From an uncultured Trichococcus sp. (GTDB lineage Bacteria > Bacillota > Bacilli > Lactobacillales > Aerococcaceae): DNA of 64,000 nucleotides. Shown one piece after another: positions 1-64,000 of the stretch. The notes below the pieces were generated by a model. The model saw nothing but the letters and a program-made list of their open reading frames with translations, did no database searches and had not been told where the DNA came from. The stretch covers positions 1,195,168 to 1,259,167 of the forward strand of contig NZ_OY764015.1 of NCBI RefSeq assembly GCF_963667775.1, given 5' to 3'. The translations under genes were made by a program, and so were the position numbers. Each line of letters starts with the position of its first letter. The first letter of the stretch is position 1.

Positions 1-26
1 ACAAAAAGAAATGAAGCGGCGAATGT

Positions 27-55
27 TTGTTCTTTTTTATCAGATGGCATATAAT
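27..55 (+). promoter_or_regulatory. rarA promoter
   Basis: A TTGTTC -35 (27-32) and a perfect TATAAT -10 (50-55) are separated by 17 bases. They lie just ahead of the AAGGAG ribosome site (67-72) of rarA. This is a housekeeping sigma-A type promoter by sequence; activity is inferred. Confidence 0.7.
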
Positions 56-78
56 GGATAGAGAAAAAGGAGCGTAGA

Positions 79-1353
79 ATGATGAAACAACCTTTAGCAT
101 ACCGTATGCGTCCCGTCCATATCGATGAAGTCATCGGTCAAAGTCATCTGGTCGGCGAAGACAAAATCATCCGCCGCATGGTCGATGCCAAGATGCTTTC
201 TTCCATGATACTTTATGGCCCACCGGGAATCGGCAAAACCAGCATAGCGAGCGCCATCGCCGGATCGACACATTCGGCATTTCGGCAACTGAACGCCGCC
301 ACCGACACAAAAAAAGACCTTCAGATTGTCGTGGAGGAAGCCAAATTTTCCGGGCAGGTCATCCTCTTGCTTGATGAAGTGCATCGCTTGGACAAACCCA
401 AGCAGGATTTTCTGCTGCCGCACCTTGAAAGCGGCCAGGTCATCCTGATCGGCGCCACTACCGAAAATCCATACATCAGCATCAGTCCCGCCATCCGGAG
501 CCGGACCCAAATTTTCGAATTGAAGGCCCTTACCACAAAGGACGTCATATTGGCGCTGGAACGGGCCATTGCGGATGAAAAACGCGGTTTGGGGAAAGAA
601 AAGATTGCGATCGACGAAGAGGCCTTGCTTCATTTCGCCAGGAGCACGATGGGTGACGTCCGCGGTTCGCTCAACGCCTTGGAATTGGCTGCCCTCTCAA
701 CCAAACCGGATGCAGACGGCACCATCCACATCACCTTGGCTATCGCTGAAGAGTGTGTCCAAAAGAAAGCGCTGGTCCACGATAAGAATGGCGATGCCCA
801 TTATGATGTCATATCGGCATTCCAAAAATCGATCCGCGGCAGCGATGTCGATGCGGCCATGCATTATTTGGCCAGACTGTTGGAAGCCGGAGAATTGCTG
901 ATTGCCTGCAGACGCTTGATGGTTTGTGCCTACGAAGATATCGGCTTAGGTAATCCACAAGCTGTTTCCCGTACCGTTTTGGCCGTTCAGGCTGCCGAAA
1001 AGTTGGGCTTGCCGGAAGCACGCATTCCTTTGGCCAACGCTGTCGTTGATTTGGCACTTTCGCCGAAATCCAATTCGGCTTATCTTGCCTTGGACAGCGC
1101 CCTGGCGGATGTGCGCGCCGGAAAATCCGGCGACATACCGGATAGTTTGCGCGATGCCCATTACAGCGGAGCAAATAAGTTGGGTCGCGGCATCGGTTAC
1201 CAATACCCTCACGATTTCCCGGACCATTGGATCAAACAGCAATATTTGCCGGACGTGCTGAAAGGTCGCCGCTACTACGAACCCGCATCGACAGGTAAAT
1301 ATGAACAAGCCTTAGCCAACCAATTGCAGAATCGCTTCAATAAAGATTCCTGA
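79..1353 (+). CDS. rarA: Replication-associated recombination protein A (RarA/MgsA-type AAA+ ATPase)
   Basis: AAA+ ATPase of the clamp-loader-like RarA/MgsA/WRNIP1 family, acting at stalled replication forks. The 424-residue protein shows Walker A GPPGIGKT (47-54), Walker B LLDEVHR (97-103) and the sensor-1 segment IGATTENP (about 124-131). The C-terminal half is the alpha-helical tetramerisation and lid region. The start is one of two adjacent ATGs (79 or 82) behind AAGGAG at 67-72; its own promoter is at 27-55. Length and motif order match the family. The 6S-like RNA directly downstream repeats the rarA/6S neighbourhood known from Bacillus (yrvN-bsrA). Confidence 0.96.
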   Translation: MMKQPLAYRMRPVHIDEVIGQSHLVGEDKIIRRMVDAKMLSSMILYGPPGIGKTSIASAIAGSTHSAFRQLNAATDTKKDLQIVVEEAKFSGQVILLLDEVHRLDKPKQDFLLPHLESGQVILIGATTENPYISISPAIRSRTQIFELKALTTKDVILALERAIADEKRGLGKEKIAIDEEALLHFARSTMGDVRGSLNALELAALSTKPDADGTIHITLAIAEECVQKKALVHDKNGDAHYDVISAFQKSIRGSDVDAAMHYLARLLEAGELLIACRRLMVCAYEDIGLGNPQAVSRTVLAVQAAEKLGLPEARIPLANAVVDLALSPKSNSAYLALDSALADVRAGKSGDIPDSLRDAHYSGANKLGRGIGYQYPHDFPDHWIKQQYLPDVLKGRRYYEPASTGKYEQALANQLQNRFNKDS

Positions 1354-1420
1354 GGATTTTATGGTAGCGTTTAACCACTTGCTGCTGGGATGTTTCCGAA
1401 CCGAAACGTTTGTATTTTGC

Positions 1421-1449
1421 TTGCCAACGATTGATTAGTATGCTACTAT
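1421..1449 (+). promoter_or_regulatory. Promoter of the 6S-like RNA
   Basis: TTGCCA (1421-1426) and TACTAT (1444-1449) with 17-base spacing place a transcription start near 1456. That is a few bases before the 5' arm of the predicted closing helix of the RNA (1463-1471). Confidence 0.6.
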
Positions 1450-1455
1450 ACGTAT

Positions 1456-1692
1456 ATAGATTTCTGAGGTGTTCGACATATTCTCAATGTGTTGACCGAA
1501 CAATTTATTACTACCTTGGGATCCTGTTTATCTCGGTGGATAACACGCCTTATCATTTGGTAGTTAGAGACTGGATATTGGAGCCCACCTGCTTATATGC
1601 GGGTTCAAAACTAGTAGAATATACTCACCGGCACCATCGGATTTCTAATAAAGTTTTATACTTTTGGAGCTGCTCTTTGAGCAGCTTTTTTT
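1456..1692 (+). ncRNA. ssrS: 6S-like regulatory RNA (ssrS/lacto-usp type)
   Basis: A gene-free stretch between rarA and a small membrane gene has its own promoter (1421-1449) and an intrinsic terminator (1669-1691). The ends fold together. TCTGAGGTG (1463-1471) pairs with CACCATCGGA (1632-1641) with one bulge, then ATATTCT (1478-1484) pairs perfectly with AGAATAT (1616-1622). Further in, ACTACC pairs with GGTAGT and GTTTATC with GATAAC, giving the long interrupted rod expected of 6S RNA, which binds sigma-A RNA polymerase. In Bacillus subtilis 6S-1 (bsrA) also sits by rarA. In lactic acid bacteria the lacto-usp RNA precedes a hypothetical gene plus usp, exactly the arrangement here. Family assignment is by context and fold, not by alignment. 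Confidence 0.7.
1666..1692 (+). terminator. Terminator of the 6S-like RNA
   Basis: A perfect seven-base stem, GCTGCTC/GAGCAGC with a TTT loop (1669-1685), is followed by a run of Ts to 1691. Confidence 0.8.
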
Positions 1693-1760
1693 GCAGACTG
1701 GAAAGCACAGGAAAATACTTTCTCAGTACTTCCCCGTGACTTCCTTGAGGAGGACGCACA

Positions 1761-2063
1761 TTGGTAGAATTGTTGATTGCTCTTTTTTCACTATTGCTGG
1801 TTTCAACCGGACTTTTCATGACATTGAAAGGCCCCACTGTTTTCGTGCTGGCTCCGGACCGGATCACTGAACAACAACGCCTGCAGATCTGGCTCTTTTT
1901 CCGGAATGGCGGAGCTCTGTACATGTTGATCGGATTCCTCTGTCTGTTGACGATTTTCTTCAGGAGTACCCTGCTTTATATATTTGCTGTAATGATTGCC
2001 TCAGGGTATACAGCACTCTTCAGCATCCGACTGGCCGGCATGATGAAAGATCAAGGCCGGTAA
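1761..2063 (+). CDS. Small hypothetical membrane protein
   Basis: A 100-residue protein of unknown function. Three hydrophobic stretches (about residues 3-22, 44-66 and 70-90) suggest an integral membrane protein with a short charged tail. The TTG start at 1761 is chosen because a strong GAGGAGG site lies at 1746-1752. It sits between the 6S-like RNA and usp, the position held by the 'hypothetical gene' of lacto-usp operons. Transcription could come from read-through of the RNA terminator. No domain is recognised with confidence. Confidence 0.75.
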   Translation: MVELLIALFSLLLVSTGLFMTLKGPTVFVLAPDRITEQQRLQIWLFFRNGGALYMLIGFLCLLTIFFRSTLLYIFAVMIASGYTALFSIRLAGMMKDQGR

Positions 2064-2094
2064 TCAATAAATTCCCGAAAAAAATCGCATACGC

Positions 2095-2123
2095 TTTCAT
2101 TTTTAGGGAAAGTGAAGTAAAAT
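2095..2123 (+). promoter_or_regulatory. Probable usp promoter
   Basis: TTTCAT (2095-2100) and TAAAAT (2118-2123) are 17 bases apart in the gap before usp. The -35 is weak, so the assignment is tentative. Confidence 0.45.
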
Positions 2124-2161
2124 AAACTTGTAAGCGATACTAGTTTAGAGGAGTGGTTAAT

Positions 2162-2632
2162 ATGTTTCAAGAGTATAAGAAGATTTTGATACCGGTTGAC
2201 GGATCCAGAGAATCAGAATTATCCTTCCGTAAAGCAGTGGAAGTAGCCAAACGGAACAAAGCAGCCATCATCATCACTCATATTATAGATACAAGAGCCA
2301 TCCAGACCCCTACAGGCTTTGAAGGCAGTTTTACGGATGAAATCGTCCGCCAATCCAAAACATTGATGGAAGAATACAAAACTTATGCTACGAATGAAGG
2401 CATAACCGATGTTCATACCGTCGTCGAATATGGATCTCCGAAGGCCATCATAGCAAAAGATTTGCCTGCCGAATACGGTGTGGATCTGATCATGATCGGT
2501 GCGACCGGCCTTAATGCCGTCGAGCGGCTGTTCATCGGCTCTGTATCCGAGTACGTCATCCGCAATGCACCTTGCGATGTGCTGGTCGTCCGGACCGACC
2601 TCGAGAACAAACCCAAAGCTAAGAAAAGCTGA
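2162..2632 (+). CDS. Universal stress protein, UspA family
   Basis: A 156-residue cytoplasmic UspA-domain protein. The ATP-binding signature G-2X-G-9X-G-S is complete near residues 113-127 (GATG ... GS), so it is of the nucleotide-binding class. The N-terminal strand ILIPVDGS is typical. The ATG at 2162 is preferred over a GTG at 2153 because the GAGGAG site (2148-2153) would overlap the latter. Its TGA stop lies inside the left end of structured repeat copy A, so the transcript runs into the repeat. The physiological role is inferred from the family (stress, stationary phase). Confidence 0.93.
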   Translation: MFQEYKKILIPVDGSRESELSFRKAVEVAKRNKAAIIITHIIDTRAIQTPTGFEGSFTDEIVRQSKTLMEEYKTYATNEGITDVHTVVEYGSPKAIIAKDLPAEYGVDLIMIGATGLNAVERLFIGSVSEYVIRNAPCDVLVVRTDLENKPKAKKS

Positions 2633-3065
2633 ACGGGTTCGTTCAGCCCTGATTAAGGAAACACTGTGACCTAATCGGTCAAGTACTCTGATGTCACAGT
2701 GCGACATCAGAGGGCCTCACTACGAAATCAGTTGGATGGCCTGATGACAGGATTAAGCGATTGAAATCGCAAGAGTCATGACAATTTAGGAAATCTGTCC
2801 TCGCAACGTTCCCTACGGTCACCTTGTACTGGGGCTCTAAAGGATGAATCCCTAAGAGTCCCATGCAACTGAGCATCGAAGAGCGCAATTGCTGAGAGAC
2901 TTCCGAAACAAAAGGAATCAACGTGACCGTACCGGTCAGTTGTATCATGTTTCTAAGCCATCAAAAATGGCAAGAACCATGACAAGTCGAACAGTATGTC
3001 TTGGCTCGCAGAGACAAGAGGTTCCTTATTCTTTTTTCCGAAGGGCTAACCCGTGAAGCTGGCCA
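2626..3065 (+). repeat. Structured repeat, long copy (A)
   Basis: This fills the convergent gap between usp and ackA; no gene is seen. The ends are inverted: ACGGGTT (2633-2639) with AACCCGT (3048-3054), then AGCCCT (2645-2650) with AGGGCT (3042-3047), then TAAGGAA (2654-2660) with TTCCTTA (3022-3028). The interior is dense in hairpins: 2686-2712 (ten-base perfect stem), the GCGAT/ATCGC hairpin near 2756-2769, 2831-2862, GACCG/CGGTC near 2924-2936, and GCCAT/ATGGC near 2958-2972. The ends, the block AATTTAGGAAATCTG (2783-2797) and the 20-base motif TGAGCATCGAAGAGCGCAAT (2870-2889) recur in the 125-bp copy B at 26358-26483. It could be a non-autonomous mobile hairpin or a structured RNA. Confidence 0.75.
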
Positions 3066-3082
3066 TCAAATTTGATGGCATG

Positions 3083-3126
3083 AAAAAATCCGTTATGCCG
3101 AAACATCGGCATAACGGATTTTTTAT
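3083..3126. terminator. Bidirectional terminator between usp and ackA
   Basis: A perfect 14-base stem, AATCCGTTATGCCG (3087-3100) with its complement (3107-3120), is flanked by an A-run and a T-run. It can stop ackA transcription from the right and anything leaving usp/copy A from the left. Confidence 0.85.
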
Positions 3127-3135
3127 TTCAAATGA

Positions 3136-4332
3136 TTATTTTTCGCTGAAACGAACGACGTCGCGAGCGATCATCAACTCTTCATCTGTAGGGATCAACA
3201 GTACTTTCACTTTTGAATCTTCAGTTGAAACGATTCGCTCAACACCGCGTACGTTGTTCTTTTCATCGTCGATTTCGCAACCGAACCAAGAAATGCCATC
3301 GATGATGATTTTGCGGGTAGGCGCAGCATTTTCACCGACGCCGGCAGTGAAGACGATCGCATCCACACCATTCATGAGCGCAACATACTGTCCGATGTAT
3401 TTAATGATACGGTTATGGAAGATATCCAATGCGATTTGAGCGTTCTCATTGCCGTTTTCTGCTGCTGTCTCGACATCGCGCATATCGCTTGATACGCCTG
3501 AAAGACCCAATAGGCCTGATTTTTTGTTCAGGATATCAACGAATTCGTTGATGTCCGTGATGCCCAGTTTGCCCATCAAGTACGCAATCAAAGATGCATC
3601 GATGTCGCCTGAACGAGTCCCCATCGTGATACCTGCCAATGGCGTGAATCCCATGGATGTATCGATTGATTTTCCGCCTTGTACAGCAGTTATGGAACCG
3701 CCGTTACCGATATGGCAAGTAACGATCTTCAACTCTTCGATCGGTCTGCCCAACATTTCAGCAGCACGCTCCGCAACGTATTTGTGGCTTGTTCCGTGTG
3801 CTCCGTATTTTCTGGCAGCATATTTTTCATAGTACTCCATCGGGATGCTATAAAGATAGTTTACTTTCGGCATTGTTGCATGGAAAGATGTGTCGAACAC
3901 AGCAACACTTGTGATTTCAGGCAACAATTTTTTGAATGCGCGGATGCCGGTAGCGTTCGCCGGATTATGCAACGGTGCCAATTCGCCCAATTCTTCGATT
4001 TGTTCCAAGACAAGATCATCCACAAGCGCGGAATCTTTGAAGATTTCGCCGCCGGCAACAACGCGGTGGCCGACACCCGTGATCTCATCGTAGCTTGAAA
4101 TGATGTTTAATGCCAATAATTGATCAAGCAATTTCTGTACTGCGATTTCATGGTTCGCAATATCTTCGGTCACCTGGAATTTTTCGCCTTCTCCGTGTTT
4201 GATTGTGAAGACGGAATCGTTCAAACCGATTCTTTCGATTATTCCGGTTGCAAGAACTTCCTTGTCAGGCATAGCATATAATGTAAATTTCAAACTTGAG
4301 CTACCAGCATTGATAGCGATGATTTTTGACAT
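3136..4332 (-). CDS. ackA: Acetate kinase
   Basis: A 398-residue acetate kinase of the ASKHA superfamily, interconverting acetyl phosphate plus ADP with acetate plus ATP, the ATP-yielding step of mixed-acid metabolism. The N-terminus [13 protein letters not shown] is the phosphate-1 motif. [17 protein letters not shown] and the C-terminal FTAGVGENA are family signatures. The ATG at 4332 follows an AAGGAGAG site. A further-upstream in-frame start is rejected because it would overlap ytxK and lacks a ribosome site. A TATAAT at 4364-4369 may give it its own promoter. The ytxK-ackA order is common in Firmicutes. Confidence 0.97.
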
Positions 4333-4382
4333 TTTTTTCTCTCCTTTAAATTGACTGAGTTTTATTATATCTCTGTTAAATA

Positions 4383-5405
4383 TTATATCATCTTTGCGCT
4401 CCAATTGTGGAAAATATCCAGGAAAGATTGCATCTTTTGTGCGTTTTTAAGATCTGGAATTTCTCCCAAAAGCACTTGTTCGGCTTGGATCGATTTTTCA
4501 CCAATTTTTTGAACAATAATGATTGATTTTTTCATTCCATTTTTATGGAACAGATCTGCTGGAAGACTCAAAAAAGCCTGTATATGAACGTTTTCTTTCA
4601 ACCACCCCATTAGCACAGATGATTTATCTGTTTCAAAAATGTCGGATGGAACGATAAAAATCCCCCAACCGGATTCTTTCAAATAGTTCACATTTTGTTC
4701 AAACATTAGGAAATGCGCAAAAGAATTTCCTTCCGCAAAAGCCGTTTTGTAGTTCTTTGCGCGCTCGTTCACTGGATAATATCCGATCGGAAAATCCGAT
4801 ACTACGATATCAGCAGGCGCAATCAACAGTTCCTGCAGGCTGTCTGAATGGGTGTAATGGATTTTTTCCGACAACCCCAGCAAGGATCCGCTGTTGGCCG
4901 CGATACTGATCAACAGATCATCGTTGTCAACTGCTTCCGCAGTCACTTCGTTGCCCCTGTCCGCCAAATGCATCAGAACGACGTTGAGAAGATTTCCTGT
5001 CCCTGCCGCCAAGTCTGAAACATGCAACTTTTCTGTCTTATCTTTCTTTATTTCTCCGATGAAATAAGCGATCAGATACGCTATCGTGTCCGGTGTCATT
5101 TGATGATTCATCTGGAGTTTGTCTTCTTTCGTTGCCTTGATGAAAGTCAATTGGATGCTCTTGCGGATGATTTCCTTATCCAATGCATCCAAATCCATTT
5201 TTTTGTAGAGGCTGTTCAAGCGTTCGACCGCCTCGTTTGAAGGCAACCCTTCCACCTGCTGTGCTTTTCCTTCAAAGGAAAGATTTTCCAGCGTCTCGGA
5301 CAACGCTTCTATATATGAAAGTTCAGCTTCTGTTTGAAGCAATTTGATGGCTTCATCCATTAATCCGAAAAGACTCTCAACATTTGTTGCTTTCAAGTCG
5401 TTCAC
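4383..5405 (-). CDS. Class I SAM-dependent methyltransferase, YtxK type
   Basis: A 340-residue protein resembling the N-6 adenine-specific DNA methylase superfamily. The SAM-binding segment reads [16 protein letters not shown] (near residues 127-142). The expected catalytic (D/N/S)PP(Y/F) motif is replaced by SDFPIGYYP, close to the form I recall for YtxK. The N-terminal 100 residues are helical, as in this family. The target is unknown and a functional restriction-modification role is unlikely, as no endonuclease or specificity gene is near. The start is a GTG (5405) with a weak AGGGA site. ackA follows after 50 bases. Confidence 0.85.
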
Positions 5406-5437
5406 CGTCCCTTACTTTTTGTTGTTCTGTAAAATAC

Positions 5438-5490
5438 AAAAAAACCTGCGAAGGAAGTGACTGATCATTTGCCCCCGCAAGGTTTTTTGT
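5438..5490 (-). terminator. Terminator of the rplU-prp-rpmA operon
   Basis: AAAAAACCTGCG and CGCAAGGTTTTTT flank a loop of about 24 bases. On the minus strand the stem ends in a long T-run just after rpmA. Confidence 0.7.
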
Positions 5491-5526
5491 GTGTATGTAA
5501 TTGGTTGATCGGCAAAAGTACAAGTA

Positions 5527-5811
5527 TTATTTAGCTGTAGGGTATACAGAAACTTGTTTTTTGTCACGGCCTAAACGTTCGAAACGAACGACACCGTCAA
5601 CTTTTGCAAATAGAGTGTCATCTCCACCGATACCGACGTTAGTACCTGGATGGATTTTTGTTCCGCGTTGACGGTACAAAATTGATCCGCCAGTTACTGT
5701 TTGTCCGTCTGCACGTTTAGCGCCTAAACGTTTGGATTGGGATTCACGTCCGTTGGTAGTAGATCCGCCCCCTTTTTTGTGGGCGAACAATTGTAGATTC
5801 AATTTCAACAT
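5527..5811 (-). CDS. rpmA: 50S ribosomal protein L27, with cleavable N-terminal extension
   Basis: A 94-residue L27. It begins [17 protein letters not shown]. The first nine residues form the Firmicute-type extension ending in LQLF that the Prp protease removes before AHKKGGG, exposing the tail that reaches the peptidyl-transferase centre. The prp gene lies immediately upstream, in the usual rplU-prp-rpmA order. A good AAGGAGGTG site precedes the ATG. The gene closes the operon ahead of a terminator. Confidence 0.98.
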
Positions 5812-5845
5812 GTGGTTTGCACCTCCTTATTAAGTAGTACAGTTT

Positions 5846-6181
5846 TTATTGCATTCTTATGGTCACATAATCTGGATATGTCTGAGCGACATCCTCCAGC
5901 GAATAGAATAGATGCTTCAGTAAAATCTGCGTAATGTATTGCTGTTCCGCTTCCCTTTCGGAAAGTATTTCCGCATAGAGATACCCGCCTTCTTCATCCG
6001 CTTCATCAACAAGCATCTGATAGCCGGCTAAACGTTCAACGCTATTCACAGTTTCGATGGCCAGTACAGAAACAGCGGCACAGATAATATCTTCGCCTTC
6101 TACCCCATACCCGGCATGTCCCGTAATCTCGAAAGATAGCAGGTTGCCATGGTCATCTTCTTTAAATTTCACTTCAATCAT
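5846..6181 (-). CDS. prp: Ribosomal-processing cysteine protease Prp
   Basis: A 111-residue cysteine protease (YsxB/DUF464 family) that trims the N-terminus of L27. The catalytic pair is visible as the His of ITGHAGYG (about residue 22) and the Cys of DIICAAVS (about residue 34), with the usual spacing of about 12 residues. It is encoded between rplU and rpmA, 14 bases after rplU stops, so substrate and protease are co-transcribed. The length is normal for the family. Confidence 0.95.
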   Translation of the reverse strand: MIEVKFKEDDHGNLLSFEITGHAGYGVEGEDIICAAVSVLAIETVNSVERLAGYQMLVDEADEEGGYLYAEILSEREAEQQYITQILLKHLFYSLEDVAQTYPDYVTIRMQ

Positions 6182-6195
6182 GGTTATTCACACTC

Positions 6196-6504
6196 TTATG
6201 CGTTGATTGCGTCAATGATTACTTTTGTATAAGGTTGACGATGACCTTGCTTGCGGTGTGTATCTTTTCTTCTCTTGTATTTGAAAGTAGTGACTTTCTT
6301 TTCTTTGCCCTGTTTTTCAACAGTGCCTTCTACAGAAGCACCTGTTACGAATGGAGCGCCAATTTTAGTTTCTTCTCCGCCTACAAATACGATTTCATCA
6401 AAAGTTACTTTATCACCAGCTTCAGCATCTAATTTTTCAATATAGATCGCTTGACCAACTTCAACTTTCAATTGTTTACCACCAGTTTTGATAATTGCGT
6501 ACAT
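6196..6504 (-). CDS. rplU: 50S ribosomal protein L21
   Basis: A 102-residue L21, binding 23S rRNA. The start [11 protein letters not shown] and the C-terminal [17 protein letters not shown] are family hallmarks. It is the first gene of the rplU-prp-rpmA operon. Promoter 6617-6645 and a leader of about 110 bases precede it, the usual arrangement for L21 autoregulation. An AAGGAGGTG site precedes the ATG at 6504. Confidence 0.98.
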
Positions 6505-6509
6505 ATTCT

Positions 6510-6612
6510 CTGCACCTCCTTATTTTACTTAGACTCGCCAAACGGAGTGCCCTTGCAGGTCTCATGACTCCTATCCGTGCGGTTGTAGCTGTGGTGCGCA
6601 CATTTACAACAT
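6510..6612 (-). ncRNA. L21-type ribosomal protein leader
   Basis: This is the transcribed leader between the rplU promoter and gene. It contains GC-rich complementary blocks: AGTCATGAG, GGAGTCATG/AACGGAGTGCC and a GCGCACCACAGC stem region. Firmicute rplU genes normally carry an L21 leader bound by L21 itself. The assignment rests on position and structure; no covariance check was possible. Confidence 0.5.
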
Positions 6613-6616
6613 TAAT

Positions 6617-6645
6617 AGTCTACCAAAAATAAATACCTGTGTCAA
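6617..6645 (-). promoter_or_regulatory. rplU operon promoter
   Basis: On the minus strand a perfect TTGACA (6640-6645) and TAGACT (6617-6622) are 17 bases apart. Confidence 0.8.
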
Positions 6646-6654
6646 TCTGAATAA

Positions 6655-6684
6655 TAAAAAAAACAGGGCGGGCGCCCTGTTTTC
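6655..6684 (-). terminator. Terminator after the MFS gene's convergent side / rplU upstream gap
   Basis: The stem ACAGGGCG/CGCCCTGT (6663-6680) has a GG loop, an A-run on the left and Ts on the right. On the minus strand it ends transcription of the MFS gene, whose stop is at 6700. Confidence 0.85.
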
Positions 6685-6699
6685 CATTTTAAAAACGGA

Positions 6700-7929
6700 T
6701 CATATTTTCTGAAGACCGGCCTTTGCATATGTTTCTTTGCGCAGACCATCGATGCTCAACATCACCAAAAAGCTGGCGAGGTAACAAACGGATAAGAAAA
6801 CCATGACTGTCGTGACATTGGAATAATCCATCAGCAGACCGATAATGAGCGAAGAGAAACCGCCGACTGCGCGTCCGACATTGATGATGAGATTATTCGC
6901 CATGGAATGGATATGCCTCGGGTAAAGGCGACTAACAATAGCACCGTACCCAGCGAACATCCCGTTCACAAAGAATCCCACTATCGCACCACCCACCAAC
7001 ATCGCGATACTGCTTTTAGCCATCACGAAAAGGAAAACTGCAGATGCTGAAGCCAGCAAGAAAATACTGTATGCGATCCTCGGACCAACAGCATCCAGAA
7101 TTCTGCCGAAGAACAACATCCCGATCGACATACCGATGATTGTCGAAATCATCCATAAAGAAGAATTTGAAACCGACAACCCCAAACTTGTCTGCATGAT
7201 TTGCGGCAACCAGTTCATCAAGCCGAAATAACAACCGATCTGAACCACAGCCATGAACATCAGCGATAACGTTTGCCTTGCTAATTTTGGCGAGTTGAAC
7301 AACTCTTTGAAGGACGGCTTCGATTCCTGGGTTTCACTGTTTTTTTCCGGTTTGGCATTCTCCGTCTCAACCAAGTCCTTCTCCGAAACGGTCAGATGCA
7401 CCCACAGCACAATCAAAAGCGGAAGCAAGCCCAAAAGGAATAAGGCGTTCCATCCAAAGCGAGGCAAAATCAGGCTGGCAAGAAAAGCCGCGCTGATGTT
7501 CCCTACCATTCCGGCTACTGCATTCAAGGAAGACATCCGGCCCATTTTATGGACTGGCGTGACACGAGCGATCAGACTGATTGCAATGCCATACTCTCCA
7601 CCTGTTCCGATTCCGGCAATGAAGCGAAGCGCATAGATCGTCGAGAGGTCGTCAGCGAAAAACATTGCTGCCGTCGCAACAGAAAACAACAGCAACGTTA
7701 TTTTGAACAGTTTTAAACTGCCGTAACGGTCCGCAAAATATCCGAACAACAGTCCCCCTGCAAGCATCCCGATGTTCGTGATCGTTGAAATCAGACCAGC
7801 TTGCGCTTTGGAGATAGCCAAATCCGCAATGATCGAGGCCAAAGAAAGGGACAGGAACATGTTCGTCAAATCGTCAGTCCCTGACCCTACTATTGCGGCA
7901 TTCAGCACGCGTTTTTTACTTTTTTCCAT
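6700..7929 (-). CDS. MFS transporter
   Basis: A 409-residue major facilitator with twelve predicted membrane segments. The loop 2-3 motif GYFADRYGSLK (A-like motif, near residues 62-72) and its counterpart FFGRILDAVGPR in the second half are present. Overall it resembles the sugar or aromatic-acid:proton symporter group, but the substrate cannot be told. The ATG at 7929 follows AGGGGAG. It is monocistronic, between its own promoter (7988-8017) and a terminator (6655-6684). Confidence 0.88.
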   Translation of the reverse strand: MEKSKKRVLNAAIVGSGTDDLTNMFLSLSLASIIADLAISKAQAGLISTITNIGMLAGGLLFGYFADRYGSLKLFKITLLLFSVATAAMFFADDLSTIYALRFIAGIGTGGEYGIAISLIARVTPVHKMGRMSSLNAVAGMVGNISAAFLASLILPRFGWNALFLLGLLPLLIVLWVHLTVSEKDLVETENAKPEKNSETQESKPSFKELFNSPKLARQTLSLMFMAVVQIGCYFGLMNWLPQIMQTSLGLSVSNSSLWMISTIIGMSIGMLFFGRILDAVGPRIAYSIFLLASASAVFLFVMAKSSIAMLVGGAIVGFFVNGMFAGYGAIVSRLYPRHIHSMANNLIINVGRAVGGFSSLIIGLLMDYSNVTTVMVFLSVCYLASFLVMLSIDGLRKETYAKAGLQKI

Positions 7930-7987
7930 AATGTGTCTCCCCTTAAAAGGAATGCTCTCAGGCATTCATTATTTTTGACCAAAGGTA

Positions 7988-8017
7988 ATTATACAGATAC
8001 TTGCATAAAAATAGCAA
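7988..8017 (-). promoter_or_regulatory. MFS gene promoter with an inverted repeat over the -35
   Basis: On the minus strand TTGCTA (8012-8017) and TATAAT (7988-7993) are 18 bases apart. The -35 lies inside the imperfect palindrome CTTGCTATTTTTATGCAAG, which could be an operator. The regulator is unknown. Confidence 0.55.
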
Positions 8018-8056
8018 GCTGTTTATACCTGAAAAAGAGCACATTATTTCATTTTA

Positions 8057-8737
8057 TCAACGATTATTGACGAATTCGCTTGAGGATACGATCCGGGTAC
8101 CGTATTGTTGCCCGAACTCGGTATCATGCGTAACGATCAGGATGCCGGTCCCTCCAGCTGCGATTTCCTGGATCAACTTGCCGATGCTATCGGAAGATTC
8201 ACGGTCGAGCGCAGATGTCGGTTCATCAAAGCAAAGCACGCGTGGATTCAGCATCATCGCCCGAGCGATCGCGACCCTTTGCTTCTGGCCCCCGGACAAG
8301 GTCGACGGCATTGCCTCCAGTTTATCTTCCAATCCCATTTGCTCCAATAATCCGGCCGCTTTCGCCGTTAGCTCTTCGCGGCTGCCCAATTTCTGGGCAA
8401 GCGGTGCCTCCAGCAGATTTTCCAGCACCGAAAGGTTCGGGAACAAAGCGTAGTCCTGGAACACCATGCCGATTTTATTTTGGTAAAGACGCCTTTTTTT
8501 GTGGTCCACATATTCTGCGCCTTTCAGACCTTGTTTGCACAAGACGGCATCCTCGATAGAAATGGTGCCCTGGTCTGCTTTCTCCAGATTGTTGAGCAGG
8601 CGCATCAGGGTCGTTTTGCCGGTTCCGGAACGCCCCACAAGCACAACGATTTCATTTGGATCGATGTGGAATGAAAAATCATCGATTACGGTTATGTCAT
8701 GATAAGACTTTGTTAAATTCATCGCATTTAATAACAT
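8057..8737 (-). CDS. Amino-acid ABC transporter, ATP-binding protein
   Basis: A 226-residue ATPase of the polar amino-acid uptake class (GlnQ/HisP-like). Walker A GRSGTGKTT (about 35-43), the Q-loop VFQDYALF, the signature LSGGQKQR, Walker B VLCFDEPTSALD and the switch His in VTHD are all intact. It is the last gene of the T-box-controlled operon SBP-SBP-permease-ATPase, 15 bases after the permease. The C-terminus is a little shorter than in GlnQ, ending soon after the H-loop. The T-box specifier suggests histidine as substrate. Confidence 0.93.
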   Translation of the reverse strand: MLLNAMNLTKSYHDITVIDDFSFHIDPNEIVVLVGRSGTGKTTLMRLLNNLEKADQGTISIEDAVLCKQGLKGAEYVDHKKRRLYQNKIGMVFQDYALFPNLSVLENLLEAPLAQKLGSREELTAKAAGLLEQMGLEDKLEAMPSTLSGGQKQRVAIARAMMLNPRVLCFDEPTSALDRESSDSIGKLIQEIAAGGTGILIVTHDTEFGQQYGTRIVSSSEFVNNR

Positions 8738-8752
8738 GATTGCCGCTCCCCC

Positions 8753-9388
8753 CTAAAAGTTCCCTTTTGATTCAAGTTTGTTCAGCAGCACCGTAATGAC
8801 AGCCGTAACCGATAAATAGACGATACCGACTGCCAGGAAAGGCACCAACGAGGCATACGTATTCGCAGCGATCTGCCCTGCGCGCAACAGTTCCCCTAGA
8901 CCGATGACGTAAACCAAAGATGTATCTTTCACTAGCGCAATCACTTCATTCCCTACAGACGGCAATACGATCTTGGTGACCTGCGGAATGATTATTTTGA
9001 AAAACCCTCTGACCTTACCGATACCCAACACCGAAATGGCCTCGAACTGTCCTTTCGGAACGGCCGTGATGCCCCCGCGGAATATTTCCGCATAATAGGC
9101 AGCGTAGTTGATCATATATGCCAGAATCGCTGCCGAAAAACGATCCAGTGTAATGCCTATCAGCGGCAAACCGAAGAAAACAAACATCAATTGCAGCAGC
9201 AAGGGTGTCCCTCTCATGATGAAGACATATATCTGGATCAGAAAACCCAGCCACTTCGGTCCGTAAACCCGGATGACGGCGATCAGAAATCCTAACGGAA
9301 TGCTGGATACCCCTATGATGAAGAACAGCGTAAGTGTCATCTTCAAGCCGTCAAGCAATGATGGCAGTATCGTCTGTATCAAGTCCAT
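8753..9388 (-). CDS. Amino-acid ABC transporter, permease
   Basis: A 211-residue permease of the HisM/GlnP family with about five membrane spans. The cytoplasmic EAA loop, which contacts the ATPase, reads EAISVLGIGKVRGFFKIIIPQ (around residues 135-155). MRGTPLLLQL near the middle is a strong family signature. It is the only permease in the operon, so the transporter is probably a homodimer in the membrane. The gene sits 32 bases after the second binding protein. Confidence 0.93.
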   Translation of the reverse strand: MDLIQTILPSLLDGLKMTLTLFFIIGVSSIPLGFLIAVIRVYGPKWLGFLIQIYVFIMRGTPLLLQLMFVFFGLPLIGITLDRFSAAILAYMINYAAYYAEIFRGGITAVPKGQFEAISVLGIGKVRGFFKIIIPQVTKIVLPSVGNEVIALVKDTSLVYVIGLGELLRAGQIAANTYASLVPFLAVGIVYLSVTAVITVLLNKLESKGNF

Positions 9389-9420
9389 TTCATAAACCTC
9401 TTTCTTACCCTTTATTTTCG

Positions 9421-10221
9421 TTATTCACTATAGAACCATTTGTCGTAAATTTCATCAAAGGCCCCGTCTTCCTTCATATCGACCAAGGCTGCATCGACAC
9501 GCTCCTGCAGTTCTGTGTTGTCCTTTTTGAAGGCAACCGCCATTTCGTCTTCCCCGAAGTTATCGTCCAGGACACGGTAGATGTCTTTCCCGGACTGCTT
9601 CATGTAGTAACGGCCGTAGACTTCACCGACGACGATGGCATCCACACGGCCTGACTCCAAGTCGCTGAAAGCATTATTATTGGAAGGATAAAGCACCAGA
9701 TCCCCGCCCAATTTTTCAAATATCCCGGACTCATCTTCCATGATCTTGTCCACTGAACTGGAAGATTGTTGCGTCGAAACCAACTTTCCTTCCAGGTCCG
9801 CTTTCGTTTGGATGTCGCTATCCTTCAAGACGATGATGGATTGCGCATCCAAGATGTACGGTTCGCTCAAGAGGACTTTTTCGGCCCGTTCCGGCGTTAT
9901 GGCATAGCCATTCCAGATCATATCGATGTTCCCTGAATCCAATTCGGTTTCCTTCATTGCCCAATCGATCGGCTGAAAAACCATTTCGGCACCGATCCGT
10001 TCACCGACTTCCTTCGCCAGGTCAACATCGAATCCGATGATTTCATTGTTGTCATCACGGAATCCCATCGGCGCAAAAGTATCATCCAAACCCACGACCA
10101 GCGTTTCCTCAGGAACAACTTCCGAGCTGGCGGAAGTGTCATCGGCAGTCCCTCCGGCGCATCCAGCCAATACCAATAGACCCGTTCCGACCAAGGCAGC
10201 TTTTTTTAGCTTATCCAACAT
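9421..10221 (-). CDS. Amino-acid ABC transporter substrate-binding lipoprotein (second copy)
   Basis: A 266-residue extracellular solute-binding protein (family 3, HisJ/GlnH-like). A signal peptide ends in the lipobox LAGC, so it is probably lipid-anchored at Cys about 20. The start at 10221 is chosen for the GGGGGA site. Conserved ligand-site segments include DDTFAPMGF, GFDVDLAKEVGERIG and the ligand-binding region MIWNGYAIT. It is a paralogue of the upstream gene (10251-11048), with a 72-base stretch (9904-9975) differing by about one base from 10734-10805. Two receptors probably share one permease/ATPase. Confidence 0.94.
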   Translation of the reverse strand: MLDKLKKAALVGTGLLVLAGCAGGTADDTSASSEVVPEETLVVGLDDTFAPMGFRDDNNEIIGFDVDLAKEVGERIGAEMVFQPIDWAMKETELDSGNIDMIWNGYAITPERAEKVLLSEPYILDAQSIIVLKDSDIQTKADLEGKLVSTQQSSSSVDKIMEDESGIFEKLGGDLVLYPSNNNAFSDLESGRVDAIVVGEVYGRYYMKQSGKDIYRVLDDNFGEDEMAVAFKKDNTELQERVDAALVDMKEDGAFDEIYDKWFYSE

Positions 10222-10250
10222 TCGACTTTCCCCCTTAACCAACAATTTTG

Positions 10251-11048
10251 TTATTCAGCGAACCAAGTAGCATAGATTTCATCGTAGGTTCCATCTTCAC
10301 GCATATCATTCATCGCTGCATCGATTGCTTCTTTCAGCGCGACATCTTCCTTGCGGACACCTATACCATATTCTTCGTCGCCAAAATTATCGTCAAGAAC
10401 AGCAAACTTTTCCTCGCCTTTTAGTTTCATCGTATAACGGCCCAACACTTCGTCAACGACGATTGCATCACTGCGGCCGCTTTCCAGGTCATTGAACACA
10501 TCGTTGAAGGTAGGGTACAAAATCGGCGCGCCCCCATCAAACTCAGCAGCAATACCCGTTTCGTCGGCATTGATGGCATCGAATGCTGCAGATCCTTGTT
10601 GCGTCGCGACGACTTTCCCGGCCAAATCGGCTTTTGTTTCGATATCACTGTCCGCCAGCGTGACAATGATTTGGCTGTTGTTCAAATATGGTTCTGAGAA
10701 CAACACTTTCTCTTTGCGTTCTTCCGTTATCGTATAGCCATTCCAGATCATATCGATGTTCCCTGAAGCCAATTCGGTTTCCTTCATTGCCCAATCGATC
10801 GGCTGGAAAGTGATTTCCACATCCAAGCGTTCTGCAACCTCTTTCGCCAACTCGACATCGAAACCGACGATTTCGCCACTCTCATCTTTGAAGCCCATCG
10901 GCGCAAAGGTATCGTCCAGCCCCATCACCAATGTTTCTTTGATCCCTGAATCTTCCGACACGATTGCAGAAGAATCCTCGGCAGCGCCTCCACCGCATGC
11001 AGCCAATAAACTTGTAGATGCCAACAACATTAATGCTAATTTTTTCAT
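10251..11048 (-). CDS. Amino-acid ABC transporter substrate-binding lipoprotein (first copy)
   Basis: A 265-residue family 3 solute-binding protein and first gene of the operon. The signal peptide ends in LLAACGGG, giving lipidation at Cys about 18. The ATG at 11048 follows GAGGAG; the longer upstream frame runs back into the T-box terminator region and is not used. The same ligand-site segments as its neighbour are present (DDTFAPMGF, GFDVELAKEVAERL, MIWNGYTIT). Expression should depend on the T-box at 11127-11375, whose specifier triplet reads CAC, so histidine limitation is the predicted inducer. Confidence 0.94.
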   Translation of the reverse strand: MKKLALMLLASTSLLAACGGGAAEDSSAIVSEDSGIKETLVMGLDDTFAPMGFKDESGEIVGFDVELAKEVAERLDVEITFQPIDWAMKETELASGNIDMIWNGYTITEERKEKVLFSEPYLNNSQIIVTLADSDIETKADLAGKVVATQQGSAAFDAINADETGIAAEFDGGAPILYPTFNDVFNDLESGRSDAIVVDEVLGRYTMKLKGEEKFAVLDDNFGDEEYGIGVRKEDVALKEAIDAAMNDMREDGTYDEIYATWFAE

Positions 11049-11126
11049 ATTCTTCTCCTCCATATATGTGTACTTTTTTACTGCCTTATTTTTGTGGTGG
11101 TCCCCCATCACGCCGTTTCCAATAAA

Positions 11127-11375
11127 AAAAGCCCTCTAACTTTCTCCTGAAAGTTAAAGGACGATTGAAGTCGTGGTTCCACCTTTTTTTGCGGCATCTT
11201 CACAGAAACCGCCTCATAACGTTCCGTTTGAAACGTCAGTGCTGTAACGGGCACAACCGAGTCAACCTACTGAGAAAGCGGATGCTGTCTTTTCGGGATC
11301 CTTGCTCAGAGATGTGATTTCACTGATTGCTATTGTCTGCTCACACCACCCGCAAACTCTCTGGAAATAGTCAAA
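11127..11375 (-). promoter_or_regulatory. T-box riboswitch, probable histidine specifier
   Basis: This is the leader of the amino-acid ABC operon. The T-box core AAGGTGGAACCACG (11172-11185) is followed by the terminator stem at 11132-11160 and a T-run. Stem I begins AGAGAGTTTGCGGGTGGTG (11343-11362, minus strand). In other T-boxes the specifier sits just before A-5N-GAGC, giving GGC in glyQS as I recall it and GTA in the valS leader of this window. Here that position reads CAC (11314-11316), a His codon. Overlapping alternatives ATC (Ile) and TCA (Ser) fit the spacing less well. The promoter is at 11415-11442. Confidence 0.85.
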
Positions 11376-11414
11376 AGTTACTTTTTCTCTTCATTGCATT
11401 TAGAATTTAAGACA

Positions 11415-11442
11415 ATAATACCACAGCCTTCGTTAAATGCAA
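11415..11442 (-). promoter_or_regulatory. Promoter of the T-box ABC operon
   Basis: On the minus strand TTGCAT (11437-11442) and TATTAT (11415-11420) are 16 bases apart, about 40 bases before stem I of the T-box. Confidence 0.55.
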
Positions 11443-11482
11443 GCATTTCATTAAAAAACATCTCATTCATTTCTCATCAGAA

Positions 11483-12007
11483 TCAATCATACATCCAGCC
11501 AACCAGCTTGAACAATGGATAATAAATTAGAATGAACAACACAATATTCAGCACAATGGTCGGTCCTAATCGCTCTGATGCAAATGCGCTGAAATCAAGC
11601 TGTGTGATGCCCATCAAACTGTAGAAGCCAAAAACGAACGAATCCACCATAACGATCGCGCTGATGAACAACAGCGCCAACACGAAAACATTTTCCGTCA
11701 GGTATTTCTGCATTTTCTTCACGAAGTACACGATCACCGCAAAAGCGACTGCGTAAACACCCAGAATGCCACTATAATAGCTGTCGAACAACAGACCGAA
11801 CAGAACCGCATACAATTGCATCGGCTGCTTCGGGAAATAGTAGGCAAACAGCACGAACCCGAACAGCATCAAGTGCGGCACGAGAATATACTCTTCACTG
11901 ACAAACTGACCCGGGAAGGCGTTGATCAAAAATCCATCCAAGATCAAAAGCAAGTAAAGCATCAGAGGGATGAAATAAGTGTGATGTAAAGATCTGTTCT
12001 GCACCAT
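11483..12007 (-). CDS. mreD: Rod shape-determining protein MreD
   Basis: A 174-residue membrane protein with five or six hydrophobic spans, part of the elongasome that guides lateral wall synthesis. PHLMLFGFVL and LFGLLFDSYYSGILG fit the MreD family, where a 'D' after GLL is typical. The ATG at 12007 overlaps the mreC stop by one base (TGATG), which decides the start and implies translational coupling. It is the last gene of mreB-mreC-mreD. No clear terminator follows before the T-box promoter. Confidence 0.9.
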   Translation of the reverse strand: MVQNRSLHHTYFIPLMLYLLLILDGFLINAFPGQFVSEEYILVPHLMLFGFVLFAYYFPKQPMQLYAVLFGLLFDSYYSGILGVYAVAFAVIVYFVKKMQKYLTENVFVLALLFISAIVMVDSFVFGFYSLMGITQLDFSAFASERLGPTIVLNIVLFILIYYPLFKLVGWMYD

Positions 12008-12861
12008 CACTCACCACTCCCGCTCAGCCTTTTGATGACGGTCACGAACCGGATATTGTAAACCTCTCCGGCAGGCTCAATCGTCACTTGCTTGAAGAGA
12101 CCGTAGCTGTCCATGGATACTTCTTTGACGGTACCGATCAATAAGGAACTCGGCGAAACGCCGCCCAATCCGGATGTCGCCACGCTGTCTCCGGGATTGA
12201 TCACCGCATCGGGAGCAATTTGGGACATGGAGAGCCTCTTCGTATTTTCATCATAGCCGTTCACGATTCCATGAACAGGCCCGGATTCGGTTTGGATCTC
12301 TGCTGACACGCGGTTAGTCGTGTCGTTTGAAGTAGTCAGCAAGAGCACTTTCGCACTGGTTGAATTCACTTCGGATACACGGCCGATCAGACCGTTTCCG
12401 GCCATCACCGACATATCGACCTCCACCCCATCATTGGATCCTTTGTCGATTACGATCTGGTTCAACCAGCTATCCGGGTTGCGGGAAACCACAGAGGCAT
12501 TGATCTGTTCATATTCCGATAAAGTATTCTTCAATTCAAGTTCTTCCTGCATCCGCGCATTTTCTTGTTCCAGATTGTAGACTTGCACTTGCAGTTCATA
12601 AACGGTATCAATTTTACTTTTTAAAGATTGGTTTTCTTCATACGTATTCATCAGGTTATCGACTGAATCAACAAAATTCGCCACTACTTCCGCTGGCTTA
12701 GAAAATATTCTCGCAATGGAGCCTGTCACATCGTTCCCCACTTGTTGCGGTACCGATGTATCTTCTCTGTTGTTGGTTAGAGAGTATGCTATCAAGCTGA
12801 TAAAGGTAATCACACTGATCAATAGAATAATCAATTTTTTATTGTTAAAAAACTGATTCAC
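12007..12861 (-). CDS. mreC: Rod shape-determining protein MreC
   Basis: A 284-residue bitopic protein: one N-terminal membrane span (about 10-27), a coiled coil (about 65-110), then the extracellular beta-barrel pair of MreC, with SVVSRNPDSWLNQIVIDKGS and VGVISEV-like segments (GLIGRVSEV). It links MreB filaments to the wall synthases. The GTG start (12861) is set by the GAGGTG site 5 bases upstream. It overlaps mreD and follows mreB by 47 bases. Confidence 0.95.
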   Translation of the reverse strand: MNQFFNNKKLIILLISVITFISLIAYSLTNNREDTSVPQQVGNDVTGSIARIFSKPAEVVANFVDSVDNLMNTYEENQSLKSKIDTVYELQVQVYNLEQENARMQEELELKNTLSEYEQINASVVSRNPDSWLNQIVIDKGSNDGVEVDMSVMAGNGLIGRVSEVNSTSAKVLLLTTSNDTTNRVSAEIQTESGPVHGIVNGYDENTKRLSMSQIAPDAVINPGDSVATSGLGGVSPSSLLIGTVKEVSMDSYGLFKQVTIEPAGEVYNIRFVTVIKRLSGSGE

Positions 12862-12908
12862 ATTGACACCTCATTTCGTACATCACTTTCAATTGCATTC
12901 ATTATGGC

Positions 12909-13931
12909 TTACTGTCTAAAATTTTTACGCTTATAGACGTTAATGTTCTTCAATGTTTCGCCTGTCCCGATGGAGACGCAATCCAATGGATCATTGGCGA
13001 TAAATACCGGAACTTCCGCTTCCGCCGAAATGACTTCAGCGATATTCTTCAGAAGAGCGCCGCCGCCTGTCAGAACGATGCCATGATCGATGACGTCAGC
13101 CGATATTTCAGGTGGCGTCTCTTCCAGCACTTCCCTCACGGAAAGGATGATATTCTCGACCACATCATGAATCGCAACCGCAATATCCTCGGCATGGATC
13201 TCCAGAGTCTTGGGCAAGCCATTCACCATATCACGGCCCCTTATTTCCATGGAACCGTAGGAAGCTGCTTTTTTGATATCGGCACAACCGATCGCTATTT
13301 TGATGTCTTCAGCAGTCCGTTCGCCGATCAACAGGCCATACTTTTTGCGTATGAATTGAATGATCGCCTCATCCATCCGATCGCCACCGGCTGTACTGGA
13401 GCGGCTCGTAACGATTCCTCCGAGTGAAATCGTCGCAACATCCGTCGTCCCGCCACCGATGTCCACTACCATGTTTCCCGTAGGCGCGTGCACCGGAAGA
13501 CCCGCCCCCACCGCGGCAGCAAAGGGCTCTTCGATGATGAAAGCTTCTTTGGCGCCGGCGGTCCGGGTAGCATCAAGAACTGCCCGCTTCTCGACTTCCG
13601 TAACACCACTCGGTACGCAGACCATCACATATGGTTTGATGAATGTATTCCCAGTCGCTTTTTTGATGAAATATTTCATCATTGCGACAGTTGTATCATA
13701 ATCCGCAATGACACCTTCTTTCATCGGACGCGATGCCACGATGGTACCGGGTGTCCTGCCGAGCATCTGGAAAGCTTCTTCTCCAACGGACAGAATCTCT
13801 CCCGTATGGATATTTTTGGCGACGACAGAAGGTTCTCTGATCACGATGCCCTTGCCGGCTATGAAGACGATCGTATTGGCCGTACCTAAATCAATACCGA
13901 TGTTTTTACCTTTAAAATTCAAACTTACCAA
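12909..13931 (-). CDS. mreB: Rod shape-determining protein MreB (actin-like)
   Basis: A 340-residue bacterial actin. The phosphate-1 loop GIDLGTANT (about 11-19), phosphate-2 [12 protein letters not shown] and the adenosine motif [11 protein letters not shown] are intact. It polymerises under the membrane and directs lateral wall growth. The start is TTG (13931) behind AAGGATG. Presence of mreBCD implies rod-like or elongating cells. The 308 bases upstream to the cold-shock gene hold a weak TAAAAT -10 near 13990-13999 and the csp terminator, and nothing else clear. Confidence 0.96.
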
Positions 13932-14184
13932 GTACTTCTCATCCTTCCGTCTGATTGACTACAAACTCTCCCACAAACAAATTCTTTTCTATTTTACCAC
14001 AAACCGGAACAAGAAAAACACCAATGTAACAAACAAAAGAAAGAATTAATCAATTTGACAGGAATGCAGTCGATTGGTAATACTGCCCCCAATTCCCCTC
14101 CTGATCGACACAATCTATTCGCACTATTCACAGGGAATATCCGGGCGGATCGGAGTTCCAGGACGAACATCGGACATCCGGCAT

Positions 14185-14218
14185 TTAAAAAGGCCCGAGA
14201 CAGTGTCCCGGGCCTTTC
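14185..14218 (-). terminator. Terminator of the first cold-shock gene
   Basis: GGCCCG (14192-14197) and CGGGCC (14209-14214) enclose GAGACAGTGTC-like sequence, with a T-run on the minus strand. The GAGACA-N-TGTC core recurs in the ezrA terminator at 23501-23533. Confidence 0.85.
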
Positions 14219-14239
14219 GATCGATTAAGTTAAGATAAA

Positions 14240-14440
14240 TTAGATTTTTTCAACGTTGGCAGCTTGCGCTCCACGATTTCCCTCAACGATTTCGAATGAA
14301 ACGGCTTGTCCTTCTTCCAATGACTTGAATCCGTCGCCTAAGATAGCTGAGAAATGTACGAATACATCATCTCCGCTTTCGCGTTCGATAAATCCGAAGC
14401 CTTTTTCTGCGTTAAACCATTTTACTGTTCCATTTTCCAT
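14240..14440 (-). CDS. Cold-shock protein, CspA family
   Basis: A 66-residue single OB-fold RNA chaperone. RNP1 KGFGFIE and RNP2 VFVHFS are present, as is the [11 protein letters not shown] start. A GAGGAGG site lies before the ATG at 14440. A second csp lies at 37424-37624 and is clearly a paralogue (same length, most residues shared). Both have leaders of about 80 bases or more, as usual for csp mRNAs. Confidence 0.96.
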
Positions 14441-14618
14441 GAAAAATTCCTCCTCGTGCAAAGCACTCTAAATTGTTATTCTTGCTTTTGGTACGATAGG
14501 AATGTTCATGACAATCTTTTCTTTACCAAACAAAAACACTAACATAATGATATATCAGGTTTGCCGATATTGCAAGTTTTTTGCCATCAAATTTTCATTT
14601 CAGCTTGCCCAAGCGGAA

Positions 14619-15308
14619 CTAAATGATGCCGTATTCCCGCAGGCTGAGATAATCGTCGACCCCGATGATGAAATGATCGAGGATTTCGATCCCCATCATT
14701 TCTCCGCACTCCACCATCCTTCGGGTAAAGACCAGATCGGCTTCCGAGGGATCGGGATTACCGGAAGGATGATTGTGCGCAAGGATGATCCGTGCAGCGG
14801 CAAATCTTACCGCCTCCCGGAAGATTTCGCGCGGATGCGCAACCGAACTGTTCAGACTGCCGATGAAGATCGTCTTCTTCTTGATGATTTCGTTCTTTGT
14901 GTTCAGATAGACAGCCACCACGTGCTCTTGTTGGAGGTCGCGCATCTCTTTCTGCAGAAGTGTCCCGGCACTTTGCGTCGAGGTGATCGTTCCGCTCTTC
15001 AGTTGCGTGGCATTGGCTATACGCACGCCCAATTCGACACAGGCCTTGATTTCGATCGCTTTGGTTCGACCGATTCCGTGGATCGCGGTCAATTCTTCCA
15101 GCGAGGCCAGCTTCAAGGAATGTAGATCTTCGAACTCATTCAGCACCCGTAAAGCCAACTGCATAACATTGCTGTCTCTGGGTCCCGTCCGCAGAACGAT
15201 CGCCAATAATTCATGCGTCGCCAAGGCTTTTTCTCCGAATTGATCCAATCTTTCACGCGGGCGCGAGGCTTTGGGAACCTCCATCAGCAGATTTGTTTCT
15301 TGCACCAT
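14619..15308 (-). CDS. radC: RadC family JAB/MPN-domain protein
   Basis: A 229-residue RadC/YsxA-type protein. The N-terminal helix-hairpin-helix region reads AIHGIGRTKAIEIKA (about 75-89). The C-terminal JAMM metal site HNHPSGNPDPSEAD (178-191) is complete, with the upstream Glu of this fold. Despite the name, a DNA-repair role is not established for the family. It is the last gene of valS-folC-HAD-radC, 59 bases after the HAD gene. Confidence 0.95.
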   Translation of the reverse strand: MVQETNLLMEVPKASRPRERLDQFGEKALATHELLAIVLRTGPRDSNVMQLALRVLNEFEDLHSLKLASLEELTAIHGIGRTKAIEIKACVELGVRIANATQLKSGTITSTQSAGTLLQKEMRDLQQEHVVAVYLNTKNEIIKKKTIFIGSLNSSVAHPREIFREAVRFAAARIILAHNHPSGNPDPSEADLVFTRRMVECGEMMGIEILDHFIIGVDDYLSLREYGII

Positions 15309-15367
15309 CCTGTTTTACCCCTTTCCTTCCGTCTACTCAATAGATACGCAAGAAGGAGCGGAACAGG

Positions 15368-16027
15368 TTATTTCTCTTTCAACCAATCTATGACCGCATG
15401 CAAGTCCGGCAAAATCGCTATCGTTTTCGCCTTGGCTTCATCATCGGGAACGATCAGATCGGGGATCATGATCACTTCGATACCCGCATCATAGGCCGCG
15501 CGGATGCCGTTAAGCGAGTCTTCCAGGATCAGACAGTCCTCTTTCGGAATGTCGAGGGGTTTCCAGGCGGTCAGGAAAATTTCCGGATCCGGTTTGGCGA
15601 AGGACACTTCATCACCGCAGACTTGGTAGCGGAAGTACTGCGAAATATCAGCCAATTCAAGGTAGAAGCTGACTTCTCTCCTCCTGCTGCTGGAAGCAAC
15701 GACGCAGACCACGCCTTCCTCCTTCAGAAAGCCCAACAGATCGTAAAGTCCTTTTTTGATCGGCAGCCCCTGCTCGGAGGCGATGTCCGTCTGCCTCTTC
15801 TTCATTTTCCTCAGGAATCGTTCCGCCAATTCAGCATCGCCGAAGTCGGAAGCCAATTCAGGCATCACATCTTTATCGGACCGCCCTACTTGCTTCAGGT
15901 AATAATCGAAGTCGAACGCTATCGGCAAAGCAAGTTCTTCAGCCAATTCGCCTTGCGCCTGATATCCCAACGTTTCCGTATCGAACATCAATCCATCCAT
16001 ATCAAAAATGACCGCTTTTTTACGCAT
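15368..16027 (-). CDS. HAD-superfamily phosphatase (beta-phosphoglucomutase-like)
   Basis: A 219-residue haloacid dehalogenase hydrolase. Motif I FDMDGLMFDTE (8-18) contains the nucleophile Asp. The Ser/Thr motif appears as VVASSSRR, the Lys as FAKPDPEIF, and motif III as ILEDSLNGI. The helical cap at residues 15-85 marks subfamily IA. The substrate is not predictable, though small sugar phosphates are likely. It starts 1 base after folC stops, so the two are coupled. Confidence 0.9.
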   Translation of the reverse strand: MRKKAVIFDMDGLMFDTETLGYQAQGELAEELALPIAFDFDYYLKQVGRSDKDVMPELASDFGDAELAERFLRKMKKRQTDIASEQGLPIKKGLYDLLGFLKEEGVVCVVASSSRRREVSFYLELADISQYFRYQVCGDEVSFAKPDPEIFLTAWKPLDIPKEDCLILEDSLNGIRAAYDAGIEVIMIPDLIVPDDEAKAKTIAILPDLHAVIDWLKEK

Positions 16028-16028
16028 C

Positions 16029-17339
16029 TCAAAACTCCTTATCCTTTAATAAATAATGTCTTACTTCGGAAAGAAAATACAGCGAACCGGTAATCAACAA
16101 CAGGTCTTCTTCAGCTTGTTTCGCCTTCAGATCATCGATCGCAAAGCGCCAATCTTCGTAGGCTGCAGCTTCCGGCACGTCCACCCGCTCGCACAATTCT
16201 TTGACTGATGCAGCCCTCGGGAAATCGAAGCTGGTCACGTGCAGCCTGCTACCGGGAATCGACTTGATCAACTGGCCCATTTCCTCCAGATCCTTATCCG
16301 CCAAAGCCGCCAACAGGATGGTGATGCCCTTATCAGAAAACTTCTTCTTGATCGCTTCAGCCAGCACTTCCATAGCCGGGATATTGTGGGCGCCATCCAG
16401 CATGATGAACGGTTTTTGCGAGACAATTTCCATCCGGACCGGCCAAGCCGTTCCCAGTAACCCTGATTTGATCGTGGTCTCCGAGTAACTTAAAGCGTGC
16501 TTTTCGCAGAACAGCAGGAAAGTTTGCAACGCTGTAGCCGCATTGTCGACTTGATGGCCACCCATCAGTGCGATTTCAAGGTTCTCGAAGCTGCCTAACG
16601 AAGACGAAAAATCAAAGACTTCATGATAATCGGAACCCTCACGCCAATTGGCGATGCTGAAGTCCCGGCCGAACTCATACAAAGGCGCGGTTTTCCCCCC
16701 TGCAGTGTCCCCCATCACTGACAAAGCTTCTTCAGGCAATCTTCCGATGACGACAGGTGTCCCTTGCTTGATGATCCCGGCCTTCTGGTAGGCGATCTCC
16801 GCAATGGTATCCCCAAGGATATTGCTGTGGTCTTTGCCTATCGTCGTGATGAGCGACAAATCCGGCTCGGCAACATTTGTGCTGTCGTAAAGCCCGCCCA
16901 GACCGACTTCCAACAATACGACATCGCAAGGATGTGACCCAAAATAGGAAAACATCATGGCGGTCACTACTTCGAATTCCGTCAGCGGCCCCATATCCGT
17001 CTGGCCGATTTCTTCGTAGAGTGCATGCAGGATGTTCGCTTGCTCCAATACGTCTTCATCCGGGATATTCGCCCCATTCACGCTGATCCTTTCATTGAAA
17101 CTGACGATATGCGGCGAGGTGAAAGTCCCTACCGTATAGCCGGCAGCCATGAACAAACTTCGTAAATAAGCAACATTCGATCCTTTTCCGTTCGTTCCGG
17201 CTATATGGATGGATCTGAATTTGCGCTCCGGGTGATCCATTTTTTCCATCAACCATTTCATTCGGACTATTCCCGGCTTAGGACCCATGCCTTTGCGGGT
17301 ATGGATCCATTCCATCGCCTCTTCATAAGTTGCAAACAT
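16029..17339 (-). CDS. folC: Folylpolyglutamate synthase / dihydrofolate synthase
   Basis: A 436-residue Mur-ligase-like enzyme that adds glutamate to folates, and possibly to dihydropteroate. The P-loop IAGTNGKGS (46-54), LEVGLGGLYDSTN and the C-terminal LDGAHNIPA identify it. It follows valS by 95 bases, the common valS-folC arrangement in Bacilli. A strong hairpin (17367-17408) lies in that gap but lacks a good T-run, so partial read-through from valS is likely. Confidence 0.95.
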   Translation of the reverse strand: MFATYEEAMEWIHTRKGMGPKPGIVRMKWLMEKMDHPERKFRSIHIAGTNGKGSNVAYLRSLFMAAGYTVGTFTSPHIVSFNERISVNGANIPDEDVLEQANILHALYEEIGQTDMGPLTEFEVVTAMMFSYFGSHPCDVVLLEVGLGGLYDSTNVAEPDLSLITTIGKDHSNILGDTIAEIAYQKAGIIKQGTPVVIGRLPEEALSVMGDTAGGKTAPLYEFGRDFSIANWREGSDYHEVFDFSSSLGSFENLEIALMGGHQVDNAATALQTFLLFCEKHALSYSETTIKSGLLGTAWPVRMEIVSQKPFIMLDGAHNIPAMEVLAEAIKKKFSDKGITILLAALADKDLEEMGQLIKSIPGSRLHVTSFDFPRAASVKELCERVDVPEAAAYEDWRFAIDDLKAKQAEEDLLLITGSLYFLSEVRHYLLKDKEF

Positions 17340-17366
17340 CTACCTCTTCACTCCATTTCTATTTAA

Positions 17367-17408
17367 GAAGAACCCTATCTACAAAGGAACTTGCTAATAG
17401 GGTTCTTC
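17367..17408 (-). terminator. Hairpin between valS and folC
   Basis: A perfect 12-base stem, GAAGAACCCTAT/ATAGGGTTCTTC, with an 18-base loop. The minus-strand side is followed by TTAAAT rather than a T-run, so it may attenuate or stabilise rather than stop transcription. Confidence 0.5.
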
Positions 17409-17434
17409 CTGTTCGATTCAATTGAATTCGCTGT

Positions 17435-20083
17435 TTAGACTAACTGCTCTTTTAAGGCAGCGATGCGTTCTTGAACGGCCGCCAATTTTTCGCGGTATTC
17501 CGTTCCTTTTTGTTTTTCCCCGTCGATTACAGCCTGAGGGGCTTTGCTGACGAATTTTTCGTTATTCAGTTTGCTTTCCACACGGTCGACTTCTTTGGTC
17601 AATTTCTCCGCTTCCTTTTCAAGACGGGAAATCTCATCTTCCAATTTGATCAGACCGGCCAACGGCATGTAGACTTCTCCGCCTGAGAAAACCGCAGTGA
17701 CGGCGTCGCTGGCAGCTTGGATATGCTGGCTGATTTCAAGTGTATCCGGATTGCAGAAGCGGACGATGTACGATTCGTTGGCGTGGAAAATCGCTTCAGT
17801 TGCTGCGTCATTCACTTTCAATTGCATCGGAACTTTCTTGGATAACGGCGTATTCATTTCAGCGCGGACATTGCGGACGCCGCGGATCAATTCAATCAGT
17901 TTCTCCATCGCTTCTTCAGCCGCTTCATCGATATGGCTTTCATCCGCTACCGGGTAGGCTGCCGTAACGATGGATTCGCCTTGATGCGGAACATTCTGCC
18001 AGATTTCTTCGGTGACGAACGGCATAACCGGATGCAGCAGGCGCAAAACATTATCCAAAACATAAGCCAAAATGCTGCGGGTTGTCTGCTTAGCGGCTTC
18101 ATTTTCCCCTTGCAGAACTTCTTTGGACATTTCGATATACCAATCACAGTAATCATCCCAGATGAAACGGTACAACAAACGACCGGCTTCCCCGAATTCA
18201 AACTTCTCGAACAGATCCGTCACTTTTGTGATCGTCTTGTTCAGGTTGGAAAGGATCCATTTATCGGCTATCGTCTTTTCCCCTGAAATGTCGATAGCAT
18301 CGAAAGTCAGATCTTCCAAATTAAGCAGCACATAACGGCTGGCATTCCAGATTTTGTTGATGAAGTTCCAGGATGCATCCATCTTCTCATAGCTGAAACG
18401 GACATCCTGACCCGGTGCGGAACCATTGGCCAAGAACCAACGCAGGGCATCCGCGCCGTATTTTTCGACGACTTCCATCGGATCGATCCCGTTGCCGAGC
18501 GATTTGCTCATTTTGCGTCCTTGCTCATCACGGATCAGACCATGGATCAGCACATTCTCAAACGGACGCTTTTCCGTGAACTCCAGACTCTGGAAAATCA
18601 TCCGGCTTACCCAGAAGAAGATGATGTCATATCCGGTCACCAACGTGCTGGTAGGGAAATAACGTTTGAAATCTTCTGCATCTTCATCCGGCCAGCCCAT
18701 CGTCGAGAACGGCCACAGCGCCGAACTGAACCATGTATCCAGGACATCCTCATCCTGCGTCCAGTTTTCACCGTCGCTCGGAGCTTCCATGCCTACGTAC
18801 ATTTCGCCGGTTTCTTTATGATACCAAGCTGGGATTTGATGTCCCCACCATAATTGACGGGAGATGACCCAGTCATGGACGTTGCCCATCCACGTCAGGA
18901 AAGTATTCTCAAATCGTTCCGGATAGAAGGAAACTTTTTCTTCTGCGGATTGATTTTCGACCGCACGCTCAGCCAATGGTTGCATTTTGACGAACCATTG
19001 CGTCGAGATGCGCGGTTCCACAACAACGTTTGTGCGTTCCGAATGTCCGACACTGTGGGTCATTTCCTCGATTTTGACCAAATAGCCAAGTTCTTCCATA
19101 TCTTTTACGATTGCCTTGCGTGCTGCAAAACGGTCCATGCCTGCGTATTTCCCTGCGGCTTCGTTCATCGTCGCATCATCGTTCATGACATTCACTTGCG
19201 GCAAATCATGACGCAAGCCAACTTCAAAGTCGTTCGGGTCATGAGCCGGCGTTATTTTTACGACACCGGTCCCGAAGTCCATTTCGACATAATCATCCGC
19301 AATGACAGGGATTTCCCGATTCACCAGCGGCAACGTCACGGTCTTGCCGATGAACTGCTGATATCTTTCATCTTCCGGATGAACCGCAACGGCAGTATCT
19401 CCCAACATAGTTTCCGGACGGGTAGTCGCCAATTCCAAGTATCCCGAACCATCGGTCATCGGATAACGGAAGTGATAGAAGGCGCCTTGGACGTCCTTAT
19501 GGATAACTTCAATATCGGATAACGCTGTTTTCGCCTTTGGATCCCAGTTGATGATGTATGCGCCGCGGTAAATCAAGCCTTTTTCGTACAAGCCGACGAA
19601 GACTTTACGGACTGCATCCGACAAACCATCATCGAGCGTGAATCGCTCTCGGTCATAATCAACGGAGATCCCCATTTTTCCCCATTGCTCGCGGATGACG
19701 CTTGCGTAGTCCTCTTTCCATTCCCAAACCTTGTCGACGAAGGCTTCACGGCCCAGGTCATAACGGGTAAGTCCGTCCTCAGCCAGTTTCGCTTCCACTT
19801 TGGCTTGGGTGGCGATGCCCGCGTGGTCCATACCCGGCAACCACAACGTATCGAACCCTTGCATACGTTTTTGGCGGATCAGCATATCCTGCAGCGTCAC
19901 ATCCCAGGCATGACCCAAATGCAGTCTTCCGGTTACATTCGGAGGCGGAATCACGATCGAATACGGCTTTTTGCTCTTGTCTCCGCTAGGCTTGAACAGC
20001 CCCGCTTCCACCCATTTTTGATATTTCCCAGATTCCACTTGCTGGGGTTGATACTTTGTCGGCATTGCGTCTGCTTTAGACAT
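17435..20083 (-). CDS. valS: Valyl-tRNA synthetase
   Basis: An 882-residue class I synthetase charging tRNA-Val. It has the HIGH motif as HLGH (55-58), KMSKS near residue 530, the CP1 editing domain between them, an anticodon-binding helical domain, and a C-terminal coiled coil (about 810-882). The start ATG (20083) follows AGAGGAAG. Expression is controlled by a T-box with a GTA specifier upstream (20121-20345). It heads the valS-folC-HAD-radC group. Confidence 0.98.
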
Positions 20084-20120
20084 TCAGCCACTTCCTCTCT
20101 TTTTTCATAAATTTGTTGCG

Positions 20121-20345
20121 AAAAAAAACGCCCTGCATACGAATATGCAGGACGATATGAATCGCGGTACCACCTAAATTACAGGGAACGGATCCCTGTC
20201 TCTCTTTTTGATAACGGAGCATACTCCGAGCCGCGCTACCCAGTCCGCAGACCTTCACACAACTTGCTCACAAGCTACTTCACTTTCCTTCCCCAAAAAA
20301 GCTTTCACCAATCGCTTTTCTCTCTTGTGTGGTTCCGGACAAGCT
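20121..20345 (-). promoter_or_regulatory. T-box riboswitch, valine specifier, for valS
   Basis: The T-box core GGTGGTACCGCGA (about 20163-20175 on the minus strand) precedes terminator stem CCTGCATA/TATGCAGG (20132-20150) and an eight-base T-run (20121-20128). The specifier in the stem I internal loop reads GTA (20276-20278, minus strand), preceded by GAA and followed by CTTGTGAGC. It matches the gene it controls, which validates the reading frame used for the His T-box. Confidence 0.92.
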
Positions 20346-20380
20346 ACTCTTCTTGATCGACGCTTTATTTATTCTTCACT

Positions 20381-20409
20381 AGTTTAGCACCTTTTGATTG
20401 AAATCTCAA
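20381..20409 (-). promoter_or_regulatory. valS promoter
   Basis: TTGAGA (20404-20409) and TAAACT (20381-20386) on the minus strand have 17-base spacing, just after the tpx stop codon. Confidence 0.6.
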
Positions 20410-20414
20410 TGCGA

Positions 20415-20909
20415 TTAGAGTAATTTTTTGGCAGCTGCCAATGCCGCTTCTTCATTCGGTTCCGTTGCGATTTCAGGAACGATTTCCATATAGGAAAGAA
20501 TCCCTTCTTTGTCGATGACAAAAACGCTGCGCGCTAGCTTGTTGCCCATTTTTGGAATTTTAAGTCCATAAGCTTCACCGAATTCGCCAGCATCATCATG
20601 CAGCATCTGCATATCGATGCCGTTTGCAGAGCACCAGTTGACCAATTCTTCTTTTGTGTTTCTCGAAACCGACAGCAAGGTCAAGCCTTCGATGTTGGCT
20701 GCCGTCTCGTTGAATGTGCGTGTTTGTTTGTCGCAGACGCTCGTGTTGATGTCCGGGAATACGCTGATCAGAACAACCGAACCGCGCAGATCATCCAAAG
20801 AAACCTTTTCGTCTTCTGTGTTTTGCAACGAAAATGCCGGTGCCTTCTCCCCTACTACGGGTTGCGTCCCTAAAACCTCAATCGTCTCACCTTTTAATGT
20901 CACTTGCAT
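20415..20909 (-). CDS. tpx: Thiol peroxidase
   Basis: A 164-residue atypical 2-Cys peroxiredoxin, reducing hydrogen and organic peroxides with thioredoxin. The peroxidatic Cys is at 59 (NTSVCDKQ, preceded by FPD and T57), and the resolving Cys at 93 (NWCSANG). These match the C60/C94-type pair of the family. The N-terminal motif VTLKG is typical. It appears to be monocistronic. Its 3' end abuts the valS promoter. Confidence 0.96.
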   Translation of the reverse strand: MQVTLKGETIEVLGTQPVVGEKAPAFSLQNTEDEKVSLDDLRGSVVLISVFPDINTSVCDKQTRTFNETAANIEGLTLLSVSRNTKEELVNWCSANGIDMQMLHDDAGEFGEAYGLKIPKMGNKLARSVFVIDKEGILSYMEIVPEIATEPNEEAALAAAKKLL

Positions 20910-20992
20910 GAATACATTCCCCCTTATCCGATAATACTTTCATTATACAGATAAGCGGCGATTTGTGGTAAGGATACGCTCCTGAAGGCAAG

Positions 20993-22207
20993 TTAGAGCA
21001 AATCCGAAAAGAGCGCTTCATCTTGGCTGGCAGTGTCCTCCCGGCCATTTATGCTCGACACTACAATGCCTGCAACAGCGCGCGCAACGAGTGGTTCCAC
21101 ATCAAGCAGCGCTTCAAAACGTCTGGCTTTATCCAAGTGCGGTTTCGTTTTTGGCGCTGGCGGTGCAAAAATAGTGCAGCAGTCCTCGAACGGTTGCACA
21201 GACAAATCAAAGGTATCGATTTTTTGTGCCAAATCGATGATTTCCAATTTGTCCATCGTTGCGACGGGACGAATGATCGGCGTCGTTGTGACATCGTTGA
21301 TGGCAACCATACTTTCCAGCGTCTGGGAAGCGACCTGGGCCAAAGATTCCCCATTGAAGATAGCCAGCCCTTTACGTTCGGCTCTGATGGCATCGGTGAT
21401 CCGCAGCATCATCCGGCGCGTGATCGTCATCAGATAATCCGCTGGCACCTTCTCCTTGATTTCCTCCTGAATTTCCGTGAACGGGACTTCGATGAACTGG
21501 AGTTCCCCGCCGAATCTGATCAACTTGGCCGCCAAGTCCTTGGCCTTCTGCAACGCTTGCGGACTTGTGTATGGCGGACTGTGGAAGTGCACCGCCTCGA
21601 TCTTTACGCCACGCTTCATGGCAAGGTAACCGGCCACCGGCGAATCGATGCCACCGGAAAGCATGAGCATACCTCTGCCGCTGGAACCGACAGGCAAGCC
21701 GCCAGCCCCTTGATGGGTTTGCGTACTCAGCATGATACCGCTGGTTTTGATGTCTACGCGCACAAGGATATCCGGCTGCTTCATCTTGACCGAAATGCCA
21801 GGGAAAGCATCCAGAACGGTTGCCCCCAGCTCGGCATTCATGAAGGTCGTGTCATGCTCGTAGTCATGATCCGAGCGGCGCGTAGCTATTTTGAACGTCT
21901 TTCCGGCCGTGTCCATTTTGCCAAGCAACTCCACCAAGACCCGTTTCACTTCATCAAGATCACGTGAAACGAGATAGACCGGCGAATAATTTTGGATGCC
22001 GAACACGTATTGCAGACGATCGATAATAACGGCCTCGTCAGCTCCGTTCAATTCCAACAACATAAAATCGTGTTCGGATTTGATTTTGATCTGCGGATGG
22101 TCCTTTGTGACCATTCTGACATTTTGCGCCAACTGCTGGACAAAACGTTTTTTGTTTTTCCCTTTGGTCGATAATTCGCCAAAACGGATTTGAATGTGCG
22201 TTTCCAT
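20993..22207 (-). CDS. thiI: tRNA 4-thiouridine synthase ThiI
   Basis: A 404-residue enzyme that adenylates U8 of tRNA and inserts sulfur, also feeding thiazole synthesis in some species. There is an N-terminal ferredoxin-like and THUMP region (about 1-165), then the PP-loop LSGGIDSP (183-190). The C-terminal rhodanese domain of the E. coli form is absent, as in most Gram-positives, so sulfur must come from the adjacent desulfurase. The start ATG (22207) lies 33 bases after that gene's stop. Confidence 0.95.
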
Positions 22208-22240
22208 TTTATGTTCTCTTCCAATCTGTCTGTTATTATT

Positions 22241-23377
22241 CTATTGTATTTTTTGGAACTGTTTATGCAGCGTCCGGAAATGTCCGATGAAGGCTTCCGC
22301 TTCCGCTTCTGTATTCTCGCCGGAAAGGCTTATCCGGACTGCACACTGGCTCCAGGAAAGCGGCACGCCCATCGACCCCAGCGTGTAGGGAGTACCTTTC
22401 TTTCTGCTTGAGCAGGCGCTTGTCGTCGAGATGAAGATGTCCTGGCTTTCAAAAGCATGGACCATCACTTCTCCCCTGACGCCTTTCATGGCAAAACAGA
22501 GGATATGGCCGGCGCCATCTTCGGGCGAAAAGATTCGGACATCTTCATATTCCGAAAGGGCAGCAAACAACTTACGACGGACCAACTGTTCCTGCTTGCG
22601 GCTCGAGGTCCCATTTTCCAGCGTCATGCGTAAGGCTTTCGCCATCGCTGCAACTCCCCCGACATTCTCCGTCGTGCTGCGCATGCCCGCTTCTTGCCCG
22701 CCCCCCGTCAACAATGGCGCAATCCGTTTACCATGTTTCTTGTAAAGGATGCCGACACCTTTTGGACCGTGGAATTTGTGTGCTGAAAGCGACAAGAGAT
22801 CCACACGGGGATGCCGGATCAACGGCTCGCATTCACCTACAGCCTGTACGGCATCCACATGGAAATGGACCCACGGATAATTTTCCAGCAGTTCGCCGAT
22901 AGCCTCGATCGGCTGGATGCTGCCGACTTCATTATTGATGGCCATGACGCTCACCAGGACCGTGTCTTTTCTTATCGCTTTCTCAAGTTCCTCGATAGAT
23001 ACGATTCCGTCCGCGTCGACAGGCAGATAGGTGATTTCAAACCCCAACTTCCCCAACTGCTCAAGCGATTTTGAGACAGCAGGATGTTCGACAGAAGAAG
23101 CGATCAGATGTTTTCCGGCAGCGAACTTTTCCATCGCTGTGCCTTTGATTGCCCAGTTGTCGCTCTCCGTACCGCCGCTCGTGAAGAAAATCTCATCTGG
23201 ATGGACACCCAGTAACTGGGCGATCTGTTTGCGCGACTGCTGAAGCAACGCATCCGCCTCATTGCCTAATCTGTGCAGACTGGAAGGATTCCCAAAAAAT
23301 TGCTCATTGACCTTTCGGTAAGTATCCAAAACCTCCGGATACATTTTCGTAGTTGCACTGTTGTCAAAATAAATCAT
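22241..23377 (-). CDS. Cysteine desulfurase (NifS/IscS family, ThiI partner)
   Basis: A 378-residue PLP-dependent desulfurase, NifZ-like by context. The PLP lysine is K201 in SAHKFHGPKG. The persulfide Cys is at 322 in TSACSSRK, on the short loop seen in group I enzymes. It lies directly upstream of the rhodanese-less thiI, so it probably passes sulfur to ThiI for s4U8 in tRNA. A role in general Fe-S assembly is less likely from the position. Confidence 0.93.
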   Translation of the reverse strand: MIYFDNSATTKMYPEVLDTYRKVNEQFFGNPSSLHRLGNEADALLQQSRKQIAQLLGVHPDEIFFTSGGTESDNWAIKGTAMEKFAAGKHLIASSVEHPAVSKSLEQLGKLGFEITYLPVDADGIVSIEELEKAIRKDTVLVSVMAINNEVGSIQPIEAIGELLENYPWVHFHVDAVQAVGECEPLIRHPRVDLLSLSAHKFHGPKGVGILYKKHGKRIAPLLTGGGQEAGMRSTTENVGGVAAMAKALRMTLENGTSSRKQEQLVRRKLFAALSEYEDVRIFSPEDGAGHILCFAMKGVRGEVMVHAFESQDIFISTTSACSSRKKGTPYTLGSMGVPLSWSQCAVRISLSGENTEAEAEAFIGHFRTLHKQFQKIQ

Positions 23378-23500
23378 CTATATCTACACTTCCTTAATAA
23401 CTTTGCACCCTTGCCGGGACATCCTATCCATTATATAGAAAACTCTTGGCCATTAAAAGCTTACGGCTTAATTTTATTTCGTTCTCATAAAAGAGTGTCC

Positions 23501-23533
23501 AAAAAGGGGCCGAGACAATGTCCCGACCCCCTG
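23501..23533 (-). terminator. ezrA terminator
   Basis: GGGG-CCGAGACAATGTCCCG-ACCCC folds on itself, with a T-run on the minus strand. The inner GAGACA-N-TGTC core matches the csp terminator at 14185-14218. Confidence 0.75.
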
Positions 23534-23552
23534 TGTCTTATTGGTTCTGCAT

Positions 23553-25271
23553 TTAATAGTAGCGGCGATTTTTTTCTTCCTGATAGGATTCTTCCACTTT
23601 GCGGGCAGCCCCTGCTTCTACGCGGTTCAACGGAATTCTGATGGCTTCCAACGCACCTTCATAGTCATATTCGCGGTGGAAAAGCACCAAAGCTTTGTTG
23701 ATGGCATTTTCGATTTCCACATGCGAATGACGAAAACGGTTTGCGTACTGGATCATGTATTCCGTCAGCATGGCATTGTCGACAATAGCTTGGGTTTGGT
23801 TATCCAACATTTCGATGTCCTCTTCGCACATCTTGGAAATCGCATCGATTTCGTCCATGTCGATCTTCACGCGGTTCAATTTGGAAGCCAAATCTTCGAT
23901 GCGATCCGTGACCGAGAAGAAAAGATCCAAATAGACTTTAGGCAAACCAGGCAGATGGTATTTTTCGATGGTGCGCTTCATGTTGCGCATATCCAACTCA
24001 TAGAGATCGATGCTGTCCTTGATTTCCTTTTCACGGTTGCGCAGATCACTGAGGTTGCTGACCAACTCAGACTGTTCTTTGTCGATTTCGGAAAGGCGTT
24101 GGCTGATTTTTTCGTAATAGTCGCGGACAACCGAATAAGAAATTTCATGTTCCTTCATCATCTTGTCATAATAACGCAAGGCTTCGTTTTCTTTCAATAG
24201 TTGCTCTTCGAACTCTTGCGCGCGGCCCAATTCATTCCTGTTCAAGAAGTAGTTCTGTGAAACACGATCGATTTCAAGCAACACATAGCGGTTGCTCTGC
24301 AGGACATGATCCATTTTCTTTTGCAGATTCGCAGTATGGCGGCCAACAAAATCCTTGGCTTCCATTTCTTTCTCCATGATGGCATAGACCGCTTCGATAT
24401 CGCGTTCGACCTTATCCATCTTTTTGCCGGCTTCATTGATGTCGGCAAGTCCGATGGAATCTTTCGCTTCCTGGATTTCTTTTTCGACCGCAGCGATTTC
24501 AGCTGAGACATCCACACCTTCGAAAATGTATTTTTCATCCAACAGGCGTTGATAGCCATCTTTCAGATCATTCACTTGCTCTTCGTACTCGGTCTTGATT
24601 TTTTCGTTCAACTCAGGAATCTTTTCGACGACTTCTTCCATCACCAACAAATCCTGCTCGATACGCGATAAAATTTCTTTGGCTTCCATATGGTCGCCCT
24701 CGTTTGTCAATGAATTGAATTTCGTGAAATCCAACTCCATGTAATTCAGGTTCTTCTCCAACGTTTCGATGGCCGGACCGAATGTAAAGCTGTGCGCCAA
24801 TAATTGCTTGCGGATTTTATTGTAACGTTCCTGGACTTCTTCCAACTCTTTGCGGTTTTCCTGCGCACTTTCCAATAGTTTTTCGAGTGCCTTGTTCACT
24901 TTTTCGACGCTGTTCTTCGTTTCGTCGATCAACTGATCCGCTTGCGAAATGGCTTGCTTCGCCTTGATGAAATTCATGCGTTGGATGTATTGTTCGGCAC
25001 TGACCAGCGCCGCCTCAATTTCAGGATACTGAAAACGTGTGATGGTCTGCCAGGTCGCTTGCCAACTCTCATATGTGCGCTTCGTTTGCCCTGTCAAATT
25101 CATATTTTTCAACGTGAACAGGTTGTCGGCCACCGGTATGGCCATCGCTTTTTGTTTCTTTTCATCAATTGCTTTGATCCGATTCGCTTGTTGCCTCGTC
25201 AAATACATGATCGCACCATACCCGATCAATACTAATAATATTATCGCTACTAACCAATATATAAACTCCAT
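23553..25271 (-). CDS. ezrA: Septation ring formation regulator EzrA
   Basis: A 572-residue protein with one N-terminal membrane span (about 3-24) followed by almost continuous coiled coil in spectrin-like repeats to the end. EzrA restrains and positions FtsZ rings at midcell. ATG 25271 is chosen because the GGAGG site lies 8 bases before it; a GTG 15 bases upstream overlaps the site. It stands apart from the dcw cluster, next to the thiI genes. Confidence 0.95.
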   Translation of the reverse strand: MEFIYWLVAIILLVLIGYGAIMYLTRQQANRIKAIDEKKQKAMAIPVADNLFTLKNMNLTGQTKRTYESWQATWQTITRFQYPEIEAALVSAEQYIQRMNFIKAKQAISQADQLIDETKNSVEKVNKALEKLLESAQENRKELEEVQERYNKIRKQLLAHSFTFGPAIETLEKNLNYMELDFTKFNSLTNEGDHMEAKEILSRIEQDLLVMEEVVEKIPELNEKIKTEYEEQVNDLKDGYQRLLDEKYIFEGVDVSAEIAAVEKEIQEAKDSIGLADINEAGKKMDKVERDIEAVYAIMEKEMEAKDFVGRHTANLQKKMDHVLQSNRYVLLEIDRVSQNYFLNRNELGRAQEFEEQLLKENEALRYYDKMMKEHEISYSVVRDYYEKISQRLSEIDKEQSELVSNLSDLRNREKEIKDSIDLYELDMRNMKRTIEKYHLPGLPKVYLDLFFSVTDRIEDLASKLNRVKIDMDEIDAISKMCEEDIEMLDNQTQAIVDNAMLTEYMIQYANRFRHSHVEIENAINKALVLFHREYDYEGALEAIRIPLNRVEAGAARKVEESYQEEKNRRYY

Positions 25272-25348
25272 CAATAAATCCTCCACCTATTCCGACAATT
25301 TCGTTTATTTGATTTAAAATTGAAAACGCCCAATATATCTCATTTTTT

Positions 25349-25377
25349 AGTATAACATAGAAAGAACCAATCAGAAA
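25349..25377 (-). promoter_or_regulatory. Probable ezrA promoter
   Basis: On the minus strand TTTCTG (25372-25377) and TATACT (25349-25354) are 17 bases apart. Confidence 0.5.
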
Positions 25378-25467
25378 CCAGAAAATAATATGGAAACTTA
25401 ATTCCTTCGATTGGGCTACCTCAAGTGTTCCACCGCTGTGCAAACTATGAAAAACATCACTTTTTCA

Positions 25468-25496
25468 TTGCATTAACTGATGTTATTTGGTAAAAT
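25468..25496 (+). promoter_or_regulatory. rpsD promoter
   Basis: TTGCAT (25468-25473) and TAAAAT (25491-25496) are 17 bases apart. The predicted start near 25503 leaves a leader of about 180 bases. Confidence 0.7.
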
Positions 25497-25502
25497 AACC
25501 TT

Positions 25503-25672
25503 TGTGTAAAATAATGCAGCGAGAAAGAAGCACCCGCGTCAACAGTTCATCGCCATCTGTAGATGGTTCAATTGCGTACCCTTGCGGCTGCATAAGGTGA
25601 AGATTGAAGGATGACCTGCACGCATTGCTGACTTATCATTCTTATTTTACTCCAAAAATCAAACATTTATTG
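25503..25672 (+). ncRNA. Structured leader of rpsD (probable S4 autoregulatory element)
   Basis: The leader holds nested complementary blocks: TGCAGC with GCTGCA closing a domain (about 25513-25593), an inner perfect CCATCT-GT-AGATGG hairpin, and a later AGGT/ACCT pairing near the gene. S4 represses rpsD through its leader in Bacillus. No covariance comparison could be done, so the identity is inferred. Confidence 0.5.
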
Positions 25673-25685
25673 GAGGAATTTTATT

Positions 25686-26297
25686 ATGTCACGTTATACA
25701 GGACCAAGTTGGAAACAAGCTCGTCGTCTAGGCATCTCCCTTTTGGGAACAGGTAAAGAATTGGAGCGTCGTCCATACGTTCCAGGTCAACACGGCCCTA
25801 ACAACCGTAAAAAATTATCTGAATATGCTATGCAATTGCAAGAAAAACAAAAATTGCGTCACATGTACGGCATGAACGAACGTCAATTCGCAACTTTATT
25901 CAAAAAAGCTGGTAAAATCAAAGAAGGTAAACAAGGTGTTAACTTCATGATCTTATTGGAACAACGTTTGGATAACGTAGTTTACCGTTTAGGTTTGGCT
26001 TCTACTCGTCGTCAAGCACGTCAATTAGTCAACCACGGTCACGTAACTGTCGATGGCAAACGTGTTGATATCCCTTCATACGAAGTGGCTGTTGGCCAAG
26101 TAATCGGCTTGCGCGAAAAATCCAAAAACTTGGTAGTTGTTAAAGCAGCTTCTGAAGCTTTGTTCGGACGTCCTGACTTCATTACTTTTGACGAAGAAAA
26201 ATTGGAAGGTTCATTGAACCGTCTGCCAGTTCGCGAAGAATTGCCAGCTGAAATCGATGAGTCATTCGTAGTAGAATACTACAACAAACTGGGCTAA
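25686..26297 (+). CDS. rpsD: 30S ribosomal protein S4
   Basis: A 203-residue primary 16S rRNA-binding protein. It starts [16 protein letters not shown]. The S4 RNA-binding domain (about 93-155) includes [20 protein letters not shown]. The zinc-type Cys cluster is absent. A strong GGAGG lies before the ATG. The codon use is visibly biased to preferred codons, as expected for a highly expressed gene. It stands alone, with its own leader and terminator. Confidence 0.98.
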
Positions 26298-26320
26298 TCT
26301 CCCCGGAGAGCGGCATCAAG

Positions 26321-26352
26321 GAAACGGCAAAGCAATTTGCCGTTTCTTTTTG
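26321..26352 (+). terminator. rpsD terminator
   Basis: GAAACGGCAAA/TTTGCCGTTTC stem followed by TTTTT. Confidence 0.85.
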
Positions 26353-26357
26353 TACAG

Positions 26358-26483
26358 GAAAAGCGGAACGGGTTCGTTCAGCCCTGAAAGAAATTTAGGA
26401 AATCTGGCCCTGAATGAGCATCGCAGAGCGCAATGGGTCAGATTTATCTAATTTCCGAAGGGCTAACCCGTGAAGCTAGCCAA
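26358..26483 (+). repeat. Structured repeat, short copy (B)
   Basis: About 125 bases fold into one long hairpin. The basal arms are ACGGGTT and AGCCCT against AGGGCT and AACCCGT. The mid-stem is AAATTTAGGAAATCTG...CCC (26391-26410) against GGGTCAGATTTATCTAATTT (26435-26454). The apical loop carries TGAGCATCGCAGAGCGCAAT (26415-26434), identical but for one base to 2870-2889 of copy A. The left boundary GAAAAGC-GAACGGGTTCG and right boundary TCCGAAGGGCTAACCCGTG are shared with copy A. Like copy A it sits downstream of a plus-strand gene and faces a convergent gene's terminator. Confidence 0.8.
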
Positions 26484-26514
26484 CGTTTTGGATGCTCAAA
26501 ATATTTTTCAAGCC

Positions 26515-26554
26515 AAAAAGGACTGGACAGCAATTCCGCTGTCCAGTCCTTTTT
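26515..26554. terminator. Bidirectional terminator between copy B and the DUF1054 gene
   Basis: A perfect 17-base stem, AAAAAGGACTGGACAGC with its complement, has a six-base loop and A/T runs on both sides. Confidence 0.9.
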
Positions 26555-26576
26555 GGTTTTGGTTTGGGTTCCGCGA

Positions 26577-27203
26577 TTATCGATACTGTTCCATGCAAGC
26601 CCGATAGATCGGCAGCAGTTCCCGGAGAGTATCCTCCATAACAGCCAGTGTGCCTGCTTCAGTCGCAAGGCGTGGATCAGAAGGCGCCAATTTGCGGCCG
26701 ATCAACAGTTCGGCTTTCTTCACATCCCGCAATCGGATCAGGACAGACTCCCAATCGACAGCCTCCAGCGGAAGCACAGCCGGAACGGTATGGTCGACCG
26801 AAACGACGTAATCACGCGGTAATCTTTCCAATTCCGGAGTCCGCTCCAATAAAGCGGCCGCCATTTCTTTCTCTTTGATGGGTTGGTCGATCAGACAAAG
26901 GTAGAAGCTGACCCCTTCCTTCGCAATCCCGATTTGGAAGTGAGGATATTTCTTGTAGCCCCTCGCATCCCCACCGATGGCGCACCAGGTATTCTCGGGC
27001 GCATATTTTGTACGGCGCAGATGTTTGGCGACATGTACGGGCACCGACTCGGCACCCTCTTCCGAAACGATGAGGCGGGCAACCGCTTCTGCAAAATGCC
27101 GGAACTTGGGCTGGATCCGTTCGCGGATGCCTGCCATCCTTTCATCGAGTCCCTGAATGTCAAAAACGTTGAAGTCTGCCTTATCGAAATGATAACCTGC
27201 CAA
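26577..27203 (-). CDS. DUF1054 (UPF0637/YktB-like) protein
   Basis: A 208-residue protein of unknown function. It resembles the YktB family by its length and segments such as FDIQGLDERMAGIR and KYPHFQIGI. No catalytic motif is evident and no signal peptide or membrane span is seen. The TTG start (27203) is preferred because AGAGGTG precedes it; longer frames lack a ribosome site and run into the iron-transport operon's end. It follows the siderophore binding protein by 71 bases and could be read through from it. Confidence 0.8.
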   Translation of the reverse strand: MAGYHFDKADFNVFDIQGLDERMAGIRERIQPKFRHFAEAVARLIVSEEGAESVPVHVAKHLRRTKYAPENTWCAIGGDARGYKKYPHFQIGIAKEGVSFYLCLIDQPIKEKEMAAALLERTPELERLPRDYVVSVDHTVPAVLPLEAVDWESVLIRLRDVKKAELLIGRKLAPSDPRLATEAGTLAVMEDTLRELLPIYRACMEQYR

Positions 27204-27274
27204 ATTTTGTGCACCTCTTTCTGATTTGCTTCCATCATTATAGAGAAAAAACCAGAAGATGGACAATCTTTTGC

Positions 27275-28243
27275 TTATTGGAAGTCCGTTGCGATCTCTT
27301 CGACCATCAAATGGATTGATTCTATCCCGCCGCCTGAGAGATACCACAAGTCGGAGGACAGGTTGATGATTTTATTATTTTTGTAAGCATCCGTCTGATA
27401 GACGAAATCATTCTCCAACAACGCCGCGTTTTCATCAGAAGCTGTTCCGATTGCCGCTGTGCGGTCGACGACAAATAAAATCTGCGGATTGATTTCCAGC
27501 AACCCCTCATACCCGACGGACTGTCCGTGCGTGGAATCTTCGAGCGCTGCATCGACAGGCGTGAAGCCCAATGTCTCATAGATGAACCCGAAGCGTGAGC
27601 CTGTGCTGAAAGCGGACATGCTGCCGTCGTTCAGGAGCAACGTCAATGTTTTCTCGCTGATTCCGGCTGTCGTCGCTTTGACGGACTCAATCTCCTCGTT
27701 CAAGGTTGCAACGGCCTCTTCGGCTGCCTCCTCTTCATCAAAGATGGTGCCTAATGCAGTGATGTTCTTTTGGACCGATCCCCAATAGTCCGTATAATCG
27801 ACAGAGAGTACGACTACAGGGGCGATTTCCTCCAATTGTCCCGCGAAATCAATCAAGCGGTTGGAAATGATGATGAGCTCCGGCGCCAAATTCGCCAACG
27901 CCTCAACATTCGGTTCCTTCAATGTCCCCACATTTTCGAATTGATCTGCCTTATCCGCCAGATAAGCCGGCATGTTATCGGTCGCTGTTCCTGTGACTGC
28001 ATCCTTCTTACCCAAGGCGATCAGTGTGTCCAAATGGCCGAAATCCAAAACAGCTACATTTTCAGGATCTTTCGGCACTTCTACGGAGCCGAGCGCATCC
28101 TCGATGGTCACCGTTGTTTCAGTTTCCGAAGTCGAAGTCGTTGTTGTTGAATCTGCCGCATCGGCAGCCCCTTCTTGGGCGCCGCAAGCCGCCAAGGTAA
28201 AGATTGAAGCCAAACTGATGATTGTCTTTTGCCATTTTTTCAT
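27275..28243 (-). CDS. Siderophore ABC transporter substrate-binding lipoprotein
   Basis: A 322-residue class III (FhuD/CeuE-like) binding protein. The signal peptide ends in the lipobox LAAC (Cys about 20), then a Thr/Ser/Glu-rich linker, and two lobes joined by a long helix. It is the last gene of a permease-permease-ATPase-binding protein operon in the order of B. subtilis yclNOPQ (petrobactin) and Vibrio/Campylobacter catecholate systems. A catecholate ferric siderophore is therefore the likely ligand. Controlled by Fur boxes at 30965-30995. Confidence 0.93.
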   Translation of the reverse strand: MKKWQKTIISLASIFTLAACGAQEGAADAADSTTTTSTSETETTVTIEDALGSVEVPKDPENVAVLDFGHLDTLIALGKKDAVTGTATDNMPAYLADKADQFENVGTLKEPNVEALANLAPELIIISNRLIDFAGQLEEIAPVVVLSVDYTDYWGSVQKNITALGTIFDEEEAAEEAVATLNEEIESVKATTAGISEKTLTLLLNDGSMSAFSTGSRFGFIYETLGFTPVDAALEDSTHGQSVGYEGLLEINPQILFVVDRTAAIGTASDENAALLENDFVYQTDAYKNNKIINLSSDLWYLSGGGIESIHLMVEEIATDFQ

Positions 28244-28261
28244 TTTCCATTCTCCTCTATG

Positions 28262-29023
28262 TTAAATTGCTTGATACGTGCAATGTTTTTTTCCATCTGC
28301 AGTCGTGATGACTTCCAATGGCACTTCATATAATTCCTGCAGAACTTGAGTCCGGATCACTTCCTCGACCGTGCCGCTCCGGAAGACTTTCCCATTTTTC
28401 ATGGCGATGATGTTGTCCGAAAAAACGGAGGCGAAATTGACGTCGTGGATGACGACCAGAATGGTTTTACCCAATTCATCCGCCAAATTCCGGATGGTCT
28501 GCATCGTCACAATGCTCTGCTTCAAATCGAGATTGTTCAGCGGTTCATCCAATAAGATATACTCGGTATCCTGCACCAAGATCATCGCGATGGCCGCCCG
28601 TTGGAGTTGCCCCCCAGACAACGTATCCAAATAGCGGTTGGAGAATTCCACCAGGTTCAGATAGCCCAAAACCTTGTCGATCATAGCATGATCTTCTTCA
28701 TTCAGCCTGCCCTTCGTATAGGGGAACCTGCCGAACGAGACTAGTTCACGGACCGTCATACGCACTTGATAAGCATTCTGTTGTTTCAGGATCGAAAGCT
28801 CCCTCGCCAGTTCATCGGATTGCCAGGCCTCAATTTCTTTCCCGTGTATCGTCAATATGCCTTCGTCCTTTGTCAACAGACGGCTGATGACTGAAAGGAG
28901 CGTACTTTTGCCTGCCCCGTTTGGACCGATGAAAGCCGTTATTTTACCTCTCTCGATAGCCAAAGAGATATCATCCAATACTTTTTCATCCTCATAGGCT
29001 TTGCTGACATGACTGATTTTCAT
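28262..29023 (-). CDS. Siderophore ABC transporter ATP-binding protein
   Basis: A 253-residue FecE/YclP-type ATPase. Walker A GPNGAGKST (33-41), signature LSGGQLQR, Walker B YILLDEPLNNLD and the H-loop VIHD are intact. The ATG overlaps the stop of the upstream permease (ATGA). It powers uptake through the two permeases encoded upstream, and the binding protein gene follows 18 bases later. Confidence 0.95.
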   Translation of the reverse strand: MKISHVSKAYEDEKVLDDISLAIERGKITAFIGPNGAGKSTLLSVISRLLTKDEGILTIHGKEIEAWQSDELARELSILKQQNAYQVRMTVRELVSFGRFPYTKGRLNEEDHAMIDKVLGYLNLVEFSNRYLDTLSGGQLQRAAIAMILVQDTEYILLDEPLNNLDLKQSIVTMQTIRNLADELGKTILVVIHDVNFASVFSDNIIAMKNGKVFRSGTVEEVIRTQVLQELYEVPLEVITTADGKKHCTYQAI

Positions 29024-29982
29024 AACTTACTCCTTTCCTTCCATAATAACCAAAAGAAATAGATTCCCCCGAACAGTTCGACCAGAATGCTTAAATTCGT
29101 CTGCAACTTGAAAACTTCCTCTGCCAGAAATTGTCCGGCCACGACCATCACAAAACTGAGTAGACTCGCACCAGGCAGCAGATAGTTCAGGCAATACGTC
29201 CTGAACAGACGATAAGCGATATTCGCCGCCACAAAACCGAGAAACATCATCGGCCCGACGAGCGCTGCAGAGACAGTCATCAACAGGATGACATGCATGA
29301 AGGTGAGCTTCGTCTCCTTTTCGACGGAGATCCCTAAATTTTTGGCCATTTGTGTACCCAGTCCCATAACTTCCAACACCTTCCGCTTGCGCCACAGACT
29401 GATGATCGAAAACATGGCGATCGGAACAGCCAAAACAAGTACAGAATCATTGATGTTCTGAAAACTGGCATACAGCTTCGTCTGCAGTTTGTCGTACTCA
29501 TTCGGATCCATCAGCACCTGCATGAAGGAACTGATACTGTTGAAAAAAGTCCCCATGATAAGCCCGATCATCAAAATGATTTGCATATCGTAATTTTTCC
29601 GGTTCCACGAAAGCCGGTACAGCAAGAAATAACTGCCCAACATCAAGAATACCAGGAAAACGAACTGCCATTCCGCATTCAATTGGCTGCCCAGCAACGA
29701 GAAGCTGAAGAACATCAACACTGTCTGCAGAAGGCGGTAGAAGGATTCGACCCCTAGAATGCTAGGGGTCAAAAAGTTACTGTGCACAATCGTCTGAAAG
29801 CTGACTGTCGCAAAAGCAGTGCTGATACTGATGACCGCAAATGTCAAAAGTTTCGTGCTCCGCAACTTCATAATGAACAAATTACCGATACCCTGGTTCC
29901 AAAAAAAATAAACCAAAGCCACAGCCACTGCCATCACCGCCAACCGCTTCATAATGATGCGATTTTTCAACACGTTTTTCAT
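29020..29982 (-). CDS. Siderophore ABC transporter permease (second)
   Basis: A 320-residue FecCD-family permease with about nine hydrophobic spans (YclO-like). The coupling region GLGTQMAKNLGISVE and the segment AALVGPMMFLGFVAANIAYRL fit the family. ATG 29982 overlaps the stop of the first permease by four bases (ATGA), which decides the start over a longer frame. Heterodimerises with the product of the gene upstream. Confidence 0.93.
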   Translation of the reverse strand: MKNVLKNRIIMKRLAVMAVAVALVYFFWNQGIGNLFIMKLRSTKLLTFAVISISTAFATVSFQTIVHSNFLTPSILGVESFYRLLQTVLMFFSFSLLGSQLNAEWQFVFLVFLMLGSYFLLYRLSWNRKNYDMQIILMIGLIMGTFFNSISSFMQVLMDPNEYDKLQTKLYASFQNINDSVLVLAVPIAMFSIISLWRKRKVLEVMGLGTQMAKNLGISVEKETKLTFMHVILLMTVSAALVGPMMFLGFVAANIAYRLFRTYCLNYLLPGASLLSFVMVVAGQFLAEEVFKLQTNLSILVELFGGIYFFWLLWKERSKL

Positions 29983-30932
29983 GCAGTCCGCCCTCCTTTC
30001 AGCAACAGCCACAAGAACAGACCACCGCCGAAAACACCCAGTACCGTTTCTACCGGTATTTCGTATGGAGGGATAACCGCGCGCGAAAAGATATCGCACA
30101 GCAACAGGAAAACCGCTCCAAAAAGCGCAACCTTGCCGTGGGTATTGCGGATGTTGTCGCCGAAGCGCAATGATACAAGATTCGGGATGATGACTCCCAA
30201 AAACGGCAGATTTCCGACCGTACTCAAGATGACAGCAACCGTCAAGGATACGAATAGTGTCCCGATGAACAGGACCGCTTCAAAAGGCAAACCAAGATTT
30301 TTGGCCGCGTCTTTCCCAAAACGCGCAATCGTAAAATGGTCGGCAAAAAAATAAAGTGCCAAAAATAACAGGAAAATGAGATACATTCCCTCATATTGTC
30401 CTTTGATGACCAATGAGAAATCTCCTTGCATCCAGGCCGAAAGATTTTGCGTGACGTTGAAGCGGAAAGCAAAGAAATTAGCTACGCCTCCCAAAATATT
30501 TCCGTACATCAACCCTAATAAAGGGATTGTCATCTGGCTCTTGAAAGGTAAGCGATTCACCACCACCAAAAAAAGGAAGGTTCCCGCTGCCGCAAAGAAG
30601 AAAGAGAGGGCCATCTTTCCCACAACCGATAAACCCGGAAAGAGAATCATGCCGCAGAGCATCCCAACTCTCGCTGCATCCACCGTTCCGACTGTATCAG
30701 GGGCAGCAAAACGGTTCTGTGTCAAGGATTGCATGATCAACCCGGATAAAGACAATCCCGCACCTGCCAAGAGAACCGTAACCGTCCTCGGCAGCCTTGA
30801 CGACAATAGGACCAGACGATCCGTGTTACTCCCGACCAGAAACTGTTCAACCGAAAACGCAGCCGTTCCCACACTCAGGGAAAGCACGATCACTCCCGCC
30901 AATGCGAGAGTAAGCAGTAATTTCTTCAACAT
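29979..30932 (-). CDS. Siderophore ABC transporter permease (first)
   Basis: A 317-residue FecCD-family permease (YclN-like), with an N-terminal signal-anchor-like span and the LLAGAGLSLSGLIMQSLTQN segment typical of BtuC-type permeases. ATG 30932 is used. A TTG at 30950, better spaced from AAGGAG, is an equal alternative that adds six residues. First gene of the operon; two Fur-type boxes and a promoter lie just upstream. Confidence 0.92.
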   Translation of the reverse strand: MLKKLLLTLALAGVIVLSLSVGTAAFSVEQFLVGSNTDRLVLLSSRLPRTVTVLLAGAGLSLSGLIMQSLTQNRFAAPDTVGTVDAARVGMLCGMILFPGLSVVGKMALSFFFAAAGTFLFLVVVNRLPFKSQMTIPLLGLMYGNILGGVANFFAFRFNVTQNLSAWMQGDFSLVIKGQYEGMYLIFLLFLALYFFADHFTIARFGKDAAKNLGLPFEAVLFIGTLFVSLTVAVILSTVGNLPFLGVIIPNLVSLRFGDNIRNTHGKVALFGAVFLLLCDIFSRAVIPPYEIPVETVLGVFGGGLFLWLLLKGGRTA

Positions 30933-30964
30933 CTCTTCACCATCTTCCAAAAACAACTCCTTAA

Positions 30965-30995
30965 TGAGAACGATTCTAATTGAGAATCATTCTCA
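30965..30995 (-). promoter_or_regulatory. Two Fur-type boxes before the siderophore operon
   Basis: TGAGAATCATTCTCA (30981-30995) is a perfect 7-1-7 inverted repeat of the Fur form. TGAGAACGATTCTAA (30965-30979) is a second, imperfect one, 16 bases away. They lie downstream of the -10 and before the first start codon, so bound Fur would block initiation or early elongation when iron is plentiful. Confidence 0.8.
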
Positions 30996-31013
30996 ATTAA
31001 TGGTATAGATGTT

Positions 31014-31042
31014 ATTCTAATGGATGAGGAAATAAAACACAA
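31014..31042 (-). promoter_or_regulatory. Promoter of the siderophore transporter operon
   Basis: TTGTGT (31037-31042) and TAGAAT (31014-31019) on the minus strand are 17 bases apart; the Fur boxes follow about 20 bases later. Confidence 0.55.
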
Positions 31043-31128
31043 TACCAAATATGAGATTTTCATGAAAAAAAGTAAGTTATTTTAAGGAAAGCGTCACCAT
31101 GCTTTCGGATCATCCGAAAAAACGAACC

Positions 31129-31164
31129 CAAAAAGACCAGTCCTTGTATGGGACTGGTCTTTTC
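31129..31164 (-). terminator. Terminator of the HerA-like gene
   Basis: AAAAGACCAGTCC (31131-31143) with GGACTGGTCTTTT (31151-31163), T-runs on both strands. Confidence 0.85.
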
Positions 31165-31173
31165 GGTCTGGCT

Positions 31174-32682
31174 TCATTTTTTCAGGATACCCAAGATACC
31201 ACGCGAGATGACGCGGCCAACTTCCCTGCCCACTTGCGACATCAAGTTTTTGGTGAATCTGTCCATTGTAGAATCGCGGGAACTGCTCGACCGTTTGGCC
31301 TCGACCTGTTCTTTTTGCCGCTCTTTTTCCAGCTGTTTCAACTGTTCGGCTTTTTCCCTGTCCCTTGCGGCAAGCTCTTCATTTTCTTCCAACTCGATCG
31401 CTTTGATTTCTGCCAATCGCTGCAGTTGTTCATAGGATGATTCCCTGTCGATTGGCTCACTGTATTTGTAGTAAAGCAAAGAACGGTTGATTTTTTCTTC
31501 CTTGACGAGCGGATCCAGGATGCCCATTTTGCTCTCCGGTGGATAAATCATGACTTGCTGAACATAGCCGGGAATTCCCTCCGCGTCGAGAAAGGAGACC
31601 AGTGCTTCACCGACCTTCAGCTCCATCAATTTTTCCCCCAATTCTTCCCCTTCCTGCTGGCGGAACGTTTCGGCTACCGCTTTGACGGTTTTCTGCTCCT
31701 TGGGTGTGAAGGCACGTAAGGCATGCTGAATTTTGTTGCCCAATTGGCTCAAGATGTCATTCGGCAGGTCGGTGGGATTTTGCGTCACAAAATAGACCCC
31801 GACTCCCTTGGAACGGATCAGCCGGACAATGAGTTCGATTTTTTCCTCAAGTACATCCGGAATATCCTGGAAAAGGACATGCGCTTCATCAAAAAAGAAC
31901 ACAATCTTTGGTTTTTCAAGGTCCCCGACTTCCGGCAATTGCTCGTACAGCTCCGAAAGGAACCATAACAGGAAGGTAGAATAGAGTTTCGGCGACATGA
32001 ACAGACGGTTCGCCATCAGAATGTTCACATAACCGCGCCCTTCTGCATCTGTTTTCAACAAATCCTGGATATCGAACATCGGCTCCCCAAAGAAAAGATT
32101 TCCTCCCTGTTCTTCGATCACCAGTAAGCCTCTCAGGATTGCACCGATCGATTGTTTGGAAATATTGCCGTATTCACGGCGAAGCTCTGTTGCGTTGTCT
32201 CCGACAAAATTCAGGATTGCCCGTAAATCTTTGATATCGATGAGCAGGAGTTGTTTCTCATCGGCAACTTTGAACGCAATGTTCATGATCCCTTCTTGGG
32301 TTTCATTAAGTCCCAACAGACGCGACAAAAGGATCGGACCCATATCGGAAATGGTCGTCCGTACAGGCACGCCGTTCGACCCAAAGATGTCCAAGAGTTC
32401 AACGGGAAACGTGCTCGGCTCAAAATCCTCCAGCTGTAGTTTCGTTACCCGTTCCATTATTTTTCCGCTCAACTCGCCTGGCTCCGCAATGCTCGCCAAG
32501 TCACCTTTGACGTCCGCAAGAAATACCGGAACACCGGCTTTACTCAACTGTTCCGCCATCACTTTCAACGTCACCGTTTTACCCGTTCCGGTCGCTCCGG
32601 CTATCAAGCCATGGCGATTCAGCTTGCTCATATGGATGATTGCCGGTTTGTCACCTTTTCCGATCACCAGTTCTTGGCGCAT
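31174..32682 (-). CDS. HerA-like ATPase, DUF853 (YjgR) family
   Basis: A 502-residue P-loop ATPase of the HerA/FtsK class. Walker A GATGTGKT (29-36), Walker B KIVFFFDEAHVLF and the sensor-like YFVTQNPTDLP identify it. The last 100 residues are charged and coiled-coil-like, then end in the short hydrophobic VGREVGRVISRGILGIL. The cellular role of YjgR proteins is not known; no NurA-type nuclease or phage-defence partner is adjacent. The ATG (32682) follows AAGGAGGAG. Single-gene unit. Confidence 0.9.
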   Translation of the reverse strand: MRQELVIGKGDKPAIIHMSKLNRHGLIAGATGTGKTVTLKVMAEQLSKAGVPVFLADVKGDLASIAEPGELSGKIMERVTKLQLEDFEPSTFPVELLDIFGSNGVPVRTTISDMGPILLSRLLGLNETQEGIMNIAFKVADEKQLLLIDIKDLRAILNFVGDNATELRREYGNISKQSIGAILRGLLVIEEQGGNLFFGEPMFDIQDLLKTDAEGRGYVNILMANRLFMSPKLYSTFLLWFLSELYEQLPEVGDLEKPKIVFFFDEAHVLFQDIPDVLEEKIELIVRLIRSKGVGVYFVTQNPTDLPNDILSQLGNKIQHALRAFTPKEQKTVKAVAETFRQQEGEELGEKLMELKVGEALVSFLDAEGIPGYVQQVMIYPPESKMGILDPLVKEEKINRSLLYYKYSEPIDRESSYEQLQRLAEIKAIELEENEELAARDREKAEQLKQLEKERQKEQVEAKRSSSSRDSTMDRFTKNLMSQVGREVGRVISRGILGILKK

Positions 32683-32795
32683 CCAAAACTCCTCCTTAGC
32701 CTGACATTTCACCCTTATTGTACAATACTTTGAAAAGCCCTTACAACATTAAGCCCTTTCTCTTTTATAGTTCCAACATCCTGTTGCATCACAGC

Positions 32796-32833
32796 GAAAA
32801 ACCACTCAGCCATTTTCGGTTGAGTGGTTCAAT
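32796..32833 (-). terminator. Terminator after mtn
   Basis: AACCACTCA (32800-32808) with TGAGTGGTT (32821-32829), T-run on the minus strand, 74 bases after the mtn stop. Confidence 0.8.
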
Positions 32834-32906
32834 CCTTGCTCCTAAAAAATCGGAAAAATACCGCAATGCCCATTTTTGATTGACCGGACATTTTCCGGAA
32901 AGGATT

Positions 32907-33599
32907 CTATTTTGAACTGTTTTTCAGCAATTCGATGACCATTTCCGCGGATTTTTTTCCTGCTTCTACGATGAATTCGTCGAATGTCAGCGCCGCACCA
33001 TCGCTTGCCCCGTCAGAAATGGCGCGGATGATTGCGAAAGGTGTCCCTAATACGTAGCAAGCCTGGGCTATCGATGCGCCCTCCATTTCTGTCGCATAGG
33101 CATCAGGGAAATGTTCCTTGATGCGATTTGTTCCGCTTTCGGAAGCTATGAAGGAATCGCTCGACACAATCGTGCCTTGTACAGCATGCAAGCCGACTTT
33201 TTCAGCTGCTTGCTTAATCTTCTCAACTACTTTCTCATCAGCCGTATAGTAATGCGGCATCTGAGGCACTTGTCCCAGAGAATAGCCGAATGCGGTAGCA
33301 TCGACATCGTGATAGGCAACTTTATCCGCAACAACGACGTCGCCCACATGCAAGTCTGCGTTTAATCCCCCGGCTGAACCGGTGTTGATGACAAATTCAG
33401 GATGATAACGATCAATGATGAAGGCGGTGGCAATGGCCGAGTTGACTTTACCGATGCCGGACTGCACCAATACCACCTCCTGATTTTCGATTTTCCCTCT
33501 TGTAAAAGCGAGGTGAAAATGAGTTTCCTCTGTTTTATCTGTCATATTTTCCAACAAAATACGATTTTCTTCTTCCATTGCTCCAATAATTCCGATCAT
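32907..33599 (-). CDS. mtn: 5'-methylthioadenosine / S-adenosylhomocysteine nucleosidase
   Basis: A 230-residue enzyme that cleaves MTA and SAH to adenine and the thioribose product, the first step of the LuxS route and of methionine salvage. It starts MIGIIGAMEEE with the catalytic Glu near 11. EMEGASIAQ supplies the ribose-binding Glu and AISDGASDG the catalytic Asp. Downstream in the nudF-unknown-mtn group, 33 bases after the unknown gene. Confidence 0.96.
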   Translation of the reverse strand: MIGIIGAMEEENRILLENMTDKTEETHFHLAFTRGKIENQEVVLVQSGIGKVNSAIATAFIIDRYHPEFVINTGSAGGLNADLHVGDVVVADKVAYHDVDATAFGYSLGQVPQMPHYYTADEKVVEKIKQAAEKVGLHAVQGTIVSSDSFIASESGTNRIKEHFPDAYATEMEGASIAQACYVLGTPFAIIRAISDGASDGAALTFDEFIVEAGKKSAEMVIELLKNSSK

Positions 33600-33632
33600 G
33601 AGTGTTTCCTTCCTTGTAGCTGCATTGTGATG

Positions 33633-34040
33633 TCATAAGGCGAAGGCTATCGCAAAAACCAGGATGATCAGCAAGATGACGATCAGGATGGCTTTGTTCA
33701 GATAGCTGTCCAGTTTTCTGCCTTTTTCTTTATCCGTCAAACGCTGCACCTTTGTTGAAGATGCCGGTTTCTCGGCCTTCCGGAACAGCTTCGCTTTTGG
33801 TTTGGCGGCCTTGGTTTTGTTGCCGTTTTCCGACCTTTTTTTTCCGTTTACGAGGCCGCTCTTCTCACCCGCAGAGGCAGTCGGCTGCCTGATGGTCTTT
33901 TCCGTAACCGACGCAGAACGCTCGGCAGCTTTTGCCTGCGGAGCTGTTTTCTTTTCGTCGGTCACCGGTTTCGTTGTTTGGTCCCTTTTGTACTGCCGAT
34001 AACGTTCCCGGGTGATCAGCGGTTTCTTTGGTTCTGGCAT
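33633..34040 (-). CDS. Unknown protein, Lys-rich with a C-terminal membrane anchor
   Basis: A 135-residue protein I cannot assign. The first 105 residues are hydrophilic, rich in Lys, Ala, Thr and Glu and probably disordered. One hydrophobic span at about 113-133 (AILIVILLIILVFAIAFAL) ends the protein, so it should be tail-anchored with the basic part inside. It lies 1 base after nudF and 33 before mtn, so co-expression is very likely. There is no signal peptide and no Cys. Confidence 0.75.
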   Translation of the reverse strand: MPEPKKPLITRERYRQYKRDQTTKPVTDEKKTAPQAKAAERSASVTEKTIRQPTASAGEKSGLVNGKKRSENGNKTKAAKPKAKLFRKAEKPASSTKVQRLTDKEKGRKLDSYLNKAILIVILLIILVFAIAFAL

Positions 34041-34041
34041 G

Positions 34042-34602
34042 CTATCCCTCTATTCTTTCCCGCAAAAGACGCATCTCCCAATACAGCATGGCATAGATTG
34101 TTTTCGAATCGCAGATTTCTCCGGATTCCCGCAAAGCTTTTGCTTCTTCGTAGGTCAATTCCAGAATTTCGATGAATTCATCCTCATCCATCGGCAAAGA
34201 ATTTTCGACTTTCGTCAAGCCTTCCGCCAAATAGATGGTGATGCGTTCATCCAAATAAGCCGGTGTCGGATAAAAAACCGTCAATTCGGACCATTTTTCC
34301 GCGCGATAATCGGTCTCTTCCTCAAGCTCACGGATCGCTGCCTGCAAAGGTTCCGTATCGGAAGTCTCCAATTTCCCTGCCGGAATCTCGACCACAGTCC
34401 GATCCAATGGTTTCCGGAACTGTCTGACCATGACCATTTTACCGTCGGAAGTGAACGGTATCATCGCTACCGCCCCCGGATGCCTGATCATCTCTCTGAC
34501 TGAAGTTTTTCCGTTCGGCAGCAGCACCTCTTCCCTCACCACATGCAACAAGACACCGTCGAATATTTTTTCACTTTTCAATGTTTTCTCTTCAAATTCC
34601 AT
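34042..34602 (-). CDS. nudF: ADP-ribose pyrophosphatase, Nudix family
   Basis: A 186-residue Nudix hydrolase of the NudF/YqkG type, splitting ADP-ribose into AMP and ribose 5-phosphate. The Nudix box is at about 95-118 (GKLETSD ... RELEEETDY). Its spacing between the first Gly and REL is one residue longer than the canonical GX5EX7RE, with D/E alternatives in the first acidic position. The residues before it, VRQFRKPLDRTVVEIPAG, are typical of the subgroup. ATG 34602 follows GGGAGG. Confidence 0.92.
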   Translation of the reverse strand: MEFEEKTLKSEKIFDGVLLHVVREEVLLPNGKTSVREMIRHPGAVAMIPFTSDGKMVMVRQFRKPLDRTVVEIPAGKLETSDTEPLQAAIRELEEETDYRAEKWSELTVFYPTPAYLDERITIYLAEGLTKVENSLPMDEDEFIEILELTYEEAKALRESGEICDSKTIYAMLYWEMRLLRERIEG

Positions 34603-34813
34603 TAATTTTACCTCCCTGTCTACTTTCCTGATCACGTCTTATCATAACCTATCTTTTCCGTTATTTACAAGACCCGCGACAGATTCGGTCCAAATGGTTA
34701 TTGGCGGTGAAAATCATCCTTTCGGCCGATAGGTGCCCACAGTGCTTTTGTGCTAAAATAATAGCATAAGCACAGACAAAGTGAACAGCACGTTATCAAA
34801 GGAGGAAAAATTT

Positions 34814-35533
34814 ATGTGGAGCAACATCAAAGATATATTGAAATACACGTTTTCCAGCGTAGTCTGCCTGGTTGCATTGGTGATTTTCTTTTTCATCTTC
34901 GAATTCGATTTTTGGACTTCGATTGGCCTGACCATCGGCTTGGGCGTGTTTCTGTATTACGTCCAAAACGGCGGAAGGATGCAAGGGTCGCGCAAGACCC
35001 AAAAACAGAGAGGCACACTCGGAAAAGTGAGCCCCGAAAAAGAGGCATTCTATCATTCAAAAGGGCTGACCAAGGAACAGATCGCCTATTTCCGCAACAC
35101 AATGGATCAGGCCAAAACTACGATCCAGGACATCGAAGCCAATCTACAGCAACGCTCAAAATTGAAGGCTATCGCGGCACGCAACGATACGGTGGATATA
35201 CTGAAGGATTTCTTCAAAAATATCGTCAATCAGCCTAACCGGCTGCACGAAGTCGACAAATTCCTGTATACGAACCTTCCTAGCTTGAAAGAGCTGACGG
35301 AAAAATACATCACCATCGACGGCCACGTTTCCAAAACGAAAGAAACATACACCGCCTTGGATAAATGCGCCAAAACGATTGATGATATGTGCCGCCACAT
35401 CGGCGAAGATTACGTTCGCTTCATGTCCAATGATATCGAGGATATGGATATCGAGTTGGAACTTGCAAAGCAAGTTTTGAAAAGGGATAATGAAGGAAAA
35501 AGCAATGCAAATGCTTTGGACGAAGAACTATAG
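34814..35533 (+). CDS. XpaC-like (5-bromo-4-chloroindolyl phosphate hydrolysis) protein
   Basis: A 239-residue protein with two adjacent hydrophobic spans (about 12-30 and 34-51), a basic stretch, then a long helical cytoplasmic domain. It matches the XpaC family by this layout and by its partner telA directly downstream (11 bases). Despite the family name, a phosphatase role is not established; the pair is usually linked with membrane stress or tellurite and bacteriocin resistance. The ATG (34814) follows GGAGG. Confidence 0.85.
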
Positions 35534-35544
35534 GGGGAATACTG

Positions 35545-36768
35545 ATGGACCAATTTGATGCTACCGGACAAAATAAACAAACTGACAGCAAGGATGTCAA
35601 TCAAGAACTGGACGATTTGCTGGCGAATCCTTTCTCGGATCCATTCGCGCAGCCAACAGTCATCGCTGATGCAACCGAAGCAACAGCCGAGGCGAGCAAT
35701 CCGGATCGTCTGATCGATCGTTTGCCGGAGGAACGGCAAAAACAGGCTTTGGCATTAGCCGGCCAAATCGATGAGAACAACATGCAAGCCATCATCAGCT
35801 ATGGTGCTGCAGCCCAAAAACAGCTGGGCGAATTCTCCCATTCTATGTTGGATCACGTTCAAAATCAGGACACCGGTGAAATCGGCGATTCCTTGAACGA
35901 TCTGATGTATCGCCTCAATGAAGCCAAACCGGAAGACCTCCGTGCAGAAGACAACAACGTCTTCCGAAAAATCTTCGGCAAGGTAAAACAATCCGCTTAC
36001 GAAATGACCGCAAAGTACCAGAAGATAGGCGCCCAAATCGATAAGATCGCGATCAAACTGGATAAAGAAAAAAATAGCCTGCTCAATGACAACGTCACGT
36101 TGGAGCAGCTATACCAAAAAAACAAGGATTATTTTGAAGCCTTGAATATCTACATCGCGGCCGGCGAGGTAAAAATGGAGGATCTTCAGAAAAACGCAAT
36201 CCCGAAAGCGATCCAGGCTGCAGAAATTTCCCAAAGCCAAATGGATGTGCAGATCGTCAACGACCTGAAACAGTTCCTTGACCGACTTGAAAAACGCACC
36301 CACGACTTGCGTTTGACCAGACAAATGACGATCCAGCAAGCGCCACAGATCCGCTTGATCCAAAACACCAACCAAGCATTGGCTGAAAAAATCCAGTCCT
36401 CGATCCACACCGCCATCCCGTTATGGAAAAACCAAGTGGCCATCGCCCTTACGCTTCTGCGCCAAAAGGATGCAGTGACAGCGCAAAGGCAAGTATCGCA
36501 GACTACGAATGATCTGATGCGCAAGAATTCCGAAATGCTGAAAATATCAGCCATCGAAACAGCCAAAGAAAATGAACGGGGTGTGATCGATATCGAAACG
36601 CTCAAACAGACGCAGCAGGATCTGATCGAAACGTTGGAAGAGACGCTGAAGATCCAACAAGAAGGCCGGATCAAACGCAAAGAGGCCGAAAAAGAACTCT
36701 CTCTGATGGAAAACGACCTGAAGGTCAAGCTGCTGAATATCCACCAACAGGAACAACAACTCCACTGA
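35545..36768 (+). CDS. telA: TelA/YceH-like toxic anion resistance protein
   Basis: A 407-residue, highly helical cytoplasmic protein of the TelA family. Segments such as [18 protein letters not shown] and [11 protein letters not shown] are diagnostic. In B. subtilis the homologue yceH lies with ter-type genes; elsewhere it is always paired with xpaC, as here. Its biochemical function is unknown. The start ATG (35545) follows GGGGGA. A terminator follows at 36775-36810. Confidence 0.92.
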
Positions 36769-36774
36769 TACCTT

Positions 36775-36810
36775 AGAGCTGCCTCGTCTTTTCGGGGCAG
36801 CTCTTCATTT
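36775..36810 (+). terminator. xpaC-telA terminator
   Basis: AGAGCTGCC (36775-36783) with GGCAGCTCT (36796-36804), followed by TTCATTT. Confidence 0.75.
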
Positions 36811-36918
36811 ATCCTCTTATCCTGATTTTTGTCCTTGTGAAGCTGTGCTTTTCCCGCAACAGATGGATGGCTCCCACTTCCTGTTTTCAGAAAAGCCTTC
36901 ATCCCAAGGGCTTATTGT

Positions 36919-36946
36919 TTGTATTGTGACTCCTTTTATATATAAT
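36919..36946 (+). promoter_or_regulatory. Promoter of the GlsB-type gene
   Basis: TTGTAT (36919-36924) and TATAAT (36941-36946) with 16-base spacing. Confidence 0.55.
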
Positions 36947-37015
36947 AGTAGTACAGTTAATAAGAAATAACTATATTGTTACTGCACTTGTACTTGAAAA
37001 AAAGGAGGAAAAAAA

Positions 37016-37264
37016 ATGGGCTTTATTTGGACTTTAATTGTCGGTGGTATCTTAGGCGCATTGGCTGGAGCTTTCATGGGTAAAGATATTCCCGGTGGCA
37101 TCATCGGCAATATCGTTGCTGGTTTTCTCGGTTCGTGGTTAGGAACAACTTTATTTGGAGCATGGGGTCCTGAAATCGGAGGATTCTATATCGTTCCTGC
37201 ATTGGTCGGAGCAGTCATCCTGATTTTCATCGTATCCTTCGCTATGAGAAGTATGAAAAAGTAA
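37016..37264 (+). CDS. GlsB/YeaQ/YmgE-family small membrane protein
   Basis: An 82-residue protein with three hydrophobic spans and the glycine-rich pattern GGILGALAGAFMGKDIPGG and IVAGFLGSWLG of the transglycosylase-associated family (PF04226 type). In enterococci GlsB is tied to stress and bile resistance through its partner GlsA (Asp23), but no Asp23 gene is adjacent here. A strong AAGGAGG site lies before the ATG. It is a single-gene unit with its own promoter and terminator. Confidence 0.93.
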   Translation: MGFIWTLIVGGILGALAGAFMGKDIPGGIIGNIVAGFLGSWLGTTLFGAWGPEIGGFYIVPALVGAVILIFIVSFAMRSMKK

Positions 37265-37311
37265 CCTATCCTATCGATCACACGCAGACAGTTGTCTGTT
37301 ATCTTATAGAA

Positions 37312-37360
37312 GCGCTGTTTTGCGATCCTGGCAAGGATCGTCAAAACAGCATTTTTTTTG
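37312..37360 (+). terminator. Terminator of the GlsB-type gene
   Basis: GCTGTTTTGCGATCC (37314-37328) pairs with GGATCGTCAAAACAGC (37335-37350), then eight Ts. Confidence 0.9.
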
Positions 37361-37365
37361 CATGT

Positions 37366-37397
37366 AAAAAGCGCCGCAGAGAAACTCTGGGCGCTTT
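37366..37397 (-). terminator. Terminator of the second cold-shock gene
   Basis: AAAGCGCC and CAGAG pair with CTCTG and GGCGCTTT, with a T-run on the minus strand. Confidence 0.8.
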
Positions 37398-37423
37398 GAA
37401 TTCGCTAATGTGAAAAAATAAGA

Positions 37424-37624
37424 TTATAATTTTACAACGTTAGCTGCTTGAGGGCCACGGTTGCCGTCAACGATTTCAAATTCAACATCTTGGCCTTCTT
37501 CTAAAGTTTTGAAACCTTCACCTTGGATAGCTGAGAAATGTACGAATACATCGTCTTTTCCGTCAACTTCGATAAATCCAAAGCCTTTTTCGCCATTAAA
37601 CCATTTTACTTTGCCTTGTTCCAT
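37424..37624 (-). CDS. Cold-shock protein, CspA family (second copy)
   Basis: A 66-residue OB-fold protein, starting [14 protein letters not shown], with RNP1 KGFGFIE and RNP2 VFVHFS. It is a paralogue of the protein at 14240-14440. A GGAGG site precedes the ATG. Transcription should start near 37701 from a near-consensus promoter (37708-37736), giving a leader of about 77 bases. Confidence 0.97.
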
Positions 37625-37707
37625 AATCGTGTAATACCTCCAAAATTTTCATTGGTAAAATGCTAATACAAATAAATACTATCATATTAGTACAAGTTAC
37701 TAATATA

Positions 37708-37736
37708 ATTATAACGAATATCTCACTCGATTTCAA
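37708..37736 (-). promoter_or_regulatory. Promoter of the second cold-shock gene
   Basis: TTGAAA (37731-37736) and TATAAT (37708-37713) on the minus strand, 17 bases apart. Confidence 0.8.
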
Positions 37737-37812
37737 GAGGAAGTTATGCGCTTTCTTTAAAAAAATAATCAACCATGGAACGTCTTTTCACATTCACCCT
37801 AAAATCAACAGA

Positions 37813-37853
37813 AGCACGCAAGAATGCCGTCAGAAGACGTCCTCTTGCGTGCT
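37813..37853 (-). terminator. Hairpin after ileS
   Basis: AGCACGCAAGA (37813-37823) pairs perfectly with TCTTGCGTGCT (37843-37853). It lies 50 bases after the ileS stop. The T-run on the minus strand is poor (TCTGTTGATTTT), so termination is probable but not certain. Confidence 0.6.
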
Positions 37854-37902
37854 CTTTGCTTATTGTTTACATAGTTTTAACGAGTTTCTTTCGGTAGAAA
37901 GG

Positions 37903-40683
37903 TTAGGCTTCTTCCTGCACGAGCGCTTCCGGATATTCAGATCTCACAATATCTGCACAACGTCCGCAAAGGGTGGCTGCATCTTCGATTGTTCCGACCT
38001 CTTCCTTGATGGCACGACATCTTTCACAAGTTTCCCCGTGTGCGTGTTCCACCAAGATGGCAAGATTGTCGAACTGCATCGCTTCAGCCGGAGCAGCTGC
38101 CAATTCCTTGATGTCAAGCTGCGAAACGATGAATAACTGTTCCAGGTTCGCATCAAGGGACGCGAACAAGGCTTTTGTTTCTTCATCAACGAACAAGGAC
38201 AGATGCGCTTCAAAAGATTTTCCGATCGTCTTTTCGTTACGCGCAACTTCCAATGCTTTCAATGCCGCATCGCGGATGTCCATGAACTTTTCCCATTGGC
38301 CCAAAAGCGCTGTTTGGTCTTCGCGAATGCTGATTTCCGGCAATTCAGCCAATTGTGCGTATTGTTCCTCTTCTTTCAGGAAACTCCAAATCTCTTCCGT
38401 TGTATGCGGGATGATCGGTGTCAAAAGTTTCGCCAACTTAACCAATACTTCGTAAAATACGGTTTGCATGGCGCGTCTTTCCAGATTATCCTCTTTTTCG
38501 ATATAAACAACATCTTTCGCAAAATCAAGATAGAATGCCGACAAATCAACTGTGCAGAAATTCATGATTGTTTGGTAGATTGTCGAAAACTCGTACTCTT
38601 TATAGGCTGTCACACATGTTTCAACCACTTGATCCAAGCGCGCCATCATGTATTGATCGACACTGCGCAGCTCCTCATAAGCCACTGCATGTTGCTTCGG
38701 TTGGAAATCTTCCGTATTCCCGATCAGGAAACGCATGGTGTTGCGGATCTTGCGGTAAGTCTCGGAAACCTGTTTCAGGATATCATCACTGATTCTGACA
38801 TCGGATTCGTAGTCGACACTGGATACCCATAGGCGGATGATGTCTGCGCCCATGTTTTTGACGACTTTTTCCGGAAGGACAGTATTGCCCAATGATTTGC
38901 TCATTTTGCGGCCTTCACCATCCAAAACGAACCCTTGGGAAAGGACTGTTTTGTATGGCGCAATGCCGTTGATCGCAACGCTGGTCGTAATGCTTGAGTT
39001 GAACCAACCACGGTATTGATCGGAGCCTTCCAAGTACATATCAGCAGGGAATGTCAAATCTTCTCTTGCGCGCAGAACAGCCTCATGGGAAGATCCGGAA
39101 TCGAACCAAACATCCATGATGTCCATTTCCTTTGTAAATTCTCCGTTCGGGCTGCCTGGGTGTGTGAATCCTTCAGGAAGCAAGTCTTTAGCATCTCTTT
39201 CGAACCATACGTTCGAACCGAATTCGCCGATCAATTTCGCAACGTGATCGATCGTTTCCGGCGTGATGACGGGTTCTCCATTTTCCGCATAGAAAATCGG
39301 CAGCGGAACTCCCCAAACGCGTTGACGGGAAATGACCCAATCGCCGCGGTCCCGGATCATGTTGAATAACCGGACTTTTCCGGATGGATGCAGCCACTCA
39401 ACATTTTCGATTTCATCCAGAATGTCTTGACGGAATTTATCGATGGATGCAAACCATTGCGGCGTTGCGCGATAGATGACTGGTTTCTTTGTGCGCCAGT
39501 CATGCGGATAACTGTGGACGAAGAAGTCCAGTTTCAGCAAAGCACCCTTTTCAGTCAACAAGTCCGTGATCGGTTTATTGGCTTTATCGTAGAACACGCC
39601 CTCGAATCCTGGCGCTTCAGCTGTAAAGCAGCCTTTGTTGTCTATCGGTGATAATACTTCCAAACCATATTTTTTGCTGACGAGATAGTCATCCTCGCCG
39701 TGTCCGGGAGCTGTATGGACCAAACCGGTACCCGCTTCAAGCGTTACATGGTCGCCGACCATGACCAAAGACTCTCGCTCATAAAACGGATGGTGGACGG
39801 TCATGTACTCCAAATCCGATCCTTTCAGTTCCTGCAGCATATCCACAGATTCCCATCCGATGGCTTCCTTGATTGTGCCCAGCAATTCTTTTGCGACAAC
39901 AAATTTTCTTCCTTCAACAGAAACAACAACATATTCGAAATCAGCATTAACGGAAATGCCTAAGTTTGCCGGCAAAGTCCACGGGGTGGTCGTCCAGATG
40001 ATGAGAGCCGTATCGTTATCCAAAAGCCCTTTGCCGTCTTTGATCTGGAAAGCGACATAAATGGATGGAGACTTCACATCTTTATATTCGATTTCAGCTT
40101 CCGCCAGCGAGGATTCACTCGAAGGCGACCAGTAGATTGGTTTCAGACCTTTATAGATGTAGCCTTTTTCCGCCATTTTTCCGAATACGCGTATTTCAGC
40201 CTCTTCATATTTCGGCAACAAGGTCACGTATGGATTTTCCCAATCGCCTGCGATACCCAAACGTTTGAAGACGGTTCTTTGTCCGTCAATCTGATTCCAA
40301 GCATAATCTTCACACAATTTGCGGAAATCGGCCAAGCTCATCGCTTTGCGGTTCACGCCTGTATTCGTTAAGGCTTGTTCAATCGGAAGGCCGTGCGTAT
40401 CCCATCCCGGAACAAAAGGGGATCGGAAGCCGGACATGGATTTCGAGCGGACGATGATGTCCTTGCTGATTTTATTCAAGGCATGCCCCATGTGGACAGC
40501 ACCGTTGGCATATGGAGGGCCATCGTGTAGGACAAATGTCGGTTTATCCGCATTTTTTTCTTGTCGTTTGGCATAAATATCTTTTTCTTCCCAGTCCTTT
40601 TGCCATTCCAATTCGCGGACAGGCAAGTTAGCTTTCATAGGAAAAGCCGTTTTTCCCAGGTGTAGCGTATCTTTCATTTTCAT
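37903..40683 (-). CDS. ileS: Isoleucyl-tRNA synthetase
   Basis: A 926-residue class I synthetase for tRNA-Ile. The HIGH motif is HMGH (64-67). KMSKS, the CP1 editing domain and a C-terminal zinc site with Cys pairs at 886/889 and 906/909 are present. This is the bacterial (type 1), mupirocin-sensitive architecture. ATG 40683 follows GGGAG; a second ATG two codons later is an alternative. A T-box with an ATC specifier lies upstream (40718-40945). It ends the dcw cluster, after divIVA, as usual in Firmicutes. Confidence 0.98.
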
Positions 40684-40717
40684 TATCGCGAGCTCCCTTT
40701 TGTTTAAATTTTTTCTA

Positions 40718-40945
40718 CAAAAAAAGACCCGTCTCCAAAAGGGACGAAGTCTTCGTGGTACCACCCAAATTCAAAGCGGCAACGGCCGTAATCGGCTGTC
40801 GTGCTTCCTCATTCAAACCGTTAACGCTGTTCAGGCGACCTTTTTTACTTATGTTTGTTCAAAAAGATTCTCATGGAGGATCCTTAAAAAAGAGGGACTT
40901 ATTGGCCTTTCACCATTCGCCAATTCGCTGGAAGTTTCCTTTTTT
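40718..40945 (-). promoter_or_regulatory. T-box riboswitch, isoleucine specifier, for ileS
   Basis: The T-box core GGTGGTACCACGA (40753-40766) leads into the terminator stem GAC-TTCGTCCC/GGAGACGGGTC and a T-run near 40718-40726. The specifier reads ATC (40866-40868, minus strand), one base off the spacing in the Val T-box, followed by TTTTTGAAC in place of the usual GAGC. It agrees with the gene it controls. No clear promoter was found between it and divIVA. Confidence 0.88.
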
Positions 40946-40974
40946 CGGGTGTTCCATTCTTCAATACGTAGATT

Positions 40975-41637
40975 TTACTTGTTTTCTTCCGGAATTTCAA
41001 TAGCTTCCACAGCAGCTTCCGCAAGTTTTTCTTCCGCCCTGGCTTCTTCGGCCAATCTTCCGCCGACTTCAAACTCGGCTGCATCATCGGAATTGGCGAC
41101 CAATTCATCGATGATGCGTGTGCGGTTGGATAACACTTCATTCAGAGTAGGCGTTGAAACCTGACCTTCCGGTGAAGCGTTCAGCAGATTATTCCATTCA
41201 TCATTCATGATGAGGTTCAATTGGGATTCAACCAAAAGTTGCAGTTTCTGTTTGAAGTTTCGGCTTTCCTTACGGACGCTGTCAGTTTCTTCATTGATTT
41301 TTGTCGCTTTCCCGGCTGCTTCATGCAACAAACGGTCCGCACTCTTTTCGGCTTCGAACAGAATGATTTCAGCTTCTTTGCGCGCATTTTCTTTCAGTCT
41401 GTCGGCAGCATCCTGCGCCACCACGATCGACTTGTTCAAAGCATCCTGCAGGTTGCTGAAATACTGAAGTTTTTCTTCGGCAAATTTCAGTTGCTTCTGC
41501 AGATCTTTATTTTGTTTGATGACTTCTTCAAATTCTTTTGTGACAGTATCCAAAAAGTCATTGACTTGTTCTTTATCGTACCCTTTTATTTTGACAGGGA
41601 ATTCCTTGTGCTGAATATCTAATGGAGTCAAACTCAT
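40975..41637 (-). CDS. divIVA: Cell division protein DivIVA
   Basis: A 220-residue curvature-sensing coiled-coil protein that binds the inner face of the membrane at septa and poles. The N-terminus MSLTPLDIQHKEFPVKIKGY contains the membrane-inserting hydrophobic tip (F13) and basic residues; coiled coils run over about 30-130. The C-terminal tail is acidic. ATG 41637 follows GAAAGGTG. It lies 29 bases after ylmH, in the usual place before ileS. Confidence 0.95.
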   Translation of the reverse strand: MSLTPLDIQHKEFPVKIKGYDKEQVNDFLDTVTKEFEEVIKQNKDLQKQLKFAEEKLQYFSNLQDALNKSIVVAQDAADRLKENARKEAEIILFEAEKSADRLLHEAAGKATKINEETDSVRKESRNFKQKLQLLVESQLNLIMNDEWNNLLNASPEGQVSTPTLNEVLSNRTRIIDELVANSDDAAEFEVGGRLAEEARAEEKLAEAAVEAIEIPEENK

Positions 41638-41666
41638 CTTATACACACCTTTCGTTCTTGTCATTC

Positions 41667-42446
41667 TTATTTGTACAATACGCCAAATTCGACGCGCCAT
41701 TTGTCTTTCTTGGACTTTCCTTCTATGGCCTTTATCTGGATCCGGCCATAACCACGGATGGACACGATGTCCAGCAACCCCAATTCGAAATCGGGACGTT
41801 CGAATACCGACCAATTCAACTTCACTTTTCCGCTGCTCACCAATTCTTTGGCTCGTTGTCTGGATATGTTGTAGATGGTTGCAATCACTGTATCCAACCG
41901 CAACGAGCTGACCGTGTCATGAACAATCGTCCAGTCATCGATAGGTGTGATCAGATCAGTATAGTTCCGGCTCTCTAAGCGGACACTGACCTTGCCTATC
42001 TTAGTGACTTGCGCATGCACATAACTCGCTATATTCGACGCCAATAAAAACTGCCAACGTATGCCATCAGACAGGATATCTCCGAAAAGTTCTCTTTTCA
42101 TGCCGGTTCCGATCAGTGTTCCCAGTATTTTCCCATGGGTCAGGCTAGCAAATTTTGATGGGTACACTACTTCAGTGAGTTCCATTTCAAAGTCGTCTTG
42201 GGTCGGATTGAAATACTCGGGGCAAATGATTGCCCGCTTGCGTTCCGCCGCCTCATAGCCCCCGTAAAATTGGACATGAACCTCACCTTTTTTTCCGACC
42301 AGCATCTCAAGGATATACTGTTGTCTCGGATCCAGGAAATCCGTCAAATATGGCGTATAGGTTTCTTCTGCTTGCGTAATCCAAGATTGGGCACTGTCAA
42401 TGAACGGCTGCTCTTCCTTGCGGAAATGTTGATAAACTTCTTGCAT
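41667..42446 (-). CDS. ylmH: YlmH, S4-domain RNA-binding protein
   Basis: A 259-residue protein of the YlmH family. An N-terminal domain is followed by a C-terminal S4 RNA-binding domain (about 180-240, SLRLDTVIATIYNISRQRAKELV). It is reported in Bacillus to take part in rescue of stalled ribosomes, besides a long-noted link with cell division. It sits between yggT and divIVA in the standard order. Confidence 0.93.
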   Translation of the reverse strand: MQEVYQHFRKEEQPFIDSAQSWITQAEETYTPYLTDFLDPRQQYILEMLVGKKGEVHVQFYGGYEAAERKRAIICPEYFNPTQDDFEMELTEVVYPSKFASLTHGKILGTLIGTGMKRELFGDILSDGIRWQFLLASNIASYVHAQVTKIGKVSVRLESRNYTDLITPIDDWTIVHDTVSSLRLDTVIATIYNISRQRAKELVSSGKVKLNWSVFERPDFELGLLDIVSIRGYGRIQIKAIEGKSKKDKWRVEFGVLYK

Positions 42447-42485
42447 ACAAATCCCTCACTTTTTCGTTTGATGAAAAAATGTCCG

Positions 42486-42773
42486 TCAGTTCAGCAATCT
42501 GATCAGGAACAGGATAACAACCTGCGCTCCATACTCCACCAAATTCAGGAATAGGATGCCCGCCACTACACTGAAGCTCACCATGCCTACAGATGGGATC
42601 AATCTTCTGAATATATCCAGGTAAGGCTCTACAATGCTGGAGATAAAATAGCCGAACTTGGAACTTCTGGCTCCCGGCAACCAACTCATCAGTGCGTATA
42701 CCAACAAGACTGTCGAATAGGCCGATATGCCCCAACGAATAATCTGTAAAAGCCAAATCAATATTTCTGTCAT
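42486..42773 (-). CDS. ylmG: YggT family membrane protein (YlmG)
   Basis: A 95-residue protein with two hydrophobic spans (about 10-30 and 60-88). The motif VEPYLDIFRRLIP between them is the conserved YggT signature. Its exact role is unclear; it is linked to septum and membrane organisation. It is encoded 12 bases after sepF. Confidence 0.93.
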   Translation of the reverse strand: MTEILIWLLQIIRWGISAYSTVLLVYALMSWLPGARSSKFGYFISSIVEPYLDIFRRLIPSVGMVSFSVVAGILFLNLVEYGAQVVILFLIRLLN

Positions 42774-42785
42774 TTTGTTTCCTTT

Positions 42786-43259
42786 CTAGTAGAACGAACG
42801 CTCTTCCTCCAGTGTTTCGGCCAGTGCGCCTTCGACTCCGACTGAAGCTGGGGTGCATAAAAAGATTTCATCGCCCACGCGTTGGATTTCTCCCCCGATT
42901 GCATATACCGTTCCGGTCAGAAAGTCCACGATCCGTTTTGCTTGTTCCGCGTCTATCCTTTTGAAGTTAAGCAGTACTGCCTGATTTTTCAGCAGATTAT
43001 CGGCAATCTTTTCCACCTCGGAATAGACTCTGGGCTCCACGACATGGATGCTGGCTTTTTCGGTCATTGCTTGTTGATTCATAGGAATTACCTTTGCTTT
43101 CGTCGATCTTTTTTGAGTGCTCCGATAAGACGGGGCCCCTTCTTCATTGCGCTCGGACCTGCGGACCGGAACGACAGTCGATGGCTCATCGACTTCCTCA
43201 AATCCATCTTCCTCTTCTTCAATGGCAAAGTACTTTCGGAATAAATCTTTCAGACCCAT
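42786..43259 (-). CDS. sepF: Cell division protein SepF
   Basis: A 157-residue protein that binds the FtsZ tail and forms membrane-associated rings. It has an N-terminal amphipathic helix (MGLKDLFRKYFAIEEEED), a linker, then the SepF domain (about 75-150) with VLLNFKRIDAEQAKRIVDFLTG. ATG 43259 follows GAGGGG. It follows yggS by 23 bases. Confidence 0.95.
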   Translation of the reverse strand: MGLKDLFRKYFAIEEEEDGFEEVDEPSTVVPVRRSERNEEGAPSYRSTQKRSTKAKVIPMNQQAMTEKASIHVVEPRVYSEVEKIADNLLKNQAVLLNFKRIDAEQAKRIVDFLTGTVYAIGGEIQRVGDEIFLCTPASVGVEGALAETLEEERSFY

Positions 43260-43282
43260 AAGACCCCTCACTTCTTCTTCGT

Positions 43283-43966
43283 CTATGCTTCTGTCTCAGC
43301 AAAGAATGCCGATCCGACACGTACGAAGGTTGCGCCTTCGGCAATCGCTATCGGATAATCTTGGCTCATGCCCATGCTCGTCTCTTTGCATGGGGCATGC
43401 GCCAAGTTCAACGCCGCTACTTGCTCTTGCATTATTTTCAGATCCTTAAAACATTGACGCAACTCCACGTCTGTTGCATCAATGGGTGCCATCGTCATCA
43501 AACCGACAACGAAGATGTTCGGAAAACTTTCCAGACTCTTGATGAAAGGGATTGCCTCGGATACGGAAAGACCGTGTTTTGAGCTCTCCCCTGTAACATT
43601 GACCTGCACGAAACAAGAAACAGGCTGTTCCGCCCGTTCGTTGATTTCCTTTGCCAATGACATACGATCCAGTGCGTGGAAGTAGGCGATGCGATTGATC
43701 ACCTGCTTCACTTTCCTTGTCTGTAAGGTACCGATGTAATGCCAGATGATGTCTTCTTGCGGAAGTGCTGCTTGCTTTTCGATCAGACCTTCGGGGCGAT
43801 TCTCCGCAAAGTGACGGTACCCCAAGCGGTATAATTCTGCCACTTGTTCTGCAGGCTTTGTCTTCGTGACGGCGACAACCGTCACTTCTTCCCGTTTGCG
43901 CACGGCTGACAGGCAGGCCGCTTCCACTGTTGACTCGACTTTCCGGCAATTTCTTTCAATATTCAT
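43283..43966 (-). CDS. ylmE: YggS/YlmE family PLP homeostasis protein
   Basis: A 227-residue TIM-barrel PLP-binding protein. The lysine that binds PLP is in VVAVTKTK (about 31-38), followed by HFAENRPE and the C-terminal GMSQDYPIAI. The family holds PLP balance and has no established catalytic activity. It lies 2 bases after ftsZ stops and starts the ftsZ-side accessory genes (ylmE-sepF-ylmG-ylmH). Confidence 0.95.
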   Translation of the reverse strand: MNIERNCRKVESTVEAACLSAVRKREEVTVVAVTKTKPAEQVAELYRLGYRHFAENRPEGLIEKQAALPQEDIIWHYIGTLQTRKVKQVINRIAYFHALDRMSLAKEINERAEQPVSCFVQVNVTGESSKHGLSVSEAIPFIKSLESFPNIFVVGLMTMAPIDATDVELRQCFKDLKIMQEQVAALNLAHAPCKETSMGMSQDYPIAIAEGATFVRVGSAFFAETEA

Positions 43967-43968
43967 GC

Positions 43969-45258
43969 TTATCTGCGTCTCTTGCGGAAGAAAGGCGGTG
44001 TATCCAATGAATCCTCTCCACCGTTTCTGTCTTCTTTATTTTCGTGATAACGTGGATAATTATCTTCTGTTTGTTTGACAGGGTATTCTTCTGACTCAGG
44101 TTGAGCCGAAAGAGGTGCCTGTTCTCTCACGCTAGTGTCTCTGCGGATATCCCAGTCGCCGAACAGGTCTTTGGCCGGTTTTTCTTCTGCTCTTTCGGTC
44201 GGAACTTGTTTCTCGGGGTATGAAACAGGTGCGTTCCCTACCTCTTTACGCCCCTTGAAAGCACTGCCTCCGCGATTAACGGTTTTTTTTTCATCTTTTT
44301 TTTTGTCGTCGATCCCTGTTGCGATTACTGTAACGATGACTTCATCACCCAAGTTCTCATTGATGGAAGTACCGAAGATGATGTTCACTTCGGATGTTGA
44401 AGCTTGCGCTACGATATCACTCGCATCTTGGGCTTCGAACAACGTCAAGTCCGATCCGCCTGTGATGTTCAACAGGATCTGCTCAGCGCCATCGATGGAC
44501 ACTTCCAACAATGGTGAAGAAATGGCCTTTTTGGTTGCTTCAGCAGTGCGGTTTTCACCTGAAGCGATACCGATACCCATCAAAGCAGAACCTTGATCTT
44601 TCATGACAGTCTTCACATCTGCGAAGTCCAAGTTCACATATCCTGGAGCCGTGATCAAGTCAGAGATCCCTTGAACGCCTTGACGCAAGACATTATCTGC
44701 TTCACGGAATGCTTCCAGCATAGGAGTCTTTTTGTCCACGATCTCCAAAAGACGGTTATTTGAAATGATGACCAATGTATCAACGTTGGCTTTTAATTCA
44801 GCGATACCTTCTGCAGCATAGCGGCCTCTTTTCGGACCTTCGAAAGTGAATGGGCGCGTCACAACACCGACAGTCAATGCACCAAGATCTTTAGCGATCC
44901 GGGCTACGATAGGGGCTGCACCCGTTCCGGTACCGCCGCCCATTCCGCAGGTGACGAAGATCATGTCCGCTCCGGCCAACGCTTCAGCGATTTGTTGTTC
45001 GCTCTCTTCTGCAGCTTTGCGGCCTACTTCAGGAATCGAGCCTGCGCCCAATCCTTTCGTCAATTTAGGTCCGAGTTGGATTCTTGTTTCCGCTCTTGAT
45101 GCATTCAAGGCTTGCGTATCCGTGTTGGCGACGATGAATTCCACACCTTGTACGCCTTCTTCGATCATACGGTTCACGGCGTTGCTGCCTGCCCCACCGA
45201 CACCGATAACTTTAATTTTTGCTCCATCATTCATGCTTGAATCGAATTCCAATTCCAT
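43969..45258 (-). CDS. ftsZ: Cell division protein FtsZ
   Basis: A 429-residue tubulin-like GTPase that builds the division ring. The signature GGGTGTG is at 107-113, and the synergy-loop Asp ([11 protein letters not shown]) is intact. A long acidic linker precedes the C-terminal peptide [11 protein letters not shown], which binds FtsA, SepF and EzrA; all three partners are encoded in this window. The ATG at 45258 follows AGGAGG. Confidence 0.98.
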
Positions 45259-45303
45259 TTCATTTCCTCCTATTTCATACCATTCTTTTTATGTTCCGCG
45301 TGA

Positions 45304-46620
45304 TTATTCAAAAAGATTATTGAACCAACGTTTTAATTTCCCGACTAAGCTTTCTTCGTAATTTTCCTCATCGGCATAAATCTCAGTTTCATAGACAGGT
45401 TCTTCGATGACTGTCGGTTGTTTCGCAGTTTTGGATTGCAAAGGGATCACTTTTCCTGTCGCCTGTACTTTACCTTTGGCCACACGGTAAATGTCATCCA
45501 GCCCGGCCGCATATTTGATCAGGCCGATGCTCGTTGCATAGATCGGATTGCGCATCCCCATTTGCTCCGGAATATACAGTTTGACATTGATTTCAAAGAT
45601 TTCTTTAGCCAAATCGACGACTCCCGGCAATGCCGCTGCTCCTCCGGTCAGAATGATACCGCCTGGGAGGTCGCGGGCTTCCACTTTATCCAAAGCGCGT
45701 TTGATGTTTTCGAAGATCTGCACAAGTCGCGCTTCGATGATTTCGGACAGATATTTCTCATCGACTTTTACCGGTTCTTCTTTCCCGATCGTTTCGACGG
45801 GGAAAAACTCTTCATCGGACGTGTCTTCAGAAATGGCATACCCATATTCGCGTTTTACCCGCTCCGCATTTTCCAATGTCGTATTCAAAATGATGGAAAT
45901 GTCCTTGGTCACAAGGTCTCCGCCTTCGGGATCAACAAACGCAAATTTCAATTGATCGTCGTGCATGACAGAGGCGCTTGTTTGGCCGCCACCCATGTCG
46001 ATAAGGATGGTACCGAAATCCCGCTCGCCCTTATTCATGGCTACGCTTGAAATGGCCAGTGGCTGTACGACCATATCTTCGATATGAAGACCTGCTTTTT
46101 CTACACACCGTTTGATGTTGTGGATGATTGTTTTTGGACCCGTGATCATGCTTGCGTACAATTCAAGACGTACGCCGATCATACCTCTCGGGTCCCGGAT
46201 GCCATCGAACCCATCCACGATGAACTCTTCAGGGATGACGGAAATGATTTCTCTTTCTGGCGGAACAGAACGGACTTTTGCGGCAGCAAAGACGTTTTGT
46301 ACATCCTTGTCTGTGATTTCCTTGTTTTCGCTTGCGACTGCATACATCCCGTGGCAAGGTTCGATACTGATTTGATTGCTTGGTATGCCTACGATGACGT
46401 TTGATATCTGAATGTTCGCTTTTCTTTCAGCTTGGCTGACTGCACTGCGGATCGATTCGACCGTTTCATCGATATCAACGATGACGCCACGACTAAGACC
46501 TTTGGAAATTTCATTCCCGACTCCAATAATGTTCATTTGATCTTTCACATATTCTGCGACTACAACTTTTATTGAAGTGGTTCCAATATCTAGACTGACG
46601 TATATTCCTGAATTCTTCAT
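45304..46620 (-). CDS. ftsA: Cell division protein FtsA
   Basis: A 438-residue actin-like protein that tethers FtsZ to the membrane. The first motif VSLDIGTTSIKVVV, the 1C domain and IDMGGGQTS are present. The C-terminal amphipathic helix (GKLKRWFNNLFE) is the membrane anchor. ATG 46620 is the natural start, though the GGAGG site lies 13 bases back; an ATG at 46647 is an alternative. ftsZ follows after 45 bases. Confidence 0.95.
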   Translation of the reverse strand: MKNSGIYVSLDIGTTSIKVVVAEYVKDQMNIIGVGNEISKGLSRGVIVDIDETVESIRSAVSQAERKANIQISNVIVGIPSNQISIEPCHGMYAVASENKEITDKDVQNVFAAAKVRSVPPEREIISVIPEEFIVDGFDGIRDPRGMIGVRLELYASMITGPKTIIHNIKRCVEKAGLHIEDMVVQPLAISSVAMNKGERDFGTILIDMGGGQTSASVMHDDQLKFAFVDPEGGDLVTKDISIILNTTLENAERVKREYGYAISEDTSDEEFFPVETIGKEEPVKVDEKYLSEIIEARLVQIFENIKRALDKVEARDLPGGIILTGGAAALPGVVDLAKEIFEINVKLYIPEQMGMRNPIYATSIGLIKYAAGLDDIYRVAKGKVQATGKVIPLQSKTAKQPTVIEEPVYETEIYADEENYEESLVGKLKRWFNNLFE

Positions 46621-46810
46621 GGTTTTATTGAAACCTCCGTTTGACATAATGGCTTGTGTAAACATCCGCATTGTTCCGAAAAAATGGTCGGTTACTGATA
46701 CGTGATGCCAGAAAGCTATACCTTATCATTTTATCATAATAATTCTTCATTTACGAAGATTTTTACAAATAATTCTATCAGAAGGAAGTCTGACAAAAGT
46801 TCATTCAATC

Positions 46811-46861
46811 CCTCAACAATAACTGGAATCATTGTTCAAGGATTGACTGCAAGTCAATCCT
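46811..46861 (-). other. Tandem hairpins between divIB and ftsA
   Basis: A perfect nine-base stem GGATTGACT/AGTCAATCC (46841-46861) adjoins a second stem built on TTGAACAAT and ATTGTTGAG (about 46812-46840). They lie directly after the divIB stop in a 253-base gap, without a T-run. The gap also holds AT-rich, promoter-like sequence near 46725-46770. They may attenuate or process the dcw transcript. Confidence 0.4.
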
Positions 46862-46873
46862 AATCTTTTCAAA

Positions 46874-47809
46874 TCATTCGGATCCGCTGGCGGAATCTTC
46901 CGAAACGGACGCTTCAGCTTGTGCAAAAGGTGTAAAGTAGACGCCCACTTCAAGATCGATGATTCCTTTCGTCTCGCCTAATTGGCTCACGATATCAGGG
47001 TAGTACAGAATTTTTTCAGCAAATGACGGCAAAATCGCCCTCACTTCATTCCCGTCATTCATGTACACCGTGATTGTATACGGATTTTCTTCCGTCCCGG
47101 TGTATTTGATTTCAGAGATGCTGTTCTGGACACTGTCTGTCAATTGTACATATTGTTCGAGCAGTTCATCCAGATTCTGGTTCATTTCAAAGTTTGTAAT
47201 GACCGGATTGTTCCCGATTGGAACTTTCAGTCGTGTATCTGCCACCGTCCCATTCTCCAGCACATTGTAATAGCTGCCATCCGAGTAGACATAGGCAATG
47301 GTTTCGTGTTCCGTCACATGGATTGTGACGTCATTCATGCCGCGCAGCGTCACTTCCGCCGTTTTGACTTGCGCTAACGCATTTGTGACATACGCATCGA
47401 TTTTCTCGTCATTCCAGACGACGCCCAATGCGGTAAGCTGCCCGGTGATTTTACTGGCATCGATGATGTTTTGTTCCGGAACATCTTCCGCCCCTTCTAC
47501 ATAGATGTCTTTGATTTTTCCATATGGGGAGATCAGAAACCCGTTGAGGAGCGCTCCAGCCAAGAAAATGCTGTACCATCCAAAGTACCCTTGGCGTTTC
47601 TCTGTTCCGGCGGCTTTGGGAAGGCGTTTGCTTGTTTTCGACTTCGCTTTTTTCTCTCGCAACAAACGATGTATGCGGTCGTTCGGTGGGGTATTCTGCT
47701 TTAACTCAGCTTTGTTTTGCCTTTCCAGTTCAGCAGTTGCGCGCTGCCAGGGAGTCCCTTCCGACGAACTCTTCCTGTTCAGCTTCTGCCGGATCTTTCC
47801 GAAAACCAT
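46874..47809 (-). CDS. divIB: Cell division protein DivIB/FtsQ
   Basis: A 311-residue bitopic protein of the FtsQ/DivIB-FtsL-FtsB complex. It has a basic cytoplasmic N-terminus of about 75 residues, one membrane span (about 78-95), then the extracellular POTRA domain (IKDIYVEGAEDVPEQNIIDAS, about 99-165) and the FtsQ beta domain. The C-terminal tail is acidic and Ser-rich. It follows murG by 18 bases. Confidence 0.94.
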   Translation of the reverse strand: MVFGKIRQKLNRKSSSEGTPWQRATAELERQNKAELKQNTPPNDRIHRLLREKKAKSKTSKRLPKAAGTEKRQGYFGWYSIFLAGALLNGFLISPYGKIKDIYVEGAEDVPEQNIIDASKITGQLTALGVVWNDEKIDAYVTNALAQVKTAEVTLRGMNDVTIHVTEHETIAYVYSDGSYYNVLENGTVADTRLKVPIGNNPVITNFEMNQNLDELLEQYVQLTDSVQNSISEIKYTGTEENPYTITVYMNDGNEVRAILPSFAEKILYYPDIVSQLGETKGIIDLEVGVYFTPFAQAEASVSEDSASGSE

Positions 47810-47827
47810 CTGGTCTCCCTCCCTTTC

Positions 47828-48928
47828 TTACTTCTTCAAAGCAAAGATGACATCGATGATCCGGTCTGATGCATCCGTTATGCCCATCTGTTTAGCTTGC
47901 AAGGCCATTTCTTTGCGTGCCGTTTCATTGATCATCAGCTCATCGATGGCTCTGAACAATGATTCTGCCTGCAGATCTTTCTCTAGGATCATTTCGGCTG
48001 CCCCATTTTTCACCAGGCTTTCCGCATTTTTTTGCTGATGGTTGTTTGTGACATAAGGGCTCGGAATCAGAATGCTCGGCAAACCCAAAGCCATCACTTC
48101 CGTCAACGTGGTTGCGCCGCTGCGCGATACAATCAAGTCGGTGCGCTTGAATAATTTCGGCATATCATGGATGTACGGCACTATCCGGACATTGTCCAAA
48201 CAATCCGTCAGTGCGTTGATTTGTTGCTCCACTGCATTGAAGTGGACGTCTCCAGTAGCCAAGAGCACTTGATATGGCTTGTCTTTGAAGAGCGGATAGG
48301 CGGCTACGAAAGACTCATTCAGCTTCGCAGCTCCCCGGCTGCCCCCAAAAATCAAAACGGTCGGCAACTCTTCCTTCAGTCCATATTCCTTCAGGTCGGC
48401 ACTCTCCTTCAAAGAAGCTACTTCCTGCGCTCGGGGATTCCCGGTGAACACAATTTTCTCCGGATAGGCAGAGAAGTCAGCGCGGGCATCCTCAAAACAA
48501 ATACAGATGCGATCCACAACCCGGCTCAAAAATTTGTTTGTGACACCTGCGACTGAATTTTGCTCGTGGATGATTGTCGGCACACCAAGTTTCGAGGCTG
48601 CATACAGGACCGGGGCGCACACATAGCCGCCCGTCCCGATCACGACGTCCGGTTGGAATGCCTTGATGATTTTCTTCGAGTCCGAGATGCTCTTGATCAT
48701 CAAGTAGACCGTCTTGAGGTTCTGAAGCGATAGGCTTCGGCGAAGACCCTGAATCTTGACGGATTTGAAGGCGACACCCGCCTTTGGTACGATTGTGCTT
48801 TCCAGCCCGCGTTCCGTGCCCACATACAGAAACTCGCTATCGGGATATCTTTCTTTGATTCGGTTCATCAGGGCTAAAGCCGGGTAGATGTGCCCGCCTG
48901 TTCCCCCACCGGATAATACTATTTTCAT
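47828..48928 (-). CDS. murG: UDP-GlcNAc:lipid I N-acetylglucosaminyltransferase MurG
   Basis: A 366-residue GT-B enzyme that turns lipid I into lipid II on the inner membrane face. The glycine loops GGGTGGHIYP (7-16) and FGGSRGAAKLNES are intact, as is the donor-binding RSGATTLTE. It starts 15 bases after murD. Confidence 0.97.
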   Translation of the reverse strand: MKIVLSGGGTGGHIYPALALMNRIKERYPDSEFLYVGTERGLESTIVPKAGVAFKSVKIQGLRRSLSLQNLKTVYLMIKSISDSKKIIKAFQPDVVIGTGGYVCAPVLYAASKLGVPTIIHEQNSVAGVTNKFLSRVVDRICICFEDARADFSAYPEKIVFTGNPRAQEVASLKESADLKEYGLKEELPTVLIFGGSRGAAKLNESFVAAYPLFKDKPYQVLLATGDVHFNAVEQQINALTDCLDNVRIVPYIHDMPKLFKRTDLIVSRSGATTLTEVMALGLPSILIPSPYVTNNHQQKNAESLVKNGAAEMILEKDLQAESLFRAIDELMINETARKEMALQAKQMGITDASDRIIDVIFALKK

Positions 48929-48943
48929 AAGCGCATAGGTCCT

Positions 48944-50332
48944 CTAGAAAGAACCATCCTCCTCACTTGTGGCTTTGACCACGGAATGGACAGCATCCGT
49001 AAATGTTTTGCCGCGCACTTCAAAGTTCTTGTACTGATCCCAGCTCGCGCAGGCCGGAGACAACAGGATTGTGTCGCCTTCTTCACTGTACTGATAGCTG
49101 ATCGGAACCGCACTGGCGACATGATCCGTCACGACGATTTCTTCGATGCCGGCTTTCTCGCCTGCGTCCTTCAATTTATCGGCCGTTTCTCCGAAGACGA
49201 TCAACGTCTTCACATTCCCAAGGAAGGGAACGAGTTCATCGAATGTATTCCCGCGGTCCAATCCTCCCGCCAACAGAATGATCGGCGTCCGGAAACTGCT
49301 CAGAGCTGTTTTGGTGGCGAGGATATTCGTTGCTTTCGAGTCATTGTAGAATTTCCTGCCATTGAGTTCGGCTACGAATTGGATCCGGTGCTCGACCCCA
49401 TAAAAGAGATGGAAAGCCGCTACGATTGCGTCGTTGACTACACCTGACAATTTCGCTACAGCGATTGCGGCCAATGCGTTTTCGATGTTGTGTTCTCCGG
49501 GAACCCTCAGATCGGAAATATCCATCACTTTTTCGTCCTTGAAATACAGCGAACCTTCTGATGCATAGGCTCCATCCTTCAAAATCTGCGTACGTGAAAA
49601 AGGAACAATCTGGGCTTTTGAATGTTGGGATAATGTACGCAATTCCTCCTGATCCCAATTCAAAACGAGATAATCATCCGCTGTTTGGTTTTCGGTTATG
49701 CGCCACTTCGCTTTGACGTATTCTTTGCGGTCCCCATGATAATCCAGGTGGGCTTCCGTAATGTTCGTTATGACGGCGATGGCTGGTCTCATCGCCTCGA
49801 TGCCCATCAATTGGAAGCTGGACAGTTCCATTACGACATCGTCGTCTGCAGTCGCCACGCGTGCCACTGCCGATGCAGGAACGCCGATGTTTCCAGCTTT
49901 ATAGGCTTTCCCTATTTTTCTGCCCGCATTCAGCAGATCCGTTATCATCGTCGTGGTCGTGGTCTTTCCGTTCGTGCCTGTCACACCGATCAGTCGGCCT
50001 TCGAGGATTTCCGCAGCCAACTCAACCTCGGTCAATACGGGAATCCCTAACTCAAGCGCTCGTTTGACCATCGGGTTGTTGTACGGGATGCCCGGATTTT
50101 TGACCATGAAGGAAAACGACTCATCCAGTAGCTCTAGCGGATGGGATCCAGCAATGACTTTGATGCCGGATGAAATCAACTCCTTGGCATCCGGATTGTC
50201 GTTCAATTCCTTCGCATCATTGACCGTAACCATCGCGCCTAGTTCCAGGAGCAGTTTGGCCGCGTTCATGCCGCTGAGTGCGAGGCCCAGCACCAACACT
50301 TTTTTATTTTCGAATCGATTATTTGTTTTCAT
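48944..50332 (-). CDS. murD: UDP-N-acetylmuramoyl-L-alanine:D-glutamate ligase MurD
   Basis: A 462-residue Mur ligase adding D-Glu. The P-loop GVTGTNGKTTT (116-126), LELSS-like MELSSFQL and the C-terminal LLSPACASWDQY are family signatures. It lies between mraY and murG, with an 18-base gap after mraY. Confidence 0.97.
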   Translation of the reverse strand: MKTNNRFENKKVLVLGLALSGMNAAKLLLELGAMVTVNDAKELNDNPDAKELISSGIKVIAGSHPLELLDESFSFMVKNPGIPYNNPMVKRALELGIPVLTEVELAAEILEGRLIGVTGTNGKTTTTTMITDLLNAGRKIGKAYKAGNIGVPASAVARVATADDDVVMELSSFQLMGIEAMRPAIAVITNITEAHLDYHGDRKEYVKAKWRITENQTADDYLVLNWDQEELRTLSQHSKAQIVPFSRTQILKDGAYASEGSLYFKDEKVMDISDLRVPGEHNIENALAAIAVAKLSGVVNDAIVAAFHLFYGVEHRIQFVAELNGRKFYNDSKATNILATKTALSSFRTPIILLAGGLDRGNTFDELVPFLGNVKTLIVFGETADKLKDAGEKAGIEEIVVTDHVASAVPISYQYSEEGDTILLSPACASWDQYKNFEVRGKTFTDAVHSVVKATSEEDGSF

Positions 50333-50350
50333 CTATTTCTCCCCTTTCGC

Positions 50351-51316
50351 TTAGACAAGCAGCCACAAAGCTAAAATTGCAGATAGTAAACCTACCGCCC
50401 AGAAAGTCAGGACAACGCGCCATTCGCTCCAACCGCTCATTTCGAAATGATGGTGGATCGGGGACATCTTAAAGATGCGCTTTCCGCGCAACTTGAAGGA
50501 ACCAACCTGAAGCATAACGCTAGCCGTTTCAATGACGAAAACAAGACCGATCAGCAGCAACGACCACTCCAGATGCAACGCCAACGAAACAACAGCGAGT
50601 CCTGCACCCAATGCCAATGAGCCGACATCTCCCATAAAGATTTTCGCTGGTTTTTTATTGAAAAAGAAGAACCCGATCAGGCCTCCCACGATTGCGATAC
50701 AGAACAGCAAGACTTCCAATTGTCCCTGGCGGTATGCCAATACCCCGTATGCAGTATAAGCGATGCTTGCTGTACCTGCGACCAATCCGTCCAATCCATC
50801 GGTCAAATTCACAGCATTCGAAAAACCGGTGATCCAGATGATCGTGAACGCAGCGAACACAAACCAGTTATGGATTTGCCCAAACAAAGGAATCGTGATC
50901 AAAGGATCCGATCCCGATAAGAAGAACAGCGCGACAAAGACGAAAGACCCGGCTAATTGCGAAATGAACTTTTGCTTGGAAGTCAGACCTTCATTTTGTT
51001 TTTTGAATATTTTCAGGAAATCATCCAAAAATCCGATCGCTGCGAAAAACAACAGAACGAAAAGCAACATAGCCAATTTCACGGTAAGGACATCTTTCCA
51101 TACCGCTGTCCCGATAACAGTCAGGATTGCTGCGATGATGAAGACGACTCCCCCCATCGTCGGTGTACCGCTTTTGACTTGATGCCATTTAGGGCCTTCT
51201 TCTCTTGTGACCTGTCCGAATTGTTTCACTTTAAAATAGCCGATAAAAATTGGCATCATGCTGATTGTAATGGCAAAGCTGATCGATAAAGGCAGCAGCA
51301 TTTCTGTCCAATGCAT
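50351..51316 (-). CDS. mraY: Phospho-N-acetylmuramoyl-pentapeptide transferase MraY
   Basis: A 321-residue polytopic enzyme with about ten spans that makes lipid I from UDP-MurNAc-pentapeptide and undecaprenyl phosphate. The active-site segments NLTDGLDGL, FMGDVGSLALG and MSPIHHHFE are all present. The GGVVF segment near residue 54 is typical. It follows the PBP by 63 bases. Confidence 0.97.
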   Translation of the reverse strand: MHWTEMLLPLSISFAITISMMPIFIGYFKVKQFGQVTREEGPKWHQVKSGTPTMGGVVFIIAAILTVIGTAVWKDVLTVKLAMLLFVLLFFAAIGFLDDFLKIFKKQNEGLTSKQKFISQLAGSFVFVALFFLSGSDPLITIPLFGQIHNWFVFAAFTIIWITGFSNAVNLTDGLDGLVAGTASIAYTAYGVLAYRQGQLEVLLFCIAIVGGLIGFFFFNKKPAKIFMGDVGSLALGAGLAVVSLALHLEWSLLLIGLVFVIETASVMLQVGSFKLRGKRIFKMSPIHHHFEMSGWSEWRVVLTFWAVGLLSAILALWLLV

Positions 51317-51379
51317 ATGATTTCCTCCTAATAGGTGTTTTACATTTTTAAATTGATTTCTGTTTATGGTGCCGAACGC

Positions 51380-53539
51380 TTATTCCAGAATGACCCGGAC
51401 TTCCGTGGCCGCGTTCAGAATGGAGCCCGTCTCCAGACTCTGGAACACGACATAGCCTTCGCCTTCAAAAGTAAAGTTGATGCCTGCAATTTCTGCCACT
51501 TTCAGGACATCGTCTTTTGACCACCCGTAAACATCAGGCATCGTCATCGCGCCTTCCGTCATGAGGATCGCCTTCTGGTTCGTGATCGTCTGCGTTCCGG
51601 CGTATGGGTATTGCTGGACGATCCGGCTGCCGCTGCCGATGACTGCTGCATCATTATAGCCGACAGCAGTCAGCGCCGCCAAAGCTTCATCTTTGGATAA
51701 ATTTGTCACTTCCGGCATCGAGGCTTGATTGACATCCCCGGCCACTTCCGTATTCAGGTTGTCATACTCGATTGCCCTTGTCATGAATGGATTGAATATT
51801 TTTGACAGATATTTGGAGCCATTCAGACTGTCCAAATTTGCGGGTCGTTTCATGGTCAAATACAGGATGTAGCTGGGATCATCCGCTGGAGCGAATCCGA
51901 CTACCGAGTAAAGATAGTTGGAATAGCCAGTATAATACCCACCTGTTGTGGAATTGACCACTTCAGCAGTACCTGTTTTTGCGGCGATCTCTGTCCCCTC
52001 GATTTGGTACGCTTGACCGGAGCCATTCTCGTTATAGACGACTTCTTTCAGGTAACTCAGGACCGTTTGGGCGGTCTCAGCCGTGATCGGAGATCCCACT
52101 TCTTCAGGCTCGATAGCGGTGACCTCACCCGTATTCGGATCTTCCGTTCGATCCAGGTAGTTGAGTTTCATCATGGTGCCCTCGTTTGCGATTGCCGTAA
52201 AAGCTTGCATCAATTGGAAGGGCGTAACGGTTACCCCTTGTCCGAATGCCGTGTTTGCCTTTTCCAGCGGATAGGTATAGCTGTAATTCCCCGTCGCTTC
52301 ATTTTCAAATCCCGAATCAGTTGATTGGCCGATACCAAAAGCTTTCATGTAGGACTCCCAAACATCATAGCCCATCGTTTGAACTAGCTTCACGAATGCT
52401 ACATTACTTGAGCGCGCCAATCCTTCGAGGTAGGTGATATTGCCCCACCCATCCTTATTGTAGTCACGGATGGTTCCACCTTCCACTTCCACATTGCCGG
52501 AAGCATAGGTAGCAAAAGGACTGAACACCCCCTCGTTCACGGCTGCCGCTAAAGTCAAAATTTTGAAAGTGGAACCAGGTTCATAGGTATCCTCCACCAA
52601 CAGATTCTGCCATTGCGCATCGATGCCTTCTTTGGTTGTGGCGTTGAAGGTGGGCCGCTGCGAGGCCGCCAGGATTGCGCCAGTGTCCGGATCGACCAAC
52701 ATAGCTGTCATCGATTCCGGTTCGGCCTCTGCATACACTTGGGACATCAGGCTTTCCAGATAGATCTGTAGCCGACTGTCGAGCGTCAGATAAAGATTCT
52801 CACCTTCCACAGGGTCCTCTTCCTGAATCTGCGTACCCGGTATCCTGTACCCCTTTGAATCTTCTTGGTAGGTGATTTTCCCATCACTTCCATCCAAGGC
52901 ATCATCATACAGGGACTCTATTCCCATCATGCCGACCAGTTTCTTTTCCTCGTTTGTGTCTGCTTCCTCATCGCTGGTTGAACTTTGAGCGAAGCCGACA
53001 AGATGAGAAGCAAAAATCCCATTTGGGTAGAGTCTGGAAGGCGTCTCCTCAAATGTAATGCCCGGAAGCTCTTCCGCTTCAATGCCGGATTTTGTCGCAT
53101 AATTCAGGTTGGTTCCTGCGCTGCCGAATTCGACTTGCTTCAAGTTCTCCTGATTCAGGATGGCCAGAATTTCTTCTTTGCTCATGCTGATGTATTCTGC
53201 CAGAATTTCAGCAGTTTTTTCCTTGTTGATGATATGATTCGGATTTTCTTTATCTTCACTCCATTCGTCGGTCAAAACGGCCACCAACGAATAAGAAGTA
53301 GCATCCAAGGCAATGGGATTACCACCTATGTCATAGATGGTACCTCTTTTTGCGGCAAGGATACTACTTCTGGTATATAAGTTATTAACATGCTCGCTTA
53401 GATTCTCGCCATTTACCTTCTTGGTGATCATGATCATAGAAAAACGAAAAATAAATACAAGAAATAGTAAACCTGTCAAACCAACCATGATACGAGTCAT
53501 TTTTTTTCGGTTTTTTTGAGGATTAGCTGTTTTTTTCAT
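51380..53539 (-). CDS. pbpB: Division transpeptidase, class B penicillin-binding protein (PBP2x/PBP2b type) with two PASTA domains
   Basis: A 719-residue FtsI-type transpeptidase. It has an N-terminal membrane span (about 14-38), a dimerisation domain, then the transpeptidase domain with SxxK STFK (323-326), SxN SSN (377-379) and KTG (521-523). Two C-terminal PASTA domains (about 590-655 and 656-719) bind wall fragments. It overlaps ftsL by four bases (ATGA), so FtsL and PBP are coupled. Motifs are intact, with no sign of a beta-lactam-resistance mosaic that could be judged here. Confidence 0.96.
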   Translation of the reverse strand: MKKTANPQKNRKKMTRIMVGLTGLLFLVFIFRFSMIMITKKVNGENLSEHVNNLYTRSSILAAKRGTIYDIGGNPIALDATSYSLVAVLTDEWSEDKENPNHIINKEKTAEILAEYISMSKEEILAILNQENLKQVEFGSAGTNLNYATKSGIEAEELPGITFEETPSRLYPNGIFASHLVGFAQSSTSDEEADTNEEKKLVGMMGIESLYDDALDGSDGKITYQEDSKGYRIPGTQIQEEDPVEGENLYLTLDSRLQIYLESLMSQVYAEAEPESMTAMLVDPDTGAILAASQRPTFNATTKEGIDAQWQNLLVEDTYEPGSTFKILTLAAAVNEGVFSPFATYASGNVEVEGGTIRDYNKDGWGNITYLEGLARSSNVAFVKLVQTMGYDVWESYMKAFGIGQSTDSGFENEATGNYSYTYPLEKANTAFGQGVTVTPFQLMQAFTAIANEGTMMKLNYLDRTEDPNTGEVTAIEPEEVGSPITAETAQTVLSYLKEVVYNENGSGQAYQIEGTEIAAKTGTAEVVNSTTGGYYTGYSNYLYSVVGFAPADDPSYILYLTMKRPANLDSLNGSKYLSKIFNPFMTRAIEYDNLNTEVAGDVNQASMPEVTNLSKDEALAALTAVGYNDAAVIGSGSRIVQQYPYAGTQTITNQKAILMTEGAMTMPDVYGWSKDDVLKVAEIAGINFTFEGEGYVVFQSLETGSILNAATEVRVILE

Positions 53540-53916
53540 CGCGTAACATTCCTAACGTTTGCTTCATTCATTTCCAGACCAAGTTCTTTTGCTATCTCGA
53601 TGATGCGGTCATATCTTGAAAGTTCTTGGACTTCTTGCTCCAAATTTTGATTTTCCAGACCAATCGCAATGCTGTCATTTTGCAGATCCTGCAACGCTCT
53701 GTTCTGATTGGAGAGGGTCACTTGTGTAGCCAACGATAGCAGCAACACAATCAAGGCACTTAACAGCGTGATGGTAATGGCAATTTTTTCAATTTTGACA
53801 TATTTATCTCTAACGGCTTTGTAGCCTTTCGGTGCAGGCTGGCCTTTTCTAGGTTCTGTCAGTTCTTTCGGCAGCATCGGTTCTGCTATCGCCGCCCTAT
53901 ATTCAGGTAGTGCCAC
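53536..53916 (-). CDS. ftsL: Cell division protein FtsL
   Basis: A 126-residue bitopic protein: a basic cytoplasmic stretch of about 45 residues, one span (about 47-66), then a short leucine-zipper-like coiled coil. This is the layout of the Firmicute FtsL, which partners DivIB and the division PBP. The GTG start (53916) follows GAGGAGAGGA. It lies between rsmH and pbpB. Confidence 0.88.
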   Translation of the reverse strand: MALPEYRAAIAEPMLPKELTEPRKGQPAPKGYKAVRDKYVKIEKIAITITLLSALIVLLLSLATQVTLSNQNRALQDLQNDSIAIGLENQNLEQEVQELSRYDRIIEIAKELGLEMNEANVRNVTR

Positions 53917-54008
53917 TTAATCCTCTCCTCCCCCGAAATAAACTGTGCAGTCCAAGCACAATTTATTGGTTCCGGCTGATATTCTTTAATTACAGAGCTA
54001 TGCTCCTG

Positions 54009-54959
54009 TTATTTCTTGATTCTTTCGATGACACGCAATTTTGCACTTTGAGAACGCGAATTTTCACTCAATTCCGCCTCATTGGGCATGATTGGTTTTC
54101 GGCTGACCAGCTTGTAGTCCGCTTCGTATTCCTCAGGAAGAATAGGCAACAGCGGCAAAGTTTCCTCTTTCGAACTGGCTTCTTTGAAAAGGACTTTCAC
54201 GATCCTGTCCTCCAAGGATTGGAAGGAAATGACGCTCATGCGCCCTCCAACATTCAGCATCTTCAAGCCATCTTCTATCGAATCTTCAATAGCGGACAAT
54301 TCGTCGTTGACGGCGATGCGCAAAGCTTGGAAAATGCGCTTAGCCGGATGTCCACCTTTTCTTCTGGCCGGTGCCGGAATGCAGTCTTTAATGATTTCGA
54401 CCAGTTCGCCGGTTGTCTCGATCGGTTGGGTTTCCCTGATGTTTTCAATTTTACGGGCAATCTGTTTTGAAAATTTTTCTTCGCCATAACGGTAAAAAAT
54501 CTTCACCAATTCAGCAAAAGGCCACTCGTTCACAATAGCGCGGGCCGTCAATTCCTGCTCTTGGTCCATGCGCATGTCGAGTGGTGCATCATAGCGGTAA
54601 CTGAACCCGCGTTCGGCCTGGTCCAATTGCGGGGAGGAAACTCCCAGATCGTACAGGATGCCGTCTACGCCAAAAATGCCGCGGCTTTCCAGTTCTTCTT
54701 TGATATTCCGAAAATTGGACTTGATGAGTGTCACCATGCCTTTTTCGATATAACTCGCCAAAGCTGCTTCCGCATTTTCGATGGCGATACGGTCTTGATC
54801 AAAGGCATACAGATGCCCCTTTTCATTTAATTTTGATAAAATCACGCTACTGTGTCCCGCACCACCTAAAGTGCAATCGACATAGACACCATCCGGTTTG
54901 ATGTTCAAACCATCGATGGACTCGTTCAGCAACACGCTATAATGTTCAAATTTTTCCAT
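54009..54959 (-). CDS. rsmH: 16S rRNA m4C1402 methyltransferase RsmH (MraW)
   Basis: A 316-residue SAM-dependent enzyme that methylates N4 of C1402 in 16S rRNA. The SAM-binding start [12 protein letters not shown] (27-38), the [10 protein letters not shown] segment and the C-terminal [23 protein letters not shown]-type region identify it. It starts 8 bases after mraZ. In this family the two genes are always linked at the head of the dcw cluster. Confidence 0.97.
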
Positions 54960-54967
54960 TTCTGCAC

Positions 54968-55399
54968 CTACAATCCAAAGTCGATCATCGTTTCGGCAAT
55001 ATCTTCGAAGTTTTCAGCAGCCTCTTCAGCAAATGCTTCCCACTTCTCGTTGCTCCATATTTCTATACGGTCGGCCACACCGACAATACGACATTCTTTT
55101 TCAATTTTCGCATAATCCAATAATGTTTGAGGGATATTGATGCGCCCTTGCTTATCCAATTCGGCTTCCGTAGCGGCTGAATAGAAAAAACGGGTAAAAG
55201 CACGCGCATCTTTTTTGGCAAGGGGCAACTGTATCAATTTTTCTTGAATCAGTTCCCATTGGCTTAATGGATAGCCGAATAAACAGCCGTCCAATCCACG
55301 GGTGATGATGAAGGTATCGCCTAATTCCTCACGAAATTTTGCGGGCATGATCAATCTCCCTTTCGCGTCTACATTGTGTTTGAATTCTCCCATCAACAT
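54968..55399 (-). CDS. mraZ: Transcriptional regulator MraZ
   Basis: A 143-residue protein of two AbrB-like repeats, each with the DxxGR signature: [13 protein letters not shown] (about 11-23) and [12 protein letters not shown] (about 80-92). MraZ binds direct repeats in front of its own gene and modulates the mraZ-rsmH-fts operon. The start MLMGEF (55399) fits the family; longer frames cross the binding repeats. Four phased repeats at 55433-55472 are the likely operator. Confidence 0.96.
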
Positions 55400-55432
55400 A
55401 TAGACACTCGCCCCCACCTTCAAATATGTTCT

Positions 55433-55472
55433 CAGTCTACCACATCCCCCCACTTTCTACCACATTTTCCCG
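55433..55472 (-). promoter_or_regulatory. MraZ-binding repeats ahead of mraZ
   Basis: On the minus strand four successive 10-base units read CGGGAAAATG, TGGTAGAAAG, TGGGGGGATG and TGGTAGACTG. That is a TGGKR core every ten bases on one face of the helix. MraZ boxes described in other bacteria are TGGGN cores spaced ten bases apart. Their place 34 bases before the mraZ start supports autoregulation. No good -10/-35 pair was identified. Confidence 0.7.
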
Positions 55473-55483
55473 AACAATTCATA

Positions 55484-55531
55484 AAAAAAACAAATTGATT
55501 TCGATTATTTATCGAAACCAATTTGTTTTTA
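55484..55531 (-). terminator. Terminator of the glycosyltransferase gene
   Basis: CAAATTG-ATTTCGAT pairs with ATCGAAA-CCAATTTG, flanked by an A-run and a T-run. It separates the DUF3397-glycosyltransferase unit from mraZ. Confidence 0.75.
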
Positions 55532-55542
55532 GTTGTTATCCA

Positions 55543-56586
55543 TCATTTTGTCCGCGGAACTGATATTCCCCCACTATCCGCCTCATGCAACCGGATGGCA
55601 GTTTCGTAAGCGCGCCTCAGTTCAGAACCGACGTAGCTTAGATCCTTCTGGCGTATATGCTCCTGCCCTGCAGCCTTCAAAGAAGGCAAGGTCCCTTCCA
55701 AAATGCCGGTGATTAACCTCCGGAAATCGTCATTTGTCTTGCCTTTATAGACGTGTTTGCCATCAAGCAGATCGGCCTCATAGATCGGTATATCCCGAAT
55801 CAGGATCTCCTGACCCATGGCGAGCGCCTCCAAGAGGACGATTCCTTCCGTTTCTTCGTACGTTGGAAAGAAAAACAAGTCAGCACCACAGTATGCGTTC
55901 CGGAGCTCACCAGGAGTCACGTAGCCGGCAAATTGCAGATTAGGCAATTTTGTCTCTACGGCTTCACGGATTTCCCGCGGGACTTGGTGGAGGTTCAAGT
56001 ACCCGAACCAGATGAACTGGTAAGCAGGCAGCGCCTTGGCTAACGCAACGAAATCAAGGATCCCTTTCCGTTTGATATAAAGTCCGACCGACATGACGAC
56101 TTTGTCTGCTGCTCTATATCCATATTTCTTGCGGAATGACGCACCCATTTCTGCAGTCGCTTGGTAAAACGATAAGTCGATTCCGTTCGAAACCGGTATG
56201 ATCGGTTGTTGCAACCCCGCCTTTTGCAGCAATTGTTTGGAATAAGGAGTCGGCGTCAATACGACATCCCCATGGCTGTAACAGTGCAGAATCCACTTGC
56301 TGAACAGCGGCGCAGCCGCATTGGAGAAGATAAAGGAATTCCGGAAGTCCTCCTTTGTGGAGTGGGCATGGTAAACAATCGGTTTCCCCTGCTTTTTGAC
56401 TCTATGCAACAGACGATAGGATTGGCCGAAGTAGGTATTGATGTGCATCAGATCAAAATCATCCCGGTAGTCTGTCGTAAAAGCTATCCCTTCCAGAGCG
56501 AGTGCTTTTTTCTGGTGCTCGATCGCTCTGCCTAATCCGGATTTCCCGATGTATTTCATGCCTTCAGAGTACAATAATACTTTCAT
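55543..56586 (-). CDS. GT4-family glycosyltransferase, possibly glycolipid-forming (LafB/CpoA-like)
   Basis: A 347-residue GT-B retaining glycosyltransferase. The N-terminus is SEGMKYIGKSGLGRAIEHQ, then NTYFGQSYRLL and the acceptor-side segment HAHSTKEDFRNS. The nucleotide-sugar site shows the EX7E pattern in EETEGIVLLEALAMG (about 240-254). It resembles the second glycosyltransferases of glycolipid synthesis in Lactobacillales (CpoA/LafB), as I recall that N-terminus. No LafA partner is adjacent. Lipoteichoic acid anchor synthesis is inferred. It lies 30 bases after the DUF3397 gene. Confidence 0.8.
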   Translation of the reverse strand: MKVLLYSEGMKYIGKSGLGRAIEHQKKALALEGIAFTTDYRDDFDLMHINTYFGQSYRLLHRVKKQGKPIVYHAHSTKEDFRNSFIFSNAAAPLFSKWILHCYSHGDVVLTPTPYSKQLLQKAGLQQPIIPVSNGIDLSFYQATAEMGASFRKKYGYRAADKVVMSVGLYIKRKGILDFVALAKALPAYQFIWFGYLNLHQVPREIREAVETKLPNLQFAGYVTPGELRNAYCGADLFFFPTYEETEGIVLLEALAMGQEILIRDIPIYEADLLDGKHVYKGKTNDDFRRLITGILEGTLPSLKAAGQEHIRQKDLSYVGSELRRAYETAIRLHEADSGGISVPRTK

Positions 56587-56616
56587 GATATTTGCCCCCC
56601 CTCTTTGAATTTCGGA

Positions 56617-56994
56617 CTATCCTCTTACAAGAAAATAAATGCGCAAGAACACCAACATGTAATAAAAAAGCAACGCCATCAAAAAAAGTATTTTAATGAA
56701 ATAACGATAAAACTGCTTCGGCCGGTGATTCTTTTTGCGTAGGTCGAAATACAGCGTCTGCAGCATCCCGATGAAGCAAGCCGCCAGCAAGAAATGCGGC
56801 AACAGCGAATAGGTCAAACTGTAGACACTAAGCAGATGGATGCCTACCAGCAGAAACGGCAAGACGACATCCGCAACCGTCAGTTGGATCATTTGCTTGT
56901 ACCTGAGATACGGCCTGAAAAATTTATTGATCAGAATGATTTCTAAAATCGGGAAAACATACAAGAGAATTTCAGAATAGTGGAAGTTTTGCAT
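56617..56994 (-). CDS. DUF3397-like membrane protein
   Basis: A 125-residue protein with four hydrophobic spans (about 6-22, 38-60, 64-80 and 98-122), strongly basic between them. Function unknown. DUF3397 proteins lie just upstream of mraZ in many Lactobacillales, which supports the call; here the glycosyltransferase gene is inserted between the two. ATG 56994 follows AAGGAGCG. Confidence 0.75.
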   Translation of the reverse strand: MQNFHYSEILLYVFPILEIILINKFFRPYLRYKQMIQLTVADVVLPFLLVGIHLLSVYSLTYSLLPHFLLAACFIGMLQTLYFDLRKKNHRPKQFYRYFIKILFLMALLFYYMLVFLRIYFLVRG

Positions 56995-57085
56995 CCCAAC
57001 GCTCCTTTACGAAAATATGGCGTCCATGCCGCATAAACACATTTTACCTCATTCCGGAAAAATATGCTTCCTGAAAAAAAGGAAC

Positions 57086-57120
57086 AAAAAAAGTCAGCAG
57101 AAAATTCATTCTGCTGACTG
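57086..57120 (-). terminator. yceD-rpmF terminator
   Basis: AGTCAGCAG (57092-57100) with CTGCTGACT (57111-57119), T-run of the minus strand at 57085-57091. Confidence 0.85.
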
Positions 57121-57143
57121 GAATTGCGGATGGCATTTCATGA

Positions 57144-57323
57144 TTAGTTTGTTTTTTCAACAACTGCTTCTCCATCATAGTAACCGCATGATGCGCAAAC
57201 GTGGTGGCTCTTTTTCAATTCGCCACAGTTAGGGCATGCGTTCAAGCCTGGAATCGCTAACTTGTAATGTGTACGTCTTTTTGCTTTTCTCGCTTTAGAT
57301 GTTCTTCTTTTAGGTACTGCCAT
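57144..57323 (-). CDS. rpmF: 50S ribosomal protein L32
   Basis: A 59-residue L32, short enough to be missed by length filters. It starts [17 protein letters not shown] and has a four-Cys zinc site (CPNCG and CASCG, Cys 30, 33, 43 and 46), the zinc-binding C+ form. An AGGGAGGTG site precedes the ATG. It follows yceD by 59 bases, the standard yceD-rpmF pair. Confidence 0.97.
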
Positions 57324-57382
57324 TTCCTTACACCTCCCTGTATTAATCGCTGTATTTATTTAAAAAATCAGCGTCAAAAATT

Positions 57383-57940
57383 TCACTCTGTTTTTCCTTC
57401 GTCTTCTAACAGGGCCTTCAGACCAGCTAATCGCGGATCGATCTGATCGGTTTTTTCCTCTTGTCTCTTTCTTGCGAAAGATTCTTCGGAAACAACTTCC
57501 CATTCAGCGCCACTAGGCATTTCCTCGGACACCATCTCTTCCGGCGTGAACACTTGTAGAGGCAAGTTCAGTAGAATGTTGTCCTCGATAGCGGGGACCA
57601 GATTCACTTCATCGCCTTCAAGCGGCAGCACGACTTCCGCAGGATTATCCTGCTCGAGATAGAGTGATTCACTTTCAGTGTACACTTCTTCGATTGCTAT
57701 TTGCAAGGGTACATCAACTAATTCCAACGACCTTGACGAAGGCAGGGTAATCGTTAAATCGATTCGGAAATTGGCAAGCACAGAATGATTTTCGTATAAT
57801 AAGAAACCTTCCGCCTTAATCGGCGACACTGCCTTGATTTCATTATTTCTTTGCATCAATGAACTTTCCCGGTCTATCGTCCGAGAGAAATAGTACGGTT
57901 CACCACGATGTTCTTGTAATTCTTTTAATGGCCACTTCAT
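57383..57940 (-). CDS. yceD: YceD/DUF177 protein
   Basis: A 185-residue protein of the YceD family, associated with 23S rRNA and L32 in bacteria and chloroplasts. The N-terminal MKWPLKELQEHRGEPYYFSRTID and the Cys-poor C-terminus with DPRLAGLKALLE are typical. ATG 57940 is used, six bases after AGGGGTG; an ATG two codons upstream overlaps that site. A perfect-consensus promoter is at 57969-57997. Co-transcribed with rpmF. Confidence 0.93.
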   Translation of the reverse strand: MKWPLKELQEHRGEPYYFSRTIDRESSLMQRNNEIKAVSPIKAEGFLLYENHSVLANFRIDLTITLPSSRSLELVDVPLQIAIEEVYTESESLYLEQDNPAEVVLPLEGDEVNLVPAIEDNILLNLPLQVFTPEEMVSEEMPSGAEWEVVSEESFARKRQEEKTDQIDPRLAGLKALLEDEGKTE

Positions 57941-57968
57941 TTCCATCACCCCTAAAATAACAAATTGA

Positions 57969-57997
57969 ATTATACTAGTGAAAAAAACCTTTGTCAA
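57969..57997 (-). promoter_or_regulatory. yceD-rpmF promoter
   Basis: TTGACA (57992-57997) and TATAAT (57969-57974), both perfect consensus with 17-base spacing. Confidence 0.9.
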
Positions 57998-58034
57998 TGT
58001 ATTTTCCTTTACATCCAAAAAGGAAAACGTTTTT

Positions 58035-58739
58035 TTACGCTTTTAATTCTTTGGCCAACGTGATCGTTTTGTCCAAAAGCACCTTTTCCGCGTCGACGAC
58101 CGGATAGCGTTGTTCCTCATCTTCACTGTTCATCAACGAAACTTCCGTGCAGCCCAACAATACAATGTCCGCACCGCAATTTTTGAAGTCTTCCAAAATT
58201 TCGTAATACAAAGGGAAAAACAAATGTGATCGCTCTTTGATATAATAATAAATCATTTTATTGATCTTGTCTTGTAATTCCCTGTCCGGCAATACCACTT
58301 GGTACCCTTTCTCAATAAGCCGATTTTCGTAGATACGGCTCTGATGTGTTCCCTCAGTGGCAAATAATCCGACTTTTTTTGCGCCCTCATAATGTTCCGC
58401 AATATAGTCGACCGTCAGATCGATCATATTCAGAATCGGAATAGTCGTTTCCTTTTGAATATCATCGAAGAAATAATGGATCGTATTGCAGGGCATGATG
58501 ATGAATTCCGGCCGAAGAAGATTCAACATATGAACATCTTCTATCACCGCTTCCACAGGATTCGGTTTGGCCGGATCCAAAATATATTCCGTACGATCGG
58601 GAATATCAGCGTGATTCATCAGAATGTAATTGAAATAATCCTGGTCGTTTTCGGGGAAATGACGTTTGTTCATTTCAACGAGAAAGTTGGTCGTCGCCAG
58701 CGTTCCCATCCCTCCAAGAATACCAAAAAATTTTTTCAT
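58035..58739 (-). CDS. racD: Aspartate racemase family protein
   Basis: A 234-residue cofactor-independent Asp/Glu/hydantoin racemase. GILGGMGTLATTNF (6-19) is the substrate-binding start. The two catalytic Cys are in PCNTIHYFF (about 82) and LGCTEVSLM (about 193), so the pair is intact. It is encoded 41 bases after an ATP-grasp ligase of the D-aspartate ligase type. The natural role is therefore to supply D-Asp for the peptidoglycan cross-bridge. A role in bulk amino-acid catabolism is less likely. Confidence 0.9.
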   Translation of the reverse strand: MKKFFGILGGMGTLATTNFLVEMNKRHFPENDQDYFNYILMNHADIPDRTEYILDPAKPNPVEAVIEDVHMLNLLRPEFIIMPCNTIHYFFDDIQKETTIPILNMIDLTVDYIAEHYEGAKKVGLFATEGTHQSRIYENRLIEKGYQVVLPDRELQDKINKMIYYYIKERSHLFFPLYYEILEDFKNCGADIVLLGCTEVSLMNSEDEEQRYPVVDAEKVLLDKTITLAKELKA

Positions 58740-58780
58740 CCTTTCTCATCCCTCGTTTCCCGTTTGTTTCTTGATTCAGG

Positions 58781-59998
58781 TCATTCCTCTGGCGGATGCG
58801 CTCTGAATTTTTTGTAATAGTTGAATTTGGAAGCCAACACATAGAATTTTCTTTTTGGGCTGACTTCAAAAGGCGCATCCAAAGGGTGCACGACTTTCCC
58901 TTCTTTGTACAGCTCCTTTACTTTTTTCCGCAACACATCGGACTCGAGATACTTCAGCAAAAGGTTCTTTGGCGTCATCGTGAACAAGGCTTCATTCGTG
59001 TTGATGGTCACCCCAAGTTTTTTCTTGGCGATGTAATCTTCAACATAGTATTTCGCGACATTATTCCCGCTGGCGGTGACATAATAATTGCTGACGCCAA
59101 GGCGCCCGTTCAGTTCAAAGAAAACATAGTCATCTTTGCGCTTATCGTACTTCACGTCAAAATTGGAGAAGCCATAAAACTCGGTTTCCGCAATCAATTT
59201 TTGAACGGAAGCAACAATCTTCTGCTCTTCCCTGGCCCAGATTGTCAGGTGGTTGCCGATGGCGGATGGCGTATGGTCCTCCAAGAGGATGTGGCCGAAT
59301 GCAATCAGCTTGATTTCCTTGTCCCGAGGCGATGTGTAGACCGTCACGACGCCAAGATAGGTATCATCACCGGGCACGTACTCCTGCAGGATCAGGTTGT
59401 CTGTATAGCCGTTGTCACGCACCAAATGATAGATGCGTTCAAGATCCTTTTCATCCCGTCCGATGAAGACTTTTTCTTTGCCGTCAAAATGCAGTCCCTG
59501 GTACATGATGGCATTCGCAGGCTTGATGATGATCGGAAATTCAAACGGCAAATCAAGAGAAAATTCATCCATGACTACAGTCTTCGGATAGGGAACGCCT
59601 GCTTTTTCACAGATGGCGTAAAAACTTTCCTTATTGGTCGCCCGCAGGAAGACGGGCTCATCCACATACGGAATGATCCAATCATCACCGAAGCGGTCTT
59701 TCGTCCGGATCAGCAGTTCCGCATAGCGGTCATCTGCCCCGAAGATAATTTTTTTCATATTCGGATAGTCACGGCCGATTTGTTGGATGGTCTCAAAAAA
59801 AAGATCCAGGTCATCGATTCCCGGTTGGATGTAATGCTTGATGATGCGGGAATTGCCGATAGGACCTATGATTATCGGGCTGATAAGATTCGTTTTAACT
59901 TGGTACGCTTCATAGAAAGCTCTCGCCAAACTATAGGCTCCTCTGTTCCCCCCTACGATTACGGGAACGAAACTGACGGAGTTGGCTTCTTCGCTCAT
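58781..59998 (-). CDS. ATP-grasp ligase, probable D-aspartate ligase for the peptidoglycan cross-bridge
   Basis: A 405-residue ATP-grasp enzyme. The N-terminal FVPVIVGGNRGAYSLARAFYE resembles the start of Asl-fm of Enterococcus faecium, as I recall it. The ATP-grasp core shows FPIIIKPANAIMY (about 151-163), ILQEYVPGDD and the metal-binding FFELNGRLGVSN (about 290-301). Asl enzymes add D-Asp to the epsilon-amine of Lys3 of UDP-MurNAc-pentapeptide. The partner racemase gene directly downstream strongly supports this. Promoter at 60062-60090. Confidence 0.85.
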   Translation of the reverse strand: MSEEANSVSFVPVIVGGNRGAYSLARAFYEAYQVKTNLISPIIIGPIGNSRIIKHYIQPGIDDLDLFFETIQQIGRDYPNMKKIIFGADDRYAELLIRTKDRFGDDWIIPYVDEPVFLRATNKESFYAICEKAGVPYPKTVVMDEFSLDLPFEFPIIIKPANAIMYQGLHFDGKEKVFIGRDEKDLERIYHLVRDNGYTDNLILQEYVPGDDTYLGVVTVYTSPRDKEIKLIAFGHILLEDHTPSAIGNHLTIWAREEQKIVASVQKLIAETEFYGFSNFDVKYDKRKDDYVFFELNGRLGVSNYYVTASGNNVAKYYVEDYIAKKKLGVTINTNEALFTMTPKNLLLKYLESDVLRKKVKELYKEGKVVHPLDAPFEVSPKRKFYVLASKFNYYKKFRAHPPEE

Positions 59999-60061
59999 TT
60001 GATTGTCCTCCTTAGTGCCTAGAACCGAACATTAAAGACTCTAGCATCTATTAACTTATCC

Positions 60062-60090
60062 ATTATATTTCTTTGGTTGTGGCCCGTCAA
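60062..60090 (-). promoter_or_regulatory. Promoter of the D-Asp ligase-racemase operon
   Basis: TTGACG (60085-60090) and TATAAT (60062-60067) on the minus strand, 17 bases apart. Confidence 0.8.
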
Positions 60091-60140
60091 ACGCTTCTTG
60101 CGATTTTTCATTAAAGTTTTCATTAAATTCCGGGAACGTC

Positions 60141-61358
60141 TTATTTCAGATTATGCAGATCATTTCGGATGTAAATGGGTGACCGGGTGAAATTCTGCTC
60201 CTCCAAAGTCGGAATGGCCCCCAAACGATAGATGCGGTCACTTCGGATTTCCAGCTGCAAGTCCGCTTTGTGTGGCTCACGTACTTTCGTGATGATCGGG
60301 GTCTCCGTATTTTTTTTCAAAGCGTTCAGATAGCGTCTTCCGGCCTCCGTAAATCCGAGCAAGCGGATAGTGTCCGCTTTTTCCTGGAAGGCGGCCGCTT
60401 CCGCTTTGGTTATCCCCAACAAAATATAGGAACAGACCCGCTGCAACCGGGCCCATGTCCAGCGCTTGTTTTTCATGCGCCGAATGAAGGTCATAAAATC
60501 AGCGGCATCCTCAGCCTCTTTTTTCAGCCTGTATTCGATACCTTCTTCGACTTGATAGATGTTGCGGAGTTCCGCATGCGAAAGCAGCATAAGCTGATAT
60601 TGCAGCATCCCCCAGTAAGGGGCCCAATCAAGCAGAGGACGCCTCTGCAGCACCTCTAACGTTTCTTGCGGCACAAACCTGCCCATGTACTTCGTTTTGG
60701 CTTCCTTCCCGTGGTGGAGCGCCCATTCGCGAATGGCGGTCCCACTTGCGAATTCTTGTCCGAAAAAGTCGCTGTCGTTATGTCCGGCACCTCGTCTGAG
60801 CACAATGGCCGTTTCCATCGGTTCGGGGAACTGTTCGTTTTCTTTGACATATGCCAGCCCGAGCTGATTGTTAGGTGTTGAAAAGGAAATGGCAGAACCT
60901 TGTGGGCGCAGGACCTCGGCAATGGCCGTTTCCAGTTGCGCAGCGTAGGTTCTGCCATCATTTCGGTAAGTCTGAAAAATCCGATCGATTTCCGATCCGT
61001 GTTCGCGCAAGAAGCGGCTGTGCGAAATGAAATCTTCCGCCGTTCCTTCTTCAGCACCGAATGCAAAGGCATCGCACTGCATCGCCTGCAACAAGCGGAT
61101 GCCTGCCTTTGCGAACAGATCCGCGGACTGCACACTTGCTAGTACGGGCATCTCCACAACAATATCCGCTCCGTTCCGCAAAGCGATTTCCGCACGCGTC
61201 CATTTATCCAACAAAGCGGGCGCACCCCTTTGAACAAAATTCCCGCTCATTGCAACAACCATGACATCACTGCCGGTCATCCGCTTGGCTTCCGACAATT
61301 GATAGCGATGCCCATTGTGGAAAGGATTATATTCTGCGATTACGCCACAGACTTTCAT
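60141..61358 (-). CDS. tmcAL: tRNA(Met) cytidine acetate ligase TmcAL
   Basis: A 405-residue YlbM-family enzyme that acetylates N4 of the wobble C34 of elongator tRNA-Met using acetate and ATP. GVIAEYNPFHNGH (5-17) is the nucleotidyl-transfer HxGH-like site. The following VVAMSGNFVQRGAPALLDKWTR segment is equally conserved. The acetate requirement fits an acetogenic metabolism (ackA in the same window), though that is only suggestive. It follows the methyltransferase by 54 bases. Confidence 0.95.
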   Translation of the reverse strand: MKVCGVIAEYNPFHNGHRYQLSEAKRMTGSDVMVVAMSGNFVQRGAPALLDKWTRAEIALRNGADIVVEMPVLASVQSADLFAKAGIRLLQAMQCDAFAFGAEEGTAEDFISHSRFLREHGSEIDRIFQTYRNDGRTYAAQLETAIAEVLRPQGSAISFSTPNNQLGLAYVKENEQFPEPMETAIVLRRGAGHNDSDFFGQEFASGTAIREWALHHGKEAKTKYMGRFVPQETLEVLQRRPLLDWAPYWGMLQYQLMLLSHAELRNIYQVEEGIEYRLKKEAEDAADFMTFIRRMKNKRWTWARLQRVCSYILLGITKAEAAAFQEKADTIRLLGFTEAGRRYLNALKKNTETPIITKVREPHKADLQLEIRSDRIYRLGAIPTLEEQNFTRSPIYIRNDLHNLK

Positions 61359-61412
61359 CGAAGCCCCCCTTTGTTTTCATTTATGGTTGCACAGGTTTTT
61401 GTCCCGGTTTGC

Positions 61413-62156
61413 TTAAGCTTTACGACAGGCAAAAAACCAGCGCGGACTGTCCTCGCGCACTTCGGATTCACCGAATTCGGCTGTAGCCGTCACTTCGGTG
61501 AATCCTGCTTCTCTGAGCAGCCGCTTGTAGACTTCCAACGGATAGGTGCGTTCGCGATGGTATTCCGAATGGCGTTCAAACAATTCCGGATTACTTTGGG
61601 ATCCCACGAAGAAAGTCAGATCATGCTCGACACTGTTTGCAGCTTCACCGGCAAAACTTTCCCAGAGGAAGGCTCCCGCTTCATCCTGATAGATGTATTG
61701 ATATCCCGGAAAAACGTCATTCACTTGATGCATCGAGTGGACGTCGAACAAAAAAACACCGCCAGGTCCGAGATTCCGGATGACGCTTTGAAAGACTTCC
61801 GCCACTTCAGCTTCATCAGACATGTAGCAAAGAGAATCAGAGAAGCACGTCACGACGTCAAAATCCCCCATCGGCTCCAGGGAACGCATATCCCCCACAG
61901 CCAAAGAAAGCTTAACGCCTTCTTCCTGCATGCGATTGTAGGCAAGCGAAAGCATTTCGTCGGAGAGATCGACACCTGTCACCCGATGGCCTTTTTTTGC
62001 CAATTCCACTGCGATCTTCCCTGTTCCGCAAGCCAGTTCCATGATGTTCAGACCGGATTTTCCGGCTGTATATTTTTCAACATAAAGAAGCCAGCTGTCG
62101 TAGACAGACTGGTCCATTATTTCATCATAGTAATGGGCAAAGATGTCGTAACTCAT
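61413..62156 (-). CDS. Class I SAM-dependent methyltransferase (YqeM-like)
   Basis: A 247-residue methyltransferase. Motif I is IMELACGTGKIAVELAKKGH (about 40-59), followed by the acidic VTGVDLSDEML. The substrate is unknown. ATG 62156 overlaps the rsfS stop (ATGA), and the order yhbY-nadD-yqeK-rsfS-yqeM matches Bacillus. Longer upstream frames would lie inside rsfS and are rejected. Confidence 0.9.
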   Translation of the reverse strand: MSYDIFAHYYDEIMDQSVYDSWLLYVEKYTAGKSGLNIMELACGTGKIAVELAKKGHRVTGVDLSDEMLSLAYNRMQEEGVKLSLAVGDMRSLEPMGDFDVVTCFSDSLCYMSDEAEVAEVFQSVIRNLGPGGVFLFDVHSMHQVNDVFPGYQYIYQDEAGAFLWESFAGEAANSVEHDLTFFVGSQSNPELFERHSEYHRERTYPLEVYKRLLREAGFTEVTATAEFGESEVREDSPRWFFACRKA

Positions 62157-62518
62157 TGCTCTGTGACCATCCCTGAGATGTCGACCATAGGCGCATCGCT
62201 CCATAATTTTTCGATGTTGTAATAACCGCGTTCCTCGTGGTTGAACACATGCACGATGACGTCGTTCAGATCGATCAATGTCCATTTGCCTGAATCTTTG
62301 CCTTCAACATTTTTGATTTCGCCTTTGTTTTTGTATACGTTCTCCACGATCGATTCAACGATTGCAGCGACTTGCTTTTCATTGCGGCCGTTCATGACGA
62401 CAAAGTAATCACCGATCGATGTCAACCCGCGCACATCCAATGCCATGATATCCTGAGCCAATTTGTCATCTGCAGCTTTAACCACTACTTCCAATAATTC
62501 TTCACTTGTTAATTTCAT
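62153..62518 (-). CDS. rsfS: Ribosomal silencing factor RsfS
   Basis: A 121-residue protein that binds L14 and blocks joining of 30S and 50S subunits in starved cells. The core KAQDIMALDV-type segment reads KLAQDIMALDVRGLTSIGDYFVV, then GKDSGKWTLIDLNDVIVHVF. ATG 62518 overlaps the yqeK stop (TAATG). It also overlaps the next gene, so the cluster is tightly coupled. Confidence 0.96.
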   Translation of the reverse strand: MKLTSEELLEVVVKAADDKLAQDIMALDVRGLTSIGDYFVVMNGRNEKQVAAIVESIVENVYKNKGEIKNVEGKDSGKWTLIDLNDVIVHVFNHEERGYYNIEKLWSDAPMVDISGMVTEQ

Positions 62519-63132
62519 TATGATTTCCCCACTTTTCTTTGGACCCAACTGTTGTAGACATAGATCGTGCCGGGATAAATCGGCAGCTCTTTCTTCACCA
62601 GATGGATGATTGTTTTTTCTATTTTAAAATAAGCTGCCTCGTCCAGACTGATTCCCGCCAATCTTCTGGCTTCGTCGACGCCCTTGAAAGAGCGGCCTGA
62701 TTCGATGTAATCGGCTATGAACAGGACTTTCCCGATCAGGGTCATCGTCTCCCCGCCGATTGTATGTTGGCGGATTGCGTCAAGGATAGCCTCATCCGTG
62801 ATTCCGAATACCGTTTCGGCATAATAAGCCCCGACAGGTCCATGCATGATTTCGCTGCCGTAGACGGTCATTTCGCTGTCCATCCCTTGGGACAGAACGA
62901 TTGCCTTCATGTTTTTTGGATCATGTTCTTTCGCAAAGTCGTGCAGAAGAGCGGCCAACGAGCACGCTTCCACGGATGCGCCATATTTTTCCGCCAATTC
63001 GATGGAACAGGCTTCCACCCGCAGCACATGCTGGAAACGCGATGGCTTCATCTGTCTTTCCACTTCAGCCAAAACAGCTTCCCGCGTCCACTCCGTAAAG
63101 GTCCCTGTATATGCAATCTCAGTCTTCGTCAT
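62518..63132 (-). CDS. yqeK: YqeK, HD-domain symmetrical Ap4A hydrolase-type protein
   Basis: A 204-residue HD-domain protein. The metal-binding residues are H35 (SRFQHVLRVE), HD at 64-65 (ALLHDFAKE) and later H and D residues (IMHGPVGA, IADYIESGR). Members of the family split Ap4A into two ADP. ATG 63132 lies within the last codons of nadD, giving an overlap of 14 bases. Confidence 0.94.
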   Translation of the reverse strand: MTKTEIAYTGTFTEWTREAVLAEVERQMKPSRFQHVLRVEACSIELAEKYGASVEACSLAALLHDFAKEHDPKNMKAIVLSQGMDSEMTVYGSEIMHGPVGAYYAETVFGITDEAILDAIRQHTIGGETMTLIGKVLFIADYIESGRSFKGVDEARRLAGISLDEAAYFKIEKTIIHLVKKELPIYPGTIYVYNSWVQRKVGKS

Positions 63133-63784
63133 CGAGATAAAGTCCTTCTTCCAAAATGTAATCTTTGACATCCTCTTTAACCAAATAACGGATCGAACGG
63201 CCGGTCTTGACCATTTTGCGGATTTCCGTCGAGCTGATGTCGATCAAAGGCGCATCGACCCAGATGATCGGATAGATGCTTTCCCTTCCGTATCCTGGTC
63301 TGGCAACACCGACGAACTGAACAAGTTGCACCAATTCAGCGATGCTTTTCCACTTAGGCAAGTATTCAACCATGTCCCCGCCGATGATGAAATAATAATC
63401 GGTATCCGGGTGCATGGACGTCAACAATTTCATCGTATCGATCGTAAAACTTTTGCCACCGCGCTCCAACTCGATCGTTTCGATATCGAACAACGGATTG
63501 CCCGCAATGGACAACCGCACCATCGACTCACGATGTTTCGCCGAAATCGATGCCTTTTCATCGATATGAGGCGGTTCGGCATCGGGCATGAAATAGATCT
63601 TATCCAAGCCGAGTTGCTCCCCCACCTGCTGTGCGACGATCAGATGGCCCAAATGAGGGGGACTGAAGGTCCCACCCATGATGCCGATGCGTTTCCGGTC
63701 CTGGAAAGCGATCTGCGTCTCGACTTCTGTTTCTTCGATGATCATGTAATCCGTTTGTCCGATCAAATTTAAAGTTGTGATCAA
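63119..63784 (-). CDS. nadD: Nicotinate-nucleotide adenylyltransferase NadD
   Basis: A 221-residue enzyme making NaAD from NaMN and ATP in NAD synthesis. The HxGH-type site GGTFSPPHLGH is at 37-47, and the C-terminal ISSTEIR motif is intact. A 30-residue extension precedes the usual start, as in many lactobacilli. The TTG at 63784 is chosen for its GAGGTGAG site; the internal ATG at 63745 has none. It overlaps yqeK. Confidence 0.94.
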   Translation of the reverse strand: MITTLNLIGQTDYMIIEETEVETQIAFQDRKRIGIMGGTFSPPHLGHLIVAQQVGEQLGLDKIYFMPDAEPPHIDEKASISAKHRESMVRLSIAGNPLFDIETIELERGGKSFTIDTMKLLTSMHPDTDYYFIIGGDMVEYLPKWKSIAELVQLVQFVGVARPGYGRESIYPIIWVDAPLIDISSTEIRKMVKTGRSIRYLVKEDVKDYILEEGLYLDDED

Positions 63785-63821
63785 TTTTTCTCACCTCAAT
63801 AAAATAGGAATTGGCCTGCCT

Positions 63822-64000
63822 TTAGATTTTTTCAACGACAGTCGAATAACGACGGTTCTTTTCTTTCGAGGACGGTTTGAACAACACAAGCGTGCGTCCG
63901 ATTTGTTGGACGACGTTCGCTTTCAGCTTTTCTTCGATCGTTGCAGCGACATCTTCCGTTTCCTCATCCGTGTTCTGCAAAAGCGCGATTTTCAACAATT
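63822..64000 (-). CDS. yhbY: YhbY, CRM-domain RNA-binding protein (partial)
   Basis: The C-terminal 58-59 residues, cut by the right edge of the window. The visible part ends RTLVLFKPSSKEKNRR and VVEKI, typical of YhbY, the CRM-domain protein of ribosome assembly. The gene would continue to the right. It lies 37 bases upstream of nadD in the expected order. Confidence 0.88.
   Translation of the reverse strand, partial: LLKIALLQNTDEETEDVAATIEEKLKANVVQQIGRTLVLFKPSSKEKNRRYSTVVEKI

Follow-up and report, generated by a model that had tools for sequence, protein, structure and literature searches.

Two related sequences in a 64,000-nucleotide stretch of a Trichococcus genome (hereafter the window), one behind usp and the other behind rpsD, raise the question of what kind of element they represent. 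A sequence-only reading had described them as a two-copy family with inverted, fold-back ends and a conserved 20-base loop motif, fitting no named family and possibly being a non-autonomous mobile hairpin or a new structured RNA. Direct comparison of the two copies, A and B, confirmed that they share their ends and inner blocks, the latter being AATTTAGGAAATCTG and TGAGCATCG[A/C]AGAGCGCAAT. The fold-back of the ends was also confirmed, and both folds far surpass their shuffled counterparts: the RNA fold of copy B showed an energy of -49.6 kcal/mol (shuffled mean -31.5, z -4.7) and that of copy A -156 kcal/mol (shuffled mean -120.9, z -6.0).

Copy B is a minimal element located at positions 26357..26484 of the plus strand, with a core of 113 nt, a cap hairpin at 26415..26434 (+) and a shortened 3' tail at 26485..26514 (+) that is not present at the empty site. 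Copy A, a long element located at 2621..3067 (+) with a core of 431 nt and terminal sequences AAGAAAAGC and GGCCATC, follows the plan of copy B with modules X, 1 and long 2 inserted, one module substituting for the core 3' strand. Its 5'-end hairpin, GCTGAACG-GGTT-CGTTCAGC (2628..2647), is terminator-like on the minus strand, where TTTTCTT comes next. On the plus strand there follow module X (CACTGT-stem-AAGT...CATGAC, 2653..2784) with an additional nested hairpin at 2686-2712, the core 5' strand AATTTAGGAAATCTGTCC (2783..2800), module 1 of about 66 nt including CGTTCCCTACGGTCACCTTGTACTGGGG (2801..2868), the cap hairpin (2870..2889), the long form of module 2 (2890..3035) with a module X-like insert at about 2905-2989, and the core 3' end TTTCCGAAGGGCTAACCCGTGAAGCT (3036..3060), whose pairing partner is the 5' end. 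The 3' part of module 2 occupies the position held by the core 3' strand in the short form. The usp gene (2153..2632, +) ends within copy A, and its final codons and stop (AAG AAA AGC TGA) are supplied by the element.

The cap hairpin corresponds to the 20 bases that had been called a conserved loop. Genus members and part of the relatives keep this motif, whereas other relatives have different hairpins in its place, and its form is that of a hairpin, UGAGC/GCGCA with an A.G mismatch, not of a plain loop.

The count of two copies holds for the window only. A BLAST search with copy B as query returned 58 pieces in the same genome, and R1, a covariance model based on 50 copies of the short form, gave 40 matches; copy B itself scored 150 bits against this model, although it was among the building sequences. 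R1 matches occurred in 13/13 genomes searched within the genus, with 8 to 51 per genome, and named records carrying the 20-mer were mostly Trichococcus among the matches listed. The existence of only these two copies, named earlier as a refuting condition, is contradicted by these counts. Under stricter filters, the order sample showed R1 matches in 77 of 295 genomes, including 5 of the own genus, and in 20 of 74 genera, while the sample of the class Bacilli gave 41 matching genomes out of 398, 31 of the 41 lying outside the order. All 22 genomes of one Enterococcaceae genus (g34) carried the element, with 3 to 130 matches each, and head-to-tail arrays with neighbouring matches spaced about 122 nt apart were found in several genera. 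Family names for the relatives' genomes are inferred, one group (f3) being placed via DHFR similarity. Two records, L122 (Pontiella) and L150 (Coriobacteriia), were excluded from later counts by record title, and three 20-mer occurrences, at L071 (Paucibacter), L088 (Bacteroidaceae) and the viral contig L151, were rejected as chance, the remaining element parts being missing.

In the plasmid collection, 11 E. faecium plasmids carried one copy each in the same stretch, and no match was found to the copies from loci L215, L192, L209 and L309; the phage collection gave no match to copy A or copy B. Two further plasmid matches, H23 (E. faecalis) and H24 (E. casseliflavus), were partial and had sequence in common with the E. 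faecium stretch only rightward from inside the element. Genomes that we guess to be Streptococcus-like (f4 g20, L216-L227) held between 1 and 21 matches, whose ends differ (AAGATAC...GTTCAAT); some of these matches adjoin what may be the start of a dnaJ-like gene.

The short form of about 120 nt is a single long hairpin, and its conservation was evaluated on two alignments: A2, with 68 order-wide matches (64 distinct rows, 4 of those weak or antisense), and A4, whose 28 rows include 22 from loci beyond the order. These were chosen because MAFFT misplaces a 2-nt inner-stem difference in alignment A1; both were fitted to the model and are thus biased toward its structure. In A2, double-sided changes occurred in 36/36 pairs and affected 495 cells, where shuffles gave 119.6, and 96.4% of cells were paired compared with 71.5% after shuffling and 49-55% after a one-column slide of the partners. 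A4 likewise showed double-sided change in 36/36 pairs, with 95.6% of cells paired. Compensatory change in the stems, whose absence the sequence-only reading had named as refuting, was thus found at all 36 pairs and also in module X. Over 35 pairs (A2 minus the four weak rows, one core pair set aside) G.U exceeded A.C by 38 to 12, an excess that makes the single-stranded plus strand the likelier folding form; one core pair was G.U in 52/60 rows of A2 without the weak rows. Unpaired parts recurred at the 5' end (GAAAAGC), at the 3' end (AGCTAGACA) and in a CGTTC bulge, with deviations in the Streptococcus-like rows.

The modular layout of copy A recurred throughout a Trichococcus set of 139 copies, made up of 36 from the own genome and 103 from named records, with orthologues included and the copies therefore not independent. 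Core lengths (n=118 copies) rose in steps of 111-113, 171-177, 237-248, 308-311, 373-376, 430-431 and 466 nt, with an outlier of 148, the steps reflecting which of the fixed slots are occupied by discrete modules. Module coding returned 72 minimal copies, 17 with module 1, 14 with modules 1 and 2 and 10 with module 2; the other 26 carried module X, long module 2 or both, with the exception of L099, which is minimal. The real combinations number about 13, since the 18 scripted codes include false X calls (L099, L154, L091). In one copy of the own genome (L163, ~2596600), which has no cap hairpin, the related parts of modules X and 2 are apparently joined, as recombination between them would give.

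The modules also occur outside the genus. With the interior of copy A as query and an E threshold of 0.01, 21 of the 295 genomes showed module pieces, a count that includes the own genus and chance coding hits; the matches in L315 to L320 lay inside apparent coding sequence and were set aside by eye. Genome G037 contained the element plan itself with modules, and module X was found within other scaffolds in genomes G013, G099 and G076, its 3' hairpin also in G130. The module X form that lacks the nested hairpin covaries as a domain and is found in other scaffolds too: in an alignment of 15 copies, which included 4 from other genera, 98.7% of cells were paired and 7/21 pairs showed double-sided change. 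Of the five measures, 36/500 shuffles reached one and 0 reached any of the other four. A 28-nt segment of module 1 recurred in three g34 genomes, where it sits between what we take from the reading frames to be uvrB and uvrA, and at 4 places in one E. faecalis-like genome (E 1.5e-4 to 3.4e-3). The DHFR of the latter genome is 100% identical to PDB chain 4m7v, presumably from E. faecalis.

Comparison of orthologous loci showed that the element moves. An empty orthologous site was found among the fetched loci for 21/139 copies, corresponding to about 15 different sites. A first scoring had given 24/139, and the pairs L040/L157, L080/L162 and L083/L126 were removed at re-check as shrunken copies, whereas L131/L242 was retained by eye despite its fuzzy pattern. 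The shrunken copies L157, L162 and L126 retain only parts of the element ends, indicating decay or internal deletion, so that loss of the element also occurs. Target-site changes had been suggested as a check in the usp-ackA and rpsD-DUF1054 gaps, and both gaps indeed contained filled and empty sites. In the usp-ackA gap the insertion seen in the window occurred in the own genome and in G003, and the site was empty in 11/13 genomes, 3 of which carried an independent inverted copy beside ackA. The rpsD gap was filled in 5 genomes out of 12, empty in 6 and rearranged in 1; the core measured 113 nt in the own genome and in G009, and modules were present in G007, G010 and G002, the last with a left junction that may differ. 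As the same flanks around differing interiors were observed at further sites besides rpsD, the comparison points to exchange of module sets in place at one site, for which gene conversion would be a plausible route. In G003 (L257, L260) the DNA behind rpsD is replaced by other sequence, and the terminator piece of the rpsD gap matches about 13 kb away, adjoining a long copy.

The element 5' end is AAGAAAAGC, and an A-rich target stretch similar to it lies right of the insertion in the pairs L135/L055, L001/L252 and L035/L052. No fixed target duplication was found among the filled/empty pairs compared; a duplication is a possible reading at L135/L055, where it would measure 10 nt, and at rpsD, and impossible at L153/L052 and L131/L242. 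The stem begins with AGC/GCT inside unpaired AAGAAA and TAGACA, leaving the outermost bases unpaired, and an additional 3' tail of about 95 nt, found in 81/139 copies, puts the 3' end of the insertion outside the stem. At usp, a hairpin of the gap was missing at the filled site L235 (the L244 contig starts inside the element) and equally at the empty sites L237 and L243. The left gene was co-directional for 83/138 intergenic copies, and in 68 of these 83 the element started between -10 and +16 nt from the stop codon; these counts are approximate because the ORF caller is crude, an antisense ORF having hidden usp at copy A. The location directly behind a plus-strand gene, noted earlier for usp and rpsD, thus reflects a wider tendency. 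The convergent gene that both copies face is instead particular to a part of the family, being found for 40 of the 138 intergenic copies.

On the minus strand the 5' end reads as a hairpin with TTTTCTT behind it, and 120/139 copies scored as terminator-like under a simple threshold (MFE of -6 or below, five or more T among 9), with a mean hairpin MFE of -9.7 against -4.05 in shuffles; at the plus-strand 3' end, 0/139 copies had such a T-run. Intrinsic termination is therefore predicted for the minus strand only. At the 16 loci looked at in other genera, the T-run was partly kept and the stem varied, being weak in several of these genera. The local 5' hairpin and the long-range outer stem share bases and are thus mutually exclusive, and a switch between the two is possible. 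Isolated 5' hairpins, in which GAAAAGC or GAAATGC precedes a GCTGAACG-type hairpin, were observed directly downstream of full copies at L070, L090, L100, L117 and L140; with the rest of the element missing, they look like stand-alone minus-strand terminators.

The minus-strand 5' ends would be accounted for if the copies were ordinary intrinsic terminators that resemble each other by chance. This explanation is highly improbable, as it leaves the tail unexplained, is contradicted by the empty sites and the modules, and does not agree with the lack of a plus-strand T-run in all 139 copies. A classical MITE, i.e. a deletion derivative of a DDE-transposase insertion sequence mobilised in trans via its terminal inverted repeats, would be consistent with many intergenic copies, empty sites, partly inverted core ends and no coding capacity seen. 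However, according to the portion of PMC3733652 available, MITEs have terminal inverted repeats of 15-30 bp, whereas the outer ends of the Trichococcus repeat are unpaired, most of the 3' tail lies outside the hairpin and the target duplication is inconsistent. The sequence also drifts while its pairing persists, and no parent element occurred at the loci checked: nine 5' ends in L001-L150 lacked a partner, and for 8 of them the locus contained no 3' end downstream, the ninth crossing an assembly gap (L126 being an N gap and L139 a truncated copy), and no transposase or element-encoded protein was found at those followed. We therefore consider a MITE origin unlikely. More credit is due to the view that the repeat is a functional RNA with a regulatory or protein-binding role, its spread being a by-product and its modules being RNA domains with ligands of their own, since compensatory change affects both the core and module X, module X and the 28-nt segment of module 1 are conserved in other scaffolds or genera, and G.U exceeds A.C on the plus strand. 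Neighbouring genes, however, are oriented in all ways (+E+ 42, +E- 40, -E- 35, -E+ 19), and a promoter scan of copy A remained at chance level (1 vs 1.3 expected), making this account rather doubtful.

Named repeat families offer a further alternative. No Rfam family matched copy A or B, the only matches being weak, far below gathering score and with E up to 5, in agreement with the earlier statement that no named family fits; the sole Rfam match over any element was BsrG (RF01412; L334:1367-1742, in a genome outside the order), a longer RNA locus enclosing the element. In the parts of the literature covered by the search, no description of this repeat was recognised. EFAR elements of Enterococcus are variable assemblies of sequence types, 42-650 bp in length, which insert into stem-loops with loss of the stem-loop. 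In the available portions of the sources, EFAR is listed among the MITEs of enterococci (PMC3733652), Efa-1 is described as a pair of stem-loops of 163 nt in 65 copies (PMC2267715), and PMC4448216 concerns other RNAs; that Efa-1 and EFAR are the same is our guess. Like the Trichococcus repeat, EFAR/Efa-1 of Enterococcus faecalis is intergenic, of high copy number and of predicted structure (PMC3733652 and PMC2267715, as far as available). The E. faecalis-like genome shares the module 1 segment, but R1, the model of the core hairpin, gave no significant match there (best E 0.58, in this single genome and with limited sensitivity). Identity with EFAR in the strict sense is thus possible at best, and the repeat is called EFAR-like in kind, EFAR being its closest named relative, with a tentative kinship. 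BOX elements of Streptococcus pneumoniae, which are modular, are similar by description in being dispersed, structured and variable in length through their modules, and MITEs of the bcr1 (Bacillus cereus), RUP, ERIC and NEMIS type are likewise intergenic non-coding mobile repeats; MITEs are reported in PMC3733652 to be transcribed and, through their folding, to affect neighbouring genes. REP/BIME palindromes also place a hairpin after a fixed short sequence, but REP measures 20-40 nt (PMC3733652, portion available) versus about 120 nt here, and in alignments inspected by eye neither GTAG nor CGTC tagged the ends, which are GAAAAGC and AGCTRGMCA.

Taken together, copies A and B are probably members of a dispersed, non-autonomous, modular and structured mobile repeat with a long hairpin formed by the plus strand. 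Both options of the sequence-only reading, mobile hairpin and structured RNA, accordingly hold, given the empty sites for 21/139 copies and the compensatory change in 36/36 pairs. For such a repeat, a host or mobile enzyme would recognise the structured plus strand, either as RNA or as single-stranded DNA, and insertion would occur adjoining A-rich stretches, often just after stop codons or before terminator hairpins; later, modules would be gained, lost and swapped through recombination between copies. Once placed, the element is predicted to serve both strands, the plus strand as a 3'-UTR structure and the minus strand as an intrinsic terminator, a double role that would make intergenic insertions tolerable. 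More tentatively, the repeat might belong to a superfamily of modular mobile RNAs extending across the class Bacilli, with a conserved hairpin scaffold, fixed slots and independently evolving RNA domains that also occur in other scaffolds and are swapped in place; insertion would proceed via the folded plus strand by a new, non-DDE mechanism.

Bacterial non-coding repeats are usually catalogued species by species, whereas here one scaffold connects repeats across Bacilli, and the scaffold-and-module design and its class-wide reach are the surprising parts. The family lends itself to studying by what means a gene-free structured element moves, why its fold is conserved and whether its modules bind anything, and the model and alignments would allow immediate annotation of other genomes. 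The element also alters gene ends, as exemplified in the own genome by the stop codon of usp. Upstream of usp the window contains a 6S RNA (RF00013, 1458-1647, +), and two T-box leaders (11154-11403 and 20145-20369, both -) and one L21 leader (6521-6594, -) were observed further along.
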